A stretch of 64,000 nucleotides of DNA, taken from NCBI RefSeq assembly GCF_003129465.1, contig NZ_QFFF01000002.1, positions 248,001 through 312,000 on the forward strand, given 5' to 3'. Of the stretch, positions 1 through 64,000 are shown piece after piece. The notes below the pieces were generated by a model. The model worked only from the letters and a program-made list of their open reading frames with translations, was not told the DNA's origin and searched no databases. The stretch comes from Sphingosinicella humi (GTDB taxonomy: Bacteria; Pseudomonadota; Alphaproteobacteria; Sphingomonadales; Sphingomonadaceae). Made by a program: the position numbers and the translations under genes. Position 1 is the first letter of the stretch. Each line of letters opens with the position of its first letter.

Positions 1-657
1 CTGGCTCGTGCCGAGCGAGGCCAGCCGGACCGCCCGTTTCAGAACGCGAAGGCTCTCTTCATCATTGGCCGCAACAGCGGCGGCGAAGGGTTCGACCGCG
101 GGCTCCGCTTCACCCTCGATAGCCCATTCGACGAGGCCGATGCGGGCCGCCTCCCGCGCATCGATGATCTCGGCGCCGAACAGCAGCCGCGACGCCTGGC
201 CCGGACCGACGAGGGAGACGAGCCGGTACACATCCTCCTGGGGGTAAGCGACGCCGAGCTTAGCGGGCGTGATGGCGAAGCGCGCCTTGGGCCCGGCCAC
301 GCGAATGTCGCAGGCCATGGCGAGCGCGACGCCGGCCCCGAAACAGGCACCCTCGACCAGGGCGATGGTGGGAATAGGCAGGTCGGCGAGCGTGTCGAGC
401 CCGTGCCGCATCGCACGGCGGAAGGCAGAACGCGCCTCCGCGTCGTCTCGGAAGGAGTCGAACTCCGAAATATCGGCGCCGGCACTGAAGGCGCCGCCGG
501 GCGCGCTGCTGACGATCAGGGCTCGGGCGCCGGAGCCCACTGCCTCGTCCGCCGCAGAAGCCAATTGGAACCAACCGTCGATAGCTATGGCGTTAAGCGC
601 CGCGGGACGGTTCAGAGCTAGGCGCGCGGTGGCGCCATTTAGGGAAAGTTCGAACAT
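1..657 (-). CDS. Enoyl-CoA hydratase/isomerase family protein (C-terminus cut by window edge)
   Basis: Crotonase-fold enzyme, expected to hydrate or isomerise a trans-enoyl-CoA in fatty-acid or aromatic-acid degradation in the cytoplasm. The reading frame runs open from an ATG at 657 to base 1 (219 codons), so the C-terminus lies outside the window. Two oxyanion-hole segments are visible: GGAFSAGADISEF near residue 57 and EGACFGAGVALAMACD near residue 107. The family is usually about 250-260 residues, so roughly 40 residues are missing. The substrate cannot be read from this fragment. A second, unrelated crotonase lies at 39867-40616. The family is clear; the pathway is not. Confidence 0.85.
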   Translation of the reverse strand, partial: MFELSLNGATARLALNRPAALNAIAIDGWFQLASAADEAVGSGARALIVSSAPGGAFSAGADISEFDSFRDDAEARSAFRRAMRHGLDTLADLPIPTIALVEGACFGAGVALAMACDIRVAGPKARFAITPAKLGVAYPQEDVYRLVSLVGPGQASRLLFGAEIIDAREAARIGLVEWAIEGEAEPAVEPFAAAVAANDEESLRVLKRAVRLASLGTSQ

Positions 658-702
658 CGCCGCTGCTTGCCGCTCCGGAACGGCTTTGTCATCCGCGACG
701 AG

Positions 703-737
703 AAAAAAGGGCCGGGCGCGAATACTGGCGCCCGGCC
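703..737 (-). terminator. Rho-independent terminator downstream of ispE
   Basis: A perfect 10-bp stem (710-719 pairing with 728-737) with an 8-nt loop is followed, reading the minus strand, by six T residues (A-run at 703-708 on the plus strand). It lies 176 bp downstream of the ispE stop and upstream of the enoyl-CoA hydratase start, so it should separate the two minus-strand units. Confidence 0.75.
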
Positions 738-913
738 TCTGAAGGTGCATGGCGCTCGCCCCGGAGGACAAGGACCATGCGCGGATGTCGGCTCGTACGT
801 GCGAGCCTCGACCCGTCCATGACGGCACGCAGCAAGGCTCGTGCCACGACGGCAGGACGGGGCTTACGATGGTTAATCCGGCTCCAAATCTGTCCCGTCG
901 CGGGAAGACCGGA

Positions 914-1720
914 TCATCTGAGACGAGTCGCGAGCTGCCACCAGTCCGGGCGTTCGGCCGCTATGGCATCGTGCGCCGCGTCCCGCTCCACCACGGACTC
1001 GAACAGCGCGAAGCAGGTCGCGCCAGAGCCCGACATCCGAGCCAACCGCGCACCGCTCTGAGCCTTAAGGCGCTCCAGGACCTCCCCGATTTCCGGCACC
1101 ATCGCTAGGGCGATCGGCTCCAGATCGTTGCGGCCGGCCCTCCAGTCGTCCGGCAAAGGGCCGCGATCGATGCCGTCCCAGCCGCGAAACACCGCGGCGG
1201 TCGAAACCGCCTTGCGGGGATTGACCAGCAGGACCGGCATCTTGCCCAACCCGGTCTCCACTGGCTGCAGCCTGTCGCCACGCCCTTCGCCGCGTGCGGT
1301 AACGGAGCCGATGCACGCGGGCACATCCGCGCCGAGCGATGCCGCGAGCTCGGTCAGCTTCTCGGAGTCCAGATCGAGCGCCCAGAAGCGGTTCAGCAGC
1401 CTCATGGCGGCGGCCGCATCCGCCGAGCCGCCGCCAAGCCCGGCCGCGATCGGCAGGCACTTGGTAAGGCGCAGCGAGGCGCCTTTGCCGCCCGGCTGAA
1501 GAAGGCGTGCCGCGCGCAACACGAGATTGTCGGTCTCGTCCGACAGATCTTGGCGCATCGGCCCCTCGACGTGGAGCTCAAGCCCGTCGGCCGGCGCCAC
1601 CTCAAGCTCGTCGCCGTCCTCGCAGAAGGCGAACAGCGTTTCGATGCGGTGATAGCCGTCCGGTTCCCGGGAGCGAACGTGCAGCGCCAGGTTGATCTTG
1701 GCGTAGGCCCTTTCCCGCAT
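914..1720 (-). CDS. ispE: 4-diphosphocytidyl-2-C-methyl-D-erythritol kinase
   Basis: ATP-dependent kinase of the non-mevalonate (MEP) isoprenoid pathway; it phosphorylates the 2-hydroxyl of CDP-methylerythritol in the cytoplasm. The 268-residue protein has the GHMP-kinase start AYAKINLALHV and the glycine-rich ATP loop PIAAGLGGGSADAAAA near residue 92, plus a C-terminal MSGSGATCFALF segment typical of GHMP kinases. Length is slightly shorter than the usual 280-290. Its ATG overlaps the stop of the upstream TPR gene (TGATG), so the two are probably translationally coupled. Identification is firm. Confidence 0.95.
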   Translation of the reverse strand: MRERAYAKINLALHVRSREPDGYHRIETLFAFCEDGDELEVAPADGLELHVEGPMRQDLSDETDNLVLRAARLLQPGGKGASLRLTKCLPIAAGLGGGSADAAAAMRLLNRFWALDLDSEKLTELAASLGADVPACIGSVTARGEGRGDRLQPVETGLGKMPVLLVNPRKAVSTAAVFRGWDGIDRGPLPDDWRAGRNDLEPIALAMVPEIGEVLERLKAQSGARLARMSGSGATCFALFESVVERDAAHDAIAAERPDWWQLATRLR

Positions 1721-3567
1721 CAGGGCGAAGCGAGCGTGGGCGTCAGTCCCGTCTCGATCTTGGCCCGTAACCGCTCGGCATCCTCTTCCTCGGCGTAGAT
1801 CAGCGCCGCCTCCCAGGCATAGCGCGCCTCATAATGGCGGCCGGCGCTGTAATAGGCGTCGCCCAGATGCTCGTTGATCGCCGGGTCGGCCGGCTGCCCC
1901 ACCACCGCCTTTTCGAGCAGCGGAATGGCTTTGTGGACCTGGCCGTGCAGATAATGCGCCCAGCCGAGGGAGTCGGTGATTTCCGGGCTGTCGGGCTGAA
2001 GCCGGCTCGCCTCGGCTATGAGGCGCATGGCCTCCTCGATATTTTCGCGCCGTTCGAGCTGCGAATAGCCGAGATAATTGAGCACCAGCGGCTGCTGCGG
2101 CGCGAGCCGATAGGCCGCTTCGAGCGCGGCCTTGGCCTCGGGCCAGTTCCCGGCCTGATCTAGCGCGCCGCCCCGAAGCAGCCACAGCGCCCATTTGCCT
2201 TCCTCGGTGCCTTGCTGTTCCGCAACGGCCAATGCGCGGCCATAAGCGGCGGCGGCATCGTCCATCCGCTCCAACTGGCCATAAAGATCGCCGAGGCGAG
2301 TCCAGTCGGCGATGCTCGGCGGCCCCGCCTTCACCGCCGCCAGCGCCTCGTTCAGCGCGGTCTCGGTTTCACCGGCCGCGATCAGCAGCCTTATTCGCCC
2401 GTCGCTGGCGTTGGCGGCGAAGGGGTCGGTCGGTGCGACATGGCTGAGGACTTCCAGCGCCTCCGCCTGCTGCTCGCGCGCAGCGAGCAATTCGCTCGTC
2501 ACGAGCCATGTCTCGCTATTCTCGGGCGCGAGGAAAGTCGAAAGCCGCGCATAGGTGAGCGCCAGCGGCGTCACATTCTGGCGATGAAGATCGATGGCGA
2601 TGCGGACCAGCAGCTCGGCGATGCCGGGCCGGGCGCCGTCGATGGCGCCTGGGATGGGCCGTTTCGCTTTCAACAGCCGCCGCGCCGCAACGATCGGGGT
2701 TTCGTCTCCCTGAAGGAGCTCCGCCGCCTTGTCCCGTCGGCCCTGCTTGGCGAGCAAGGCTGCGGCGGCGATCCGGAGACGGCTGTCGCGACCGCCGGCG
2801 CCGTCCGCCACTTTCGCCAGCTGGGCGGCGCCCGCCTCCTTGCCCTGCGCCAGCAGGATCAGCGGGCGGTGCTCCGCCACATAGGCGGCAGCCAGGGGGT
2901 CGCTGCCCGCGGTGGCGAGGATCTCCATCGGATCGCCCTTGCCGGTCTCGAAAGCAAGCCAGGCGCGGAGCACCGGAAGCATGAAGGAGAAGACGTCGTC
3001 CTCCCCGATCGCCGTGACATAGCGTTCGGCGGCGGCCCAGTCCCCGGTTCGAACCGCCTCGGTCAGGAGGAGCATCCGGATGTCGGTGGCGAGCAGCCCC
3101 GCCTGTTCCAATATGCGGGCGGAACGCACGGCAAGGTCGCGATCCCCGGCCTCGACGGCTTGGGCGAGCGCGCGCGCCGCCAGCATCTTGTTCTCGGGGG
3201 CCAAGGAGAGGGCGGCGGCATAGCCTTCGGAGGCCCGGTCCAGCGCTCCAATGCTGTCGGCCGCCCGCGCCTGGACATAGGCGCTGAGGAGCGCATGGTC
3301 GTCGCGACTGGCATGAGACGCGGCGCCGAGAGGGAGGATCAGGGCGCCGGCGAGGACGCCATGGAGTCCGAGCCTACATATTGGGATAATTGGGTCCTCC
3401 TCCGCCTTCCGGGACCACCCAGTTGATGTTCTGGGTGGGGTCCTTGATATCGCACGTCTTGCAGTGGACGCAATTCTGGGCGTTGATCTGGAGCCGGGGA
3501 TTGCCCTCCTCCTCGCCCACAATTTCGTAAACCCCCGCCGGGCAATATCGCTGCTCGGGCGCGTCAT
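1720..3567 (-). CDS. Exported tetratricopeptide-repeat protein (start uncertain)
   Basis: A protein of about 550 residues made largely of helical TPR-type repeats; clear units include NYLGYSQLERRENIEEAMRL and a following SLGWAHYLHGQVHKAIPLLE. TPR proteins scaffold protein-protein contacts; the partner is unknown. The coordinate 3567 is the most distal ATG, but that would overlap the 3' end of the ETF-QO gene by 194 bp in another frame with low-complexity Arg-rich sequence. The convincing protein begins just after the ETF-QO stop (3374) with a hydrophobic signal-peptide-like stretch ending in GAASHA. No ATG, GTG or TTG is in frame there, so the real start may be a rare codon (ATT, ATA or CTG near 3330-3385). 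It is followed by ispE with overlapping stop and start. Confidence 0.75.
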   Translation of the reverse strand: MTRPSSDIARRGFTKLWARRRAIPGSRSTPRIASTARRAISRTPPRTSTGWSRKAEEDPIIPICRLGLHGVLAGALILPLGAASHASRDDHALLSAYVQARAADSIGALDRASEGYAAALSLAPENKMLAARALAQAVEAGDRDLAVRSARILEQAGLLATDIRMLLLTEAVRTGDWAAAERYVTAIGEDDVFSFMLPVLRAWLAFETGKGDPMEILATAGSDPLAAAYVAEHRPLILLAQGKEAGAAQLAKVADGAGGRDSRLRIAAAALLAKQGRRDKAAELLQGDETPIVAARRLLKAKRPIPGAIDGARPGIAELLVRIAIDLHRQNVTPLALTYARLSTFLAPENSETWLVTSELLAAREQQAEALEVLSHVAPTDPFAANASDGRIRLLIAAGETETALNEALAAVKAGPPSIADWTRLGDLYGQLERMDDAAAAYGRALAVAEQQGTEEGKWALWLLRGGALDQAGNWPEAKAALEAAYRLAPQQPLVLNYLGYSQLERRENIEEAMRLIAEASRLQPDSPEITDSLGWAHYLHGQVHKAIPLLEKAVVGQPADPAINEHLGDAYYSAGRHYEARYAWEAALIYAEEEDAERLRAKIETGLTPTLASP

Positions 3568-5023
3568 AATCTTTGAGGTTCACCTCGATCGGTACGCTCG
3601 CATCCTTGAGCGTGAGGTGAACGGGCTGGTCCTCCTCGTGATTGGTGTTCGACAGGAACACCGAGGAGAGGAGGTCGAAGCTGATCACGCCGTCCGGCTT
3701 GGGGTAGGCGATCGGCTTCGCCTGATCCTTGCGCAGCAGCGTCTCATTGTCGGGATGATGCTTCATCGTGAACGGAAGACCGATTTTCAGCGTCCGCATC
3801 CACATATCTGCACCCGCGAGGATCGTGCCGAGCGTGCCGCCGAATTTGGCGACCATCGGCTCGACGTTGCGGACCATTTTCAGCTCGTCGGCAACCCAGC
3901 TCGAGCGGAGATTGTCGTCATAGGCCTTGAGCGCATCCCCCTCGCGGCCGGCGGCGATCGCCTCATAGGCGGCTTCGGCGGCGAGCATGCCGGACTTCAT
4001 CGCCGTGTGGCTGCCCTTGATGCGCGGCACGTTGACGAAGCCCGCCGAGCAGCCGATCAGCGCGCCGCCGTCGAAGGCGAGCTGCGGCACCGATTGCCAG
4101 CCGCCCTCGTTGATCGCGCGGGCACCATAGCTGACGCGCCGGCCGCCTTCCAGGATCGCGCGGATCTCCGGATGCTGCTTCCAGCGCTGGAATTCCTCGA
4201 ACGGGTTGAGGTACGGATTCTTGTAACTGAGCGCGACGACGAAGCCGAGCGCGACCTGGTTGTTCTCCTGATGATAGAGGAAGCCGCCGCCCCAGGCATC
4301 GGTCAACGGCCAGCCCTGGGTGTGGATGACGCGGCCCGGCGCATGCTTGGCGGGGTCGATGTCCCACAGCTCTTTAAGGCCGATCCCATAGACTTGCGGC
4401 TGACTATTCTCGCCCAGCTTGAAGATACGCTTCAGCTCCTTGGTGAGGTGCCCGCGCGCCCCTTCCGCGAAGAAGGTATATTTGCCGTGCAGCTCCATCC
4501 CCGGCTGGTAGTCGGGCTTGTGCGTGCCGTCGCGGGCGACGCCCATGTCGCCGGTGGCGACGCCCTTCACCGCGCCATTCTCATGGAACAGCACCTCGGC
4601 GGCAGCGAAGCCGGGGAAGATTTCGACGCCGAGCGCCTCGGCCTGCCCGGCCAGCCAGCGGCAGACATTGCCGAGCGAGGCCGTATAGGTGCCCTTGTTG
4701 CTCATGAAGGGCGGCATCATCCAGTGCGGCATGCCGTATTTCGACGTCTCGCCCAGAACCCAGTGATGGTTCTCCGTCACCGGCACGGTAAGGGGGCTGT
4801 CCAGGTCCTTCCAATTGGGCAGCAGCTCGTCGAGCGCGCGCGGATCGATGACCGCGCCCGAAAGGATGTGGGCGCCGACTTCCGATCCCTTTTCGAGGAT
4901 GCAGACGGAAAGCTCCCGCCCTTCCTTCTCCGCGAGTTGCTTGAGGCGGATGCTGGCGGCGAGCCCGGCAGGGCCGGCCCCGACAATCACCACATCATAG
5001 GCCATGGACTCGCGTTCGCTCAT
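3374..5023 (-). CDS. etfD: Electron transfer flavoprotein-ubiquinone oxidoreductase
   Basis: Membrane-associated flavoprotein that moves electrons from reduced ETF (fatty-acid and amino-acid dehydrogenases) to ubiquinone. The 549-residue protein starts with the FAD-binding VIVGAGPAGLAASIRL motif near residue 10 and ends with a ferredoxin-like [4Fe-4S] domain: CPAGVYEI near residue 489, then CVHCKTCDIKDPTQNI near residue 523. Length and both cofactor sites match the family. ATG at 5023 is close to a region with a possible divergent promoter. Present with acyl-CoA ligase and enoyl-CoA hydratase genes in the window, it fits a role in beta-oxidation. Confidence 0.96.
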   Translation of the reverse strand: MSERESMAYDVVIVGAGPAGLAASIRLKQLAEKEGRELSVCILEKGSEVGAHILSGAVIDPRALDELLPNWKDLDSPLTVPVTENHHWVLGETSKYGMPHWMMPPFMSNKGTYTASLGNVCRWLAGQAEALGVEIFPGFAAAEVLFHENGAVKGVATGDMGVARDGTHKPDYQPGMELHGKYTFFAEGARGHLTKELKRIFKLGENSQPQVYGIGLKELWDIDPAKHAPGRVIHTQGWPLTDAWGGGFLYHQENNQVALGFVVALSYKNPYLNPFEEFQRWKQHPEIRAILEGGRRVSYGARAINEGGWQSVPQLAFDGGALIGCSAGFVNVPRIKGSHTAMKSGMLAAEAAYEAIAAGREGDALKAYDDNLRSSWVADELKMVRNVEPMVAKFGGTLGTILAGADMWMRTLKIGLPFTMKHHPDNETLLRKDQAKPIAYPKPDGVISFDLLSSVFLSNTNHEEDQPVHLTLKDASVPIEVNLKDYDAPEQRYCPAGVYEIVGEEEGNPRLQINAQNCVHCKTCDIKDPTQNINWVVPEGGGGPNYPNM

Positions 5024-5096
5024 TCCTCACTCCGTTTCGCCACCGTTCCTTCGTCGCAAACGGCCAACATCTCGCAGATAAGCGGCTATTTTTCCG

Positions 5097-5126
5097 TTGA
5101 CCACCCCGCAATAGCATGACTCTATA
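5097..5126 (+). promoter_or_regulatory. Candidate promoter for the 5134 gene, possibly leaderless
   Basis: TTGACC at 5097-5102 and TCTATA at 5121-5126 are 18 bp apart. A start site about 8 nt beyond the second box would fall at or next to the GTG at 5134, which lacks a Shine-Dalgarno sequence. This would give a leaderless mRNA. The -10 match is only partial. Confidence 0.35.
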
Positions 5127-5133
5127 GGGTGCT

Positions 5134-5862
5134 GTGGAGCGGGGAGGCGAACCCTATTCCCCTGCGGCCGCGGCAAGCGCGTTGCAGTGGTGGCTGGAGG
5201 CGGGCGTCGACGTCATGGTCGACGAAGCCCCGCGCGACTGGCTGCGCCCCGAGCCCAAGGCCCCGCCTCCCCCGGCTCCGGCGCCCTCTGAAGCGCGTGA
5301 GGAGCGGCTGCCCGATCAGCTCGATCTGTTCCAGGCGTGGCTCAGGGACAGCGGGACCCTCCCCTTCGCCTCTCCATCGGCCCCGCGGGTCTGCCCCTCG
5401 GGTGATCCCGCGTCGGGGCTGATGATCATGGTCGACATGCCGGCGACCGAGGACCGCCGCGATGGCGCCTTGCTGTCCGGCGAGGCGGGCCGGCTGTTCG
5501 ACCGCATGATGGCGGCGATCGGGCGCGACCGGGGATCCCTTTATCTCGCCGCCCTTTCCTGCTTCCGCTCGCCGGATGGCCGCTTCACGAGCGAGACCGG
5601 CCGCCAATGCGCCACGATCGCTCGGCACCATATCGGGCTTGCCGCGCCGAAGGCGCTGCTGCTGTTCGGCGATGCCTGTTCCAAGGCGTTGCTGGGACTG
5701 CCGATGGCGAAGGCGCGCGGACGCTGGCACGAGGTTGCGACGCATGCCGGGCCCGTTAAGACATTGGTAACCATTCCACCCTCTTATCTGCTCGATCAGC
5801 CGTCGGCGAAGGCTCTGGCCTGGGCCGACCTGCAGATGCTCGCCGAAGGACTGAAGCCATGA
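5134..5862 (+). CDS. Divergent uracil-DNA-glycosylase-superfamily protein
   Basis: A 242-residue protein starting with GTG. The C-terminal 140 residues have the layout of the uracil-DNA glycosylase superfamily: a first strand ending MIMVDMPATED (the position of the GEAPG motif), a central LLLFGDACSKALLG segment, RGRWHE, and a late TIPPSYLL in place of the HPS/HPA motif. The usual catalytic motifs are altered, and the four iron-sulfur cysteines of family 4/5 enzymes are not seen, so activity is doubtful. The N-terminal 85 residues are Pro/Ala-rich linker. It overlaps the next gene by ATGA at 5859-5862, so the two are co-transcribed. Family assignment is inference from the motif layout. Confidence 0.65.
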   Translation: MERGGEPYSPAAAASALQWWLEAGVDVMVDEAPRDWLRPEPKAPPPPAPAPSEAREERLPDQLDLFQAWLRDSGTLPFASPSAPRVCPSGDPASGLMIMVDMPATEDRRDGALLSGEAGRLFDRMMAAIGRDRGSLYLAALSCFRSPDGRFTSETGRQCATIARHHIGLAAPKALLLFGDACSKALLGLPMAKARGRWHEVATHAGPVKTLVTIPPSYLLDQPSAKALAWADLQMLAEGLKP

Positions 5863-7631
5863 AGCCCCTCCGCGCCCTGCTTTTGGCCGCCACGCTCACC
5901 CTCCCTGCCGCGCCGGCGCTGGCGCTCGACGTCAGCACCGGCCGCAGCGCCGATCTTCGCCGCGATGGCCCGTCGGTGCTGAGCGCTTCGGAGCGCAGCA
6001 ATTATCGCGAGGTCTTCGCCGCCATCCACCGCAGCGACTGGGCGGGCGCCGCGGCGCGCCTCGCCGGGATGCGCGACGGGCCGCTCCACGCCGCGGCCAC
6101 CGCCGAGCTGTATCTGGCCAAGGGTTCTCCCGTGGTCTCGATGGAGCAGGCGCTGACCTTGCTGAGGCAGGCCCCCTATCTTCCGCAGGCCGCGCAGTTG
6201 GGACGGCTCGCGCAAAGGAGAGGGGCGACGGAGCTGCCCGATCTGCCGCGGGCGCAGGATCTCGCCTGGGCCGGCAGCCAGCCTCGCCGCGCCCGCGCCG
6301 AGAGCGTGGCGACCGACCCGGCCGCCCGCGAATTGGATGCGCTGATCCAACCGCTTATCGTCGGCGACCGGCCGGCGGAGGCCGAGGCGTTGCTCAACGC
6401 GCATTCTTACGGCCTCAGCCCGGAGGCCCGAACCGAATTCCAGCAGCGCGTCGCCTGGTCCTACTATCTCATCGAGAACGACGCCGCCGCGCGGCGCCTG
6501 GCGGACGTCGCCCGGAGCGGCAGCGGCCAATGGGCGCTGCATGCCGCCTGGGTCTCCGGCCTCGCCTCCTGGCGGATGGGCGATTGCAACGCTGCCGCCA
6601 ATGCCTTCGCCCAGGTCGGCGCCCGCGCGAGCGATACCGAGCTTTCCGCCGCCGGTCATTATTGGGCCTCGCGGGCGGACATGAAGTGCGCGCGCCCGGA
6701 GAATGTCCAGGCGCGGCTGCGGCAGGCGGCGGCGCTCAAGGAAACCTTCTACGGCCTGCTTGCGGCCAGCGCGCTCGGCATCCGCACGCCGGGCTTTGCC
6801 GGGCTCCACGATTTCCATGACGCCGAATGGCGCAAGATCGCGCGCGAGCCCAATGTCCGCGCGGCGATCGCCCTGACGGAAATCGGCGAGACCAACCTTG
6901 CCGACCAGTTTATCAAGCATCAGGCGCGGATCGGGGGACGCGAGGATCATGCCGCCCTCATCCACCTCGCCGCCGACCTCAATCTCGCCTCAACCCAATA
7001 TTGGCTCGCCCATAACGCGCCGCGCGGCGCCCATGTGAACATGGCGGCACGCTATCCCACCCCGGATTGGCAACCGCCGCGCGGCTGGCGCGTCGATCAG
7101 GCGCTGGCCTATGCCCATACGCTTCAGGAATCCGGCTTCCGCACCGCCGTCACCAGCCCCGCCGGCGCCAAGGGCCTGATGCAGGTTCGGCCCGGCACCG
7201 CCGGCGACATCGCCCGCCGGCGCGGCGAGCCTTTCAGCCCGGACCAGCTCAGCGTTCCCGCCTACAATCTGGAATATGGCCAGAGCTATCTGGAATATTT
7301 GAGGAGCCACCACGGCACGGGCGGCCTGCTGCCCAAGGTGATCGCCGCCTATAATGCCGGTCCCGCCCCCATATCGGAATGGAACAGCCGCCGCTTCGGC
7401 GAGGGCGATCCTTTGCTCTACATCGAGTCGATCCCCTATTGGGAAACGCGCGGCTACGTGCCGATCGTGCTCAGAAACTACTGGATCTACCAGGAGAAGG
7501 CCGGCGACCAGCCGGTCAGCCGCCAGGCCCTGGTCCAGGGATTGTGGCCGCGTTTCCCGGGCCTCCCTGGGGCGACGGCGGTGCGCCTCGGCACCGGCGC
7601 CTCCCGCGCCGGCGCCCACGGCAGCGACTAA
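5859..7631 (+). CDS. Periplasmic lytic transglycosylase (SLT family)
   Basis: Cleaves the MurNAc-GlcNAc bond of peptidoglycan to form anhydro-MurNAc ends. The 590-residue protein has a signal peptide (LLLAATLTLPAAPALA), a long helical superhelix like Slt70, and a C-terminal SLT domain with catalytic Glu in LQESGF near residue 422, GAKGLMQVRPGTA, and AYNAGPAPISEWN near residue 499. Length fits soluble lytic transglycosylases. The ATG overlaps the stop of the preceding glycosylase-like gene (ATGA), an operon link with no obvious functional reason. Identification of the family is firm; the exact subfamily is not assigned. Confidence 0.92.
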   Translation: MKPLRALLLAATLTLPAAPALALDVSTGRSADLRRDGPSVLSASERSNYREVFAAIHRSDWAGAAARLAGMRDGPLHAAATAELYLAKGSPVVSMEQALTLLRQAPYLPQAAQLGRLAQRRGATELPDLPRAQDLAWAGSQPRRARAESVATDPAARELDALIQPLIVGDRPAEAEALLNAHSYGLSPEARTEFQQRVAWSYYLIENDAAARRLADVARSGSGQWALHAAWVSGLASWRMGDCNAAANAFAQVGARASDTELSAAGHYWASRADMKCARPENVQARLRQAAALKETFYGLLAASALGIRTPGFAGLHDFHDAEWRKIAREPNVRAAIALTEIGETNLADQFIKHQARIGGREDHAALIHLAADLNLASTQYWLAHNAPRGAHVNMAARYPTPDWQPPRGWRVDQALAYAHTLQESGFRTAVTSPAGAKGLMQVRPGTAGDIARRRGEPFSPDQLSVPAYNLEYGQSYLEYLRSHHGTGGLLPKVIAAYNAGPAPISEWNSRRFGEGDPLLYIESIPYWETRGYVPIVLRNYWIYQEKAGDQPVSRQALVQGLWPRFPGLPGATAVRLGTGASRAGAHGSD

Positions 7632-7678
7632 CCCTGCCGTCATCCTTCCACCACCGTCATCCCTAACCACCACGATAT

Positions 7679-7693
7679 GTTCTTGCTATGTTC
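7679..7693 (+). promoter_or_regulatory. LexA (SOS) box
   Basis: GTTC at 7679-7682 and GTTC at 7690-7693 are separated by exactly 7 nt, the direct-repeat operator recognised by alphaproteobacterial LexA. It ends 15 nt before the ATG of the radical SAM gene, where it would overlap the promoter. The same motif stands in three copies before lexA in this window. Confidence 0.7.
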
Positions 7694-7708
7694 TTATCAA
7701 AGGCGTAA

Positions 7709-8794
7709 ATGCGGGGCATGCCTCGCCCCGACGTACGCCCTGGCCGCGGCGCGCCCGAGAACCGGACGCCGACCCGCTTCGGCCTGGCGGTGCGCGAGGC
7801 GGACGGCGATTGGCTGGATGCGCGCGAAGAACAGGACGGCGAGCCGCCGCCGCTTCGGACAACGGTCACGATCGAGAAGCCGAAGACGATCATTGCCCGC
7901 AACAGTTCGCCCGACATCGGCTTCGACCGCTCGATCAACGCCTATCGCGGTTGCGAGCATGGCTGCATCTACTGCTTCGCTAGGCCGACCCACGCCTACC
8001 ATGATCTATCGCCCGGCCTCGACTTCGAATCCAAGCTGTTCGCCAAACCGAACGCGCCGGAGCTTCTGCGGAAAGAGCTGGGGAAACCCGGCTATGTCCC
8101 GCGTCCGATCGCGATGGGAACCAACACCGATCCCTATCAGCCGATCGAAAACCACTATCGCATCACGCGCGCCTGCATCGAGGTGCTGCTCGAGACCAAG
8201 CACCCGCTGACCATCACCACCAAGTCGGACCGGGTGCTGCGCGATCTCGACCTTCTCGTGCCGATGGCGGAGCAGCGGCTGGTGAGCGTGGCGCTGTCGG
8301 TGACGTCGCTGACGCCGCAAATCTCGCGCACACTGGAGCCGAGGGCGCCTTCGGCCCGCAAACGGATGGCGGCGGTGAAGCGGCTGAGCGAGGCCGGCGT
8401 GACGGCGTGGGTCGCGATCGCCCCGGTCATTCCCGCCGTGACCGACCATGAGCTGGAGCATATCGTCGAAGCCGCTGCCGAGGCCGGTGCCAAGGGCGTC
8501 TTCTACCTCCCCGTCAGGCTGCCCTTCGAAGTGGCGCCCCTGTTCCGCGCCTGGCTGGACGAACATTATCCCGACCGTGCCGAGAAGGTGATGAGCATCA
8601 TCCAGTCGATGCGCGGCGGCCGCGACAACGACCCCAACTGGTTCACCCGGATGCAGGGCTTCGGCCCCTGGGCGGAGCTGCTCCGGACGCGCTTCCAGAT
8701 CGCGGTCAGGAAGCATGGCCTCAATCAGGAAAAGATGAAGCTCCGCACCGACCTGTTCGAACCGCCCCAGGGACCGCAATTGCGGTTACTGTGA
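7709..8794 (+). CDS. PA0069-family radical SAM protein (spore-photoproduct-lyase-like)
   Basis: A 361-residue radical SAM enzyme. The [4Fe-4S]-SAM cluster motif CEHGCIYC lies near residue 80, preceded by NAYRG and followed by HAYHDLSPGLDFE, as in the PA0069/SplB-related family. Related spore photoproduct lyase repairs UV dimers; the role of the PA0069 branch is not established. A GTTC-N7-GTTC LexA box directly upstream suggests DNA-damage induction and hence a possible DNA-repair function (inference). It stands alone, and a large inverted repeat follows it at 8810-8883. Family assignment is firm. Confidence 0.88.
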   Translation: MRGMPRPDVRPGRGAPENRTPTRFGLAVREADGDWLDAREEQDGEPPPLRTTVTIEKPKTIIARNSSPDIGFDRSINAYRGCEHGCIYCFARPTHAYHDLSPGLDFESKLFAKPNAPELLRKELGKPGYVPRPIAMGTNTDPYQPIENHYRITRACIEVLLETKHPLTITTKSDRVLRDLDLLVPMAEQRLVSVALSVTSLTPQISRTLEPRAPSARKRMAAVKRLSEAGVTAWVAIAPVIPAVTDHELEHIVEAAAEAGAKGVFYLPVRLPFEVAPLFRAWLDEHYPDRAEKVMSIIQSMRGGRDNDPNWFTRMQGFGPWAELLRTRFQIAVRKHGLNQEKMKLRTDLFEPPQGPQLRLL

Positions 8795-8809
8795 GTGAAT
8801 GAGGCCTCG

Positions 8810-8883
8810 TTCGTCCCGAGCGAAGCCGAGGGGCGCCGGCACGGACTCTTCCACACACGCCCCTCGGCTTCGCTCGGGACGAA
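8810..8883. repeat. Intergenic inverted repeat, family A (copy 1)
   Basis: Two perfect 26-bp arms, 8810-8835 and 8858-8883, starting TTCGTCCCGAGCGAAGCCGA and its reverse complement, around a 22-bp centre. It sits between two convergent genes and could act as a bidirectional transcription stop. A second copy with nearly the same arms lies at 17068-17139. Confidence 0.9.
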
Positions 8884-8898
8884 CGGACCCTCGCGCGG

Positions 8899-10485
8899 CT
8901 AAGCGGCCGCCAGCTTGTAGTTCCTGTACTGCTCCCGGATCGCCGTCTTCAGCAGCTTGCCCGTGGCCGTGTGCGGCAGGCTCTCCACGAACAGGATCTC
9001 GTCGGGCAGCCACCATTTGGCGACATGGGCCGAAAGATGAGCGAGGATTGCGTCGGGCGTCACATCCGATCCTTCCTTGCGGACCACCAGCAGCAGGGGC
9101 CGTTCGTCCCATTTGGGATGGTGCACGCCCACCGCGGCCGCTTCGGCGACGCCGGGGCAGCCCACGGCCGCATTCTCCAGCTCGATCGAGCTGATCCACT
9201 CGCCCCCGGACTTGATCACGTCCTTCGAGCGATCGGTGATCTGCATCACGCCGTCCGGATGAAGGATCGCGACGTCGCCCGTGTCGAACCAATTGTCGGC
9301 CTCGGTGACCGCTTCCTCGGCCTTGAAGTAGCGCCCGACGATCCAGGGTCCCCGCGCCTGGAGCCGTCCCGGCGTCTGGCCGTCGCGCGGAAGCGCTCGG
9401 TCTTCATCGTCGACGATGCGGAGCTCGACTCCGAACGGTGCCCGGCCCTGCCGGCAGAGAAGGTCGAGCTGCTCGCCTTCGCTCATGTCGTCCCAGCCGG
9501 CAGGGCGGCCGCCGACGGTGCCGATCGGCGACATTTCGGTCATGCCCCAGGCATGGCCGACGTCGATGCCCCGCTTCATGAACCACTGGATCATCGAACG
9601 CGGCGCCGCCGAGCCTCCGATGGTGACGAGCCGAAGGCGGCCGAGATCGGCGCCCGTCGCCTCGACATGGTTGATGAGGGCCAGCCAGACGGTGGGAACG
9701 CCGGCGGTGTGCGTCACGCCTTCCTCGCGCATCAGGTCGCACATGACCTCAGGCGTGTAGTCGGCCGAGAAGACAACCTTTGCCCCGACGATCGGCGCCG
9801 CGAAGGGGAGGCCCCAGGCGGCGGCGTGGAACATCGGCACGATCGGCAGCGCCACGGCGCGGTTGGAGAGATCGAAGACGTCCGGCATCACCTCGACCAG
9901 CGCGTGCAGCACGGTCGAGCGATGCTCGTAGAGGACGCCCTTGGGATGGCCGGTGGTGCCGCTGGTGTAGCAGAGCATCGCCGGCTCGCGCTCATCGCCC
10001 TCGACCCAGGCGTAATCGTCGCTCTCGGCGGCGATCAGTTCCTCGAACTCGCCATTGTCGAAGCAGATGAAGTGCTCGATCGTCGTCCACTGGGGCTTCA
10101 GCCGCTCGACGATCGAAGCGAAGGCGGCGTCGTGGAAGAGGATGCGATCCTCCGCATGGTTGGCGATGTAGACGAGCTGATCGTCGAACAGACGCGGGTT
10201 GATGGTGTGGAGGACGCCCCCCATGCCGATCGCACCGTACCAGGCGACCAGATGTCGGCCATGGTTCATCGCCAGGGTCGCAACACGATCGCCCCGCCTG
10301 ATGCCCAGCCGCTCCAGCGCGTTGGCGAGCTTTCGCGCGTCGCGGGCGATGCCGGCCCAGTCGGTGCGCACCACATCTCCGGCCGCGTAACGGGAAACGA
10401 TCTCGCGCGACCCATGCTCGCGCTCGGCATGATCGAGAAGCCGCATGATCCGGAGCGGCCAGTCCTGCATTGCACCCAGCATCAA
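8899..10485 (-). CDS. Acyl-CoA synthetase (fatty-acid--CoA ligase, AMP-forming)
   Basis: Activates a medium- or long-chain fatty acid to its CoA thioester through an acyl-adenylate. The 528-residue protein has the P-loop-like [18 protein letters not shown] near residue 178, the A5 motif [11 protein letters not shown] near residue 310, the DTGDVAI/HPDGVM hinge region near residue 411, and the C-terminal catalytic lysine in [11 protein letters not shown]. This arrangement matches the FadD/AlkK-type ligases of the ANL superfamily. ATG at 10485 is used; the next in-frame ATG is one codon on. It is transcribed alone, ending towards the family-A repeat. Substrate length is not determined by sequence. 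Confidence 0.93.
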
Positions 10486-10573
10486 CCCTCTCCCGTTCTT
10501 TCGACGGAAGCTGGAATTTCTTTTCCTTGCTGTCGAGAGGAAAAGCTGGGCCCCGGATCAACTCGGGTGACGA

Positions 10574-13500
10574 TTATTGATTGGCGACCAGCGCGAGCCG
10601 GGGCGGTTCGGCGGCGGAGAGGCGGACGGCGGTGACGCCGTCGAGGCGTTCGATGCGCGCGGCCGTTTCCGCGTCGAGCTGGAAATCGCGGCCGAGCACG
10701 AGATCGGCCTCGCCCGTCTCGAACATGGCTTTCAGGCGAAGCACGCCATTGCCGCCCCGCTCTCCCGCCAGCGCCTGGGCGAGCCTCGGCAGCGCCCCCG
10801 GTCCTTCGATCTCCACCTCCATCTGGAGCCGGGTACGCTTGGAGAGCGTCTCGAACGACTGAATGCTCCTGATGGTGACGCGCGGCGCTTCCTCGCCCGG
10901 CCGGCGATCGAGCTCCACGCCGAGCAGGACGCAAGTTCCCGCCTTGGCCGCATCCTCCACCTGTGTCGCGACCATGTCGTCGAAGACGGTGGCGACGAAC
11001 TGGCCGGATGCGTCGGATAGCGTCGCCATCAAATAGCGGCGGCCCCGCGCCGACGTGCGCCAGCGCGCCTCCTCGACGAGGCCTGCCATGACCGCGCTGG
11101 ATCGGCCGCCGTCGGCAGGCGCCGGCATCGCCCCCAGATCGGCGAAGCTTTTGGCGCCGTTCGCGACAGCGAGATGCCGATAACGGTCGACCGGATGGGC
11201 GGAGAAATAGAAGCCGAAGCTTTCCTTCTCCTGCGCCATGCGCTCGGCCAGCGACCAGGCGGCGACGGTCGGCATCCGGATGGGAACGACGTTCGACTCG
11301 CCCCCGAAAAGACCGCCCTGCCCGCTCGTCCGAGCGTCGGCGGCGCTGGCGGCATGGGCGAGGATGGTTTCCGCGGCGGCGTGGACGCTGGCGCGATTGG
11401 GCGCGATCACGTCGAATGCGCCGCCGCCGGCCAGGCTCTCGATCTGGCGGCGGTTGAGGAGGCGCGGGTCGACTCGATTGGCGAAATCATCGAGCGACTT
11501 GAACGGCCCCTTGATCCGGCGTTCGTCGACCAGCTGCTCCATCGCCTTTTCACCGACGCCTTTGAGCGCGCCAAGGGCGTAGCGCACCGCATGCCTGTCC
11601 TGAGCATCGTCGAAGGGGGCCTCCCCACTGGGCTCTACCGTGTATTCGGCCTCGCTGGCATTGATGCAAGGCGGGCGGCATTCGATTTCCAGCCGCCGCA
11701 TGTCGTCGACGAAGATGGCGAGCTTGTCCGTCTGATGCATGTCGAAGCACATCGACGCCGCATAGAATTCGACCGGATAATGCGCCTTCACCCAGGCGGT
11801 CTGATAGGCGACCAGTGCATAGGCGGCGGCGTGGCTCTTGTTGAAGCCGTAGCCGGCGAACTTGTCGATCAAGTCGAACAGCTCGTTGGCCTTGGCGGGG
11901 GCGATGTCGTTGGCGGCGCAGCCGGTGACGAAGCGCTCGCGCTGGGCGTCCATCTCGGCCTGGATCTTCTTGCCCATCGCGCGGCGCAGCAGGTCAGCCT
12001 CGCCGAGGCTGTAGCCGGCGAGTACCTGCGCCGCCTGCATCACCTGCTCCTGATAGACGAAGATGCCGTAGGTCTCCTTCAGCACCTCCTCCAGCATCGG
12101 GTGCGGATATTCGATCGGCTCGCGGCCGTTCTTGCGCGCGCCGAACATCGGGATGTTGTCCATCGGGCCCGGCCGGTAGAGTGAGACGAGCGCGATGATG
12201 TCCTCGAAGCTGGTCGGCTTCACCGCCGCCAGCGTCCGCCGCATCCCCTCCGATTCCAGCTGGAACACGCCGACCGTGTCGCCGCGCTGGAGGAGCTTGT
12301 AGACTTGCGCGTCGTCCCAGGAGAGGCTGTCCAGATCGACCTCGATGCGGCGCTTAGCCAGCATCTGCACGGCCTTTTGCAGTACCGACAGCGTCTTGAG
12401 GCCCAGGAAGTCGAACTTCACCAGCCCCGCGCCTTCGACATATTTCATGTCGAACTGGGTGACCGGCATGTCGGAGCGCGGATCGCGGTAGAGCGGCACC
12501 AGCTTGTCGAGCCGCCGGTCGCCGATCACCACGCCCGCCGCATGGGTGGAGCTGTGGCGCGGAAGGCCTTCGAGCTTCATCGCGAGGTCGAACAGACGCC
12601 GCACCTGCGCATCGTTCTTATACTCGGCGGCCAGCTCGGAAACGCCGTTCAGCGCCCGCTCCAGGGTCCAGGGGTCGGTCGGATGGTTCGGCACCAGCTT
12701 GGCCAGCCGGTCCACCTGCCCATAGGGCATCTGGAGCACGCGGCCGGTGTCCTTGAGGACGGCGCGGGCCTTCAGCTTTCCGAAGGTGATGATCTGGGCG
12801 ACCTGGTCGCGGCCATATTTCTGCTGGACGTAGCGGATGACCTCGCCGCGCCGCGTTTCGCAGAAGTCGATGTCGAAGTCCGGCATCGACACGCGTTCCG
12901 GATTGAGGAAGCGCTCGAACAGCAGATTGAGCTTGATGGGATCGAGATCGGTAATGGTGAGCGCCCAGGCGACCACCGATCCCGCGCCCGAACCACGCCC
13001 CGGCCCGACGGGGATGTCGTTTTCCTTCGCCCATTTGATGAAATCGGCGACGATCAGGAAATAGCCCGGGAAGCCCATGCGGACGATCACGTCCACCTCG
13101 AAGTCGAGACGGTCGAAATAGACCTCCCGCGCTTCGTCACCGAGACCGCTATAGCCCGCGAGCCGCTTCTCCAGGCCGGCCCGCGCATCGCGGCGAAGCT
13201 GCTCGGCTTCGGCATCGATGTCGCCGGCAAGGCTGGGCAGGATCGGCTTGCGCTTGGGCGCGCCAAAGGCGCAGCGGCGGGCGACGACGGAGGTGTTGTC
13301 GATCGCCTCCGGAAGGTCCTCGAACAGCTTGCGCATATCCGTCGCCGGTTTCATCCAGGCCTCGGGCGAGGATTTGACCCGGTCGTCGCGGTCGATCTGG
13401 CTCGATTGCGCTATGCACAGCATCGCGTCATGCGCCCGATGGAAAGCGGCATCGGCGAAGCAGGCGGGATTGGTCGCGACCAGCGGCAGGTGACGCTCAT

Positions 13501-14098
13501 AGGCAAGGTCGATGAGCGCCGGCTCCGCCCGCTGCTCGATGTCGAGGCCGCGCCGGCAGAGCTCGACATAAAGGCGGCCGGGGAACAGCCGCTCCAAGCT
13601 ATCGAGATACGCTGCCGCCGCGTCCTTCTGCTCTTCGGCCAGAAGCCGCGCGAGGCCGCCCTCGCCCCCCGCCGTCAGCGCGATCAGCCCGTCGGTTCGC
13701 CCTTCAAGCGCGGCCATGGCGACATGCGCTTCGTCCTCCACCGGCCGATCGAGATGCGCCGCCGAGACGAGGGCGCAGAGATTCTCGTAACCCGCCTCGT
13801 CCTGCGCATAGAGCGCGAGCCAGTCGATGATGGGCGGCTTGCCTTCCGGCGTTCCGGGCCGGGCCAGGCCCAGCATGGTGCCCACGATCGGCTGCACACC
13901 CTCGCCCTTGCAGGCATCGGTGAACGCCATGGCGGCATAGAGGCCGTTGCGGTCGGTGAGCGCCGCGGCGGGAAAATCCAGCTTCTTCGCCTGCTTGGCG
14001 ATCGCCTTGGGCTCGATCGCGCCGTCCAGCATCGTGTAGCAGGAGAAGATACGAAGCGGGACGTAAGGCGCTGCCATCGGTCCACTATGGGCGGTCAC
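10574..14098 (-). CDS. dnaE: DNA polymerase III alpha subunit (replicative)
   Basis: Catalytic subunit of the chromosomal replicase. The 1174-residue protein has an N-terminal PHP domain (PLRIFSCYTMLDGA, ALTDRNGLYAA), the C-family polymerase catalytic motif PDFDIDFCE near residue 406, GRGSGAGSVVAWAL, the tandem helix-hairpin-helix region (ALGALKGVGEKAMEQLV) near residue 842, and a C-terminal OB-fold. Residues about 823-836 (PSGEAPFDDAQDR) are extra relative to the usual family spacing and are encoded by a repeat-like DNA segment (11593-11617). The start could also be the ATG seven codons downstream (MAAPYVPLR). This is the essential DnaE1 type, not DnaE2. Confidence 0.96.
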   Translation of the reverse strand: MTAHSGPMAAPYVPLRIFSCYTMLDGAIEPKAIAKQAKKLDFPAAALTDRNGLYAAMAFTDACKGEGVQPIVGTMLGLARPGTPEGKPPIIDWLALYAQDEAGYENLCALVSAAHLDRPVEDEAHVAMAALEGRTDGLIALTAGGEGGLARLLAEEQKDAAAAYLDSLERLFPGRLYVELCRRGLDIEQRAEPALIDLAYERHLPLVATNPACFADAAFHRAHDAMLCIAQSSQIDRDDRVKSSPEAWMKPATDMRKLFEDLPEAIDNTSVVARRCAFGAPKRKPILPSLAGDIDAEAEQLRRDARAGLEKRLAGYSGLGDEAREVYFDRLDFEVDVIVRMGFPGYFLIVADFIKWAKENDIPVGPGRGSGAGSVVAWALTITDLDPIKLNLLFERFLNPERVSMPDFDIDFCETRRGEVIRYVQQKYGRDQVAQIITFGKLKARAVLKDTGRVLQMPYGQVDRLAKLVPNHPTDPWTLERALNGVSELAAEYKNDAQVRRLFDLAMKLEGLPRHSSTHAAGVVIGDRRLDKLVPLYRDPRSDMPVTQFDMKYVEGAGLVKFDFLGLKTLSVLQKAVQMLAKRRIEVDLDSLSWDDAQVYKLLQRGDTVGVFQLESEGMRRTLAAVKPTSFEDIIALVSLYRPGPMDNIPMFGARKNGREPIEYPHPMLEEVLKETYGIFVYQEQVMQAAQVLAGYSLGEADLLRRAMGKKIQAEMDAQRERFVTGCAANDIAPAKANELFDLIDKFAGYGFNKSHAAAYALVAYQTAWVKAHYPVEFYAASMCFDMHQTDKLAIFVDDMRRLEIECRPPCINASEAEYTVEPSGEAPFDDAQDRHAVRYALGALKGVGEKAMEQLVDERRIKGPFKSLDDFANRVDPRLLNRRQIESLAGGGAFDVIAPNRASVHAAAETILAHAASAADARTSGQGGLFGGESNVVPIRMPTVAAWSLAERMAQEKESFGFYFSAHPVDRYRHLAVANGAKSFADLGAMPAPADGGRSSAVMAGLVEEARWRTSARGRRYLMATLSDASGQFVATVFDDMVATQVEDAAKAGTCVLLGVELDRRPGEEAPRVTIRSIQSFETLSKRTRLQMEVEIEGPGALPRLAQALAGERGGNGVLRLKAMFETGEADLVLGRDFQLDAETAARIERLDGVTAVRLSAAEPPRLALVANQ
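11593..11617. repeat. Repeat-element fragment inside dnaE
   Basis: On the minus strand the segment reads CCCTTCGACGATGCTCAGGA followed by CAGGC, close to the common sphingomonad intergenic repeat core CCTTCGACAAGCTCAGGACA. It encodes part of an extra 13-residue stretch of DnaE and keeps the frame. Similarity to the repeat core is from general knowledge of such elements, since no intergenic copy of this type is in the window. Confidence 0.45.
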
Positions 14099-14160
14099 AG
14101 CGGCTTATGGAACAGCAAGCGGCCAGTTTTCCACAGGAATTCGGTAACGTTGGCGGATAG

Positions 14161-14188
14161 TCATTACGAGCGCAGCGTAGCAATCCAG
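14161..14188. repeat. Half-copy of an intergenic repeat, family C
   Basis: TCATTACGAGCGCAGCGTAG followed by CAATCCAG matches one arm of the inverted repeat at 61609-61684. No second arm is present, so it is a single-arm remnant in the gap between dnaE and the LprI-like gene. Confidence 0.6.
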
Positions 14189-14198
14189 GCGTGGGGAG

Positions 14199-15122
14199 TT
14201 AATTCGCGTCCCGCATGATGTCGCGGATCTCGTCCATGCGGTCCTCATAGCCTTCCTCGATGCAGTCGTTGCTGCGGCAGCGATCGCGATAAGCGACAAA
14301 TCTGTCCCGCGACCGCAGCAATATCTGCCGCGTGCGCGGATCGGCATTCGCCATGGCCTCGTCGAACAGCTCGTTCATGCGGCGATCCCGGCGAGCGAGC
14401 CGATCGCTGCCGCAGACCATGATCTCGCTGCGCGTCCTCGCCTGACGACAGTCGAAGCTGGGATTCGACCATCCGCCCTGGGGCGCGGCCGGCGGAACAA
14501 CCGGCGGCGGGTATGCAGGATATTCGTCTCCCTCGATGGGGGCGCCCACCGTCTCGTTCTCGGCCGCCTCGATCACATCCTCGGGAAGCGCCAGCGGCTC
14601 GCCCTCCAGCTCGAACGCCGCCAGCCGGGAGACGATCGCGTCCGCGCCGCTGATCCGGTAGACCGGGCCGCTCCCGTCCGCGGCGGGCTGCACCTCATAG
14701 TGCACGTCCGCGACCAAGCGCCGTTCGCCGTTGAACGCGCGCTCTGCGCCTGGCGGTAGCTCCAGGATGAAACGGCCGGCACAACGCGTCACACCCAGCG
14801 CCTCGTCGCGCCCGGCCACCACCGGATTTTCCATGCGCGGGAAGGCCGTAGCGGCGAGAACGTCGAAGTTCACCCGCTCGCCGGTGCGGATCCGCGCCGC
14901 GGCGTCGAACACCAGCTTCTTCAGGCCCTGCAAAGTGTCCCGCGACCCACATAGGTCCTGGGTCGTCTCGCGCTTCTCCTCGACCGCCTTCTCCTCGGAG
15001 GGCGTCGCCGGCCGCTCCCGATCGGCGACGATCAGGCCGAAGGCCGCGGCGACGACCAGCAGCAGCGCGATCAGCGCCATCACCAGCTTGCGTTTATCGA
15101 TCGGGGGTCGGCGCTCGGCCAA
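14199..15122 (-). CDS. Membrane-anchored protein with LprI-like (DUF1311-type) C-terminal domain
   Basis: A 307-residue protein with one N-terminal membrane anchor (residues about 14-32, VMALIALLLVVAAAFGLIVA) and a periplasmic remainder. The last 85 residues have the cysteine pattern of the lysozyme-inhibitor LprI-like domain: SFDCRQARTRSEIMVCGSD, an arginine-rich helical region, then a CRSNDCIEEGY cysteine pair. The middle part (residues 55-190) is unassigned, and a Pro-rich linker (YPPPVVPPAAP) joins the two. Such domains sometimes inhibit host lysozyme, but most are uncharacterised. It lies 9 bp beyond the end of lolD and may share its transcript. Confidence 0.75.
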   Translation of the reverse strand: MAERRPPIDKRKLVMALIALLLVVAAAFGLIVADRERPATPSEEKAVEEKRETTQDLCGSRDTLQGLKKLVFDAAARIRTGERVNFDVLAATAFPRMENPVVAGRDEALGVTRCAGRFILELPPGAERAFNGERRLVADVHYEVQPAADGSGPVYRISGADAIVSRLAAFELEGEPLALPEDVIEAAENETVGAPIEGDEYPAYPPPVVPPAAPQGGWSNPSFDCRQARTRSEIMVCGSDRLARRDRRMNELFDEAMANADPRTRQILLRSRDRFVAYRDRCRSNDCIEEGYEDRMDEIRDIMRDAN

Positions 15123-15131
15123 GACGCGCTC

Positions 15132-15803
15132 CTACTCCAGCACTCCGTCGTGCAAACGCACGACGCGGTCCATCTTGGCCGCGATGCGCTCATTATGGGT
15201 GGCGACGAGCGCGGCCGATCCTTCGTGGCGGACCAGCTTCAAGAACTCCTGGAACACGACATCGGCCGTGGCTTCGTCGAGATTGCCGGTCGGCTCGTCG
15301 GCGAGCACGAGCGACGGCCGATTGGCGAGCGCCCGCGCGACGGCGACGCGCTGCTGCTCGCCGCCCGAAAGCTTGCTCGGCCGATGGGTGAGGCGCGCGC
15401 CGAGGCCCAGTGCGGTGAGGAGCGATTCGGCCCGGTCGCGGGCGGCGCTCGTCTCCGAGCCGTGGATCAGCTGCGGCAGGATGACATTCTCGACCGCGTT
15501 GAAGTCCGGCAGCAGGTGATGGAACTGGTAGACGAAGCCGAGCGCGTCGCGGCGAAGCCGGGTGCGGCCGTCATTGTCGAGATGGGCCGCTTCCTCGCCC
15601 TTGATGCGGATCGATCCCTCGAAACCGCCCTCGAGCAGGCCGACCGCCTGGAGCAGGGTGGACTTGCCCGATCCGGAGGGCCCGAGCAGCGCCACGATCT
15701 CGCCATTGCCGACCGTGAGATCGACGCCGCGCAGGACGTGGATGGTAACTCCGCCCTGCTCGAAATTGCGCTTGAGACCGCGCGTCTGGAGGACGTCACT
15801 CAT
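15132..15803 (-). CDS. lolD: LolCDE lipoprotein release ABC transporter, ATP-binding subunit
   Basis: ATPase that drives extraction of outer-membrane lipoproteins from the inner membrane. The 223-residue protein has Walker [14 protein letters not shown] near residue 38, the Q-loop, the signature [15 protein letters not shown] near residue 144, and Walker [14 protein letters not shown]. Length is typical of the LolD/MacB-type family. Its first codons overlap the end of the permease gene by 8 bp, so the two form one operon. Confidence 0.93.
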
Positions 15804-17046
15804 AGCGCAGCACCTGCACGGGATCGGTGCTCGCCGCCTTGTAGGCCGGGTAGAGCGTGGCGAGGAAGCTGAAGGCGAGCGCCATGATGGTGACCGCCAC
15901 GACCTCGAACGGATCGGTCTTGGAGGGCAATTCCGTCAGGAACCGGATCGATGGGTCCCAAAGCTCCTGCCCCGTCACGATCTGCACGAAATTCACCACC
16001 GGCTGGCGGAAATAGAGCGCGATCGCGCCGAGGATCAGCCCGGCGATGATGCCCAGCGCGCCGATCGTCGTGCCGACCGTGACGAAAATCTTGACGAGGC
16101 TGGCGCGCGAGGCGCCCATCGTCCTCAGGATCGCGATGTCGCGCGTCTTGGCGCGGACCAGCATGATCAGCGACGAGAGGATGTTGAACACGGCGACGAG
16201 GATGATGAGCGACAGGATGACGAACATCGCCACCCGCTCGACCGACAGCGCTTCGAAGAGGGCCGAGTTCATCGATTTCCAGTCGGCCACCACCGCCTGC
16301 CCGGCCACCGCGGCGGCCAGCGGCGCGAGGATTTCGCCGACCCGATCGGGATCGACCGTCTCCACTTCCACCATGCCGACGTCGTCGCCGAGCATCAGCA
16401 GGGTCTGCGCATCCTCGATCGGCATGACGACGAACGCCTTGTCGTAATCATAGACGCCGACCTCGAAGACGGCGGCGACATTATAGGCGACGATGCGCGG
16501 CACCGTGCCGAACGGCGTGGTGCGCCCCTGCGGACTGATGAGGCTGATCTGACTGCCGACCGTGGCGCCGAGCGATTCGGCGAGGCGTACGCCGATGGCG
16601 ACGTTCTGGGCGCCGGGGCGGAGCGCTTCCAGCGAGCCCGCAATCTCGTTGCCGCGCAGGACAGCGTTTTCGAGGATGTCCTGCCGCCGCATGCCGCGGA
16701 CCAATATGCCCTCGACCCGGCCGTTATGGCTCACCATCAGCGGCTGCTCGATCAGCGGCACCGCGGCGGTGACGCCGGGCGTCTCCTTCGCCGCCGCGAC
16801 GATCTCCTGCCAGTTCGGCAGGCGACCGCCATAGCCCTGCACCACCGCATGGCCGTTGAGGCCGACGACCTTGCTGAACAGCTCGGCCCGGAAACCGTTC
16901 ATGACGCTCATCACGATGATGAGCGCGGCGACGCCCAGCATCACCGCGAACAGGCTGATCCCGGCAACGAGGAAGATGAACCCCTCGCCCTTGCCGGGTA
17001 GGAGGTAGCGCTTGGCGATCATGCGCTCGTAGCCGGAGAGGATCAC
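15796..17046 (-). CDS. lolC: LolC/LolE-type lipoprotein-releasing permease
   Basis: Membrane subunit of the lipoprotein release complex, partner of LolD. The 416-residue protein has one N-terminal transmembrane helix ([20 protein letters not shown]), a periplasmic domain of about 220 residues, and three C-terminal helices in the FtsX-like permease domain; [20 protein letters not shown] is typical. A GTG at 17046 is chosen because it gives the family-typical start [18 protein letters not shown]. The frame stays open upstream to 17172, but that DNA is the family-A repeat, not protein. Alphaproteobacteria often have one LolC/E hybrid (LolF). Confidence 0.9.
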
Positions 17047-17067
17047 CGTGTGGTCGCCCCAGACCCG

Positions 17068-17139
17068 TTCGTCCCGAGCGCAGTCGAGGGGCGCCGGCAC
17101 GGATTCAGAGAAACGCCCCTCGACTTCGCTCGGGACGAA
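17068..17139. repeat. Intergenic inverted repeat, family A (copy 2)
   Basis: Arms 17068-17093 and 17114-17139 match with one mismatch and are nearly identical to copy 1 at 8810-8883. It lies between proS and lolC, both on the minus strand. It could fold in the transcript leader of lolC. Because it keeps an open frame it can be mistaken for an N-terminal extension of LolC. Confidence 0.9.
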
Positions 17140-17161
17140 CGGTTTTCGGCGTATTGCTCCC

Positions 17162-18466
17162 TCATCCCACAAGCCTCGCCAGCGCGCTTTCCACCGACAG
17201 TTCCTCGCGCTCGCCCGTGGCGCGGTTCTTGAGCTCGACGACGCCCTTCTCCAGCCCCTTGGGACCGACGATCAGCTGCCAGGGCAAGCCGATCACGTCC
17301 ATGGTCGCGAACTTGGCGCCGCCGCGCTCGTCGCGGTCGTCATAGAGAGTCTCGATACCGGCTTCGCGAAGCCGTTCGTAGAGCCGGTCGGCCGCCTCGG
17401 CGCACCCCGCATCGTCGGCGCGCATGTTGATGAGGCCCACTTGGAACGGCGCCACGCTCTCCGGCCAGATGATGCCATTCTCGTCGTGGCTTGCCTCGAT
17501 GATCGCGCCCATCAGGCGAGAGACGCCGATACCGTAGCTGCCCATATGCGGGTGGACCTGGCCGCCCTCCTTCGTCTGCACAGAGAGGCCCATCGAGGCG
17601 CTGTATTTGGTGCCGAAGGCGAAGATGTGGCCGACTTCGATGCCGCGCCGGGTGCGGAGGCGCTCGGCCGGAACCGGGCAAGTCTCGACCTTGGCATGCT
17701 CCTCCTCCTCCATCGCATAGAGGTCGGTGAGCCGCGTGATGGTCGAGGCATCGGCGGAAAGCAGCTCCTCGCGGGTCACCTCGTCGATGGCGGCGTCGTA
17801 GAAGAGCGCGCTCTCCCCCGTATCGGCGAGAATGTGGAATTCGTGGCTGAGATTGCCGCCGATCGGCCCGGTGGGCGCCCGGACCGGAACCGCCTGCAGG
17901 CCCATCCGCGCGAAGGTGCGCAGATAGGCGACGAACATCGCCTCATAACTCTGCTTCAGCCCCTCCTCGTCGAGGTCGAAGCTGTAGGCGTCCTTCATCA
18001 GGAACTCGCGGCCGCGCATCACGCCGAAGCGGGGGCGCACCTCGTCGCGGAACTTCCACTGGATGTGGTAGAGCGTGCGCGGCAGGTCCCGATAGCTCCT
18101 GGCGCCGTCCTTGAAGAGGAGCGTGATCATCTCCTCGTTGGTCGGGCCGTACAGCATCTCGCGCTGGTGCCGGTCGAGGATGCGCAGCATCTCCGGGCCA
18201 TAGGCATCGTAGCGGCCTGACTGGCGCCACAGGTCGGCCGACTGGATGGTCGGCATCAAAAGCTCGATCGCGCCGGCGCGATCCTGCTCCTCGCGGACGA
18301 TCTGCTCGATTCGCGTCAGCACCTTGAGGCCGAGCGGGAGCCAAGCGTAGATGCCGGCGGCGGTCTGGCGGACGAGGCCGGCGCGGAGCATCAGCTTGTG
18401 GCTGACGATCTGGGCGTCGGCGGGCGTTTCCTTGGTGACGGGAAGGAAATAGCGGGAAAGGCGCAT
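17162..18466 (-). CDS. proS: Prolyl-tRNA synthetase (short alphaproteobacterial type)
   Basis: Class II synthetase that charges tRNA-Pro. The 434-residue protein contains motif 1 around [15 protein letters not shown], motif 2 [20 protein letters not shown] near residue 139, and motif 3 [14 protein letters not shown] near residue 314, then a short anticodon-binding domain. The editing (INS) domain found in the about 570-residue bacterial form is absent, as is usual for alphaproteobacteria. ATG at 18466 gives the family start [13 protein letters not shown]. Confidence 0.95.
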
Positions 18467-18894
18467 GGGGCTCCAGGCTGGTCCGGATGGGAAACGAACT
18501 CAAGTCCGCCAGCCTCTAGGGGGGCCTCGCGCTCGAAGCAACTGCCGGCACCGTCCCGCGCCTGTGACCTTCACGACACAGGCCCGGAGCAAAACCGCCG
18601 CCTTACCGTATTTACCGATGACAAGCGCGCCGCCCTTCCCTTAGCGTCCGGATACGGACTGCGGCTCCAGGCCATGGTTCGGGGAGGCTTCGGCCCCGCA
18701 TTCCCAGGCGAGGTGGGGATCGCGTGCGGGCTGAGGCACCTTTAAAAGGGGGTTGGCGGGAGACCGTCACGCGGGTGCCCGGATCGTTACGGTCCGGGCA
18801 CTTGCCATTTAGGGCATTGGCCGCGGACCCGCGCGGAACTCGGCACAACTGATCAACATGCGCCCCGCAGCCTAATCGACTTGCCGCGCGCGAC
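18467..18894. other. Non-coding stretch between proS and the Gln/Gly-rich gene
   Basis: No convincing gene was found in these 428 bp. One strong hairpin stands out: GTGCCCGGA at 18775-18783 pairs perfectly with TCCGGGCAC at 18793-18801 around a 9-nt loop. No T-run follows, so it is not a classic terminator. The left part should hold the proS promoter on the minus strand, though no clear boxes were seen. A small RNA is possible but unsupported by any recognised family. Confidence 0.5.
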
Positions 18895-18920
18895 GGAACG
18901 CGCTCCTGCGGCGGGGCGTT
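18895..18920 (+). promoter_or_regulatory. EcfG-type general stress promoter
   Basis: GGAAC at 18895-18899 and CGTT at 18917-18920 are separated by 17 nt. This is the published consensus for the alphaproteobacterial general-stress sigma factor EcfG (GGAAC-N16/17-CGTT). Transcription would start near 18927, 37 nt before the ATG of the Gln/Gly-rich gene. Confidence 0.75.
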
Positions 18921-18963
18921 TTACGGGTGCCCATCTTCGGGCGATCGGATGAGGATGTTCCCC

Positions 18964-19146
18964 ATGGAAAGGAAGAACCAAGGCAGCCAGCGTGGCCAGG
19001 GACAGCAAGGCGGTGGAAGCCATGGCGGCCAGCGTCAGCAACAGCAGCAAGGCGGCGGCCAGCGCCAGCAGGGCGGCGGTGCCGGAAGCCAGCGTGACCG
19101 CGAGCGGCACGGTGGCGGCGGCGAGCGCCAGCGCGAACGCGAATAG
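18964..19146 (+). CDS. Small Gln/Gly-rich, probably disordered stress protein
   Basis: A 60-residue protein of almost only Gln, Gly, Arg, Ser and Glu (for example GGQRQQQQQGGGQRQQGGG) with no hydrophobic segment, so probably unfolded and soluble. ATG 18964 is preferred over ATG 18949 because GAGGA at 18951-18955 stands 8 nt upstream of it. It has its own EcfG-type promoter upstream and a hairpin downstream, a complete single-gene unit. The composition recalls the small KGG-type general-stress proteins, but no KGG motif is present. The opposite strand encodes a Leu/Ala-rich frame, judged a shadow. Function unknown. Confidence 0.65.
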   Translation: MERKNQGSQRGQGQQGGGSHGGQRQQQQQGGGQRQQGGGAGSQRDRERHGGGGERQRERE

Positions 19147-19190
19147 CATCTAGACAGCTCGCACCGCCACCCGCGGGCGCAGCACAGCTC

Positions 19191-19221
19191 GGCCGCTCCT
19201 TCCGGGAGCGGCCGTCTTATT
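19191..19221 (+). terminator. Terminator of the Gln/Gly-rich gene
   Basis: GGCCGCTCC (19191-19199) pairs perfectly with GGAGCGGCC (19205-19213) around a 5-nt loop, followed by GTCTTATT. The T-run is broken, so efficiency is uncertain. It lies 45 bp after the stop codon. Confidence 0.6.
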
Positions 19222-19272
19222 GTCGATGCCAGACGCCTGCCCCCCGGCGTCCGCCGGGAGACCGGCCTGAAG

Positions 19273-19728
19273 TCAGTCGGCACTCGGGGCCAGCTGGCCG
19301 CGAATGGCGCCTTTGGGAAATTCGGCCGTCTGAACGCCGACGTAGAAGCTGGCCGGATCGGCCTGGATCTCGTCCGCCAGCGCGTCGCCGATCGAATCGC
19401 AGTCGTCGCTGTCGATATTGTCGTCCGGCGTGTCGAGCTTGACGACCGGCGAGCCCTCCTCGCCCTCGGCGCCTCGATAGATATACACGCTGGTCACATC
19501 ACCGACGCTGCGAACTTCAAGGTCGGCGCAGAGACGATCCATATCGTCATAGACGTTGATGCGGGCACGGCCCCAACCGTCCGTGTCGCCCGCCACCAGT
19601 TCGTTGTCGCCGGAAAGAACCGCCCGGAATTCGGCGGCGACCGCCGCTCCGGCCGTTCCGGCTCCGGCCAGGATAAACAGCCCCCCGAAGGCCGTCAGAA
19701 GCATGCGGCATTCTCTGTCCTTCAGCAT
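19273..19728 (-). CDS. Secreted CHRD-domain protein
   Basis: A 151-residue exported protein with an N-terminal hydrophobic signal (LLTAFGGLFILAGAGTAGAA) and one CHRD domain (AEFRAVLSGDNEL through GAIRGQLAPSAD). The CHRD fold, first seen in chordin, occurs in bacterial envelope proteins, where its function is unknown. The ATG at 19728 is chosen because AAGGAA stands 6 nt before it; the frame continues upstream without a plausible signal. Acidic residues (DTPDDNIDSDDCD) are clustered in the middle. It is a single gene between the stress peptide and pyrG. Confidence 0.8.
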   Translation of the reverse strand: MLKDRECRMLLTAFGGLFILAGAGTAGAAVAAEFRAVLSGDNELVAGDTDGWGRARINVYDDMDRLCADLEVRSVGDVTSVYIYRGAEGEEGSPVVKLDTPDDNIDSDDCDSIGDALADEIQADPASFYVGVQTAEFPKGAIRGQLAPSAD

Positions 19729-19880
19729 GTTTCGTTCCTTTCTTGGTGGGGAAGGCCGCCGCGAAAGAGCGCCGTTCGCGCGTGGCAAGGCGGCCAAAGA
19801 GGCCAAAGCCCCGAGCGCCCGATGGTTCCGGCGCCAAGCCGGGCGGCCCCGATCCGTCGATGAATGACGGACGGGCGGGC

Positions 19881-19908
19881 GCCTTACTTGGACTGCCTTA
19901 CTTGGACT
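19881..19908. repeat. 14-bp tandem duplication after pyrG
   Basis: GCCTTACTTGGACT occurs twice in direct succession (19881-19894 and 19895-19908), 28 bp downstream of the pyrG stop. It probably arose by replication slippage. Confidence 0.8.
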
Positions 19909-19935
19909 GATTGCTCATCGACCGTGGGGCCGCCC

Positions 19936-21585
19936 CTAGACCAGGCGGGACTGTTTCACCGCCGCCTCGATGAAGCTGGCGAAGAGCGGGTGCGGGTCGA
20001 ACGGCTTGCTCTTCAGCTCCGGGTGGAACTGGACGCCGACGAACCAGGGATGGTCGGGCCGCTCGACGATCTCGGGCAGCGTCCCGTCCGGGCTCATGCC
20101 GCTGAAGATAAGCCCGCCCTCTTCCAGCGCGGGCATATAATGGGCGTTGACCTCGTAGCGGTGGCGGTGGCGCTCGCTGATCTCGTCGGAGCCATAGATG
20201 GTGGCGACGTGGCTGTTGGGGCTCAGCCGGGCGCCATAGGCGCCGAGGCGCATGGTGCCGCCCAGATCGCCGCCGGCGGCGCGCTTCTCCAGCCCTTCGC
20301 GGCTCATCCACTCGGTGATCAGGCCGACGACCGGTTCCGACGCCTCGCCGAACTCGCTGGAGGTCGCCCCCTTGATCCCGGCCGTGTTCCGCGCGCCTTC
20401 GATGCAGGCCATCTGCATGCCGAGGCAGATGCCGAAGAAGGGCACCTTGCGTTCGCGCGCGAACTGGACGGAGGCGATCTTGCCCTCGCTGCCGCGCTCC
20501 CCGAATCCGCCCGGGACGAGGATGGCGTGCATCGGCTCCAGGCTGGCGGCGACCTCCGCCTCGGGATGCTCGAACATCTCGGCGTCGAGCCATTTGATGT
20601 TGACCTTCACCCGATTGGCGAGGCCGCCATGGACGAGCGCTTCGGTGAGGCTCTTATAGGCGTCGGGGAGCCCCACATATTTGCCGACGACGCCGACCGT
20701 CACCTCCCCTTCCGGATTGTCGAGGCGATCGATGATGTCGTCCCAGCGGCTAAGGTCGGGCGCCGGCGCGTCGGTGATACCGAAGGCGCGAAGCACCTCG
20801 GCGTCGAGGCCTTCGCCATGATATTGGAGCGGCACCGCATAGATGCTCTTCGCATCCAGCGCCGGGATGACCGCTTCTTTCCTGACGTTGCAGAATTGCG
20901 CGATCTTCGCCCGCTCACCCTCGGGCAGCGGGCGGTCGACGCGGCAGAGGAGGACATCCGGCTGGATGCCGAGCGAGGTGAGGTCGCGGACGCTGTGCTG
21001 GGTCGGCTTGGTCTTCAGCTCGCCGGCGGCGGCGATGTACGGGATCAGCGTCGTGTGGATGCTGACCGTGCGCTTATGGCCCGCGTCATCAGTGCCGAGG
21101 TCGTTCCTCAACTGGCGGATGGCCTCCATGAACGGGAGGCTCTCGATATCGCCGACCGTGCCGCCGATCTCGCAGATGAGGAAATCGAGATCCTCCGTAT
21201 CGGCGAGGGCGAAGTCCTTGATCTCGTTGGTGACGTGCGGGATCACCTGGACGGTGGCGCCGAGATAGTCGCCGCGCCGCTCGCGGGCGATGATGTTGGA
21301 ATAGATGCGGCCGGTGGTGATGTTGTCGCTCTGGCGCGCCGCGACGCCGGTGAAGCGCTCATAATGGCCCAGGTCGAGATCGGTCTCCGCGCCGTCGTCG
21401 GTGACGTAGACCTCGCCATGCTGATAGGGCGACATCGTCCCCGGATCGACGTTGAGATAGGGGTCGAACTTCCTGATGCGGACCTTGTAGCCGCGCGCTT
21501 GGAGAAGGGCCGCCAAGGAGGCTGCCATGAGACCTTTGCCGAGCGAGGAAACCACGCCGCCGGTGATAAAAATGAACCGCGCCAT
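19936..21585 (-). CDS. pyrG: CTP synthase
   Basis: Makes CTP from UTP, ATP and glutamine, the last step of pyrimidine nucleotide synthesis. The 549-residue protein has the N-terminal synthase P-loop [19 protein letters not shown], the metal and substrate segment [16 protein letters not shown], and a C-terminal class I glutamine amidotransferase domain with the nucleophile in [14 protein letters not shown] near residue 382 and the catalytic HPE region [16 protein letters not shown]. Length is full. It follows secG on the same strand. Confidence 0.97.
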
Positions 21586-21644
21586 GGGAGTTGAGGCTTA
21601 AGCGGTGCCGCGCGCAAAGGGCAAGGGCGAGAATCGCCCGGCCG

Positions 21645-21677
21645 CGAAATAATTGGGGAAAAGCCGGGCTCTTCCCC
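21645..21677 (-). terminator. Probable secG terminator
   Basis: On the minus strand GGGGAA pairs with TTCCCC (21672-21677 and 21655-21660) around an 11-nt loop, followed by AATTATTT. The short stem and broken T-run make this a modest candidate. It lies between the secG stop and the pyrG start. Confidence 0.4.
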
Positions 21678-21691
21678 GTTGTCGCAGCCCT

Positions 21692-22096
21692 TTATTCCGC
21701 CAGCGGCACGTCGCCTTGGGTGTTGCTCTGCGGCGCCTGGGCGTTGCCGGCCTGGGCGGCGACGCCGGCCAGGGGATCGCCGGTGGCGAGCGGCACGTCG
21801 GCTGGAGCCGTGGCGGGCGCCGCGGGGGCGGCCTCACGGGCAAGCGAGGTGTCGATGTCGCTGGCGCCCGAGCGGCCGACGGCGGCGAGACCGGCGAGCA
21901 CGATGGAGAGCAGCACGAACAAAGTGGCGAGGATCGCGGTGGCGCGGGTCAGGAAGTCCGCGGCGCCGCGCGCCGTCATCAGGCCCGAGGTGGAGCCGCC
22001 GACGCCGAGGCCGCCGCCTTCCGAACGCTGCATCAGGATCACGGTGACGAGCGCCGCGGCGACGAGCGTCTGGACGATGAGGAGGAAGGTGAACAT
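21692..22096 (-). CDS. secG: Preprotein translocase subunit SecG
   Basis: Small subunit of the SecYEG channel. The 134-residue protein has two transmembrane helices (FTFLLIVQTLVAAALVTVIL and AILATLFVLLSIVLAGLAAV) joined by the conserved MQRSEGGGLGVGG loop, then an Ala/Pro-rich cytosolic or periplasmic tail common in alphaproteobacteria. The ATG at 22096 gives the family start MFTFLLIVQ. It stands 85 bp downstream of tpiA, a usual neighbour of secG. Confidence 0.95.
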   Translation of the reverse strand: MFTFLLIVQTLVAAALVTVILMQRSEGGGLGVGGSTSGLMTARGAADFLTRATAILATLFVLLSIVLAGLAAVGRSGASDIDTSLAREAAPAAPATAPADVPLATGDPLAGVAAQAGNAQAPQSNTQGDVPLAE

Positions 22097-22181
22097 TGTG
22101 GCTTCGGCTTTCGGGAAAGGGTTTGAGGCCAACTAATTCAGCGACGCATCAAATTCAACCGGCAGCCCATCTTAGCAACCA

Positions 22182-22925
22182 TCAATGCGCCGCAGCGGCC
22201 TCGATGATCGGGACGAACTGGTCGGCGGTGAGACTGGCGCCGCCGACGAGCGCGCCGTCGACATGAGGCACGGCGAAGATGGCCGCCGCGTTGTCGGCCT
22301 TGACCGAGCCGCCATAGAGAATGCGGATGCGCTCGCCAAACTCGCCGAGGCGTTCGACGAGGGCTGCGCGAATGGCGGCGTGCATTTCCGCAATGTCCTC
22401 GGGCGTCGCGACGTTGCCGGTGCCGATCGCCCAGATCGGCTCATAGGCGACGACCAATTCACCGTCATGGGCCTGGTCCGGCAGAGAGCCCTCGAGTTGC
22501 GCCGTCACCACCGCGACATGGTCGCGGGCGGCGCGGTCCATCTCGGACTCGCCGACGCAGACGATGGTCTGGAGGCCATGGCGAAGGGCCGTCTCGGCCT
22601 TGGCCCGGACCTCGGCGTCGGTCTCATGCTGCTCCGCCCGCCGTTCCGAATGGCCGACGATGACCAGACGGGCATGGACCTCCTGCAGCATCGGTGCGGA
22701 AACATTGCCGGTATGGGCACCGCTCTCGGCCGAATGGACATCCTGCCCGCCGATCGGGAGGCCGCCCGATCGGGCGACGGCGGCCGCGATCAGGGTGAAG
22801 GGCGGGCAAATGGCGACGTCGACCCCGGCCGCCTCCTTGGCGGCGGCGGCGATGGCGGCGATCTCGCCCAGCTGGTTGAGATTGCCGTTCATCTTCCAAT
22901 TGCCGACGACGAGCTTGCGGTGCAC
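22182..22925 (-). CDS. tpiA: Triosephosphate isomerase
   Basis: Interconverts dihydroxyacetone phosphate and glyceraldehyde 3-phosphate. The 247-residue TIM barrel has the catalytic Lys in VVGNWKMNGN (residues 6-15), the electrophilic His in VIVGHSERR near residue 94, the catalytic Glu and flexible loop in VAYEPIWAIGTG near residue 163, and the phosphate-binding YGGSVK near residue 208. It is divergent from ppiD. Confidence 0.97.
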   Translation of the reverse strand: MHRKLVVGNWKMNGNLNQLGEIAAIAAAAKEAAGVDVAICPPFTLIAAAVARSGGLPIGGQDVHSAESGAHTGNVSAPMLQEVHARLVIVGHSERRAEQHETDAEVRAKAETALRHGLQTIVCVGESEMDRAARDHVAVVTAQLEGSLPDQAHDGELVVAYEPIWAIGTGNVATPEDIAEMHAAIRAALVERLGEFGERIRILYGGSVKADNAAAIFAVPHVDGALVGGASLTADQFVPIIEAAAAH

Positions 22926-23047
22926 TTCGATTCCCTTTCGTGAGAGGAGGCACAGCGCCTAGCAAGGGCCCAGGCGTCCGCCAAGCTTGCCGCGATCATT
23001 TGCCGATCCTATGACGTGCGGCTCATCGCATTCAGCCCGGATACTCC

Positions 23048-24994
23048 ATGCTCAAAATCTTTCGCAGCGGCACATCGTCCAAAATCCTGTTCGGTTTCCT
23101 GGGCCTCGCCCTGTTCGCGATGGTGATCACGGGCTTCGGCACGGGCGGCATGGGCCTGGGCGATCTGGGCGGCGGCCTCGGCGGCGACACCGTCGCCGAG
23201 GTAGGTAGCGCACGGATCGGTTCGACCGAGGTCGCCGATCAGGCCAACCGCCAGTTCGCGCGCATCCGGCAACAGCAGCCGGATCTCGACATGGGCGAAT
23301 TCATCCGCAGCGGCGGGCTCTCCGAGATCATCGACCAGATGGTCTCCCAGGCGGCGCTTACCGTGTTCGGGCGCGATCAGGGCCTGGTCGCCTCGAAGCG
23401 CATGATCGACGGCGAGATCGCCAGCATCCCCGCCTTCCAGAACCTCGCCGGCCAGTTCGACGTCAACAGCTTCCGCGCCGCGCTCGCCCGCGAGAATATC
23501 AGCGAAGGCCAGCTGCGCCAGGATATCGCCGGCACCCTCATTGCGCGCCAGCTGCTGCTGCCCGCCGCGGGCTCGCCCAAGGTGCCCGACGCCATGGCCC
23601 GGCAATATGCCTCGCTGCTGCTGGAGCAGCGGACCGGGAGCATCGGTGTCGTGCCGACCGAGGCGATGGGCGCGGGCACGGAGCCCACCGCCGCCGAGAT
23701 CGCCGCCTTCTACAAGGAGAATGAGGCGCGCTACACCATTCCCGAGCGGCGGGTGCTGCGCTTCGCCACCTTCGGACCCGAGCAGGTGACCGCAGCCGCG
23801 CAACCGACCGACGCCGAGATCGCCGCCTTCTACAAGGCCAATGCCGCTCGTTACGCCGCGCGCGAGACTCGTTCCCTCAGCCAGGTCGTGCTGCCCGACG
23901 AGGCCGCCGCGCGCGCCTTCGCGCAGCGCATCGCCGGGGGGATGAGCTTCGCCCAGGCGGCGACGCAGGCCGGCTTCAGCCCCGACGACGTCTCGCTCGG
24001 CGAGCAGGGCCGCGATCAGCTCGCCCAGCTTACCTCCGAAGCGGTCGCCAACGCGGCATTCTCGGCCGCCGAGGGCGCGATGACGGCGCCGACCCGCTCG
24101 CCGCTGGGCTGGCACGTCATCCGCGTGGACGCCATCACCCGCACGGAGGCCACGCCGCTGGCCGCGGCCCGGGACGAGATCGTGCAGCAGCTCGCCGCCC
24201 AGAAGCGCGAGGGAGCGCTGGCCGACCTCGTCACCCGCATCGAAGACCGCCTGGCCAAGGGCGCGACCCTGCCGGAGGTCGCCGAGGCGGAGGGACTTAC
24301 CCTGCGCGAAACCCCGCCGATCACCGCCTCGGGCATCCAGTTCGACAACCCCGACTATCGCGCACCCGAGCTGCAGCCGGTGCTGGAGACCGCCTTTGAC
24401 ATGGGCGTCGACGAGGACCCCTTGGTCGAAACCCTGGAGGAGGGACAACGCTTCGCCATCCTCGACGTCACTGAGGCCATTCCCGCAGCGCCCCCGCCGC
24501 TCGCCGAGGTCCAGGACCGGGTGAAGGCCGATCTCGTCCAGCGCCGCGCGCTCGAGAGGGCGCGCGCCGTCGCCGCCTCGATCGTCGCCAAGATCAACGG
24601 CGGGACGTCGCCCGCCCAGGCCTTCGCCGAAGCGCAGCCGCGCCTGAGCGCCCCGGAATCGGTGACCGCGCGCCGGATCGACATCGCTCGTCCGAACGAG
24701 CCGGTGCCGCCCCCGCTGGCGATGCTGTTCAGCATCACCGAAGGCAAGGCCCGCCTGCTCGCCGCGCCTAACGGCCAGGGCTGGTTCGTCGTCCACCTTC
24801 AGGAGTCGGTGCCCGGCGACGCGAGCAGTTCGCCGGGTCTGATCCAGGCCACCCGCGGACAGTTCGAAGGCATATTGGGCCAGGAATATGCCGAGCAGTT
24901 CGGTCGCTCTATCGAAGCCGGCCTGAACATCGAGCGCAACGAAGGTGCGGTCGAGCGGCTGAGGCAGCAGCTGGCCGGACCGGGCGCGGAGTAA
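23048..24994 (+). CDS. ppiD: PpiD-like membrane-anchored peptidylprolyl isomerase/chaperone
   Basis: Periplasmic folding helper of the SurA/PpiD class, held by one N-terminal transmembrane helix (residues about 13-32, ILFGFLGLALFAMVITGFG). A SurA-N-like chaperone domain follows (residues 50-200), then a parvulin rotamase domain near residues 270-365 (SLSQVVLPDE, FAQAATQAGFSPD, SPLGWHVIRVDAI). The 648-residue length matches PpiD. It precedes trpG by 25 bp and probably shares its transcript. Confidence 0.9.
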   Translation: MLKIFRSGTSSKILFGFLGLALFAMVITGFGTGGMGLGDLGGGLGGDTVAEVGSARIGSTEVADQANRQFARIRQQQPDLDMGEFIRSGGLSEIIDQMVSQAALTVFGRDQGLVASKRMIDGEIASIPAFQNLAGQFDVNSFRAALARENISEGQLRQDIAGTLIARQLLLPAAGSPKVPDAMARQYASLLLEQRTGSIGVVPTEAMGAGTEPTAAEIAAFYKENEARYTIPERRVLRFATFGPEQVTAAAQPTDAEIAAFYKANAARYAARETRSLSQVVLPDEAAARAFAQRIAGGMSFAQAATQAGFSPDDVSLGEQGRDQLAQLTSEAVANAAFSAAEGAMTAPTRSPLGWHVIRVDAITRTEATPLAAARDEIVQQLAAQKREGALADLVTRIEDRLAKGATLPEVAEAEGLTLRETPPITASGIQFDNPDYRAPELQPVLETAFDMGVDEDPLVETLEEGQRFAILDVTEAIPAAPPPLAEVQDRVKADLVQRRALERARAVAASIVAKINGGTSPAQAFAEAQPRLSAPESVTARRIDIARPNEPVPPPLAMLFSITEGKARLLAAPNGQGWFVVHLQESVPGDASSSPGLIQATRGQFEGILGQEYAEQFGRSIEAGLNIERNEGAVERLRQQLAGPGAE

Positions 24995-25019
24995 ACGGGA
25001 TCTTCCGGCGTGAAGCACG

Positions 25020-25613
25020 ATGATCCTCGTCATCGACAATTATGACAGCTTCACCTGGAACCTCGTCCATTATCTGCGCGAGCTTGGTACGGCGGTCGAG
25101 GTGGCGCGGAACGACGAAATCTCCGCCGCCGCGGCGCTCGCCAGCGACGCAAACGCATTTCTGATCTCGCCCGGGCCGGGGGCGCCCGAAGAGGCCGGAA
25201 TCTCCCTCGAATTGGTGCGGCTGTGCGCCGAGGCTCGCCGTCCGCTGCTTGGGGTCTGTCTCGGCCATCAGGCGATTGCCCACCATTTCGGCGGCAAGGT
25301 CGTCCGGGCGAAGCCGATGCACGGCAAGACATGCGCCGTGCGGCACGACGGGACGGGCGTCTTCGCCGGCCTCCCCTCCCCTTTTAGGGCGACGCGCTAT
25401 CATTCGCTGGCCGTGGCCGCGGACGCGCTACCCGACTCTCTTGCCGTCAACGCGACCGCCGAGGACGCGACCGTGCAGGGCCTTCGCCACCGCACGCTGC
25501 CGATCCACGGCGTCCAGTTCCACCCCGAGAGCATCGCCAGCGAATGCGGCCACGAACTGCTCGGAAATTTCCTACGCCTGGCGGCCGGCCCGGCGCTGGG
25601 GGTAGATGCTTGA
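25020..25613 (+). CDS. trpG: Anthranilate / aminodeoxychorismate synthase glutaminase subunit
   Basis: Class I glutamine amidotransferase that supplies ammonia to TrpE or PabB. The 197-residue protein has the start MILVIDNYDSFTWNLVHYL, the nucleophile loop LLGVCLGHQAIAHHFGG near residue 76, and the GVQFHPESIASE catalytic His/Glu near residue 168. In many sphingomonads trpE precedes and trpD and trpC follow this gene; here trpE is absent before it and lexA comes directly after. It may therefore serve folate synthesis as PabA, or pair with a distant TrpE. Confidence 0.9.
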   Translation: MILVIDNYDSFTWNLVHYLRELGTAVEVARNDEISAAAALASDANAFLISPGPGAPEEAGISLELVRLCAEARRPLLGVCLGHQAIAHHFGGKVVRAKPMHGKTCAVRHDGTGVFAGLPSPFRATRYHSLAVAADALPDSLAVNATAEDATVQGLRHRTLPIHGVQFHPESIASECGHELLGNFLRLAAGPALGVDA

Positions 25614-25652
25614 CACAGTCACACCTGTTCCTTACACGTTCCGTATACGTTC
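25610..25652 (+). promoter_or_regulatory. lexA promoter with tandem LexA operators
   Basis: TTGACA at 25610-25615 and TACACG at 25633-25638 (17-bp spacing) form a promoter. Three GTTC half-sites at 25627, 25638 and 25649 are each 11 bp apart, giving two overlapping GTTC-N7-GTTC LexA boxes that cover the -10 region. This is classic autorepression. Confidence 0.88.
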
Positions 25653-25667
25653 CATGGGGGACCGCCG

Positions 25668-26318
25668 ATGCTGACTCGCAAGCAACATGAGCTTCTCTGC
25701 TTCATCCACGATCGCCTGGTCGAAACGGGGGTGTCGCCCTCCTTCGAGGAGATGAAGGAGGCGCTGGAGCTCAAGTCCAAGTCCGGCGTCCACCGCCTCA
25801 TCTCGGCCCTGGAAGAGCGCGGCTTCATCCGTCGGCTGCCCAATCGGGCGCGGGCGCTGGAAGTGCTGCGCATGCCGGAGAAGGGCGGCGCCAACGTCGT
25901 GCCGCTGAGGGCGCCTGCCCCGCCCGCCGCGGCCAACGACGTCATGGAAATCCCGCTCCACGGCCGCATCGCCGCGGGCACGCCGATCGAGGCTTTGCAG
26001 GGCACCGAGAGCCTGTCCGTGCCGGCCGCGCTGCTCGGGCCGGGCGAACATTATGCGCTGGAAGTGTCCGGCGATTCGATGGTCGAGGAAGGCATTCTCG
26101 ACGGCGACTTCGCCCTGATCCGCAAGACCGATACGGCGCGTGACGGCGAGATCGTCGTCGCCCTGGTCAACAATGAGGAAGCGACCCTCAAGACCTTCCG
26201 CCGCGAAGGCCAGATGATCCGTCTCGACCCGGCCAATCGCAACTACGACCCGCAGCGCTACCGGCCCGAGCAAGTGGTGGTGCAGGGCCGGCTGTCGGGG
26301 CTGCTCAGACGCTATTAG
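25668..26318 (+). CDS. lexA: LexA SOS repressor
   Basis: Represses DNA-damage genes and self-cleaves when RecA filaments form. The 216-residue protein has an N-terminal winged helix ([33 protein letters not shown]), the Ala-Gly cleavage site in [11 protein letters not shown] near residue 106, the catalytic Ser in [11 protein letters not shown] near residue 137, and the Lys in [10 protein letters not shown] near residue 175. It is autoregulated by the boxes at 25627-25652; a further box stands before the radical SAM gene at 7709. Confidence 0.96.
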
Positions 26319-26430
26319 AGCCATCGGCCAGCTCAGGCTGAGCTAAAGCGGCGTCATTGCCGAGGCTTCAACTCCGCCTGATAAGGGGGGGACGGCTTAT
26401 CGCCGGCTCCGCGACGATCAACGATCCTCG

Positions 26431-26781
26431 TCAGCTGAACGATTTCGGCAGGCCCGGATGCGAAGGCCCGATGGGATTCATCTGCGCCAGCAGGTCGATG
26501 CCGCTGAGCGGATCCTCGAATTCCAGCCGGGCGCGCGTGCCGTCGGTCCAGGCGACGGTCGCCAGGGTTTCCAGGCGGCCGCGCTTCAGGATGATGTCGG
26601 TGCCGACGGAGGGCAGCCGCTCGCCCGTCACCACCGCGGCGGCCGACGAAAGTTCGCGCAGCATGACCGGCATCTCTCCGGTCGTCGTCACCAGCTTGGC
26701 GCCCAGCAAGAGCCGAAAGCATGTGCCGCCCCCGATCTCGCTGTCATCGCCGACAAGGCTCAGCATCGCCTGATTGTTCAT
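26431..26781 (-). CDS. PilZ-like small protein
   Basis: A 116-residue soluble protein with the strand pattern of a PilZ barrel (GTDIILKRGRLETLATVAW, RARLEFEDPLSGIDLL). True PilZ domains bind cyclic di-GMP through RxxxR and D/NxSxxG motifs; neither is clear here, so ligand binding is doubtful. Such short degenerate PilZ proteins are common in sphingomonads. It is a single gene with a 211-bp gap upstream that holds a weak EcfG-like motif (26867-26892). Confidence 0.6.
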   Translation of the reverse strand: MNNQAMLSLVGDDSEIGGGTCFRLLLGAKLVTTTGEMPVMLRELSSAAAVVTGERLPSVGTDIILKRGRLETLATVAWTDGTRARLEFEDPLSGIDLLAQMNPIGPSHPGLPKSFS

Positions 26782-26866
26782 TCCCCACTCCCCCGAAAAT
26801 TGGTCGAGGCGGGATCTACGGTGGTATCCCTACCATCCCGTTAACCTTGCCTAAAGCGTTGGGTAA

Positions 26867-26892
26867 AACAGGTAATTTCGCCGGCATGTTCC
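26867..26892 (-). promoter_or_regulatory. Weak EcfG-like promoter candidate
   Basis: On the minus strand GGAAC (26892-26888), a 17-nt spacer, then TGTT (26870-26867) differ from the EcfG consensus at one base. It would start transcription about 80 nt before the PilZ-like gene. A chance match is quite possible. Confidence 0.3.
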
Positions 26893-26992
26893 GGGAGCGG
26901 AACGAAGCGGACATCTCCTCGCCAAATGCGCTCGACCAGCGATTCGCAACTCTCCACGCTTATCCTGCGCGGCTCAGGCTTCCAGTCCGTCG

Positions 26993-27118
26993 CTAAGCGC
27001 CCATGCCGATCAAGACCGCGAGCAGCGCGATCACGACCATGCCGATCATGATCTTGTTCGACGAGAACATCGAACCGCTTTCGAACTCTGCCTCGACCCT
27101 GTCCTTATTCTCGTCCAT
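26993..27118 (-). CDS. Small single-pass membrane protein
   Basis: A 41-residue protein: an acidic, charged N-terminus (MDENKDRVEAEFESGS) and one C-terminal transmembrane helix (IMIGMVVIALLAVLIGMGA). The ATG at 27118 is used because GAGGGGAG stands 6 nt before it; an ATG two codons upstream is possible but overlaps that site. It lies 113 bp downstream of the oxidase operon on the same strand. It could be an accessory oxidase subunit, as small one-helix subunits are usual in aa3/caa3 enzymes, but it has no recognisable subunit IV motif. Function unknown. Confidence 0.6.
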   Translation of the reverse strand: MDENKDRVEAEFESGSMFSSNKIMIGMVVIALLAVLIGMGA

Positions 27119-27230
27119 CGCCATCTCCCCTCGGGCGGAAGGCCCGATGCCTCGAGCGCACACCGGCGGACCAAACCTCCGGCGTCGGCAGTCAGAGGCG
27201 GCGCCATTATGCGCTCCGCCACCGATGCGA

Positions 27231-27641
27231 TCAATCCGGCTCGGTTTCTCTCGGTGGCGCGGTTCCCCCGAAAAGGGAATCATGACTCGCCGGCCTTTCT
27301 GGGATGAGCATGGCCGGCAGCCCCTGCCACAGCACGGCCAGGAAGGAGAGCAGGCAAAGCAGCCCGCCAGCCTTGCGCCAGAGGCCGGTGAGGTCCGCCT
27401 GCGGCGTCTCCCAGCGCGGCAGGCGTCCGGTCCAAAGGCCCCAGCCGATCCAGGCGATGGCGGCAAGGCAGATGAGCGTGGCCAGGCCGATCAGGAGGCG
27501 CGAGACGAGGCCCGCCTCCCAGGTCAGGGTGATGGCGAGGGTGGCGAGGGAATAGACCAGGCCGAGATGGGCCGACCAGATCAGCGGCCCGGCCAGGAGC
27601 ACCGACCATTTGGCAAGCGTATCGAGGCTCCGCCGCGGCAT
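27231..27641 (-). CDS. Four-helix membrane protein of the caa3 oxidase operon
   Basis: A 136-residue protein with about four hydrophobic segments (WSVLLAGPLIWSAHLGLVYS, LLIGLATLICLAAIAWIGWG, GLLCLLSFLAVLWQGLPAML) and a charged C-terminal tail. Its ATG overlaps the stop of the coxA/coxC fusion (TGATG), so translation is coupled and it should act with the oxidase. A PLIWSAHL motif with His in the first helix pair is the only notable residue pattern. No named family was recognised; it could assist assembly or be an accessory subunit. Confidence 0.75.
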   Translation of the reverse strand: MPRRSLDTLAKWSVLLAGPLIWSAHLGLVYSLATLAITLTWEAGLVSRLLIGLATLICLAAIAWIGWGLWTGRLPRWETPQADLTGLWRKAGGLLCLLSFLAVLWQGLPAMLIPERPASHDSLFGGTAPPRETEPD

Positions 27642-30193
27642 CAGGACACCAGCCTCGGGAAGCCGTGGGCGACGATCACGGTCACCGCCGCCTGGACGAT
27701 CGTGTAGCGCCACAAGAGCCTTGTCGTATCGAAGCTCAGCCGCCGCACATTATCGGTGCGCCCGACCAGGATGCGCGCCGCGACCAACCCGGCCATGAAG
27801 GTGATGGCGGCGAGGTTCTGGGCATTCAGAAAGCCGAGCGCGAAGGTGCTGGCGCCATAGCCGCTTTCGCTCGGCCAGAGACCGGTCCGCGTCCACAGCC
27901 AGATGTCGCCTCCGACGGCCGCGCCGAGGACCAACACGCCCGCTAGCAACGGCGCGACGACAGCCGCCTTGCCTCGTCCCTGCGTCAGCATCCGGTCGGC
28001 GATGGCCAGCAGGCCGGCGCTGCCTGCGAGGAGGAGGAGCGCGCCGCCCGTGTGGAGCAGTCCGGGAAGCCTCGTTCCCGGCGGGGGCCATCGGTCCGGC
28101 TGGACGCTCCAGAGATAGACATAGCTGAAGACCATGCAGGTGAAGATCATGCCGATGACGACGATCAGCACCCACACCGCCCAGATGGCGTGATTCTTGT
28201 TGCCGAGCATGTAGACGGGGAGTTTCAGCCCTCCGCCGACATCGACCGGGTCATGGTCCGGCCCCTGGTCGAGCTCCCACACCCAGCGCAGCATGGCGGC
28301 GATGGCGATGACGCCGCCGATCACCGCGACCAGCACCATCTTCACCGTCAGGGAGAGGAAGAAGACGGCGGTGAATACGGCCGCGACGACGTGCCACCAG
28401 CTGGGGCCGGGAATGATGACCAGATATTGCGGGATCGCCTTCAGCGGCGACGTCACGATCGTCTCCCGCCGGCGAGTCAACGCGCCCGGCAGGAACCATT
28501 GCCCCTTCTCGACCTGATCGCTGAGCTCGGGATTGTCCCACAGCGGCTCGCGGCTTTTCACGATCGGGATGCTGCGGGCGGCGTAGGAGCCGTTGGGCAG
28601 CCATTCCAGGGTGCCGCCGCCATAGACGTTGCCGGCATTCTCATCCTGCGTCATGCGGAACTTGAGCGCCATGTCGATCACGAAGAGCGCCACGCCGGCG
28701 CCGATGGTGAAGGCGCCCATCGTCGAGACGAGGTTGAGGCCGTCGAGGCCCATCTCCGGCAGATAGGTGTAGACCCGGCGCGGCATGCCGGCGAAGCCAG
28801 TCCAGTGCATCGGCAGGAAGGTGAGATGCATGCCGGTGAACATCAGCCAGAACACCCATTTTCCGACCCGCTCGGACAAGGCGAAGCGGCTCACCATCGG
28901 CACCCAGTAATAAATGGCGGCGAACAGCGGGAAGACCATGCCGCCGATGAGGACGTAGTGGAGGTGGGCGACCACGAAATAGGTGTCGTGCGCCTGCCAG
29001 TCGAAAGGCACCATCGCCACCATCACGCCGGTGAGCCCGCCCATGGTGAAGATGATGAGGAAGCCGACGGTGAAGAGCGTCGGCACATTCCATCGCGCCC
29101 GCTCCCCCGCCATGATGGTGGCGATCCAGGCGAAGACCTGGATGCCGGCCGGAATCGCCACCGCCATCGACGCGGCCGAGAAGAAGCCGGTGGAGATGGG
29201 CGGCAGGCCGGTGGTGAACATGTGGTGGACCCACAGGCCGAAGCTGATGAAGCCCGTAGCCACAAGAGCCGCGACGATCAGCCGATAGCCGACGAGCTTG
29301 GCCCGCGCGACGACCGGCACGATCATCGACATCATGCCGGCGGCGGGGATGAAGATGATATAGACTTCGGGATGGCCGAAGAACCAGAAGAGATGCTGCC
29401 AGAGCAGCGGGTCGCCGCCCTTCTCGGCGACGAAGAAGGGCCAGTGGAACGCCCGCTCCAGCTCCAGCAGGATGGTGCCGAGGATGATCGCCGGGAAGCC
29501 GACGATGATCATGCCGGCGAAGACCAGCATCGCCCAGCCGAACAGCGGCAGCTTGTCCAGGCTCATGCCGGGCGAGCGGGTCTTCAGCACGCCGACGACG
29601 ATCTCGATCGCGCCGGCAATGGCGGAAATCTCGATGAAGCCGATGCCGAGCAGCCACCAGTCCGCCTTGCTGTCCGGCGAATAGATGTAGCTGGTGAGCG
29701 GCGGATACATGAACCAGCCGCCGTCCGGCGACTGGCCAAAGAATATGGTGGTGAAGAAGACGAGACCGCCGACGAGATAGGCCCAGAAGGCGAAGGCGGA
29801 GAGCCGCGGGAAAGGCAGGTCGCGCGCCGCCAGCATCTGGGGCAGCAGCAGCACCCCCATCGCTTCCACCGCCGGGACCGCGAAGAGGAACATCATCACC
29901 GTGCCGTGCATGGTGAACAGCTGGTTGTAGGTGTCCTGGCCGACGATTTCGGCCATCGGCGTCGCCAGCTGGCTGCGCATCAGCAGCGCCAGGCAGCCGG
30001 CCAGCACGAAGAACAACAAGGCCGCCCCGACATAGGCGGCGCCCACGATATTGTTGTTGACCGCGGTCGGCAGCCGCCAGCCGGTCGGCTGGCGCCATAC
30101 CTCCTCCAATATCTTCAGCTCCTCCTCCGGCCGCGGCCGCGGGTCCGGCAGGTTCTTCGCAGCGGCGCGGAAGGCGGCTTCCTCGTCCGTCAT
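27641..30193 (-). CDS. coxA: caa3-type cytochrome c oxidase subunit I/III fusion
   Basis: Catalytic core of a haem-copper oxidase that reduces O2 to water and pumps protons. The 850-residue protein joins subunit I (residues about 30-590) to a subunit III-like helical region (about 600-850), as in Thermus caa3. Haem a and a3/CuB ligands are visible: H96 (TMHGTVM), H274 with cross-linked Y278 in GHPEVY, H323/H324 (WVHHMF), H410 and H412 (VAHLHY). The D-channel entry D125 (RDLPFPRL) is present, but the usual Asn pair is replaced by Ser-Ala. Its start overlaps the coxB stop (ATGA). Confidence 0.94.
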   Translation of the reverse strand: MTDEEAAFRAAAKNLPDPRPRPEEELKILEEVWRQPTGWRLPTAVNNNIVGAAYVGAALLFFVLAGCLALLMRSQLATPMAEIVGQDTYNQLFTMHGTVMMFLFAVPAVEAMGVLLLPQMLAARDLPFPRLSAFAFWAYLVGGLVFFTTIFFGQSPDGGWFMYPPLTSYIYSPDSKADWWLLGIGFIEISAIAGAIEIVVGVLKTRSPGMSLDKLPLFGWAMLVFAGMIIVGFPAIILGTILLELERAFHWPFFVAEKGGDPLLWQHLFWFFGHPEVYIIFIPAAGMMSMIVPVVARAKLVGYRLIVAALVATGFISFGLWVHHMFTTGLPPISTGFFSAASMAVAIPAGIQVFAWIATIMAGERARWNVPTLFTVGFLIIFTMGGLTGVMVAMVPFDWQAHDTYFVVAHLHYVLIGGMVFPLFAAIYYWVPMVSRFALSERVGKWVFWLMFTGMHLTFLPMHWTGFAGMPRRVYTYLPEMGLDGLNLVSTMGAFTIGAGVALFVIDMALKFRMTQDENAGNVYGGGTLEWLPNGSYAARSIPIVKSREPLWDNPELSDQVEKGQWFLPGALTRRRETIVTSPLKAIPQYLVIIPGPSWWHVVAAVFTAVFFLSLTVKMVLVAVIGGVIAIAAMLRWVWELDQGPDHDPVDVGGGLKLPVYMLGNKNHAIWAVWVLIVVIGMIFTCMVFSYVYLWSVQPDRWPPPGTRLPGLLHTGGALLLLAGSAGLLAIADRMLTQGRGKAAVVAPLLAGVLVLGAAVGGDIWLWTRTGLWPSESGYGASTFALGFLNAQNLAAITFMAGLVAARILVGRTDNVRRLSFDTTRLLWRYTIVQAAVTVIVAHGFPRLVS

Positions 30194-31119
30194 TCAAGGC
30201 GGTCCATATAGGTGACGAGGGCTCTCAGCTCCTTGGCGGAGAGGCCGGAATAAGCGGGCATTTTGACGCCGGGCTTCAGCCGCTGCGGGTTGGCGGTCCA
30301 GCCTCCGAGCGTGCCCTTGTTGTTGGGGAGGATTCCGGCACCGAGATGCAGGCGGGACGCGACATGGGTGAGATCGGGGCCGGCCAGCCCCCTCGCCGGC
30401 GTGCCGCGCACCTGGTGGCAGCCACCGCAGCCCAAAGTTCGAAACAGCGCCGCGCCTTCGGCGGCGAGCGGCTCCGAAGGCGGCAAGGCCGGTCCCGCCT
30501 CGCGCCTCAGCCAGACTGCATAGTCGGCCGGCGACAGCGCGCGCACGCGGAACAGCATGAGGGCGTGCGGGCCTCCGCAATATTCGGCGCAGGCGCCGTA
30601 ATAGACGCCCGGCTTTGCGGCGAGGAGGCGAATGCGGTTGGTCTTGCCGGGGATCATGTCGAGCTTGCCCGCCAGCTCCGGCACCCAGAAGCTGTGGATG
30701 ACATTGTCCGAAGCGAGGTCGATCAGCGCGGGCCGGCCGGCCGGGATGACGATCTCGTTGGCGGAGGCGAAGCGTTCGGGTTCCAGATATTCGACCCGCC
30801 ACCACCATTGCTCGCCCGTCACATGGATGCGGACCGGGTCGGCGTCCTCGGTGCCGACCAGGCCGGCCGTGAGACCGAGGCCGTAGGTGAGGAGGCCCGT
30901 CAGGGTGACGACGGGAAAAAGGACGCCGCCGATGATCACCATCTTTTCGCCGGCGATCCTCCGCCGCCACGCCCCGCCGAACAGGGCTATGCTGAGGGCC
31001 ACGAGGACGATGAGGAGAATGACTCCCCCGCCGACGATCAGCACCCAGCTCAAAGTGGTGATCGGATCGCCCTGAGGTCCGGATGTGTCGAGCGCAAGGG
31101 GCAACCCGTTCCCGCTCAT
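30190..31119 (-). CDS. coxB: caa3-type oxidase subunit II with fused cytochrome c domain
   Basis: Electron entry subunit of the oxidase. The 309-residue protein has two transmembrane helices, a cupredoxin domain with the CuA ligands H142, C177, E179, C181, H185 and M188 (CAEYCGGPHALM), and a C-terminal class I cytochrome c domain with CGGCH at residues 231-235 and the likely axial Met in KMPAY. This marks a caa3 enzyme. The frame is open to 31296, into actA, but ATG 31119 (or GTG 31125) is preferred: it gives a normal N-terminus and leaves room for the promoter at 31172-31196. No signal peptide is obvious. Confidence 0.9.
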   Translation of the reverse strand: MSGNGLPLALDTSGPQGDPITTLSWVLIVGGGVILLIVLVALSIALFGGAWRRRIAGEKMVIIGGVLFPVVTLTGLLTYGLGLTAGLVGTEDADPVRIHVTGEQWWWRVEYLEPERFASANEIVIPAGRPALIDLASDNVIHSFWVPELAGKLDMIPGKTNRIRLLAAKPGVYYGACAEYCGGPHALMLFRVRALSPADYAVWLRREAGPALPPSEPLAAEGAALFRTLGCGGCHQVRGTPARGLAGPDLTHVASRLHLGAGILPNNKGTLGGWTANPQRLKPGVKMPAYSGLSAKELRALVTYMDRLE

Positions 31120-31171
31120 CCGCACGATAGCTTGGCCGGCAAGCTCGCCTCCCTGTGGCTCCCCCGCCTTC

Positions 31172-31196
31172 AACCGATCCGCCGCCGGCTCGTTCC
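31172..31196 (-). promoter_or_regulatory. EcfG-like promoter facing the oxidase operon
   Basis: On the minus strand GGAAC (31196-31192), a 16-nt spacer, then GGTT (31175-31172): one base from the EcfG consensus CGTT. The start of transcription would be near 31165, 46 nt before the coxB ATG. It is only 22 bp from the perfect motif facing actA. Confidence 0.5.
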
Positions 31197-31217
31197 ACAG
31201 CCGTTTCTTAGCCGAGC

Positions 31218-31242
31218 GGAACGCCTCCGGAATGTCTTCGTT
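31218..31242 (+). promoter_or_regulatory. EcfG-type general stress promoter of the act operon
   Basis: GGAAC at 31218-31222, a 16-nt spacer, and CGTT at 31239-31242 exactly match the EcfG consensus. Transcription would start near 31249, about 26 nt before the actA ATG. No other clear promoter was seen in the gap. Confidence 0.72.
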
Positions 31243-31274
31243 GGGAGACGGGAGCTGACGGCGATGGGCGACGC

Positions 31275-31997
31275 ATGGCGCAGATTTTTTCGGCACGGAC
31301 GGACCGCCTGCTCAGACGGCTCCTCCTCGCCCTGCCGCTGCTGTTCGTCCTTCTCCTCGGGATCGGCTTCTACCAGTTCCGCTCCGACGCTCATTGGGGC
31401 GTCGGCAGGACGGCCGAGCAGCCGATCGGCTTCCGCCACGACCTCCATGTGCGGGAACTCGGCCTCGACTGCGCCTTCTGCCATGGCGGTGCCGCGCGAG
31501 CGGCCGCGGCGGGCATGCCGTCGGCGAGCGCCTGCCTCGTCTGTCATTCCCAGCTCTGGCGCGGCGTGGACGCGCTGCGACCGCTGTTCACCAGCGTCGA
31601 GCTCGGCCAGCCGATCGAGTGGAAGTCGCTCTATCGCCTTCCCGAGCACACGCGCTTTCATCACGGCGCCCATGCCGCGTCCGGCATCGGCTGTGCCGCC
31701 TGCCACGGCGACGTGGCGACGATGGTGAAGACCGAAAAGGCCGAGCCGCTGTCGATGGCCTGGTGCCTCGATTGCCATCGGCAGGTGGGCGAGCGCGGGC
31801 AGCAGAATCGCACAGCAGCCCTAACCCCTCTTCGTCATTCCCGCGAAAGCGGGAATCCCGCTTCTTCTCTTCCCGAAGCAAGGCAAGAGCAGCGGGACTC
31901 CCGCTTTCGCGGGAGCGACGGATCAGGTGTCCTGGCTGCCGAGGATGTCGCTTTCGCCAATCCCCGCCTCACCGATTGCTCGACCTGTCACTACTGA
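31275..31997 (+). CDS. actA: Alternative complex III pentahaem cytochrome subunit ActA
   Basis: Membrane-anchored multihaem cytochrome c that carries electrons out of alternative complex III. The 240-residue protein has one N-terminal helix (LLLALPLLFVLLLGIGFYQF) and five CxxCH haem sites: 66-70, 87-91, 140-144, 164-168 and 235-239. Five haems is the expected ActA number. Between haems 4 and 5, residues about 187-217 (RHSRESGNPASS onwards) are encoded by an in-frame palindromic repeat (31833-31920), which is not part of the family. It ends TGATG with actB. The Shine-Dalgarno sequence is weak. Confidence 0.92.
   Translation: MAQIFSARTDRLLRRLLLALPLLFVLLLGIGFYQFRSDAHWGVGRTAEQPIGFRHDLHVRELGLDCAFCHGGAARAAAAGMPSASACLVCHSQLWRGVDALRPLFTSVELGQPIEWKSLYRLPEHTRFHHGAHAASGIGCAACHGDVATMVKTEKAEPLSMAWCLDCHRQVGERGQQNRTAALTPLRHSRESGNPASSLPEARQEQRDSRFRGSDGSGVLAAEDVAFANPRLTDCSTCHY
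31833..31920. repeat. Palindromic repeat, family B, inserted in frame in actA
   Basis: Arms 31833-31860 and 31893-31920 are 28 bp each with three mismatches, beginning CGTCATTCCCGCGAAAGCGG. Each arm has an internal CCCGC-GAAA-GCGGG hairpin. The same arms occur between glmU and glmS (46301-46385). It adds about 30 residues to ActA without breaking the frame. Confidence 0.92.
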
Positions 31998-34708
31998 TGA
32001 GCGGCGACACAAAAGCGGGTCTCTGGCGCGGCATCGGCGATTTGACGGCCGATCGCATCGAGTCCTGTCTCGAGGCCGAATTCCCCGCCCTCCACCGGAT
32101 GGGGATGATGGACCGGCGCGACCTGATGCGGCTGATGGGCGCATCGCTGGCGCTGGCGGGGCTCACCGCCTGCGAGAAGCGGCAGCCGCCGCTGCTGTCC
32201 CAGCCCTTCAGCCCGGAAGGGCATGTCGCCGGACAGCCGCTCTACTTCGCCACCTCGCTTCCGCTCGACGGCTATGGCCGCGGCGTGCTGGTCAAGTCGC
32301 ATGACGGGCGGCCGATCAAGATCGAAGGCAACCCGCTCCACCCCGCCAGCCTCGGCGCGACCGACCCGTTCATGCAGGCCGAGATATTGTCGCTCTACGA
32401 TCCGGATCGCTCGCGCACGCCCCGGCGGGGCGACGAGCCGATGCCCTGGAGCGCGCTCCGCCGCTTCCTTACCGAGCAGCGGACCGAAATGGCGAGCGAT
32501 GGCGGGCAAGGCACGCACGTCCTGTTCGGCGCCACCTCCTCGCCCACCCTCGCCGGATTGATCGATCGGCTGCGCTCCCTATACCCGGCCATGCGTTTCC
32601 ACAGCTATTCGCCGGTCAGCGATCTCTTGGCGGCCCCGGAGCTGATCTACCGCCTCGACCGCGCCGACGTCGTGCTCAGCCTTGGCGCGGATTTCCTGGG
32701 CCCGGGGCCTGCCCAGGTCCGCTATGCCCGCGATTGGAAAGAGGCCCGCCCACGCCTCATCGTCATTGAATCGACGCCCACCCTCACCGGCGCCCAGGCC
32801 GACCAACGCCTGCCCCTCGCCCCCCACGCCATCGAGGCGCTGGCGGCCGAGCTCGCCGCCGGCCGCGGGCCGCCGAACGTAGTGCAAGCCCTCTCGGCAG
32901 GACGCGCGATGGTGCTCGCCGGCCGCGACCAGTCTCCGGCCGTGCAGGCGCTGACCCATCGCCTCAACTCGCAGCTCGGCGCCTATGGCAATGGAATTGT
33001 CGCCATCGCGCCGGTGCGGCTCGCTCAGCCGGAGGGGATCGAGCCGCTCGATGCTCTGGTCGCGGAGATGGCGGCAGGACGGGTGCGGCGGCTGGCGGTG
33101 CTCGACTGCAATCCCGGTTATGACGCGCCGGCGGACTTCGCCTTCGACGAACTGATGACCCATGTCCCGGTCTCGATCCATCTCGGCCTTGGCCATGACG
33201 AGACGGCGCGGGTCTGCCGCTGGCATGTGCCGATGCGCCATGTTCTCGAAAGCTGGGGCGACCTTCGCGCCTATGACGGCACCGTCGGCCTCCAGCAGCC
33301 GGCGACGGTGCCGCTCGTTCCCGCGCTAAGCTCGATCGAACTGCTCGCCGCGCTGGCCGGGGACCGCCCCGACGGCGGCGCCCTGGTGCGGCGCCAATGG
33401 AATGGCCTCGCCGAAGAGCCGTGGCTCCGCGCGCTCGAAGCAGGCGTGATTTCCGGGACGCAGGCCGCGACCACCGCGCCCCCGTCTCCGCCTCCTGCGC
33501 CCTCGACCAGGCCCGTCGGGCTGACCCTGACCTTCCAGCCCGACCCGCGGATGTGGGACGGCCGTTTTGCGAACAATGCCTGGCTCCAGGAACTGCCGAG
33601 CCCGCTCACCAAGCTCGTCTGGGGCAATGCCGCGCTGATCGCGCCCGCGACGGCGGCACGGCTTGGCTTGGAGAGCGGAGACAAGGTCGAAATCGCCCAT
33701 CGCGGCGCGAGCATGACCGCGCCCGTCTGGGTGATGCCGGGCCAGGCGGCGGACGTCGTCACCCTGCCGCTCGGCCATGGCCGCCGCTCCGCTGGCCGGG
33801 TGGGAACCAGGATCGGTGTCGACGCCTTCCGCCTCCGCCCGGCCGACGCTCCTTGGGTCGTTGCCGGCGTGGACGTGCGCAAGGTGCCCGGCCAGGCGCG
33901 CCTCGTCAGCACACAGCGTCATCACCCCATCGCCGACCCGGGGGCCATTCGCACCGCCGAGGCGGGCGCGGAGGACTTGCCCAGCCTCTATCCCGACTAT
34001 CCGTCGCTCGGCCACGTCTGGGGCATGGTGATCGACACCGACGCCTGCATCGGCTGCGGCGCGTGCACCATCGCCTGCCAGGCGGAAAACAATATCCCCG
34101 TGGTCGGACCGGACGAAGTGGAGCGCGGGCGCGAGATGCACTGGATCCGGGTCGACCGCTATCACGAGGGACCGGTCGAAGCGCCAGAGACGCACTTCCA
34201 GCCCGTCCCCTGCATGCATTGCGAGAAGGCGCCCTGCGAGGTGGTCTGTCCCGTCGGCGCCACCGTCCATTCGGCGGAAGGCCTCAACCAGATGGTCTAT
34301 AATCGCTGCATCGGCACGCGGACCTGCTCCAACAACTGCCCCTACAAGGTCCGCCGTTTCAACTGGTTCGACTATCAGTCCGAAGCGCCCGCCACGCCCG
34401 CGCCGGCCAACAATCCGCGCGTCACCGTCCGCGACCGCGGCGTCATGGAAAAATGCACCTATTGCGTGCAGCGCATCAACGCCGTCCGCGCCGAGGCAAA
34501 GGTGGAAGGCCGCGATATCCGCGATGGAGACGTCCAAACCGCCTGCCAGCAGGTTTGTCCCACCCAGGCTATCGTCTTCGGTGATCTCAACGATCCGAAC
34601 AGCGAAGTCGCCCGCCTCCGCCGCAACGGCCGCAACTACGCGCTGCTCGGCAATCTCGGCACCCGGCCGCGCACCACCTATCTCGCGCGGGTGAGGCGGC
34701 GGACATGA
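31997..34708 (+). CDS. actB: Alternative complex III molybdopterin-like/iron-sulfur subunit ActB
   Basis: Large peripheral subunit. The 903-residue protein has a Tat-like signal (MDRRDLMRLMGASLALAGLTAC, split here as RR at residues 40-41), a domain resembling molybdopterin oxidoreductases (about 65-640) that in known ACIII lacks the cofactor, and a four-cluster ferredoxin domain: CIGCGACTIACQ near 684, CMHCEKAPCEVVCP near 738, CIGTRTCSNNCP near 771, and CTYCVQRI near 819 with CQQVCP. The ATG at 31997 overlaps the actA stop; the frame stays open further upstream but out of register with known protein. It ends ATGA with actC. Confidence 0.94.
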   Translation: MSGDTKAGLWRGIGDLTADRIESCLEAEFPALHRMGMMDRRDLMRLMGASLALAGLTACEKRQPPLLSQPFSPEGHVAGQPLYFATSLPLDGYGRGVLVKSHDGRPIKIEGNPLHPASLGATDPFMQAEILSLYDPDRSRTPRRGDEPMPWSALRRFLTEQRTEMASDGGQGTHVLFGATSSPTLAGLIDRLRSLYPAMRFHSYSPVSDLLAAPELIYRLDRADVVLSLGADFLGPGPAQVRYARDWKEARPRLIVIESTPTLTGAQADQRLPLAPHAIEALAAELAAGRGPPNVVQALSAGRAMVLAGRDQSPAVQALTHRLNSQLGAYGNGIVAIAPVRLAQPEGIEPLDALVAEMAAGRVRRLAVLDCNPGYDAPADFAFDELMTHVPVSIHLGLGHDETARVCRWHVPMRHVLESWGDLRAYDGTVGLQQPATVPLVPALSSIELLAALAGDRPDGGALVRRQWNGLAEEPWLRALEAGVISGTQAATTAPPSPPPAPSTRPVGLTLTFQPDPRMWDGRFANNAWLQELPSPLTKLVWGNAALIAPATAARLGLESGDKVEIAHRGASMTAPVWVMPGQAADVVTLPLGHGRRSAGRVGTRIGVDAFRLRPADAPWVVAGVDVRKVPGQARLVSTQRHHPIADPGAIRTAEAGAEDLPSLYPDYPSLGHVWGMVIDTDACIGCGACTIACQAENNIPVVGPDEVERGREMHWIRVDRYHEGPVEAPETHFQPVPCMHCEKAPCEVVCPVGATVHSAEGLNQMVYNRCIGTRTCSNNCPYKVRRFNWFDYQSEAPATPAPANNPRVTVRDRGVMEKCTYCVQRINAVRAEAKVEGRDIRDGDVQTACQQVCPTQAIVFGDLNDPNSEVARLRRNGRNYALLGNLGTRPRTTYLARVRRRT

Positions 34709-36006
34709 TCGCGCCGATCCAGAACCCGCCGATCGACCATGTCATCGATCCGCCTCTGGCCGAGCGCTTCGGCCGGACCTGGTGGATCGGGATCGGCGTG
34801 GCGCTGCTCGGCGTCCTGTTCCTCCTTTACGGCCTTCGCGGTCCCGCCTTTGTCGGCATCGGCGTCTGGGGAACGAATATCCCCTATGTCTGGGGCTTCG
34901 ACATCGCCAGCTACGCCTGGTGGATCGGCATCGCCAATGGCGCTGCGCTTTTCGCCTCGATCCTGGTGCTGACCGGCAGCAGCCTCCACACCGCCGTCAA
35001 CCGCTTCGCCAACGGCCTTGCCCTCGGCGCCGCCATTTGCGCCGCCGTCTTTCCCGTCTTCCACCTCGGCCGGCCCTGGCTCGCTTACTGGATGATCCCC
35101 TATCCGACGGCCCAGGGCGTCTGGCCCCAGTTCCGGAGCCCGCTGACCTGGGACTTCTGGGCAATATTGACGCACCTCACCGCCATTGCCCTGCTCTGGT
35201 ATGTCGGCCTCATCCCCGATCTCGCCACCCTGCGCGACCGGGCAAAGACGCGGACGCGGCAGCTCTTCTACGGCCTCGCCGCGCTCGGCTGGCGCGGATC
35301 GGCGCGGCAATGGGCGCTCCACCGCCGCGCGCACCGCATCGTCGCCTTGACCCTCATCCCCCTCCTCTTCCTGGCCCAGGCGATCGTCTCGTTCGAGTTC
35401 GTAGGAACCCTGGTTCCCGACTGGCACGAGACGCGCCAGCCGCTCCATTTCATCGCCACCGGAATCCAGCTCGGCATCGCGATGGTGCTGCTCGTCGCTC
35501 TGGCGCTCCGCCGCCGGCTGGGGCTCCACCGGCATATCGACGATTGGGATATCGACCTCCTCGCCAAGCTGCTCCTCGCCAACGCCCTGGTCACCGCCTA
35601 CGCCTATCTGGACGGCTGGTTCATGGAGTTGATGGCCGAACCGCCCATCCGCGAGGCGTTGCTGGCGCGAATGGCAGGGCCTTACGGAACGCTCTATTGG
35701 GGCGGGTTCATGCTCTCCGTCCTGCCGCCGCAGATTTTCTGGTGGCGCCGGGTTCGCCTCCATTGGTGGGCCGGCGCGACCGTGGCGGCGCTCGTGCTGA
35801 TCGGCATCTATCTCGACTATCTGTCGGTGGTGGTCGGCGGACTGGTTCGCACCAATCTGATGATCGCCGCGCCCACCTATGCGCCTACCGTCGCCGAAGT
35901 CTCGCTGCTGGCGGGGACGCTTGGCCTGTTCCTCCTGATGGTGCTGCTCTCGGTCCGGCGGCTGCCGATCGTCAGCCTCTACGACACACGGGCGGAACCG
36001 GCATGA
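34705..36006 (+). CDS. actC: Alternative complex III membrane subunit ActC (NrfD family)
   Basis: Integral membrane subunit of the NrfD/PsrC family, thought to hold the quinol-oxidation site of ACIII. The 433-residue protein has about ten hydrophobic helices; FDIASYAWWIGIANGAAL and FHLGRPWLAYWMIPYPTAQ carry residues typical of the family. The N-terminus (NPPIDHVIDPPL) matches ActC-type starts. Both ends overlap neighbours by ATGA (actB, actD), so the operon is tightly coupled. Confidence 0.94.
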   Translation: MIAPIQNPPIDHVIDPPLAERFGRTWWIGIGVALLGVLFLLYGLRGPAFVGIGVWGTNIPYVWGFDIASYAWWIGIANGAALFASILVLTGSSLHTAVNRFANGLALGAAICAAVFPVFHLGRPWLAYWMIPYPTAQGVWPQFRSPLTWDFWAILTHLTAIALLWYVGLIPDLATLRDRAKTRTRQLFYGLAALGWRGSARQWALHRRAHRIVALTLIPLLFLAQAIVSFEFVGTLVPDWHETRQPLHFIATGIQLGIAMVLLVALALRRRLGLHRHIDDWDIDLLAKLLLANALVTAYAYLDGWFMELMAEPPIREALLARMAGPYGTLYWGGFMLSVLPPQIFWWRRVRLHWWAGATVAALVLIGIYLDYLSVVVGGLVRTNLMIAAPTYAPTVAEVSLLAGTLGLFLLMVLLSVRRLPIVSLYDTRAEPA

Positions 36007-36521
36007 CCGGCCTTATCGCCCGCTTCCGCTCGCCGGCCGAGCTGGTGGAGGCCGTTCGCCGCCTCCGCGACCAGGGCTACCGCCGCCTCGACGCCTTCAC
36101 TCCCTATCCCTTGCCCGAACTGACCGAGTTGCTGGGCGGATCGACGTCCCGCATCGGCTGGATCGCCGCGCTTTCGGCGCTCGCCGGAGGCGCCCTCACC
36201 TATGCCGTCATCTATTGGACGGCGGTCGTCGATTACCCGCTCAATATCGGCGGGCGGCCGCTGCACAGCTGGCAAGCCTTTCTTCCCGCCGCCTTGGTAT
36301 CGGCCGCGCTCTGGTCGGGGCTCGCCACCTTGATCGGCATGCTCTGGCTCGGCGGCCTGCCGCGCTGGCACCATCGGCTGTTCGACCTGAAGGGTTTCGA
36401 CCGGGCGACCTACGATCGCTATTTCCTGCTGGTCGAGGACGATCCCGCCTTCGAGGCGAGCGAGACGCGGCGGCTCCTCGAAAGCCTCTCGCCCGAACAT
36501 ATCGAGGCACTCGGGCCATGA
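36003..36521 (+). CDS. actD: Alternative complex III subunit ActD (DUF3341)
   Basis: A 172-residue protein with two transmembrane helices (ALSALAGGALTYAVIYWTAV and AALVSAALWSGLATLIGMLW) between cytosolic ends. The N-terminal VRRLRDQGYRRLDAFTPYPL and the DYPLNIGGRPLHSWQAFLP loop are hallmarks of the DUF3341/ActD family. It has no cofactor motif; in solved ACIII structures ActD is a peripheral membrane subunit. It starts and ends with ATGA overlaps. Confidence 0.92.
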   Translation: MTGLIARFRSPAELVEAVRRLRDQGYRRLDAFTPYPLPELTELLGGSTSRIGWIAALSALAGGALTYAVIYWTAVVDYPLNIGGRPLHSWQAFLPAALVSAALWSGLATLIGMLWLGGLPRWHHRLFDLKGFDRATYDRYFLLVEDDPAFEASETRRLLESLSPEHIEALGP

Positions 36522-36967
36522 GGTGGGCCATCCTCCTCCTGCTGATCCCGGCCGCCTGCGGGGACGAGCCGGATCGGGGCTATGCCGCAACGGCGGGCGG
36601 CGCCCGGCAGGAGCCCTATACGGCCATTCCGCCCGGAAGCGTTCCGCGCGGCGCCGCCGCCCGCCGTGCCGAGCTCGCCCCGCCTGGCCCGCCCGTCACC
36701 CCCGCCCTGATCGCGGCCGGCGCGAAAGCCTATCAGGGCTATTGCGCCCCTTGCCATGGCGCTTCCGGCCGCGGCGACGGACCGGTGACGCAAACGGGCT
36801 TCCCGCGCTCCCCGCCGCTCGGGGCAGGCGCCCACTCCCCCGAACAAATCGTCGCCATCATCGGCAGAGGGCAAGGAACGATGCCGCCCTTGGCCGAGCA
36901 GGTCCCGCTGCGCGCCCGCTGGGCCATCGCTTCCTATCTGACGCGGGAGAGCGGCGGTGCCGACTAG
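36518..36967 (+). CDS. actE: Alternative complex III monohaem cytochrome c lipoprotein ActE
   Basis: A 149-residue exported lipoprotein: short signal with lipobox LIPAAC (Cys14), a Pro/Ala-rich linker, and a class I cytochrome c domain with CAPCH at residues 76-80 and a likely axial Met in GTMPPLAEQ. In ACIII, ActE passes electrons from ActA to the acceptor. The ATG overlaps the actD stop by ATGA; the stop lies 11 bp inside actF. Confidence 0.92.
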   Translation: MRWAILLLLIPAACGDEPDRGYAATAGGARQEPYTAIPPGSVPRGAAARRAELAPPGPPVTPALIAAGAKAYQGYCAPCHGASGRGDGPVTQTGFPRSPPLGAGAHSPEQIVAIIGRGQGTMPPLAEQVPLRARWAIASYLTRESGGAD

Positions 36968-37931
36968 CCCGACCCTCGCCGAAGCCTGGCTGCTCGCAGT
37001 CGTCATCGTCGCCGGCCTCGCTGTCGGCAGCCTCGGCCTGTTGATGATCGGCCGCCTGCTTGGTCGCGACTGGGTGACGCCGATGGACGACGAGCTCGAG
37101 CCCGCCGCCTACACCATCCCGCTCGTCGCCATTCTTGCCCTCCCTCTCGCCTTCCAAAGCTTCTATGCCTGGGACGGCGCGGCCGCCCTCGCCGATAGCC
37201 ATCCCCGGCTGAGCGGCTGGTTCGAGCGCGACCTCATCCTGCTTCGCTCGCTGGGCTATTTCCTTCTCTGGAGCGCCCTCGCCTGGCTGGCCGCCGCCAG
37301 GCCGAAGGCGCATGGCTGGAACGCGGCAGGCCTGTTGCTGCTGCTGCCGACCGTCGGCCTCGCCGGATTGGATTGGGTGCTGACGCGCCAGCCCTTCTGG
37401 TGGACCAGCCTGTTCGGCTTCGCCTTCGCGGTGAGCCAGCTCCCCGCCGCGCTCGCCCTCGCATTCCTGGCCAACACCCTCCAGCGCGAGCATGTCGGCC
37501 ACGCGCATGATCGCAGCCTGGTCAGCGCCCTGCTCGTCCTGGCGCTGCTGACCCTGTGGCTCTGGTTCACTCAATATCTCGCCGCCTTCATGGGCAATCT
37601 CCCGGCGGAGGCCGCCTGGTACCAGGCGCGCCTGGTGGATGGCCGCTGGATACCGCTCGCGCTCGCGGCGGGTCTGCTCGGGGGTGCCATCCTGCTGCTA
37701 GTCCAGGGCCATCGCGGCCGTTGGGTCGTGCTTGTGGCGAGCGGCCTCATCCTCGCCCAGCATTTCTTTCACATGGGCTGGCTGCTCCGCCCTGCCGGAA
37801 CGCCCGCCCTCGGGCTCCTCGACCTGCTGGCGCTGGTCCTGATCGGCGGCGTTTGGGGCCTCGCCTGGTTGCTGCTGATGCGCCGCCACGACGCACGGCG
37901 CCGTCAATTGGGCGGGACCGGCTCCTCATAG
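36957..37931 (+). CDS. actF: Alternative complex III membrane subunit ActF
   Basis: A 324-residue integral membrane protein with about nine to ten helices and no cofactor motif, in the position and size range of ActF, the ActC-related subunit of ACIII. It starts with GTG at 36957, inside the end of actE. Hydrophobic helices include SALLVLALLTLWLWFTQYLA; the FMGNLPAEAAWYQAR loop is typical. Its last 28 bp overlap the stop end of a cytochrome c gene on the opposite strand. Confidence 0.88.
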   Translation: MPTSPTLAEAWLLAVVIVAGLAVGSLGLLMIGRLLGRDWVTPMDDELEPAAYTIPLVAILALPLAFQSFYAWDGAAALADSHPRLSGWFERDLILLRSLGYFLLWSALAWLAAARPKAHGWNAAGLLLLLPTVGLAGLDWVLTRQPFWWTSLFGFAFAVSQLPAALALAFLANTLQREHVGHAHDRSLVSALLVLALLTLWLWFTQYLAAFMGNLPAEAAWYQARLVDGRWIPLALAAGLLGGAILLLVQGHRGRWVVLVASGLILAQHFFHMGWLLRPAGTPALGLLDLLALVLIGGVWGLAWLLLMRRHDARRRQLGGTGSS

Positions 37932-38374
37932 CGCTCACGATCCAGCGGCACGTCGGGGGGCCAGATCCTCTGCTCGTCCGCCTGCAAGCTGTAGAGATAG
38001 GCGGCGATGTCACGCGCGTCGCCGGGGCTCACGTCCATGTCGGGCATGCCCGTCGCCGGGATCAGCGCCGGCGGGTCGACAAGCCAGGCGATCAACGTCG
38101 CCGGCCGGTTGGGAAGCTGCCCGGCGAGCAGCGCCCGCTCGCCGAAATGGTCGAGCGGCGGCCCTACCAGGCCCTCCGCCCCCGGCACGCCCGGCACCCG
38201 GTGGCAGGAGCCGCAGCCGTAGCGCAGGATCGCCGCATGGCCGCGCTCCGCATCGGCCCCGGCGATCTTCAGATGGTCCGGCGTTTCCGCCCGCCCGCAG
38301 CCGGCGAGCAGCAGGACGAATCCGATCGCCCGCACCGCCGGTTGCCAGGAGCTTCGAGTAATGCCTTCGCTCAC
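37904..38374 (-). CDS. Cytochrome c lipoprotein convergent with the act operon
   Basis: A 156-residue exported monohaem cytochrome c: lipobox LLLAGC (Cys26), CGSCH at residues 54-58 and a likely axial Met in ATGMPDM. It resembles cytochromes that shuttle electrons between a quinol-oxidising complex and a terminal oxidase. A GTG at 38374 gives a sensible signal peptide; the frame is open upstream without coding sense. It lies between actF and ctaG but on the opposite strand. It may be the soluble-side partner of ACIII or caa3 (inference). Confidence 0.82.
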   Translation of the reverse strand: MSEGITRSSWQPAVRAIGFVLLLAGCGRAETPDHLKIAGADAERGHAAILRYGCGSCHRVPGVPGAEGLVGPPLDHFGERALLAGQLPNRPATLIAWLVDPPALIPATGMPDMDVSPGDARDIAAYLYSLQADEQRIWPPDVPLDRERYEEPVPPN

Positions 38375-38437
38375 CTCTGCAGGAACCCTCCGCCAGGGCA
38401 ATGGTTCACGGCACGGGAGCCGGATACAAGAGGGGGA

Positions 38438-39349
38438 ATGACTCGCGCGCCATCGATCCGCGGTATCGCCCGAACGCCAAGGCTCGCTCCGGTGGTGGCC
38501 GCCGCGCTCGCCGCCGGTCCGGCCTCGGCCCATGCCGACCACGCCATCGCACCCGATCATGTGTGGACGGCATGGACCTTCGATCCGCTGGTCCTCATTC
38601 CCCTCCTCCTGGCGCTGTGGCTCTACATCCGCGGCCGAAGGTGCCTGCCGGCCGCGCGTCGGCGCGCCGCCGAAGCTTGGTCCTTCCTTGCCGGCATAAT
38701 CGTTCTCGTTTTGGCGCTCGTCTCGCCGATCGACGCCCTCGGCGAGACGCTGCTCAGCTTCCATATGGTTCAGCATATGCTGCTCGTCGCCGTCGCGCCG
38801 CCCCTGCTGCTGCTCGGCCGGCCCGGGACCGCGTTCATCGCCGCGCTTCCGGGCGGCACCATTCCGGGCCTCGCCAGCCACCCCGTGTCGCGCCCTCTCG
38901 TCCGCGGGTTGATTTTCCTGACCGGCCTCGTCCCCGCCACACTTCTCCATGCGGTGGCGCTCTGGCTCTGGCACGTCCCGCTCCTGTTCGAAGCCGCGCT
39001 CCTCGACGAGTGGGTCCACACGCTGGAGCATTTCAGCTTCTTCGCCACCGCCCTTCTCTTCTGGTTCGCGGTGCTCGCCGCCGGACGGGTGCAGCGCACG
39101 GCGCCGTCCGGCGCCCTCGCCGCCTTCGTCACCTTCCTCCACAGCGGCATGCTGGGCGGCATCCTCAGCCTCGCGCCGGCGCCGCTCTATCCCGCCTATG
39201 GCGATCGCCCCGCGCTCTGGGGCCTCGGCCTTCTCGCCGACCAGCAGCTCGCCGGCGCCATCATGTGGGTGCCGATCGGCCCCGCCTATCTTGCCGCCGC
39301 GCTGTGGCTGCTCTTCAAAATACTGAACACCCGTGACGCCCGCGTCTGA
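38438..39349 (+). CDS. ctaG: CtaG-type caa3 oxidase assembly factor
   Basis: A 303-residue multi-helix membrane protein of the caa3_CtaG family (the Bacillus-type CtaG, unrelated to Cox11), needed for caa3 oxidase assembly. Typical segments are SFHMVQHMLLVAVAPPLLLL, LHAVALWLWHVPLLFEAAL and MLGGILSLAPAPLYPAYG, with several conserved His. The N-terminus has a signal-like ALAAGPASAHADH. ATG at 38438 follows AGGGGG. It supports that the neighbouring oxidase is of caa3 type. Confidence 0.92.
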   Translation: MTRAPSIRGIARTPRLAPVVAAALAAGPASAHADHAIAPDHVWTAWTFDPLVLIPLLLALWLYIRGRRCLPAARRRAAEAWSFLAGIIVLVLALVSPIDALGETLLSFHMVQHMLLVAVAPPLLLLGRPGTAFIAALPGGTIPGLASHPVSRPLVRGLIFLTGLVPATLLHAVALWLWHVPLLFEAALLDEWVHTLEHFSFFATALLFWFAVLAAGRVQRTAPSGALAAFVTFLHSGMLGGILSLAPAPLYPAYGDRPALWGLGLLADQQLAGAIMWVPIGPAYLAAALWLLFKILNTRDARV

Positions 39350-39836
39350 CGCGCTGAAGCGCTCCTTTCCGCCCGTCGTGGACGATCGGACGCGGGTACT
39401 CCTGCTGGGAAGCCTGCCCGGCGAAGCCTCTCTCGAGCGCGGCCAATATTATGCCCATCCGCGCAACCAGTTCTGGCGGCTGGTCGGCGCCGCGGCGGAG
39501 ATCGACCTCATCTCCCTCGCTTATGAAGACCGGCTCGAAGCCCTGCTCGACGCCAGGATCGGCCTCTGGGACGTGGTCGCGAGCGCCCGGCGCAGGGGCA
39601 GTCTCGACGCCGCGATCCGCGATCACAGTCCCAACGCCCTGCCCGATCTCGCCGCCGCCCTGCCCGAGCTTCGCGCCGTCGGCTTCAACGGCGGCACCTC
39701 GGCCCGGCTCGGCATGCCGGCGCTGGCGCAAAGCGGGCGTGCCCTGCTCCCGCTCCCGTCCAGCAGCCCGGCCTACACCCTCCCCTTCGAACGCAAGCTC
39801 GAAGCCTGGATGGCCCTCAAGTCTTTCCTCGACTAA
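39333..39836 (+). CDS. DNA-deoxyinosine glycosylase (UDG superfamily)
   Basis: A 167-residue glycosylase of the hypoxanthine/mismatch branch of the uracil-DNA glycosylase superfamily. Motif LLLGSLPGEASLERGQYYAH with HPRNQFWRLVG (residues 24-52) forms the active-site end, and LPLPSSSPAYTLPFERKL is the late motif. The enzyme removes deaminated adenine from DNA. It starts with GTG and overlaps ctaG by 17 bp, so it is co-transcribed although functionally unrelated. Confidence 0.85.
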   Translation: MTPASDALKRSFPPVVDDRTRVLLLGSLPGEASLERGQYYAHPRNQFWRLVGAAAEIDLISLAYEDRLEALLDARIGLWDVVASARRRGSLDAAIRDHSPNALPDLAAALPELRAVGFNGGTSARLGMPALAQSGRALLPLPSSSPAYTLPFERKLEAWMALKSFLD

Positions 39837-39866
39837 GGCTCGGCGAAACGCAGCAAGGGGCGCTTC

Positions 39867-40616
39867 ATGGAAATTCTCGCCGCGACCAATGGTCCCGTGA
39901 TGGACATCCGGCTCAACCGTTCGGAGAAGAAGAACGCGATCACCGTCGCCATGTATGCCGCTCTCGCCGACGCCATAGAGCAAGCGGCGGCCGACGAGGC
40001 GATCCGCGCCATCACCATAAGCGGCAGCGGCGGCGTCTTCACCGCCGGCAACGACATCGCCGACTTCATGTCGGTGCGCCCCGGCGGCGAGGACATGCCC
40101 GTCTTCCGCTTCCTCCACGCCATCGCCGGCTGCCCGAAGGTGGTGATCGCCGGCGCCCAAGGCTTCGCCGTCGGCATCGGCACGACCATGCTCCTCCACT
40201 GCGACCTAGTCCTCGCCGCCCCCGCGACGACCTTCTCCCTGCCGTTCGTCGATCTTGGACTCGTCCCGGAGGCCGCGAGCTCGCTCCTCCTCCCACGCCT
40301 CATCGGTCGCCAGCGCGCCGCCAAACACCTCCTCCTCTGCGACCCCTTCGATGCGGAAACCGCGCTCGATTTTGGCCTCGTCACCGAGATCGTCCCGGCC
40401 GAAGCGCTGGACGACCGCCTCCGCGCCACCGCCGAACGCATCGCGGCCAAGCCGCCGGAAGCGGTGCGCCTCACCAAGCAACTGATGATTGCCCCGGAGG
40501 CGGCGGTGAGCGAGCGGATCGCAGCCGAAGGCGCCCTGTTCGAGGACCGCCTCGCCTCCACCGAAGCCGCCCAGGCCTTCGCCGCCTTTTTCGCCCGCTC
40601 GCAATCGCGGAACTGA
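39867..40616 (+). CDS. Enoyl-CoA hydratase/isomerase family protein
   Basis: A 249-residue crotonase-fold protein. Oxyanion-hole residues lie in SGSGGVFTAGNDIADFM near residue 53 and GAQGFAVGIGTTMLLHCDLV near residue 96. It follows the glycosylase gene by 30 bp and has AAGGGG before its ATG. It ends 1 bp from the end of the convergent paaK, so a role in phenylacetate or other acyl-CoA breakdown is possible but not proved by sequence. Confidence 0.88.
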   Translation: MEILAATNGPVMDIRLNRSEKKNAITVAMYAALADAIEQAAADEAIRAITISGSGGVFTAGNDIADFMSVRPGGEDMPVFRFLHAIAGCPKVVIAGAQGFAVGIGTTMLLHCDLVLAAPATTFSLPFVDLGLVPEAASSLLLPRLIGRQRAAKHLLLCDPFDAETALDFGLVTEIVPAEALDDRLRATAERIAAKPPEAVRLTKQLMIAPEAAVSERIAAEGALFEDRLASTEAAQAFAAFFARSQSRN

Positions 40617-40617
40617 G

Positions 40618-41943
40618 TCAGCCGCGCGGGCGCAAATCCTTGACCCGCACGGCTTTCCCCGCGGAGCGCCCCAGCACGCCCTCGCCGCAAAGGTCGACGC
40701 GGACCGACAGGCCGATATGGACCTTCACATGCTCGCAGAGCGCCGCGGCGGAGGCTTGGGCCTCGCCCTCCCCGCAGCCGGGCCGGGTCTCCACGCGCAC
40801 GGTGACTTCGTCGAGCCGGTCCGGCCGGCTGACCTCGATCAGATAGTGCGGCGCCAGGTTCGGGCATTTCAATATCTGCTCCTCGATCTGGCTCGGGAAC
40901 AGGTTGACCCCGCGCACGATTAGCATGTCGTCGGTGCGCGCGGCGATCTTCGTCATCCGCCGCATCGGCCCGGTCGTGCCGGGCAGCAGCCGGGCCAGGT
41001 CGCGCGTGCGGTAGCGGACGACCGGCATCGCCTGCTTGGTGAGGGAGGTGAAGACCAGTTCCCCCTCCTCGCCATCCGGCAGCGGCTCGCCCGTCTCAGG
41101 ATCGATGATCTCCGGGTAGAAATGATCTTCCCAGATGGTCGGCCCGTCCTGCGTCGCCGCATATTCGCTGGCGACGCCGGGCCCCATCACTTCCGAGAGG
41201 CCGTATATGTCGACCGCCTTGATTGCGAACGCCGTCTCGACCTCCGCGCGCATGCCCTCGGTCCAGGGCTCCGCGCCGAATATGCCGATGCTAAGGGAGG
41301 TGGAGGTCGGATCGATGCCCCGCGCCAGGAACTCGTCGAGGAGCGCGAGCATGTAGCTCGGCGTCACCATGATGATGTCGGGCTGGAAATCCTGGATCAG
41401 CTGCACCTGCTTGGCCGTCTGCCCGCCCGACATGGGGATGACCGTGCAGCCCAGCGCCTCCGCGCCATAATGGGCGCCGAGCCCGCCGGTGAACAGGCCG
41501 TAGCCATAGGCGACGTGGACCTTCATGCCGGGCGCGCCGCCCGCCGCCTTGATCGAGCGCGCCACCAGCCCCGCCCAGGTGGCAATATCGTCCGCGGTAT
41601 AGCCGACGACCGTCGGCTGCCCGGTCGTTCCGGACGAGGCGTGGACGCGCGCCACCCGCTCCATCGGCACGGCGAAGAACCCGAAGGGATAGGCGGCGCG
41701 AAGGTCGGCCTTGGCGGTGAAGGGGAAGCGCGCGAGATCGGCGAAGGCGCGAAGATCGTCCGGTGTCACTCCGGTTTTGTCGAAGGCGCGGCGATAGGCG
41801 GGATTGCCCGCATAGGCGGCGGCGAGGCTCGCCTTCATCCGCCGAAGCTGCAACGCGTCCAGCTCGGCGCGACTCAGCCGCTCGTTGGCGTCGAGATCGA
41901 ACCCGTCTGGGAGGCGGCTGGCCATGGCCGATTCTATCGCCAA
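40618..41943 (-). CDS. paaK: Phenylacetate-CoA ligase
   Basis: Activates phenylacetate to phenylacetyl-CoA, the first step of aerobic phenylacetate breakdown. The 441-residue protein has the AMP-binding loop VHASSGTTGQPTVVGYT near residue 103, FGAEPWTEGMR, the DIYGLSEVMGPGVA motif near residue 245, and MLIVRGVNLFPSQIEEQIL near residue 338. These fit PaaK closely. No other paa genes are in the window, so a stand-alone ligase for related aromatic acids is also possible. Confidence 0.93.
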   Translation of the reverse strand: MAIESAMASRLPDGFDLDANERLSRAELDALQLRRMKASLAAAYAGNPAYRRAFDKTGVTPDDLRAFADLARFPFTAKADLRAAYPFGFFAVPMERVARVHASSGTTGQPTVVGYTADDIATWAGLVARSIKAAGGAPGMKVHVAYGYGLFTGGLGAHYGAEALGCTVIPMSGGQTAKQVQLIQDFQPDIIMVTPSYMLALLDEFLARGIDPTSTSLSIGIFGAEPWTEGMRAEVETAFAIKAVDIYGLSEVMGPGVASEYAATQDGPTIWEDHFYPEIIDPETGEPLPDGEEGELVFTSLTKQAMPVVRYRTRDLARLLPGTTGPMRRMTKIAARTDDMLIVRGVNLFPSQIEEQILKCPNLAPHYLIEVSRPDRLDEVTVRVETRPGCGEGEAQASAAALCEHVKVHIGLSVRVDLCGEGVLGRSAGKAVRVKDLRPRG

Positions 41944-42041
41944 TCCGAGCGCCGGTCATCCGCTACGTCGCCGCTGCGGCCGAGCCGCACGAAATCGGGG
42001 CCCGGCCGAAGCCGAGCCCCGATATTCTCGCCAAAGGGTCG

Positions 42042-42377
42042 CTAGTCGGCCGACGCGGTGCGCACCGGCTGGCGCGCTTCGGCAATCGCCACCTCGCGCT
42101 GCGCCGCCACGCGGGCGATCGTCTCGGCCCGGCAACGCCGGACCTCGTTCTTGCCGGCAGGATCGGCGTTCGACGTGGAGCCGCAGGCCGCCTCGACGGC
42201 GGTGCGGATGCGCCGGTCCAATATCCTGACGTCGGCTGCGTCGCCGAGGTCGAGATCCTGGTAGCTGACCAACCGGGTTTGATCCGAAGGAACCGCCTCC
42301 TGCGCCAGAGCGGGCGAGAAAGCAGGCGCGAGAAGAGGCGCCGCGACGAGCGCGGCCAGAATGATGATCCTGTTCAT
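42042..42377 (-). CDS. UrcA-family secreted protein
   Basis: A 111-residue exported protein: signal peptide (IILAALVAAPLLAPAFSPAL), then the UrcA pattern VSYQDLDLGDAADVRILDRR and an AACG...CRAETIARVAAQREVAIA region with two cysteines. UrcA proteins are found mainly in sphingomonads and relatives; function is unknown. The ATG at 42377 gives the signal peptide. It is divergent from a LysR regulator, a common pairing. Confidence 0.88.
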   Translation of the reverse strand: MNRIIILAALVAAPLLAPAFSPALAQEAVPSDQTRLVSYQDLDLGDAADVRILDRRIRTAVEAACGSTSNADPAGKNEVRRCRAETIARVAAQREVAIAEARQPVRTASAD

Positions 42378-42474
42378 GACTGTCTCCGTGGGTCCGAGGG
42401 TCGTCGGCGCCGGACGTGCATCCTCAATACGCCTCCGCCGCCCCGCGCGGGAGCAACGATGTTGCGCGACCATC

Positions 42475-42514
42475 CTGCAAAAGTGCAGAATGCACCCGCC
42501 GCTGCAAAGGTGCA
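42475..42514. promoter_or_regulatory. Repeated CTGCAAA-R-GTGCA operator candidate
   Basis: CTGCAAAAGTGCA (42475-42487) and CTGCAAAGGTGCA (42502-42514) are direct repeats, 12 of 13 identical, 27 bp apart in the urcA/LysR gap. GTGCAGAATGCAC between them is a further imperfect palindrome. Likely binding sites of the adjacent LysR protein. Confidence 0.55.
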
Positions 42515-42524
42515 CGGGAGAGCC

Positions 42525-43439
42525 ATGTTCGACTGGAACGACCTTCGATACTTCCTCGCCGTCGCCGAGACCGGCAGCACGCTCGCCGCCGGCCGCGCCC
42601 TCAGGGTCAGCCAGACGACGGTGGCGCGGCGGGTAGCGGCGCTGGAGCAGGCGCTGGGCCTGAAGTTGTTCGAGCGCCGCCAGGCCGGTTACGCCGCGAC
42701 TCCCGCCGGCGAGGCGCTACTCATGAAGGCGCGGGAAGTTCGCGCGGCGGCGGAGGCTTTCGCGGCCACCTCTTCAGCGCAGGCGCGCGAGGCGAGCGGC
42801 ACGGTGCGGTTCACCGCGTTGGAAATCTACGCCGTCACCATCCTCGCGCCCATCCTGCGCGATCTCCACGAGGCCCATCCGGCGATCCGTATCGAGCTGG
42901 ACACGTCCGAGGAGCCGCGCGACCTGGCCGCCGGCGGCGCCGACGTGGCGCTGAGGGGCGGTCCATCCCCGACCGGCGGCGGCCTCGTCGGTCGGCGCAT
43001 AGCCCCCGATCCCTGGACGCTCTATTGCAGCCGCGAATACGCGGCGACCCATGGCGTCCCCCGCAACCGCGCGGAACTCGCCCGCCATCCCTTGATCGGC
43101 GGCGGCGGCGACAAGGTCTGGCACCTCTATCAGGCCTGGCTGAGGCGGCACGACCTCGAAGGCAGCGTCGCCATCCACCAGGGCTCGGTAACCGCCATGT
43201 TGGCGGCGGTCCGCTCCGGCTTCGGCCTTGCCGTCCTTCCCGGCTTCATCGCCGATCGCGACCCCGATCTCGTCCGCTGCCTGCCGCCGGTCGAGGGTGA
43301 TCCGGCTTCGCTCTGGCTGCTCACCCACGAACGGCTGCGGCACACGCCGAGAGTACGGGTGGTGATGGACTTCCTCGCCGACCGCCTCACGCGGCTGGCA
43401 CGGGAGAAGCCGGTGCCCGCCGCAAGCGACACCGCCTAA
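42525..43439 (+). CDS. LysR-family transcriptional regulator
   Basis: A 304-residue regulator with an N-terminal winged helix-turn-helix (DWNDLRYFLAVAETGSTLAA, SQTTVARRVAALEQALGL) and a periplasmic-binding-like effector domain from residue 90. The start MFDWNDLRYF is typical of the group, so ATG 42525 is used although the frame is open upstream. Effector and targets are unknown; the divergent urcA is the best candidate target. Confidence 0.92.
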   Translation: MFDWNDLRYFLAVAETGSTLAAGRALRVSQTTVARRVAALEQALGLKLFERRQAGYAATPAGEALLMKAREVRAAAEAFAATSSAQAREASGTVRFTALEIYAVTILAPILRDLHEAHPAIRIELDTSEEPRDLAAGGADVALRGGPSPTGGGLVGRRIAPDPWTLYCSREYAATHGVPRNRAELARHPLIGGGGDKVWHLYQAWLRRHDLEGSVAIHQGSVTAMLAAVRSGFGLAVLPGFIADRDPDLVRCLPPVEGDPASLWLLTHERLRHTPRVRVVMDFLADRLTRLAREKPVPAASDTA

Positions 43440-43478
43440 GCCCTCGATGTCATGCCAGCGACTGGATAAGAGGGAGCA

Positions 43479-44354
43479 TTAGCCCGGATAGTGCGGCTCC
43501 GGTCGCTCCCGCAGCGCCTCATAGTGGACCAGCGCCGGCTCCGTCCCGAACGCCACGGGCTCGCCGTCCCGAAACGCCCATTCGCCCCGGTCGCAATCTT
43601 CGGCGCGCACATAGCCGTTGATGTAGAGCCGGCGGCGGTGCTCGGAGCGGTTCCGGCCCGATCCGTGGACGAGATAAGGGCTCCAAAGCGCGAGATCGCC
43701 CGGTTCCAACCGGAGGTCGACCGCGTCGCCGGCGGAGAGCCCCGCCGCCTCCAGCAACGCATCGTTCATCGCCCGGCCAAGCACCTCACCCGGTCCCTCC
43801 AGGTCCAGATGGCCGCGCAAATGGCTGCCCGGAATGAAGCGCAGGCAGCCGGATTCCGTATCGTGCCGATCGAGCGCCAGCCCGGTCTGCACATAGGCGG
43901 TAGCGAGATTGCGGAAGGCGTGAGCCGGCCTCCGGAAACGCGAATCCTGATGCCAGGCGAAATCGCCGAGGGAGCCGGGCGCCTTCCAGTGAATCTGGTT
44001 GATGATCTGCTTGAGATCGCACCCGATCAACGGTTCCAGCAGCCGCGCCATCCGCCGGTCGAGCCGCACCGAATTGAGCACCGGCTGATGATAGGAGGGC
44101 CACTGCACCATGCGCACGAACCGCGCGCCCGCGCCGTCCGATGCGACATTGTAGAAGAGGTTGCCGTGCCGAAAGGAGCGGCCGTGGCCCAGCCCCTCCT
44201 CGTAAACCCTGTCGCTGGCCGAGGCGATGCGCTGGACTTCAGCCGGGCTGAAGAAGCTCCGAACCACCGCAAACCCGTCCCGCCAATAGCGCGCGACATA
44301 ATCGTCTAGGAAGGCCGCCTGCCGCAGAGCCGAAGCTTGGTAGTTCAAGCACAC
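43479..44354 (-). CDS. Phytanoyl-CoA dioxygenase family protein
   Basis: A 291-residue Fe(II)/2-oxoglutarate oxygenase of the PhyH family. The metal-binding triad is visible: HxD in FAWHQDSRF near residue 153 and the distal His in SPYLVHGSGRN near residue 231, followed by an Arg (RRRLYINGY) for 2-oxoglutarate. The substrate is unknown; bacterial members hydroxylate many small molecules. It is a single gene with a 104-bp gap to glmS. Confidence 0.87.
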   Translation of the reverse strand: MCLNYQASALRQAAFLDDYVARYWRDGFAVVRSFFSPAEVQRIASASDRVYEEGLGHGRSFRHGNLFYNVASDGAGARFVRMVQWPSYHQPVLNSVRLDRRMARLLEPLIGCDLKQIINQIHWKAPGSLGDFAWHQDSRFRRPAHAFRNLATAYVQTGLALDRHDTESGCLRFIPGSHLRGHLDLEGPGEVLGRAMNDALLEAAGLSAGDAVDLRLEPGDLALWSPYLVHGSGRNRSEHRRRLYINGYVRAEDCDRGEWAFRDGEPVAFGTEPALVHYEALRERPEPHYPG

Positions 44355-44458
44355 CTCCCCATCCGCCGACGGGCATTATAAGCAAGTGCCTGAGATCAAG
44401 CCATCAATTCGGCTGCTGGTGGCGCCGAATTGGAGGTCAGTGTGACCTGAAGGACCCT

Positions 44459-46282
<1,824 letters not shown>

Positions 46283-46300
46283 GCAGTCGTTCCACCCTCA

Positions 46301-46385
46301 CGTCATTCCCGCGAAAGCGGGAATCCATTCCGATTATGAGCCGAGCTCCGGCGCCGCCTGGATTCCCGCTTTCGCGGGAATGACG
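46301..46385. repeat. Palindromic repeat, family B, between glmU and glmS
   Basis: Perfect 27-bp arms 46301-46327 and 46359-46385, beginning CGTCATTCCCGCGAAAGCGG, around a 31-bp centre. The transcript would form a long hairpin between the two cistrons. A related copy sits inside actA (31833-31920). Confidence 0.93.
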
Positions 46386-46396
46386 GGTGGAGCCCC

Positions 46397-47755
46397 CTAC
46401 CCCGCTTTCTTCTTCGCCGTCATCCTCGCCCGGAATCGCGCCGCCCAGCCGGGCCGCTCGCGCTGCTCGCCGCGCGCCACCGCCAGCGCATCGTCGGCCA
46501 CGTCCTCGGTCACGACCGAACCGGCCCCCACGATGGCGTTGGCGCCGATGGTGACGGGCGCCACCAGCGCCGTGTTCGAGCCGATGAACGCGCCCTCGCC
46601 GATCTTCGTAGGATATTTGAAGAAGCCATCATAATTGCATGTAATCGTTCCCGCCCCAACATTGACGCCGGCGCCAATCTCGGCATCACCCAGATAGGTG
46701 AGGTGATTGGCCTTGGCGCCCTTGCCCAGCCGCGCCTTCTTCACCTCGACGAAATTGCCGACCTTGGCCTTCTCGCCGATCTCCGCGCCCGGCCGCAGCC
46801 GCGCATAGGGACCAACCTCGGCGCCGCTCGCGATCTCCGCCCCCTCGATATGGCTGAAGGCGCGGATCGTGACTCCGTCGGCGATGCGAACGCCGGGGCC
46901 GAAGACGACGTTCGGCTCTACCACGCAGTCGCGCCCGATCACCGTGTCATGGGCGAACCAGACGGTGTCCGGCGCCACCAAGGTGACTCCGTCCGCCATC
47001 GCCTTCAGCCGCCGCCGCCGCTGCCATTCGGCCTCGACCAGCGCCAGCTCGGCGCGGCTGTTGACGCCCGCCATCTCCCAGGGCTCCGCCTCGATCACCG
47101 CCGAGCCGCGGCCGTCGCCGGCGGCGAGCATGACAATGTCGGGCAGATAATATTCGCCGGCCGCATTGTCGTTGCCGACACGCTCCAGCAGCGCGAACAG
47201 GTCCTCGGCCCGCACCGCCATCATGCCGGAATTGCAAAGGTTTACCGCGCGCTCTTCAGGCGAGGCGTCCTTATACTCGACCATCTTCTCGATGGTCCCG
47301 CCCTCGCCCGCAATGATGCGGCCATATTGGAGCGGATCGTCGGGCCGGAAGCCGACCACGACCACCGCCGGCGCGTCCGCCGCGTGAAGGCGCTCCAGCA
47401 TCCGCGCCATCGTCTCCGCCTCGATCAGCGGGGTATCGCCGTAAAGGATGAGAACGTCGCCCGCGAACCCGGCGAGCTTTTCCTTCGCCTGTAGCACGGC
47501 ATGGGCGGTGCCGAGCTGCTGCGCCTGGACGGCGATCTCGCCGCCCCGCGCCTCGACCAGATTCTCGACCTGCTCCCGCCCCGCACCGACGACGACCACT
47601 TTCCGCGCCGGTCCGAGGCTGTCGACCACCCCCAGCAGATGATCGAGCATCGCCCGCCCCGCGATCGGGTGCAGCACCTTGTGCACGTCCGATTTCATCC
47701 GCGTGCCCTTGCCGGCGGCGAGGATGATGGCGGCAAAATCCTGTTTGTTTGTCAT
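46397..47755 (-). CDS. glmU: Bifunctional GlmU (N-acetylglucosamine-1-phosphate uridyltransferase / acetyltransferase)
   Basis: Makes UDP-GlcNAc from glucosamine 1-phosphate. The 452-residue protein has the N-terminal nucleotidyltransferase motif LAAGKGTRMKSDVHKVLH (residues 12-29), LYGDTPLIEAETM near residue 104, and a C-terminal left-handed beta-helix acetyltransferase (ITCNYDGFFKYPTKIGEGAF). It is first in the glmU-glmS pair and divergent from gph. Confidence 0.96.
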   Translation of the reverse strand: MTNKQDFAAIILAAGKGTRMKSDVHKVLHPIAGRAMLDHLLGVVDSLGPARKVVVVGAGREQVENLVEARGGEIAVQAQQLGTAHAVLQAKEKLAGFAGDVLILYGDTPLIEAETMARMLERLHAADAPAVVVVGFRPDDPLQYGRIIAGEGGTIEKMVEYKDASPEERAVNLCNSGMMAVRAEDLFALLERVGNDNAAGEYYLPDIVMLAAGDGRGSAVIEAEPWEMAGVNSRAELALVEAEWQRRRRLKAMADGVTLVAPDTVWFAHDTVIGRDCVVEPNVVFGPGVRIADGVTIRAFSHIEGAEIASGAEVGPYARLRPGAEIGEKAKVGNFVEVKKARLGKGAKANHLTYLGDAEIGAGVNVGAGTITCNYDGFFKYPTKIGEGAFIGSNTALVAPVTIGANAIVGAGSVVTEDVADDALAVARGEQRERPGWAARFRARMTAKKKAG

Positions 47756-47832
47756 GCTTACCCTGATCCTTGGCCGCTCCTTGGCACGGATGCCTTGCCA
47801 TTTCCATAGGGCGGCCCCTAAGCCGCGGCGAC

Positions 47833-48516
47833 ATGACGGATTTCCCCTTCGACGTGGTCGCCTTCGACCTCGACGGCACCCTCGCCGACACCGCCCCCGA
47901 TCTCGCCGCTTCCTTGAACCACGCGCTGGGCGCGCTGGGCCGCGCGAGCATCCCGCCGGACTCGGTGCGCCACCTCGTCGGCCATGGTGCCAAGGCGTTG
48001 CTCAGGAAAGGTCTCGCCGTGACAGGAGAGGCTTCGGAGGAACTGGTCGAACAGGGTTTCCCGATCTTCCTCGATCATTATGGCGCCAACATCTGCAACG
48101 GCACCAAGCCCTATCCGGAGCTGGATTCCGCGCTCGACGTCCTGCGCGCACGCGGCGTGGCGCTCGCCATCTGCACCAACAAGCCTGAAAAGCTCACCCA
48201 CCTGCTGCTGGAGGCGCTGGGCTGGACGAACCGCTTCGACGCTGTCGTCGGCGGCGATACACTTCCGATGAAGAAGCCCGATCCGGCTCCCTTGCACGAG
48301 GCCCTCGCCCGCGCCGGCGGCGGACGGGCCGCCTTTGTCGGCGACTCCGTCATCGATGCCGAAGCCGCGCGTGCGGCGCAGTTGCCCTTCGTCGCCGTAA
48401 GCTTCGGCTTCTCCGATCGGCCGGTGGAAGCGCTCGGCGCCGACGCGGTGATCGACAGCTATGCGGATCTCGTCGAGGCGCTGAACCTTATCGGCGCCCC
48501 GCCGTTCGGCGAGTAA
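47833..48516 (+). CDS. gph: Phosphoglycolate phosphatase (HAD family)
   Basis: HAD hydrolase that dephosphorylates 2-phosphoglycolate arising from DNA repair. The 227-residue protein has motif I VVAFDLDGTLADTAPDL (residues 8-24), motif II CTNKPEK near residue 113, motif III Lys in MKKPDPAP, and motif IV FVGDSVIDAEAA near residue 170. ATG 47833 is chosen; the frame extends upstream into non-coding sequence. HAD specificity is hard to read, but the divergence from glmU and the overall length fit Gph. Confidence 0.85.
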   Translation: MTDFPFDVVAFDLDGTLADTAPDLAASLNHALGALGRASIPPDSVRHLVGHGAKALLRKGLAVTGEASEELVEQGFPIFLDHYGANICNGTKPYPELDSALDVLRARGVALAICTNKPEKLTHLLLEALGWTNRFDAVVGGDTLPMKKPDPAPLHEALARAGGGRAAFVGDSVIDAEAARAAQLPFVAVSFGFSDRPVEALGADAVIDSYADLVEALNLIGAPPFGE

Positions 48517-48535
48517 GAAACCGGAGACATCCCCT

Positions 48536-49597
48536 ATGCCCGCCGCCAATGCCTACGCCGTTCACGCGCCGACCGACCGCTTCCAGCCCTTCAGCTTCGA
48601 CCGCCGCGAGCCCAACCCCAACGACGTCGCCATCGCCATCCGTTATTGCGGCGTCTGCCATTCCGATCTCCACACCGCCCGCAGCGAATGGGGCGGCACC
48701 CGCTACCCCTGCGTCCCTGGCCACGAGATCGTCGGCGAAGTGACGGCGGTGGGCGACGCCGTCACCCGCTTCCAGCCGGGCGACATCGTCGGCGTCGGCT
48801 GCATGGTCGACAGCTGCCTCAGCTGCGCCTCCTGCCGCGAGGGCCTTGAGCAATATTGCGAGGTTGGCTTCACCGGCACCTATAACGGCCCGACCCAGGA
48901 TAGCGGCGACAATAGCTATGGCGGCTATTCAGACCGGATCGTCGTCCGCGAGGAGTTCGTGCTCCACATCCGCCACCGCGAGGAACAACTGGCCGCCGTC
49001 GCGCCGCTGCTGTGCGCCGGCATCACTACCTGGTCGCCGCTCCGGCACTGGAAGATAGGCCCGGGCAAGAAGGTCGGCGTCGTCGGCATCGGCGGCCTCG
49101 GCCATATGGGCCTGAAGCTGGCGCATGCGCTCGGCGCCCATGTGGTCGCCTTCACCACCTCGCCCGACAAGAAGCAGGACGCGCTGGCGCTTGGCGCCGA
49201 CGAAGTCGTGGTCTCGCGCAACCCGGACGAGATGAACGCTCATGCCGGCAGCTTCGATTTCATCCTCAACACTGTCGCGGCGCCGCACGATCTCGACGCC
49301 TTTCTCACGCTTCTGAAGCGCGACGGCACGATGGCGATGGTCGGCGCTCCCGCCGAGCCGCATCCGTCGCCGGCGATCTTCAACTTCGTGCTGAAGCGCC
49401 GCAGCCTCGCCGGCTCGCTGATCGGCGGCATAAAGGAGACGCAGGAGATGCTCGATTTCTGCGCCGAGCACGACATCGTCTCCGACATCGAGATGATCGC
49501 GATGCAAGATATCGACGAGGCTTATGATCGGATGCTGAGAGGCGATGTGAAGTATCGCTTCGTCATCGACACCGCGACGATCGGCGAAGCGAGCTAG
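48536..49597 (+). CDS. Zinc-dependent alcohol dehydrogenase (cinnamyl-alcohol-dehydrogenase-like, YahK type)
   Basis: NADP-dependent reductase of aldehydes. The 353-residue protein has catalytic zinc ligands in YCGVCHSDLHTA (residues 37-48) and CVPGHEIVGEV, the four-cysteine structural zinc lobe at about residues 89-109, and the nucleotide-binding VGVVGIGGLGHMGLKLA near residue 178. It follows gph by 19 bp. Substrate is probably a broad range of aldehydes. Confidence 0.92.
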   Translation: MPAANAYAVHAPTDRFQPFSFDRREPNPNDVAIAIRYCGVCHSDLHTARSEWGGTRYPCVPGHEIVGEVTAVGDAVTRFQPGDIVGVGCMVDSCLSCASCREGLEQYCEVGFTGTYNGPTQDSGDNSYGGYSDRIVVREEFVLHIRHREEQLAAVAPLLCAGITTWSPLRHWKIGPGKKVGVVGIGGLGHMGLKLAHALGAHVVAFTTSPDKKQDALALGADEVVVSRNPDEMNAHAGSFDFILNTVAAPHDLDAFLTLLKRDGTMAMVGAPAEPHPSPAIFNFVLKRRSLAGSLIGGIKETQEMLDFCAEHDIVSDIEMIAMQDIDEAYDRMLRGDVKYRFVIDTATIGEAS

Positions 49598-50604
49598 CGG
49601 CTCGCCTTGACGAGCAGGTGCCGCGCCAGCATCAGCGGCGGCATCCTCAACCAGTGGGAGCGGATGTAGAAGGCGAGGCGCAGCCCCTTGCGCGTCGCCT
49701 GTCCCCAGCCGTTGCGGGCGAGAAGGCGGGCCTCGAACAGCCGATCGGATAGACGCCGCCGTCCCGCCAGTTGGACATCGACCGGTGTGCCGTAAAGCCT
49801 CCGCGCCAGGCGAAGCGCCCGCGCGACCGGGCGGCGCAGCTGATGTCGCTCGGCCCGCTCACCGAGCCGGTCCCAGAAAGCGTCCTCAGCCGAGAAGGCC
49901 CTCAGCAACCGATCCAGGTCCCACAAATTCCGAAGGCCGCCCGCCAGGTCGCCATCGGCGAAGAGATGGGCGACGGCATGGATCACCATGTCCTCGGGCC
50001 CAAGGATGCGGAGGCCGTTCACGAGCTCGATGCTCTCCGCGATCATCGCCGCCGCGTCGGGCCGGGGCCGGGCTGTAAGCGGCAGGATCGTGTGGTGGAC
50101 GTCGATCATCCGGTCCCGCGTCTGGTGCATCAGCGGCGGCAGCTCGTGCATCCAGCGACGGTAATAGAGATCGTCATAGGCGTCCGGCTTCACCCATTCC
50201 CAGCCGGCGGCAAGCAGCGCCTGCTCGACGGCGTCAAGGCGCTCGCGCGGCACCAGTATGTCGAGGTCGCCGATCGAACGCCCCTGCCCTGCGGCGAGCC
50301 CGGCGGCGACGTAGGCGGTGCCCTTCAGGAGGATGACGGGCACGCCGGTCGGCGCCAGCGCGCGCCGCGCCATCTCCGCCTCCCACAGCGCCTGCGTGCG
50401 GGCATAAGCATAATCCCGGCGGACATCTTCCAGCAGGCGCGCCACCCGCTTTGGAACCGGCTGTCCCTCGAGGCGATGAGCGAGGCTGCCGATCAGCGAT
50501 TCCGCGCGGGCTGCGGCCAGCAGCGCCGTCCATCCGGCGGCGTCGAGATCGAGCACGTCCGCCGGATCGCGCAGCGCCCGCACGAGGAGGCGCGCCGCGC
50601 TCAT
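49594..50604 (-). CDS. Nucleotidyltransferase-family protein of the HprK-rel-A system
   Basis: A 336-residue protein of the NTP_transf_5-type nucleotidyltransferase family: VILLKGTAYVAAGLA near residue 90 and the metal-binding GRSIGDLDILVPRE (Asp113, Asp115) fit. Related proteins occur next to HPr-kinase-like enzymes in some peptide-modification (lasso peptide) clusters. The ATG at 50604 overlaps the kinase stop (TGATG). It is the last gene of the four-gene operon; its stop overlaps the end of the convergent alcohol dehydrogenase by 4 bp. Substrate unknown. Confidence 0.82.
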   Translation of the reverse strand: MSAARLLVRALRDPADVLDLDAAGWTALLAAARAESLIGSLAHRLEGQPVPKRVARLLEDVRRDYAYARTQALWEAEMARRALAPTGVPVILLKGTAYVAAGLAAGQGRSIGDLDILVPRERLDAVEQALLAAGWEWVKPDAYDDLYYRRWMHELPPLMHQTRDRMIDVHHTILPLTARPRPDAAAMIAESIELVNGLRILGPEDMVIHAVAHLFADGDLAGGLRNLWDLDRLLRAFSAEDAFWDRLGERAERHQLRRPVARALRLARRLYGTPVDVQLAGRRRLSDRLFEARLLARNGWGQATRKGLRLAFYIRSHWLRMPPLMLARHLLVKASR

Positions 50605-51464
50605 GCCGGCTCCTTCCACAGCTCGGCGACCAGCGCGAGCGCCGCCTCCGTATCCGGATAGTCGATCGCCCGCGCCGGCACGGCGTGCACAAGCCGGGCG
50701 AGGCCGGCGAAACCCGCCTCCCCCAGCGCGACATAGTTGGTCGAAGCCTGGGTCAGGCGCATGAAGACTTCGGCCGCGCCGACCGGGCGGACGGCGGCCG
50801 CAAGGTCGCGGCCGAAGCGCGGAAACAGGATGAGGGCGGGCACGGCCGGCTCCGCCATCCGCGCCAGCGCGTCCGCGCGCGGGCGAAGGTGGCGGATCGA
50901 CCCCTTGGGCGTGCCCACCAGCAGCGGCCCGAGCCGCGTCTCGTCGGTGATGCCGGCAACGACCGAGATGGCGCCGTTCTTGAGGCTCACCGCACGCGGG
51001 AAAGCGTGCAGCCGCCCGTCCGCCAGATCGAGCAGCGCGAACTCGTCGCCCATCAAACGCCAGCCGCGCTCGCCCAATATCGCCGCCAGAGTCGACTTGC
51101 CGGAGCCCGAATGGCCGGTCATGAGCAGCGCCCGGCCATCCTTCTCGACCGAGGAGGCGTGCAGCAGCAGGTAGCGCTTCTGCCCCAGCGCCATTTGCAG
51201 GTTCATCCCCATCTCGGCCGCGAGCAGCCCCTGCGCCAGCGGCAGCGGCGCCGCGTCGGGCAACATATAGTCCCCATGGATCGCCACCGACGGCCGCAGC
51301 CAGCGTCGCCATGGCTTCTCGGCCTCCAGCCTGACGGTAAAGTCGCAGGCCTCCGGCACCGGGTAGCCTTCGTATAGCCCCCGCAACGCTTCGATCGGCG
51401 CCCGCCAATGAGAGCCGACGCGGAAGCCGACAGGCCCCACCTGAAGCTGGATTTCGTGCCTCAT
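50601..51464 (-). CDS. HprK-related kinase A
   Basis: A 287-residue protein of the HprK-related kinase A family, a branch of HPr kinase found without HPr as the obvious target. The P-loop GHSGSGKST lies at residues 117-125, followed by GDEFALLDL near residue 139. Related kinases phosphorylate a serine of a precursor peptide in paeninodin-like lasso clusters, so a protein or peptide substrate is expected. It overlaps both neighbours by 4 bp. Substrate unknown. Confidence 0.87.
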   Translation of the reverse strand: MRHEIQLQVGPVGFRVGSHWRAPIEALRGLYEGYPVPEACDFTVRLEAEKPWRRWLRPSVAIHGDYMLPDAAPLPLAQGLLAAEMGMNLQMALGQKRYLLLHASSVEKDGRALLMTGHSGSGKSTLAAILGERGWRLMGDEFALLDLADGRLHAFPRAVSLKNGAISVVAGITDETRLGPLLVGTPKGSIRHLRPRADALARMAEPAVPALILFPRFGRDLAAAVRPVGAAEVFMRLTQASTNYVALGEAGFAGLARLVHAVPARAIDYPDTEAALALVAELWKEPA

Positions 51465-51772
51465 GCGGCACGATCCCGCGGTTCGGCGTTCGCGTTCCCC
51501 GGATCGGCTCGCCAGACCAGTCCCGATGCCTCCAACTCGACAAGCCGCGCCAGGATCGCCTCTTCGCCCTCCACCTCAAAGGTCTGGGACAATCGCGAAA
51601 CAATTTCAGATGGATCGCCGGGATTATTCGCAAGCACTTGAAGGATCTGCGGCGCCGGCGGGGCGAGCAGATGGGTCATGCCGGAGGGACGGTGGAACAG
51701 GGCCGTCAGTCCATCGAGCTCCACGCGGAGCGTCGAATCGGCGGCGTCGGCCACATAGCGCGGGCCGGACAT
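51461..51772 (-). CDS. PqqD-family peptide chaperone of the HprK-rel-A system
   Basis: A 103-residue small protein with the PqqD-like winged-helix layout: VELDGLTALFHRPSGMTHLL, then PDPSE-type helix and VEGEEAILARLVELEASGLV. PqqD proteins bind precursor peptides and present them to modifying enzymes. Its presence next to the kinase strongly suggests a ribosomally made peptide or protein substrate. It overlaps the kinase gene by ATGA and lies 12 bp after the Tat-signal gene. Confidence 0.85.
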   Translation of the reverse strand: MSGPRYVADAADSTLRVELDGLTALFHRPSGMTHLLAPPAPQILQVLANNPGDPSEIVSRLSQTFEVEGEEAILARLVELEASGLVWRADPGNANAEPRDRAA

Positions 51773-51784
51773 GCCGTCCTCGGA

Positions 51785-52189
51785 TCAGCGCGGCATCTGC
51801 AGCGAGGCGTAGCAGGTAAAGCCGCTCATCCCCGCCTGCAGACGGCGTATGTAGTTGGCGTAGGCCTGAGCGCTTTCGGTGTCGATGCCCATCGGCGACG
51901 GCCCGCCGCGCAGCATCACCTTCACTTCCTCGCCGGTGAGATTGCGCGGCGCGGGCGGAAAGGAGCCGGGCGTACCGGGTGCGACGAGGCTGCCGTCGGC
52001 GGCGATATAGCTGCCCGCCTCTTGCGGAGCCGGCACCGGTATCTCGCAGGTTAGGACGGAGCCGGCGGTCTGCGCCAGCGCCGGCCGGATCGTCACCACG
52101 GTCGACGCCGCCGCGGCGCCAAGCGCGAGCACGACCCGCCGGCTCGGGTGAGCGGCGTCCTCCGCCACGTTGCCCTCATATTCGCTCAT
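51785..52189 (-). CDS. Tat-signal protein, candidate substrate of the HprK-rel-A system
   Basis: A 134-residue protein, first gene of the operon. A twin-arginine-like signal (SRRVVLALGAAAASTVV, cleavage near ALAQ) precedes a mature part of about 90 residues with two cysteines (LTCEIPVP near residue 48, GFTCYASLQMPR at the end) and the block PRNLTGEEVKVMLRGG. No family was recognised. Its position before a PqqD-like protein and a kinase makes it the obvious candidate substrate, but it could also be an accessory protein. It lacks a near Shine-Dalgarno sequence; see the small leader frame at 52186-52203. Confidence 0.7.
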   Translation of the reverse strand: MSEYEGNVAEDAAHPSRRVVLALGAAAASTVVTIRPALAQTAGSVLTCEIPVPAPQEAGSYIAADGSLVAPGTPGSFPPAPRNLTGEEVKVMLRGGPSPMGIDTESAQAYANYIRRLQAGMSGFTCYASLQMPR

Positions 52190-52203
52190 GACGAGATCTG
52201 CAT
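52186..52203 (-). other. Possible leader peptide (5 codons) coupled to the Tat-signal gene
   Basis: GGGAGG stands 4 nt before an ATG at 52203 that opens a frame MQISS and stops at 52186 with TGA overlapping the ATG of the next gene (ATGA). It would deliver ribosomes to a start codon that lacks its own Shine-Dalgarno. Speculative. Confidence 0.3.
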
Positions 52204-52288
52204 ACAGCCTCCCGCCTTTCATAAGCGTAAAGGCCATTTCAGGCGAGCAGTGGCGTCGCCGGAACGATCCCGTTAAGGGACACGGCCC

Positions 52289-53566
52289 ATGGCGATGAAT
52301 CGGCTCTTGCGGATCCTGGCCGCGGCAACGGCGGCGGGGCTCGGACTCCTCTTCGCCACGTCTTCCGGCGCGCCCTTCCTCGCCGCAATGGTGGCCGTGC
52401 TGGCCGGAATCATCGCCCTGGGCCTGCTCGCCGCTCCGGGCGGCGCGGCTCCGGTGGAGGAAGAGCCGGCGGCCGAGGGGCCTGTCCAATCCTTCCTCCC
52501 GAGCACCGCCGAGGTGGCCGATGCGGTCGAGGACCCGGTGATGATCGTCCGCGACCGTCGCGTCATCTTCGCCAACCGCGCGGCCAAGGCGGTGCTCGGC
52601 GATCATATCGTCGGCGTCGACGTCCGCCTCGCCATCCGCCATCCGGCGGCCGCCGAGCGCCTGATCGGCGGCAATGGCGATGAAGTGAGCCGGACCGAGC
52701 TGGTCGGCCTCGGCGACCGCGACCGCCGCTGGGAGATGGTCCTCTCTCCCCTGCCCGACGGCGATCGCCTGGTGCGCCTGCAGGATCGCAGCGACGCCCA
52801 TGCGTCCGAGCAGATGCGCGTGGATTTCGTCGCCAACGCAAGCCACGAGCTGAGGACGCCGCTGGCAACGCTGATCGGCTTTGCCGAGACGCTCCAGGAC
52901 GACGAAGCGGCCGGCGACAAGGCCACCCTGCAACGCTTCCTCAAGATCATGGAGGACGAAGCCCGGCGCATGCAGCAGCTCGTCGACGATCTCATCTCGC
53001 TCTCTCGAATCGAGGCCGAGCGGTTCAGCGTGCCGCGCGAGCCGGTGCCGCTGCTGCCGCTGGTCGAGGAGGTGAGGAATAGCTGCGACCGCCTCGCCGA
53101 GGAGAAGAACAGCCGGATCGTCGTCGAGCAGACCAATGGCGAGCCCGTCGTTCCCGGCGACAGGGCCCAGCTCCAGCAGCTCATCCAGAACCTCGTCGTC
53201 AACGCGCTCAAATACGGCAAGCCCGGCGCGGACGTGACCGTGCGCTTCGAGCCGGCGGGTCCCGAGATGATCCGAATGACCGTCATCGACCGCGGGGACG
53301 GCATCGCGCCCGAGCATCTGCCCCGCCTCACCGAACGCTTCTACCGGGTCGATCCGGGCCGCAGCCGGTCTATGGGCGGCACCGGGCTCGGCCTCGCCAT
53401 CGTCAAGCACATCACCCAGCGCCATCGCGGGCGGCTCGACATCAGCAGCAAGCCGGGCGAGGGCAGCCGCTTCGCCGTCTATCTGCCGGCATTGTCATCA
53501 AAGAGTCATGCAACCGTCACAGAAGTCACGCGTAGCAGTCCTAGAAACGTGCCCGAGGCCGATTAG
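52289..53566 (+). CDS. phoR: Phosphate-regulon sensor histidine kinase
   Basis: Senses phosphate status through the Pst complex and PhoU and phosphorylates PhoB. The 425-residue protein has N-terminal membrane helices (residues 5-50), a PAS domain (VADAVEDPVMIVRDRRVIFA), the H-box VANASHELRTPLATLIGF near residue 179, and a HATPase domain (LVVNALKYG near residue 310, DRGDGIAPEHL, GGTGLGLAIVKHI). It is the first gene of the pho-pst cluster and contains the Pho box near its 3' end. Confidence 0.94.
   Translation: MAMNRLLRILAAATAAGLGLLFATSSGAPFLAAMVAVLAGIIALGLLAAPGGAAPVEEEPAAEGPVQSFLPSTAEVADAVEDPVMIVRDRRVIFANRAAKAVLGDHIVGVDVRLAIRHPAAAERLIGGNGDEVSRTELVGLGDRDRRWEMVLSPLPDGDRLVRLQDRSDAHASEQMRVDFVANASHELRTPLATLIGFAETLQDDEAAGDKATLQRFLKIMEDEARRMQQLVDDLISLSRIEAERFSVPREPVPLLPLVEEVRNSCDRLAEEKNSRIVVEQTNGEPVVPGDRAQLQQLIQNLVVNALKYGKPGADVTVRFEPAGPEMIRMTVIDRGDGIAPEHLPRLTERFYRVDPGRSRSMGGTGLGLAIVKHITQRHRGRLDISSKPGEGSRFAVYLPALSSKSHATVTEVTRSSPRNVPEAD
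53494..53529 (+). promoter_or_regulatory. Pho box array upstream of pstS
   Basis: GTCAT at 53494, GTCAT at 53505 and GTCAC at 53516 repeat every 11 bp, with GTCAC again at 53525. This is the PhoB direct-repeat pattern. TAGAAA at 53542-53547 could be the -10. It lies inside the 3' end of phoR. Confidence 0.85.
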
Positions 53567-53587
53567 CGGCGCTCTATGGAGGCAGAA

Positions 53588-54634
53588 TTGAACAAAGCAT
53601 TTCTCACATTGGCCACGGCGGCGCTGGCGCTCGCCGGCTGCGGTGACGGCGCCGGGGGCGGTGCAGGCGACGCGCGCTCCCAGATCCGGATCGTCGGATC
53701 GTCGACCGTCTATCCCTTCACCACCGCCGTCGCCGAGCGCTTCGGCCAGGCGAATCCGAATTTCAGCGCGCCGATCGTCGAATCGACCGGCACCGGCGCG
53801 GGCCTGGAGCTGTTCTGCGCCGGCGTCGGCACCAAGCATCCCGACGTCGCCAACGCGTCGCGGCGGATCAAGGCGTCCGAGCTTGCCGACTGCCAGGCGA
53901 ACGGCGTCAATCAGGTGATCGAGGTTCCGGTCGGCATCGACGGCCTCGCCTTCATCCAGGCCAACGGCGCTCAGCCGATCCCGCTGACCCTGGAGGACGT
54001 CTACGAGGCGATCGCGGCGACGCCCTATGGCAAGCCCAACACCGCCAAGACATGGGCCGACGTCAATCCAGACCTTCCGGCCGTCAAGATCCAGGTCTAC
54101 GGACCGCCGCCCACCTCGGGCACGCGCGACGCGCTCGCCGAGATGATCCTCGAAAAGGGTTGCACCACCAACCCGGAGATGAAGGCGCTCAAGGACAGCG
54201 ACGAGGATCAATATAAGTCGGTCTGCACCAAGGTCCGCGAGGACGGCGTCTATGTCGAGGCCGGCGAGAACGATAATCTGCTGGTGCAGAAGGTCGCGGC
54301 CAACCCCGGCTCGGTCGGCATCATGGGCTACAGCTTCCTCGAGGAGAATAGCGACAAGGTGCGGGGACTGACCCTGAACGGCGTCACGCCCACCTATGAG
54401 ACCATCTCCAGCTTCGACTATCCGGGCGCGCGGCCGCTCTACATCTATGTGAAGGGCGAGCATATCTCCGCCGTTCCGGGTCTTCGCGAATTCCTCGCCG
54501 AATATGCCTCGGCCTGGGGCGACGATGGCTATCTCGCCGACCGTGGCCTGGTCGCCTCGCCCGCCGACGTGCAGGCGAGCGCCAAGACCGCCATCACGTC
54601 GCTGACGCCGGTCAAGGCGAGCGACCTGAAGTAA
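53588..54634 (+). CDS. pstS: Phosphate-binding lipoprotein
   Basis: Periplasmic phosphate receptor of the Pst transporter. The 348-residue protein has a signal with lipobox LALAGC and phosphate-binding loops IVGSSTVYPFT near residue 33, STGTGAGLELF near residue 62 and PPTSGTRDAL near residue 175. A TTG start at 53588 is chosen because GGAGG stands 5 nt upstream and it gives a clean signal (LNKAFLTLATAALALAGC). The ATG at 53576 would add an acidic MEAE and lacks a Shine-Dalgarno. It is driven by the Pho box just upstream. Confidence 0.93.
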   Translation: MNKAFLTLATAALALAGCGDGAGGGAGDARSQIRIVGSSTVYPFTTAVAERFGQANPNFSAPIVESTGTGAGLELFCAGVGTKHPDVANASRRIKASELADCQANGVNQVIEVPVGIDGLAFIQANGAQPIPLTLEDVYEAIAATPYGKPNTAKTWADVNPDLPAVKIQVYGPPPTSGTRDALAEMILEKGCTTNPEMKALKDSDEDQYKSVCTKVREDGVYVEAGENDNLLVQKVAANPGSVGIMGYSFLEENSDKVRGLTLNGVTPTYETISSFDYPGARPLYIYVKGEHISAVPGLREFLAEYASAWGDDGYLADRGLVASPADVQASAKTAITSLTPVKASDLK

Positions 54635-54641
54635 GTGAAAC

Positions 54642-54680
54642 GAGGCGCCGGGTCCGGGAGGACTCGGCGCCTCTCTTTTT
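54642..54680 (+). terminator. Attenuator between pstS and pstC
   Basis: GAGGCGCCG (54642-54650) pairs with CGGCGCCTC (54665-54673), followed by TCTTTTT. A strong intrinsic terminator inside the operon would make pstS mRNA more abundant than pstCAB. Confidence 0.8.
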
Positions 54681-54695
54681 GGGGACGATTCTGGC

Positions 54696-56081
54696 GTGTC
54701 GCTGCTCGCGATTACCTTGCTGATCCTGGGGCTGGGCCTGGTGGCCTGGCTCACCGCGCGCGCCAAGGCGATGGCCTTCGCGGGTCCGGGCAAGGCGCGT
54801 CCCCATTCGCTTCCCTCCTATCATGGCTGGTATGTGGCGCTCTGGGCGCTTGTCCCGGCCCTTCTCTTCCTCGCCATTTGGAGTTCCGTCTCCGGCGGCC
54901 TGGTGACCCAGGCGGTGCTCGACAATCCCGCCGCCGCCAACCTGCCGGCCGAGCCGATGCAGCGCGCCTCCATCCTCAGCGAAGCGCGCGCCCTCGCCGG
55001 CGACGAGCTGCGGGCGGCCTTCAACCCCGAGGCGCGCACCCTCGCTCCCGTCTACGAGGAAGCGACCAACCGCTATGCGCTGATCGGCGGGGCGGTCGCC
55101 CTGCTGCTCGCCTTCGCCGGCGGCGCTTATGCCTATACCCGCCTGTCGCCGCATTTCCGCGCCCGCACCCGGGTGGAGCGGCTGGTGATGGGGCTGCTGC
55201 TCCTCGCCTCGCTGATCGCGATCCTGACGACCCTCGGCATCGTCCTGTCGCTGCTGTTCGAATCGCTGCGTTTCTTCAGCATGGTCTCGCCCATCGAGTT
55301 CCTGTTCGGCACCAACTGGAGCCCGCAGACCGCGATCCGTGCCGACCAGGCGGGCTCGTCGGGGGCGTTCGGCGCAATCCCGCTTTTCTGGGGCACCGTC
55401 TTCATCGGCGCGATCATCGCCATGATCGTCGCCATCCCGCTCGGCCTGATGAGCGCCATCTACCTGACGCAATATGCAAAGCCCGCCGTCCGCCGCTGGA
55501 TGAAGCCCATCCTCGAGGTCCTCGCCGGCGTCCCGACCGTCGTCTACGGCTATTTCGCGGCACTGACGGTGGCGCCGGCGGTGCGCGATTTCGCCGTCGC
55601 CGTCGGCATCCCCGGCGCCTCCTCGGAATCCGCGCTCGCGGCGGGCCTCGTAATGGGCATCATGATCATCCCCTTCGTCTCCTCCATGGCCGACGACAGC
55701 ATCGCCGCCGTGCCGCAGGCGATGCGCGACGGCTCGCTCGCCATGGGCGCGACGACGTCCGAGACGATCAAGAAGGTGCTGGTTCCGGCCGCCCTCCCTG
55801 GCGTGGTCGGCGGCGTCCTCCTCGCCGTCAGCCGGGCGATCGGCGAGACGATGATCGTGGTGATGGCCGCGGGCCTCGCCGCCAACCTCACCGCCAACCC
55901 CTTCGCCAGCGTCACCACGGTCACGACCCAGATCGTCCAGCTGCTGACCGGCGACCAGGAGTTCGACAGCGCCAAGACCTTGGCCGCCTTCGCGCTCGGC
56001 CTGGTGCTGTTCATCGTCACCCTGCTCCTCAACATCGTCGCGCTGCGCGTGGTGAAGAAATATCGCGAAGCCTATGAGTAA
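54696..56081 (+). CDS. pstC: Phosphate ABC transporter permease
   Basis: Inner-membrane subunit of the Pst importer. The 461-residue protein has an N-terminal region with two extra helices and a periplasmic loop (residues 1-170), then the six-helix permease core with the EAA motif around DGSLAMGATTSETIKKVLVP and SRAIGETMIVVMAAG. The extended N-terminus is usual in alphaproteobacterial PstC. GTG start at 54696. Confidence 0.93.
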   Translation: MSLLAITLLILGLGLVAWLTARAKAMAFAGPGKARPHSLPSYHGWYVALWALVPALLFLAIWSSVSGGLVTQAVLDNPAAANLPAEPMQRASILSEARALAGDELRAAFNPEARTLAPVYEEATNRYALIGGAVALLLAFAGGAYAYTRLSPHFRARTRVERLVMGLLLLASLIAILTTLGIVLSLLFESLRFFSMVSPIEFLFGTNWSPQTAIRADQAGSSGAFGAIPLFWGTVFIGAIIAMIVAIPLGLMSAIYLTQYAKPAVRRWMKPILEVLAGVPTVVYGYFAALTVAPAVRDFAVAVGIPGASSESALAAGLVMGIMIIPFVSSMADDSIAAVPQAMRDGSLAMGATTSETIKKVLVPAALPGVVGGVLLAVSRAIGETMIVVMAAGLAANLTANPFASVTTVTTQIVQLLTGDQEFDSAKTLAAFALGLVLFIVTLLLNIVALRVVKKYREAYE

Positions 56082-56118
56082 GCGTCCCACCCCTCATCCG
56101 CGCGGAACCTCCCGCAAC

Positions 56119-56214
56119 CGTCACCCCGGCGAAAGCCGGGACCCAAGAACACGCACGCCCACGAAAAGTCTCCTGCCCCTGTGTTCCTGGATCCCGGCCT
56201 CCGCCGGGATGACG
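56119..56214. repeat. Inverted repeat, family D, between pstC and pstA
   Basis: Arms 56119-56152 and 56181-56214 (34 bp, imperfect) begin CGTCACCCCGGCGAAAGCCG and pair across a 28-bp centre. It resembles family B in layout but differs in sequence. It would form a long hairpin in the pst mRNA. Confidence 0.85.
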
Positions 56215-56240
56215 AAGGATCGAGCCTCCGAGGCTCACCG

Positions 56241-57491
56241 ATGAACGTGCAGCCCACCCATTGGCGCTCCGACGCGATGCAGCGGCGCATCCGCCGCCGC
56301 TACGCGGCCGAGCGCCGCTTCCGCCTGCTCGGCCTGGGCGCGGTGCTGCTGTCCGCCGCCTTCCTCGCCTTCCTCCTCGTCACCATGGTGGCGAACGGGG
56401 CGCGGGGCTTCACCCAGACGGAGGTGCGGCTCGACATCGATTTCCCGGCGAGCGATCTCTTCCTCGACCCGGCCCAGCTCGAGGGCTCCAACGCCGACGC
56501 CGCCCTCGCCGCGGTCGACCTGCACGGAACGATGCGCGCTGCCGCCGAGCGGCAATATGGCCAGTTGGCGAAAGGCCTGCTCTCCGACGGCGCCTGGCTC
56601 CGCCTGCGTGAGGCGATCCGGGACGATCCCGCCATGCTCAACGGCGTGGCAACCCTCTGGCTGCCCGCCTCCGACGCGATCGACGTCGCCGCCAAGGGCG
56701 CGGGCGCCCCGGAAGCCGAGGCCGCCTATCAGCAGCTCAAGGAAAGGGAAGCGGTCAGCACCGGCTTCAACAGCCGCTTTCTCACCGGCGCCGATGCCAC
56801 CGACCCCACCGTCGTCGGCATCTGGGGCGCCTTCAAGGGCTCGCTCCTCACCATGCTGGTGACGCTCGCCCTCGCCTTCCCGATCGGCGTGCTCTCCGCC
56901 GTCTATCTCGAGGAATATGCGCCGCGGAACCGCTGGACCGACATGATCGAGGTGTCGATCAACAACCTCGCCGCCGTGCCCTCGATCATCTTCGGCCTGT
57001 TGGGCCTCGCCGTCTTCCTCAATTTCATGCACCTGCCGCGCTCGGCGCCGCTGGTCGGCGGCATCACCCTGGCGCTGATGACCATGCCGGTCATCGTCAT
57101 CGCCGGCCGCAACGCCATCAAGTCCGTGCCCCCGTCGATCCGCGACGCGGCGCTCGGTATCGGCGCCAGCCGCGTCCAGGTCGTCTTCCATCACGTCCTG
57201 CCGCTGGCGCTGCCCGGCATCCTCACCGGCACGATCATCGGCATGGCCCGCGCGCTCGGCGAAACGGCGCCGCTGCTGATGATCGGCATGCGCGCCTTCA
57301 TCGCGACGCCGCCGGGCGGGATCACCGATCCGGCGACGGTGCTACCGGTGCAGATCTATCTCTGGTCCGACGAGGTGAGCCGGGGCTTCGTGGAAAAGAC
57401 GTCGGCGGCGATTATCGTCCTCCTGGTCTTCCTCCTCGCGATGAACGGCATCGCCATCTATCTTAGAAACAAGTTCGAGCGACGCTGGTGA
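56241..57491 (+). CDS. pstA: Phosphate ABC transporter permease
   Basis: Second permease of the Pst importer. The 416-residue protein has one N-terminal helix, a periplasmic insert of about 130 residues (residues 60-190), and a six-helix core with the EAA motif [20 protein letters not shown] and [18 protein letters not shown] at 56241 is used; the frame extends upstream through the family-D repeat. It overlaps no neighbour at the start but runs to 5 bp before pstB. Confidence 0.93.
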
Positions 57492-57496
57492 GACAC

Positions 57497-58306
57497 ATGA
57501 CCGATACGATCGAGAGAGCAACCACGGCGCCGACGGCCCCCGCCGCGCCCGCCGCGAAGATGACCGCGCGCGGCGTCAGCGTCTTCTACGGCGACAAGAA
57601 GGCGATCGACGACGTCTCTATCGACGTCAGCCAGGAGAATGTGACGGCCTTCATCGGCCCGTCGGGCTGCGGCAAGTCGACCTTCCTGCGCACGCTCAAT
57701 CGCATGAACGACACCATCCCGAGCGCTCGGGTGGAAGGGCGGATCGAGCTCGAAGGCGAGAACATCTACGCCTCGTCGATGGACGTCGTGCAGCTTCGCG
57801 CGCGCGTCGGCATGGTGTTCCAGAAGCCGAACCCGTTCCCCAAGTCGATCTACGAGAATGTCGCCTACGGCCCGCGCATCCACGGCCTCGCCTCGGGCAA
57901 GGCCGATATGGACGTGATCGTCGAAAAGTCGCTCCGCAAGGCCGGCCTGTGGGACGAGGTGAAGGATCGCCTGCAGGATAGCGGCACCGCCCTGTCCGGC
58001 GGTCAGCAGCAGCGCCTCTGCATTGCCCGCGCCATCGCGGTCGATCCGGAGGTGATCCTGATGGACGAGCCCTGCTCCGCGCTGGACCCGATCGCCACCG
58101 CCAAGATCGAGGAGCTTATCCACGAGCTTCGCGGCCGCTTCGCCATCGTCATCGTCACCCACAATATGCAGCAGGCGGCACGCGTCTCCCAGCGCACCGC
58201 CTTTTTCCACCTCGGCAACCTTGTCGAATATGGCGAGACGTCCGAGATCTTCACCAACCCGCGCGAGACGCGCACCAAGGACTACATCACCGGCCGCTAC
58301 GGCTGA
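57497..58306 (+). CDS. pstB: Phosphate ABC transporter ATP-binding protein
   Basis: ATPase of the Pst importer. The 269-residue protein has Walker [21 protein letters not shown] near residue 49, the Q-loop [20 protein letters not shown] typical of PstB, the signature [16 protein letters not shown] near residue 168, and Walker [17 protein letters not shown] at 57488 overlapping the pstA stop is an alternative start. Confidence 0.96.
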
Positions 58307-58349
58307 GCATGATCCGAAAAGTGGTCACCGGTTTTCGGGCCAATCATGC
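58307..58349. repeat. REP-like palindrome between pstB and phoU
   Basis: GCATGATCCGAAAA (58307-58320) faces TTTTCGGGCCAATCATGC (58332-58349), an imperfect palindrome with an 11-nt centre. It belongs to the GCATGAT...ATCATGC repeat type widespread in alphaproteobacteria. Confidence 0.75.
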
Positions 58350-58375
58350 GAACTGAAGAAACGAAGGGCCAGCAC

Positions 58376-59080
58376 ATGGGTACCAGCGCACATACCGTCA
58401 AAGCCTTCGATCAGGATCTCGACCAGCTGCGCGCCTCGATCGCGCAGATGGGAGGCCTCGCCGAGGACGCCATCGCCGAGTCGATGCGCGCGCTGATGCA
58501 GCGCGACATCGAGGCGGCGAACCGCGTCATCGAGAACGACAAGAAGATCGACGCGCTCGAGGCGGTGGTGGAGCGTGACGCCGTTCAACTGATCGCGCTG
58601 CGCGCGCCGATGGCGGACGACCTTCGCGAGGTGGTCGCGGCGCTGAAGATCGCCGGTGTCGTCGAGCGGATCGGCGACTACGCCAAGAACATCGCCAAAC
58701 GGGTCCATGTCATCGAACATTCGGCCAGCATCGAGCCGCTGTCCCTGCTCCCCGAAATGGCCCGCATCGTCGGCGAGATGGTCCACAACGTCCTCGACGC
58801 CTTCGCCGCCCGCAATTCGAAGATCGCGGTGATGGTGTGCGAGCGGGACCGGGCGGTCGACGACTTTTACAACAGCATCTTCCGCACGCTCCTCACCTTC
58901 ATGATGGAGAACCCGCAGAATATCGGCGCGGCGACGCACCTTCTCTTCATCGCCAAGAATCTGGAGCGCATGGGCGATCATGCGACCAACGTCGCCGAGA
59001 TGGTCTATTTCGCCGCCACGGGCGAGCAGATGGGCGAGCGTACCAAGGGCGAAAGCCCGCTGGATCCCGTTGATGACTAA
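58376..59080 (+). CDS. phoU: Phosphate signalling protein PhoU
   Basis: Links Pst transport to PhoR and keeps the Pho regulon off when phosphate is ample. The 234-residue protein is two PhoU helical repeats with the metal-binding ERIGDYAKNIAKR near residue 100 and LERMGDHATNVAEMVYF near residue 200. ATG at 58376 gives the family start; the frame is open 10 codons upstream. It overlaps phoB by 8 bp. Confidence 0.95.
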   Translation: MGTSAHTVKAFDQDLDQLRASIAQMGGLAEDAIAESMRALMQRDIEAANRVIENDKKIDALEAVVERDAVQLIALRAPMADDLREVVAALKIAGVVERIGDYAKNIAKRVHVIEHSASIEPLSLLPEMARIVGEMVHNVLDAFAARNSKIAVMVCERDRAVDDFYNSIFRTLLTFMMENPQNIGAATHLLFIAKNLERMGDHATNVAEMVYFAATGEQMGERTKGESPLDPVDD

Positions 59081-59771
59081 GGGACGAATCCTCCTCGTCG
59101 AGGACGACAGCGCCCTCGCCGAGCTGCTGGTCTACAATCTGAAGCGCGAAGATTTCGAGGTGGCCCATACCGCCGACGGCGAGGAAGCGATGCTGCTCGC
59201 TCAGGAGACTCCGCCCGATCTCGTCCTTCTCGACTGGATGATCGAAGGCATTTCGGGGATCGAAGTCTGCCGGCGCCTCCGCCGCCACCCCGACACGGCG
59301 AACGTGCCGATCATCATGCTCACCGCCCGGGGCGAGGAAGCCGACCGCATCCGCGGCCTCGAAACCGGCGCCGACGATTACATCACCAAGCCCTTCTCCC
59401 CGCGCGAGCTCGTGGCCCGCGTCGGGGCCGTCCTTCGGAGGGTGCGGCCGGCACTCGCCGGCGAGCAGCTCGCTTATGGCGACCTCGAGATGGACATTGT
59501 CGCGCACAAGGTGAGGCGCGGCGGCGAGTCCATCGCCCTCGGCCCCACCGAATTCCGCCTGCTCCGTCACTTTCTCGAGCATCCCGGCCGGGTCTTCTCC
59601 CGCGAGCGGCTGCTCGATTCGGTCTGGGGGCATGACAGCGACATCGAGCCGCGCACCGTCGACGTCCACATCCGGCGTCTCAGGAAGGCGGTGAACGCCG
59701 GCGGCCGGAGCGACATCATCCGCACGGTCCGCTCCGCCGGCTACGCCCTCGACAGCGACGCCGCCCGCTAG
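59073..59771 (+). CDS. phoB: Phosphate-regulon response regulator
   Basis: OmpR-family regulator phosphorylated by PhoR; it binds Pho boxes such as the one at 53494-53529. The 232-residue protein has a receiver domain (acidic LVEDDSA, phospho-Asp in LVLLDWMIEG near residue 54, Lys in YITKPFSPRE) and a C-terminal winged helix (GPTEFRLLRHFLEHPGRVFS, TVDVHIRRLRKAV). The order phoU-phoB closes the operon. Confidence 0.96.
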   Translation: MTKGRILLVEDDSALAELLVYNLKREDFEVAHTADGEEAMLLAQETPPDLVLLDWMIEGISGIEVCRRLRRHPDTANVPIIMLTARGEEADRIRGLETGADDYITKPFSPRELVARVGAVLRRVRPALAGEQLAYGDLEMDIVAHKVRRGGESIALGPTEFRLLRHFLEHPGRVFSRERLLDSVWGHDSDIEPRTVDVHIRRLRKAVNAGGRSDIIRTVRSAGYALDSDAAR

Positions 59772-59969
59772 GCCCAGCGTTTCCCCATCGTCTTGCGATC
59801 AAGACTTCCGGGTGCGCGGCATCATGGGAGCGAGGAAGCTCGGCCGGAGACGGGCGGAGCCGCAAGAGTCGTTCGTCCGTGGATATAATCGGCGGCAACG
59901 TCGTTTAGGGTCCGTAATGGGGCAGGATCCGGCGACATCGAGCGGGGCCGCCGGCGAAAGGAGAGACTG

Positions 59970-60413
59970 ATGAAGACGATTTTGTTCGCAGCGGCTCTGT
60001 CGGTCAGCGGCATCGCGCTGGCGCAGGACACGACCACCGACGACATGACCACCGATCAGACCGCGACCGACGTGGCGCCCGTCGAACAGACCACGCCTCC
60101 CCCGGCCGACACCACCGCTCCGCAGCCCGCCGCGACCACGCCGCCGCCGACCGGCACGCCGACCACCGTCGCGCCAGGCAACCAGAGCCCGGAAAGGGAC
60201 GCCCGCGGCATTCCGGTCGTCTCCGACCCGGCCACCGCCCCCGCCGGCGCCAACCAACCGCTCAGCGCACCTCCGGGTGCAACGGTCGTGCCGAGCGCCA
60301 ACCAGAGCGCCGTCTTCTCGCCCGAGCCGGCCCAGCAGGACTATCCCCCCTGCACCAAGGGCGTGACGGACAATTGCGTGCAGACCTACGAGCGCGGCGT
60401 CCGTCCCGATTGA
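59970..60413 (+). CDS. Secreted Pro/Thr-rich protein of unknown function
   Basis: A 147-residue exported protein: signal peptide (TILFAAALSVSGIALAQ), a low-complexity Pro/Thr/Ala stretch (residues 20-70, such as TTPPPADTTAPQPAATTPPP), and a C-terminus PPCTKGVTDNCVQTYERG with two cysteines. Similar proteins with this C-terminal motif are usual in sphingomonads; the role is unknown. AAGGAGAG precedes its ATG; TATAAT stands at 59884-59889, about 80 bp upstream. Confidence 0.75.
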   Translation: MKTILFAAALSVSGIALAQDTTTDDMTTDQTATDVAPVEQTTPPPADTTAPQPAATTPPPTGTPTTVAPGNQSPERDARGIPVVSDPATAPAGANQPLSAPPGATVVPSANQSAVFSPEPAQQDYPPCTKGVTDNCVQTYERGVRPD

Positions 60414-60422
60414 TCGCTGACG

Positions 60423-60451
60423 GGGCGGGCGCTTCGCAGCCGCGCCCGCCC
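60423..60451 (+). terminator. GC-rich hairpin after the Pro/Thr-rich gene
   Basis: GGGCGGGCGC (60423-60432) pairs perfectly with GCGCCCGCCC (60442-60451) around 9 nt. No T-run follows, so termination would be weak or Rho-assisted. Confidence 0.5.
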
Positions 60452-60519
60452 GTCCAAACCTGTATTGTTCTAATAACACAGCCATGATAGAGCCAGACTC
60501 TCTTGGGGAGGGTCTGACC

Positions 60520-61599
60520 ATGTATAGCGACAGCGATTTGGAGAGGGCGATAGCGGCGGGGGCCTTGACGCCCGAGGCCGCCCAGGCCCTGCGCGACCAT
60601 GTCGCGGCGCGGCGGGCAACGCCGGCGGTCGATGAGGAGCATTTTCGCCTCCTCACCGGCTTCAACGACATTTTCGTCGCCATCGCCGCCATCATCCTGC
60701 TGGTCGCCATGAGCTGGATAGGCGCTTCCCTGCGCGCCGCCGACGACTGGACGGGGCCCTCGCCCTATTCCGGACTGTTCGTCGCGGCCACCGCCTGGGG
60801 TCTTGCCGAATTCTTCACCCTCAGACGGCGGATGGCGCTCCCCAGCATCGTGCTGCTGCTGGCCTTCGTCGGCGGCGTCTTCGTGGCGGTCGCGGCGACG
60901 GCGGGCCTCGTCGTCGGCGAGAGTGCCCTGAACGACAACGGCTCCCTGGCGGCTTTGCTCGTCGCCGGCTCGGCGGCGGTCGCCGCCCTTTCGGCCTGGC
61001 TCCACTGGCTCCGATTCCGCGTGCCGATCACCATCGCCGCCGGCGCCGCATCAGTCGTCGGCGTGATGCTCGGGACCATGGCCGCTGCGGTCGGCGACAC
61101 CGAGGCGCTCGGCGACATATTGCTCGGCTTCGCGCTGCTGCTCGGCGTCGGCGTCTTCCTGTTCGCCATGAGGTGGGATTCGTCCGATCCGCGCCGCGAG
61201 ACACGCCGCTCCGACGTCGCCTTCTGGCTGCACCTGCTGTCGGCGCCGCTCATCGTCCACCCGGTCTTTTCGCTGCTTGGTCTCACCGACGGCTCAGCGA
61301 CGGTCCTGGACGCGATCGTCGTGCTGCTCGTCTATGTCGGTCTCGGGCTCACGGCGCTGGCGATCGACCGCCGGGCGCTGCTCGTCTCGGCGCTCGCCTA
61401 CGTGCTTTGGGCGCTCTCGGACGTGCTGGAGCGGTTCGGCGCGGTCGAGCTGAGCTTCGCCCTTACCGCCTTCGTGATCGGCTCGGCCCTGCTACTGCTC
61501 TCGGCCTTTTGGCACGTCGCCCGCCGTGCCGTCGTAACGCCCCTCCCGGCCGGCCTCCAGTCGAAGCTGCCGGTGCTCGACCGGACGGTTACGGCCTGA
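60520..61599 (+). CDS. DUF2157-like multi-helix membrane protein
   Basis: A 359-residue integral membrane protein with a cytosolic N-terminal helix pair (LERAIAAGALTPEAAQALRD), typical of DUF2157-like proteins, followed by about ten transmembrane helices. No catalytic motif was seen. The ATG at 60520 is chosen because GGGGAGG stands 8 nt upstream; the frame is open 12 codons more. Single gene; function unknown. Confidence 0.72.
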   Translation: MYSDSDLERAIAAGALTPEAAQALRDHVAARRATPAVDEEHFRLLTGFNDIFVAIAAIILLVAMSWIGASLRAADDWTGPSPYSGLFVAATAWGLAEFFTLRRRMALPSIVLLLAFVGGVFVAVAATAGLVVGESALNDNGSLAALLVAGSAAVAALSAWLHWLRFRVPITIAAGAASVVGVMLGTMAAAVGDTEALGDILLGFALLLGVGVFLFAMRWDSSDPRRETRRSDVAFWLHLLSAPLIVHPVFSLLGLTDGSATVLDAIVVLLVYVGLGLTALAIDRRALLVSALAYVLWALSDVLERFGAVELSFALTAFVIGSALLLLSAFWHVARRAVVTPLPAGLQSKLPVLDRTVTA

Positions 61600-61608
61600 C
61601 AGCCAGCC

Positions 61609-61684
61609 CGTCATCGCGAGGAGCGTAGCGACGAAGCAATCCAGTCTGCTGGCGCTGGATTGTTTCGCTTCGCTCGCAATGACG
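61609..61684. repeat. Inverted repeat, family C
   Basis: An imperfect palindrome: CGTCATCGCGAGGAGCGTAG onward (61609-61644) faces CTGGATTGTTTCGCTTCGCT onward (61655-61684). It fills the gap between two convergent genes. A single-arm relative is at 14161-14188. Confidence 0.88.
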
Positions 61685-61699
61685 GTTTGTTCGGCTGCC

Positions 61700-62044
61700 C
61701 TATTCCCCCACTACCTTCAGCAGCCGGCGCTCGACGGGCGCGAGGACGGGGCCCAGCTCATGGCCGCGCTTCAGCACCATGCCATGCTCGCCGATCAGCG
61801 CCCACTGACCCTGGCGCGATCGCAGCGCCGGTCGTTTCTCGATCTTGTATTCGGGACGCTCGGAACTGCGCCGGAAAGCCCAGAAGGCGGCGTAATCCAG
61901 CCCGAAGTCGATCGCATAATCCTTCCACAGGCCGGCCGCGACCATGCGGCCGTAGAGATCGACGATGCGGCTGAGTTCGAGTCTTTCGAAACCGGTCTGG
62001 GAGGCCTCACCCTCCCTTCGGGGGAAAGGGTGGACGGTACCCAT
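61700..62044 (-). CDS. DUF2794 family protein
   Basis: A 114-residue soluble protein of the alphaproteobacterial DUF2794 family: FERLELSRIVDLYGRMVAAG, IDFGLDYAAFWAFRR and YKIEKRPALRSRQGQWALIG match. The function is unknown. It overlaps the cysE stop by one base, so the two are coupled. Confidence 0.88.
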   Translation of the reverse strand: MGTVHPFPRREGEASQTGFERLELSRIVDLYGRMVAAGLWKDYAIDFGLDYAAFWAFRRSSERPEYKIEKRPALRSRQGQWALIGEHGMVLKRGHELGPVLAPVERRLLKVVGE

Positions 62045-62796
62045 CAGGCCCGGTCACGCTCCCGCTGATCATTTTCGGTGGCGCCGCGCGCCCGCGCGCC
62101 CCGCGTCTTGGCAGGGGGCTTGGCGTCGCCCTCCCGCTCCTCCATCAGTTCGGCCACTCGCTTGTTCAACCGCTCGACCTCGCATCTGAGAACTTCCAAC
62201 TTTTGCGTCGAAGGGTCAAACATTTCGTTACAGGGCGTGCCATAGGGAACGAAATCCCTGGAATATTCCGCGGCATCGACCAGCACGGGCTTGGCCGGGA
62301 TGCCGACCATCGTCGCGCCTTCCGGCACGTCCTTGGTGACGACCGCGTTGGCGCCGATCCGGGCCCGGGGGCCGACCGTTATCGGCCCCAGCACCTGTGC
62401 GCCCGAGCCGATGATGACGCCGTCGCAGATGGTTGGGTGGCGCTTGCCCGGTATACCGCTCGTCGGGTTGGTGCCGCCCAGCGTCACCTGCTGGTAGATG
62501 GTGACGTCGTCGCCGATTTCGGCGCTTTCGCCGATCACGGTGAAGCCATGGTCGATGAAGAAGTGCCGACCGATGACGGCGCCGGGATGGATGTCGATCG
62601 CCGTCAGGAAGCGCGAAAGATGGTTGATGAAGCGGGCAAGGAAATAGAGCTCGCCCCGGAACAGCCAGTGCGCCACGCGGTGCAGCCCCAGCGCCAGGAC
62701 GCCCGGATAGAGCAGCACCTCCCAACGCGAGCGCGGAGCGGGATCGCGCGCCTTGATCGAATCGAGATAGCTGATCAGTCCGGCGAACATCGGCAC
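62044..62796 (-). CDS. cysE: Serine O-acetyltransferase (EpsC type)
   Basis: Makes O-acetylserine for cysteine synthesis. The 250-residue protein is a hexapeptide-repeat (left-handed beta-helix) acetyltransferase: [18 protein letters not shown] with the catalytic His, [20 protein letters not shown], and [20 protein letters not shown]. The last 50 residues are charged and coiled ([20 protein letters not shown]). An ATG two codons downstream is also possible. Confidence 0.93.
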
Positions 62797-62859
62797 CCGC
62801 GCACAGTTACGACGGGAAAGAGATAGGCCTCTCTCCCGCCGATTTCCAGCGTTGCCGGA

Positions 62860-63378
62860 TCAGAGCGTCGCGTGGACCGTCGCGACCGCTTTGACGACGG
62901 CGCCGATACGGGCACCGGCCTGGATGATTTCGGCGCCGACGCCATGCTGCTTCAGCACCTTCTCATGGCTGTCGATGCACATGCCGCAGCCGTTCATCGC
63001 GCTGACGGCGAGGCTGAACAGCTCGAAATCGGCCTTGTCGATGCCCGGATTGCCGATCACGTTCATCCGGAGCTTCGCCGGCATCGTGCCATATTCCGGG
63101 TTCGAGGCGAGATGGACGAAGCGGTAATAGACGTTGTTCATCGCCATCACCGCGGCCGCGGCGCGGGCGGCGTTGGCCGCCTCGGCGCTGAGCTTGCCCT
63201 CGACTTCCGCCTCGGCCGCCTCGACGATCGGCTTGTATCCGCTGCCGTGCGCGCAGGCGAGCAGCAGGCCGTATTTGCGCTGGTCGCCCAGCGTCTGGTC
63301 GTTGAGCAGCGACGACATGTTGAGCCGAAGGTCCTTCGCATAATCGGGAAGGGCGTCGGCGAATTCCTTGAGCGACAT
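62860..63378 (-). CDS. ahpD: Alkyl hydroperoxidase D-like carboxymuconolactone-family protein
   Basis: Thiol reductase partner that recycles AhpC. The 172-residue protein has the active CxxC in MNGCGMCIDSHEKVL near residue 130 with the conserved His, and ANAARAAAAVMAMNNVYYRF near residue 80. It follows ahpC after an 89-bp gap with a strong hairpin, so less AhpD than AhpC should be made. Confidence 0.94.
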   Translation of the reverse strand: MSLKEFADALPDYAKDLRLNMSSLLNDQTLGDQRKYGLLLACAHGSGYKPIVEAAEAEVEGKLSAEAANAARAAAAVMAMNNVYYRFVHLASNPEYGTMPAKLRMNVIGNPGIDKADFELFSLAVSAMNGCGMCIDSHEKVLKQHGVGAEIIQAGARIGAVVKAVATVHATL

Positions 63379-63401
63379 GAAATGTCTCCTTGAACGATAT
63401 G

Positions 63402-63437
63402 AAAAGGGGCGCGGGAACCCTCGAGTTCCCGCGCCCC
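63402..63437 (-). terminator. Attenuator between ahpC and ahpD
   Basis: A perfect 12-bp stem, GGGGCGCGGGAA (63406-63417) with TTCCCGCGCCCC (63426-63437), loop 8 nt. Reading the minus strand it is followed by four T (63405-63402). Partial read-through would feed ahpD. Confidence 0.75.
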
Positions 63438-63467
63438 TTGAGAGTCCTGGCGACCGCCGGGAGGGGC

Positions 63468-64000
63468 TTAGGCGGCCGGCTTCAGGACCTCCTGACCTTC
63501 CTGCCAGTTGCAGGGGCAGAGCTCGTCGGTCTGCAGAGCGTCGAGGACGCGCAGCGTCTCCTGCGGGTTACGGCCGACGTTGAGACCGTTGACCGTGACG
63601 TGCTGGATTACATTGTCCGGATCGACGATGAAGGTGGCGCGGTAGGCGACGCCCTCTTCCGGATGAAGAATGCCGAGCGCGTCGGCCAGCTTCTTCGCAT
63701 TGTCCGCGATCCAGGGGAAATCGGCCTGCGCCAGGCGCTCGTCCGACTTGCGCCAGGCGAAGTGGACGTGGCTGGTGTCGGTCGAGGCGCCGATCAGCAC
63801 GGTGTCGCGATCGGCGAATTCCTGGTTGAGTTCGCCATAGCCGACGATTTCGGTCGGGCAGACGAAGGTGAAGTCCTTGGGCCAGTAGAAGAGGACCTTC
63901 CACTTCCCGTTCGTCTCGCCAAGGTTGATCGTCTCGTCGGCCGGAAGGGCGGACGTGCCCTGCTGGACCGGAAGCGTCAGTTCGGGAAGCTTGTCACCAA
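63468..64000 (-). CDS. ahpC: Peroxiredoxin AhpC (N-terminus cut by window edge)
   Basis: Typical 2-Cys peroxiredoxin that reduces peroxides. 177 codons are in the window, lacking only the first few residues. The peroxidatic Cys lies in KDFTFVCPTEIVGYGELN, and the resolving Cys region is TDELCPCNWQEGQEVLKPAA. DTSHVHFAWRKSDERLAQ is typical of the AhpE/Prx1-like AhpC of sphingomonads and actinobacteria that works with AhpD. Promoter lies outside the window. Confidence 0.94.
   Translation of the reverse strand, partial: GDKLPELTLPVQQGTSALPADETINLGETNGKWKVLFYWPKDFTFVCPTEIVGYGELNQEFADRDTVLIGASTDTSHVHFAWRKSDERLAQADFPWIADNAKKLADALGILHPEEGVAYRATFIVDPDNVIQHVTVNGLNVGRNPQETLRVLDALQTDELCPCNWQEGQEVLKPAA

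Follow-up and report, generated by a model that had tools for sequence, protein, structure and literature searches.

The window is a 64,000-nucleotide stretch of a contig from Sphingosinicella humi. Positions 26993-39349 of it encompass, as judged from open reading frames and family matches, the six subunits of an alternative complex III (ACIII), a CoxB subunit, a CoxA-CoxC fusion, CtaG and a further cytochrome c (Table 1). All of the named genes are present with open frames, and actABCDEF are found in a single run. Overlaps of 4 or 11 bp had been claimed for the act genes; these are found between actB and actC, actC and actD, and actD and actE (4 nt each) and between actE and actF (11 nt), but actA and actB overlap by 1 nt with the chosen start. 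The 3' ends of actF and of the minus-strand cytochrome c gene also overlap, by 28 nt. Weak relatives (11-36 bits) of the 160-residue hydrophobic protein adjoin coxAC in some related islands only.

Table 1. Genes and other features of the S. humi island, with positions in the window
Feature	Positions	Strand	Basis
43-aa ORF with one hydrophobic stretch, adjoins oxidase genes	26993..27124	-	no family above cut-off
160-aa hydrophobic ORF, downstream of coxAC	27231..27713	-	no family match
coxA-coxC fusion, A1-type (GHPEVY, Glu276), Gln352 at K-channel lysine position	27641..30193	-	COX1 match; C-terminal COX3 by profile
coxB, CuA subunit II with C-terminal cytochrome c	30190..31119	-	motifs, family match
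actA, pentahaem cytochrome c	31275..31997	+	five CxxCH
palindromic repeat element within actA, in frame, between haem 4 and haem 5	31833..31920	+	
actB, Fe-S subunit; N-terminus lipoprotein-type (by eye)	31997..34708	+	
actC, NrfD-like quinol-binding subunit; proton-path residues mostly replaced	34705..36006	+	PF03916
actD; conserved Glu122 position is Val99, codon at 36297	36003..36521	+	PF11821
actE, monohaem cytochrome c; N-terminus lipobox-like (by eye)	36518..36967	+	
actF, second NrfD-like subunit; conserved Tyr284 position is Trp	36957..37931	+	
monohaem cytochrome c with lipobox	37904..38386	-	
ctaG, caa3-type oxidase assembly factor	38438..39349	+	PF09678

ActA harbors five CxxCH motifs and ActE a single haem motif, as befits the pentahaem and monohaem subunits of an ACIII. 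The Fe-S part of ActB contains 15 cysteines that are invariant across the eight ActBs compared, the number for three [4Fe-4S] clusters and one [3Fe-4S] cluster. ActD matches its Pfam family with an E value of 8e-47. A Pfam search with ActF gave nothing over the cut-off, and this subunit was matched to the ActF of solved ACIIIs by a profile of eight ActFs and by its predicted fold. The predicted folds match ACIII subunits first, with TM scores of 0.88 for ActC to ActC chains and 0.77-0.83 for ActF to ActF chains. The nearest solved chains of ActB are likewise those of ACIII (786 bits, against 89 and 79 for other families), and for ActC the ACIII chains are also well ahead of other families. A grouping of ActB and ActC with polysulfide or tetrathionate reductases had been named as the result that would overturn the assignment; ACIII chains are nearer than PsrBC or TtrBC, and the TtrB model yields 71.7 of 416 bits. 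The ActB and ActC trees contain ACIII sequences only and therefore provide no test of ACIII against other families. Families, motifs, gene order and solved-chain matches together bear out the original prediction of a complete six-subunit ACIII with an adjacent caa3-like oxidase, and chance is excluded as the source of the predicted island by the family matches and the six-gene order.

The menaquinone reductase QrcABCD works in the opposite direction, as part of the account in PMC13059093 describes, and ActA and ActB of S. humi do match its models. It is nevertheless highly improbable that the S. humi complex operates in reverse as a cytochrome c:quinone reductase of this kind: the NCBIfam equivalogs for QrcA, QrcB and QrcC give 67.5 of 180, 73.9 of 440 and 219 of 400 bits, all below the cut-offs, and the island contains ActD, ActE and ActF, which QrcABCD lacks, together with an oxidase.

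The island falls within a distinct ACIII clade, named clade M in this analysis, whose 39 sampled islands (from the best 80 of 204 relatives) come from Microvirga, the Roseomonas group, Pacificimonas and a few MAGs. The clade forms one side of a branch in the ActC tree, which includes 25 of the 39 members, with support of 100/100 and, in a second tree, 100/99; the ActB tree, with 17 members, also separates it (support 100). In the alignments, the 40 clade rows hold one island twice (39 distinct) and the 52 canonical rows hold two twice (50 distinct). ActC of Microvirga spp., Roseomonas/Neoroseomonas and the second island of Pacificimonas flava is 46-56% identical to that of S. humi (17 members aligned). 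Both ActC and CoxAC of S. humi are sister to those of P. flava, the genome of which has a canonical island as well as one of clade M. S. humi and Pacificimonas sit on long ActC branches, that of S. humi measuring 0.78. Gene order is collinear in Microvirga and divergent in S. humi and Pacificimonas; it was rejected as a mark of the clade, given the collinear Microvirga islands and the divergent arrangement of two of the 11 canonical sphingomonad islands.

The oxidase partner is similarly distinctive. CoxB has the CuA ligands and one CxxCH. The 850-residue oxidase protein is COX1 by family match; its C-terminal third gave no match in a Pfam COX3 search, and a six-member profile of that third retrieves COX3 chains with a best E value of 6e-7. 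The motif YSHPXV denotes an A2 COX1, such as is found in COX subtype a-I. The S. humi enzyme has GHPEVY and is of the A1 type, as in all 36 clade rows, with Ala at that site in 43/43 canonical rows. With its A1 motif, COX3 fused to COX1 and Caa3_CtaG nearby, it has the features of COX operon type a of alphaproteobacteria. An ordinary sphingomonad or Bradyrhizobium ACIII with an A2 oxidase can thus be rejected as next to impossible on the oxidase motif and on the ActC and ActB trees, which part the clades with full support, even though 11 such canonical islands occur among the sampled genomes of the family. The island is not of the usual sphingomonad type: it belongs to a separate clade, has an A1-type fusion as its oxidase and carries replacements along the proton route, all overlooked earlier.

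The K-channel lysine position is Gln in 36/36 clade rows. It is also Gln in 24/24 fusion oxidases that have no detected act run nearby, although four of these loci have a flank of 1.5 kb only and two are contigs of ~6 kb, so that the absence of act genes is not established there. Like the S. humi island, these type a loci have a fused CoxA-CoxC and often a CtaG-like gene close by; unlike it, they contain no act run: seven of the 20 loci gave just one weak match each (21-32 bits), and two of the 20 are ~6 kb contigs. Since fusion oxidases outside act runs also have Gln, co-evolution of the lysine loss with ACIII was rejected and, with K-channel variants already on record in the part of PMC8239418 available, the K-channel was dropped from the main claim.

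In most of the related islands, a relative of the extra cytochrome c is encoded beside the oxidase or actF. As its lipobox, identified by eye, is found both in S. humi and in 11/11 relatives, this protein is probably membrane-tethered, which does not support the role of mobile carrier first proposed for it.

The S. humi genome also holds a complete bc1 (petABC), three CoxA-type oxidases, a cbb3 oxidase, a bd oxidase and a qNor-like enzyme. The ACIII had been predicted to act in addition to, or instead of, bc1; with petABC and these oxidases present, the first alternative stands and the second falls, the complex being an addition and no substitute.

The subunits, redox ligands and quinol site are established at the level of the sequence, and by analogy with known ACIIIs the flow of electrons along the module can be inferred. 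Quinol, which from the lineage would be ubiquinol, is likely oxidized at the periplasmic face of ActC, where the quinol-site residues His139, Ser164 and Asp169 are kept in S. humi, in 40/40 clade rows and in 52/52 canonical rows; the Asp253 position is Glu231 in S. humi. Electrons would then pass through the Fe-S clusters of ActB, the 15 cysteines of which are all present in S. humi and 39/39 clade relatives, to the haems of ActA and ActE. From there they would reach the cytochrome c domain of CoxB, either directly or via the tethered lipoprotein cytochrome c, and finally the A1-type CoxA-CoxC oxidase.

A coupling triad of ActD Glu122, ActC Ser245 and ActF Tyr284 has been proposed for ACIII (PMC5928083). 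The triad is a proposed functional feature and not a trait that defines the family. In S. humi these positions are occupied by Val, Leu and Trp, respectively. The ActD position is Ile or Leu in 39/39 clade rows and Glu in 51/51 canonical rows, the ActF position is Trp in 39/39 and Tyr in 47/47, and the ActC position is other than Ser in 37 of 40 and Ser in 52/52. The proton path through ActC is altered too: of 19 conserved columns on the path S. humi has kept 5, against 68 of the 96 conserved columns elsewhere (p=0.0004), and when the comparison is confined to polar columns the figures are 5 of 19 and 10 of 14 (p=0.015). For the clade consensus the corresponding values, 10 of 19 versus 71 of 96, do not differ significantly (p=0.096; polar control, p=0.16). 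Canonical ActC rows are themselves not uniform at Asp253, His97, Asp197 and Glu338, and of 29 ActCs sampled across the phylum, 28 depart at no more than two of 25 listed sites; one of these ActCs, G280, is counted with the canonical rows too.

On these sequences, the best reading is a redox-competent ACIII in which the proposed pump has been lost or rewired. Proton pumping by any ACIII is so far without experimental confirmation, as stated in part of a 2026 paper (PMC13059093), where a Qrc with the Arg395 equivalent replaced is described as having hardly altered growth, about half the in vitro activity and an H+/e- ratio of 0.8. We lean, with confidence and doubt in about equal measure, to a working module in parallel with bc1 in which the route proposed through ActC, ActD and ActF would not be used by the ACIII for pumping. 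Quinol protons would be released to the periplasm and most charge translocation left to the oxidase, so that flux would be gained and energy yield given up.

Somewhat less probable is that the complex pumps as proposed for others, the hydrogen-bond path of ActC and ActF having been rewired into an equivalent one. Several ActC replacements are fixed or nearly so in the clade and often protonatable (Y176H, H247Q and H97N in 40/40 rows, E394D in 38/40, Y270H in 37/40), and this suggests rewiring; the relatives moreover retain Arg114, Arg119, Glu122, Asp191, Arg196, Asp197 and Arg395 (40/40), and the proton-path enrichment at the level of the clade is not significant. Set against such a path are the Ile or Leu and the Trp at the triad positions of ActD and ActF, and the further absence from S. 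humi ActC of Arg114, Glu122, Glu326, Glu338 and Arg395.

Since S. humi and Pacificimonas are on long branches, the changes specific to S. humi could be partly drift. That the whole island is drifting, with active ACIII no longer made, is unlikely: the long ActC branch, the loss of residues kept in 40/40 clade rows, the palindromic repeat within actA and the occurrence of ActC in one of 26 genomes of the genus, that of S. humi itself, would all fit, but the frames are all open, the act genes overlap, the haem motifs, Fe-S cysteines, CuA ligands and quinol site are intact, and CoxAC remains 68% identical to that of Pacificimonas.

Non-pumping may, more tentatively, extend to the branch as a whole, which would then be an alphaproteobacterial quinol oxidase module that has lost its coupling residues, most completely in S. 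humi. This loss possibly preceded the exchange of an A2 for an A1 fusion partner, because one genome (G839; loci L206/L226) has similar residue losses and still an A2 oxidase. It is sister to the clade (99/97) on a long branch; the test rejects placing it with L199 alone (p 0.00015) but not placing it with L199 plus three sphingomonads (p 0.20), and both groupings were defined after the tree was viewed.

As to origin, transfer had been raised as a question for an ActB/ActC tree; the trees, together with the patchy distribution, are compatible with transfer or repeated loss, and no donor can be named. Among plasmid records 19 match ActC, none at more than 43% identity, and a plasmid origin was rejected for want of a close relative. 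In 24 loci around mug from other genomes of the genus (up to 1.5 kb each side), a search for the genes of the window found, beside mug, only its neighbor ech, in two (L045 and L049), so no empty site is nameable. G086 also yields an ActD match (E 1e-6), but no act genes were found around it (locus L035), and it was left out of the island count.

The solved ACIIIs of Rhodothermus marinus (6F0K), Flavobacterium johnsoniae (6BTM), Roseiflexus (6LOD) and Chloroflexus (8K9E) share with that of S. humi the set of subunits, a pentahaem ActA, the Fe-S cysteines, the His/Ser/Asp of the quinol site, a similar ActB sequence and the folds of ActC and ActF; S. humi differs in its replaced triad, its mostly replaced ActC proton-path residues and its A1 fusion partner. 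The partner oxidase of the R. marinus ACIII is of the A2 type. Canonical alphaproteobacterial islands (Bradyrhizobium, Sphingomonas changbaiensis, S. horti) share the act order and the adjacent coxB and coxA but, unlike S. humi, have an A2 oxidase (YSHPAV), full proton-path residues and no such CoxA-CoxC fusion. The other clade M islands share the replaced triad (three retain Ser245), the A1 fusion and the lipoprotein cytochrome c; they differ from S. humi in retaining ActC Arg114, Glu122 and Arg395.

Judged from its genes, the S. humi island is a second complete quinol-to-oxygen route beside the usual one. It shows that the oxidase paired with an ACIII can be of the A1 type; the oxidases linked to act genes are described as usually A2 in passages of PMC6431628. 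In 39 sampled islands evolution has replaced proposed coupling residues and kept the redox machinery, and comparison of the clade with canonical ACIII, both of which occur in the P. flava genome, makes the pumping model testable. If the branch is indeed non-pumping it would represent a naturally uncoupled ACIII, and this little-noticed branch may thus serve as a natural test of energy saving by the complex.

The island is a genuine and complete module of alternative complex III (ACIII) and caa3 oxidase, as had originally been predicted, with all six act genes, coxB, the coxAC fusion and ctaG present in a genome of 3.03 Mb in four contigs (the window is positions 248001-312000 of contig C2). 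CxxCH-type haem motifs number five in ActA and one each in ActE, CoxB and the extra cytochrome c, while the 15 Fe-S cysteines of ActB, invariant across eight ActBs compared, are all kept in the window and in 39/39 of its relatives in the group described below as clade M. The suggested relation of ActB and ActC to ACIII was borne out: the closest solved chains to ActB are the ActB subunits of four ACIIIs (402-786 bits; other families 89 and 79), and the predicted model of ActC (mean pLDDT 78) has a TM score of 0.88 to four ActC chains. ActF gave no match above the cut-off in Pfam; a profile built from eight ActFs picks up the ActF chains of four solved ACIIIs, and these subunits of solved ACIIIs are also the top structural matches of its predicted model (mean pLDDT 91). 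The conserved sequence features make a redox-competent ACIII well supported.

Features of the ACIII-caa3 island and its surroundings in the window
Feature	Coordinates	Strand	Remark
trpG-like gene (presumed)	25020-25613		between a SurA/PpiD-like ORF and lexA
ACIII-caa3 island	26993-39349
Small ORF, 160-aa ORF, coxAC, coxB		-	minus-strand block of the island
coxAC	27641-30193	-	within this block
actA-F		+	adjoining coxB
Palindromic repeat	31833-31920		in frame within actA, separating haems 4 and 5
Cytochrome c gene	37904-38386	-	after actA-F
ctaG		+	last gene of the island
Second copy of the palindromic element	46296-46390

The repeat within actA has 33-nt arms that are 88% complementary, and haems 4 and 5 are spaced by 71 residues in the window as against 35-67 in 86 relatives' rows. 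Its half-site has 16 matches genome-wide and none in the control, many of them close inverted pairs.

ACIII is sparsely distributed around this organism. Of the 26 genus genomes, one (that of the window itself) has ActC, and ActD occurs in 13/298 genomes of the family (one of them, G086, with no further act gene near its ActD) and in 5/385 of the class, where the four other positive genomes have Glu at ActD position 122. In a phylum sample of 398 genomes, 33 have ActC at E up to 1e-20, all at no more than 42% identity apart from the window's own. The genome also carries consecutive genes for the Rieske protein, cytochrome b and cytochrome c1 of a complete bc1 complex, and its six heme-copper oxidase family matches comprise the island coxAC, three other CoxA-type oxidases that have both the A1 motif and the K-channel lysine, a cbb3 oxidase and a qNor-like protein, alongside one copy of cytochrome bd subunit I. 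ACIII is therefore an additional branch; of the proposal that it acts in addition to, or instead of, bc1, the first part stands and replacement does not.

Among the best 80 of 204 relatives from an ActC scan of named genomes, 39 distinct islands, which we call clade M, group with the window; they come from Microvirga, Roseomonas and relatives, a Rhizobiales strain and Pacificimonas, with metagenome-assembled Hyphomicrobiaceae and Rhodospirillales. The ActC tree (54 rows) included 25 of the 39, and the remaining 14, all Microvirga, were assigned by match scores and site pattern. Clade M forms one side of a branch in this tree (support 100/100) and in the ActB tree (39 rows, 17 from clade M; SH-aLRT 100). 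The sister of the window is Pacificimonas flava in the ActC (99/98) and CoxAC (96) trees, and not in the ActB tree, where Pacificimonas has a very long branch. Fusion oxidases with and without nearby act genes are intermixed in the CoxAC tree, and a genome of the same family (G103, locus L180) clusters coxAC, coxB, a similar cytochrome c and a ctaG-like gene without act genes, which fits either their loss there or a state predating their joining.

Clade M departs from the canonical islands, those with A2 oxidases, along the proposed proton route. Sousa et al. 2018 proposed a quinol site as well as two half-channels within ActC, with proton movement coupled to quinol oxidation by three residues that are 98-100% conserved, the triad of ActD Glu122, ActC Ser245 and ActF Tyr284 (PMC5928083); Calisto and Pereira 2021 found the listed ActC residues to be >95% conserved across 521 sequences (PMC8076601). 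We placed these residues by alignment to the Rhodothermus marinus chains, using 52 rows from 50 distinct canonical islands and 40 rows from 39 distinct clade M islands. Canonical ActCs keep them, except that 28 rows have Leu for Asp253, three have Asn for His97, two have Glu for Asp197, and Glu338 is replaced by Asp in 11 rows and by Gly in one. In clade M the quinol-site residues His139, Ser164 and Asp169 are kept in 40/40 rows, as are Arg114, Arg119, Glu122, Asp191, Arg196, Asp197 and Arg395, with Glu450 (39/40), Glu326 (37/40) and Tyr323 (34/40) partly kept. Replaced are His97 by Asn, Ser103 by Ala, Tyr176 by His and His247 by Gln (each 40/40), Thr125 by Ala (39/40), Thr100 by Ser, Ser180 by Thr, Asp253 by Glu and Glu394 by Asp (each 38/40), and Tyr270 by His (37/40); Ser245 is non-Ser in 37/40 and Glu338 non-Glu in 39/40. 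At the ActD Glu122 position, 39/39 clade M rows have Ile or Leu and 51/51 canonical rows have Glu; at the ActF Tyr284 position, 39/39 have Trp and 47/47 have Tyr, respectively, the smaller counts reflecting genes absent from search results or cut in some loci. Further proposed ActF channel residues vary among canonical rows too, and hence nothing is drawn from them.

Experiments on the related menaquinone reductase Qrc found cytoplasmic proton-path residues, including Tyr150, to be essential, and Arg358, the equivalent of ActC Arg395, not to be (PMC13059093). Tyr150 probably corresponds to ActC Tyr176, since both lie 12 residues past the shared serine; as noted, clade M has His at Tyr176 in 40/40 rows. 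Qrc draws protons from the cytoplasm to reduce quinone and ACIII runs in reverse, so the comparison is only suggestive.

Beyond the clade changes, the window's ActC carries the substitutions T100A, R114H, E122N, S180I, E326G, E338I and R395Y. Across 118 ActC columns at least 95% conserved in the canonical set, it keeps 5/19 proton-path columns versus 68/96 others (Fisher p 0.0004), or versus 10/14 when only polar columns are compared (p 0.015); the clade M consensus keeps 10/19 versus 71/96, which is not significant (p 0.096; polar p 0.16). The case that residue loss was targeted is therefore strong where the window and the triad are concerned, and weak for the clade M ActC path taken as a whole.

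Loci were retrieved for 29 of the 32 ActC matches from other genomes in the phylum sample, one of which, G280, the canonical rows also include; 28/29 differ at two or fewer of the 25 listed sites. The outlier, locus L206 of genome G839, departs at 12, Arg395 to His included, and is placed next to clade M with a long branch. The oxidase of this ACIII (locus L226) is A2, its ActC and ActD apparently form a single fused reading frame, and its translation, inspected by eye, has a residue other than Glu at the position of ActD Glu122. If L206 is placed correctly, residue loss would have preceded the oxidase exchange.

The oxidase partner differs as well. The window and 36/36 clade M rows (35 distinct) carry the A1 glutamate (GHPEV), and 43/43 canonical rows (41 distinct) carry Ala at this site, the A2 form. 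The Degli Esposti papers link act genes with A2 oxidases of subtype a-I and class COX1-3 fusions as type a (PMC6431628; PMC4013037), whereas the window combines act genes with a type a fusion. Among the papers listed in our literature searches, which covered few subscription journals, no title or abstract opening described an act/A1-fusion pairing or a lost triad. At the K-channel position of CoxA, located by Paracoccus numbering, the lysine is replaced by Gln352 in the window, and by Gln in 36/36 clade M rows and 24/24 fusion oxidases without an act run found nearby.

The neighbouring cytochrome c, once suggested to be a mobile carrier, has the lipobox LLAGC, and eleven relatives have N-termini that look lipobox-like by eye; these signals argue against mobility and indicate a protein that is most likely membrane-tethered, which may act as a bridge between ACIII and the oxidase.

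Whether the ACIII of the window works without pumping by the proposed route is, on our reading, about evenly balanced. Pacificimonas flava (G210) has two islands some 22 kb apart, the canonical L025 (ACIII-A2) and L026 of the window's type (clade M, ACIII-A1), and so offers a ready-made, side-by-side comparison of both types of ACIII in one organism.
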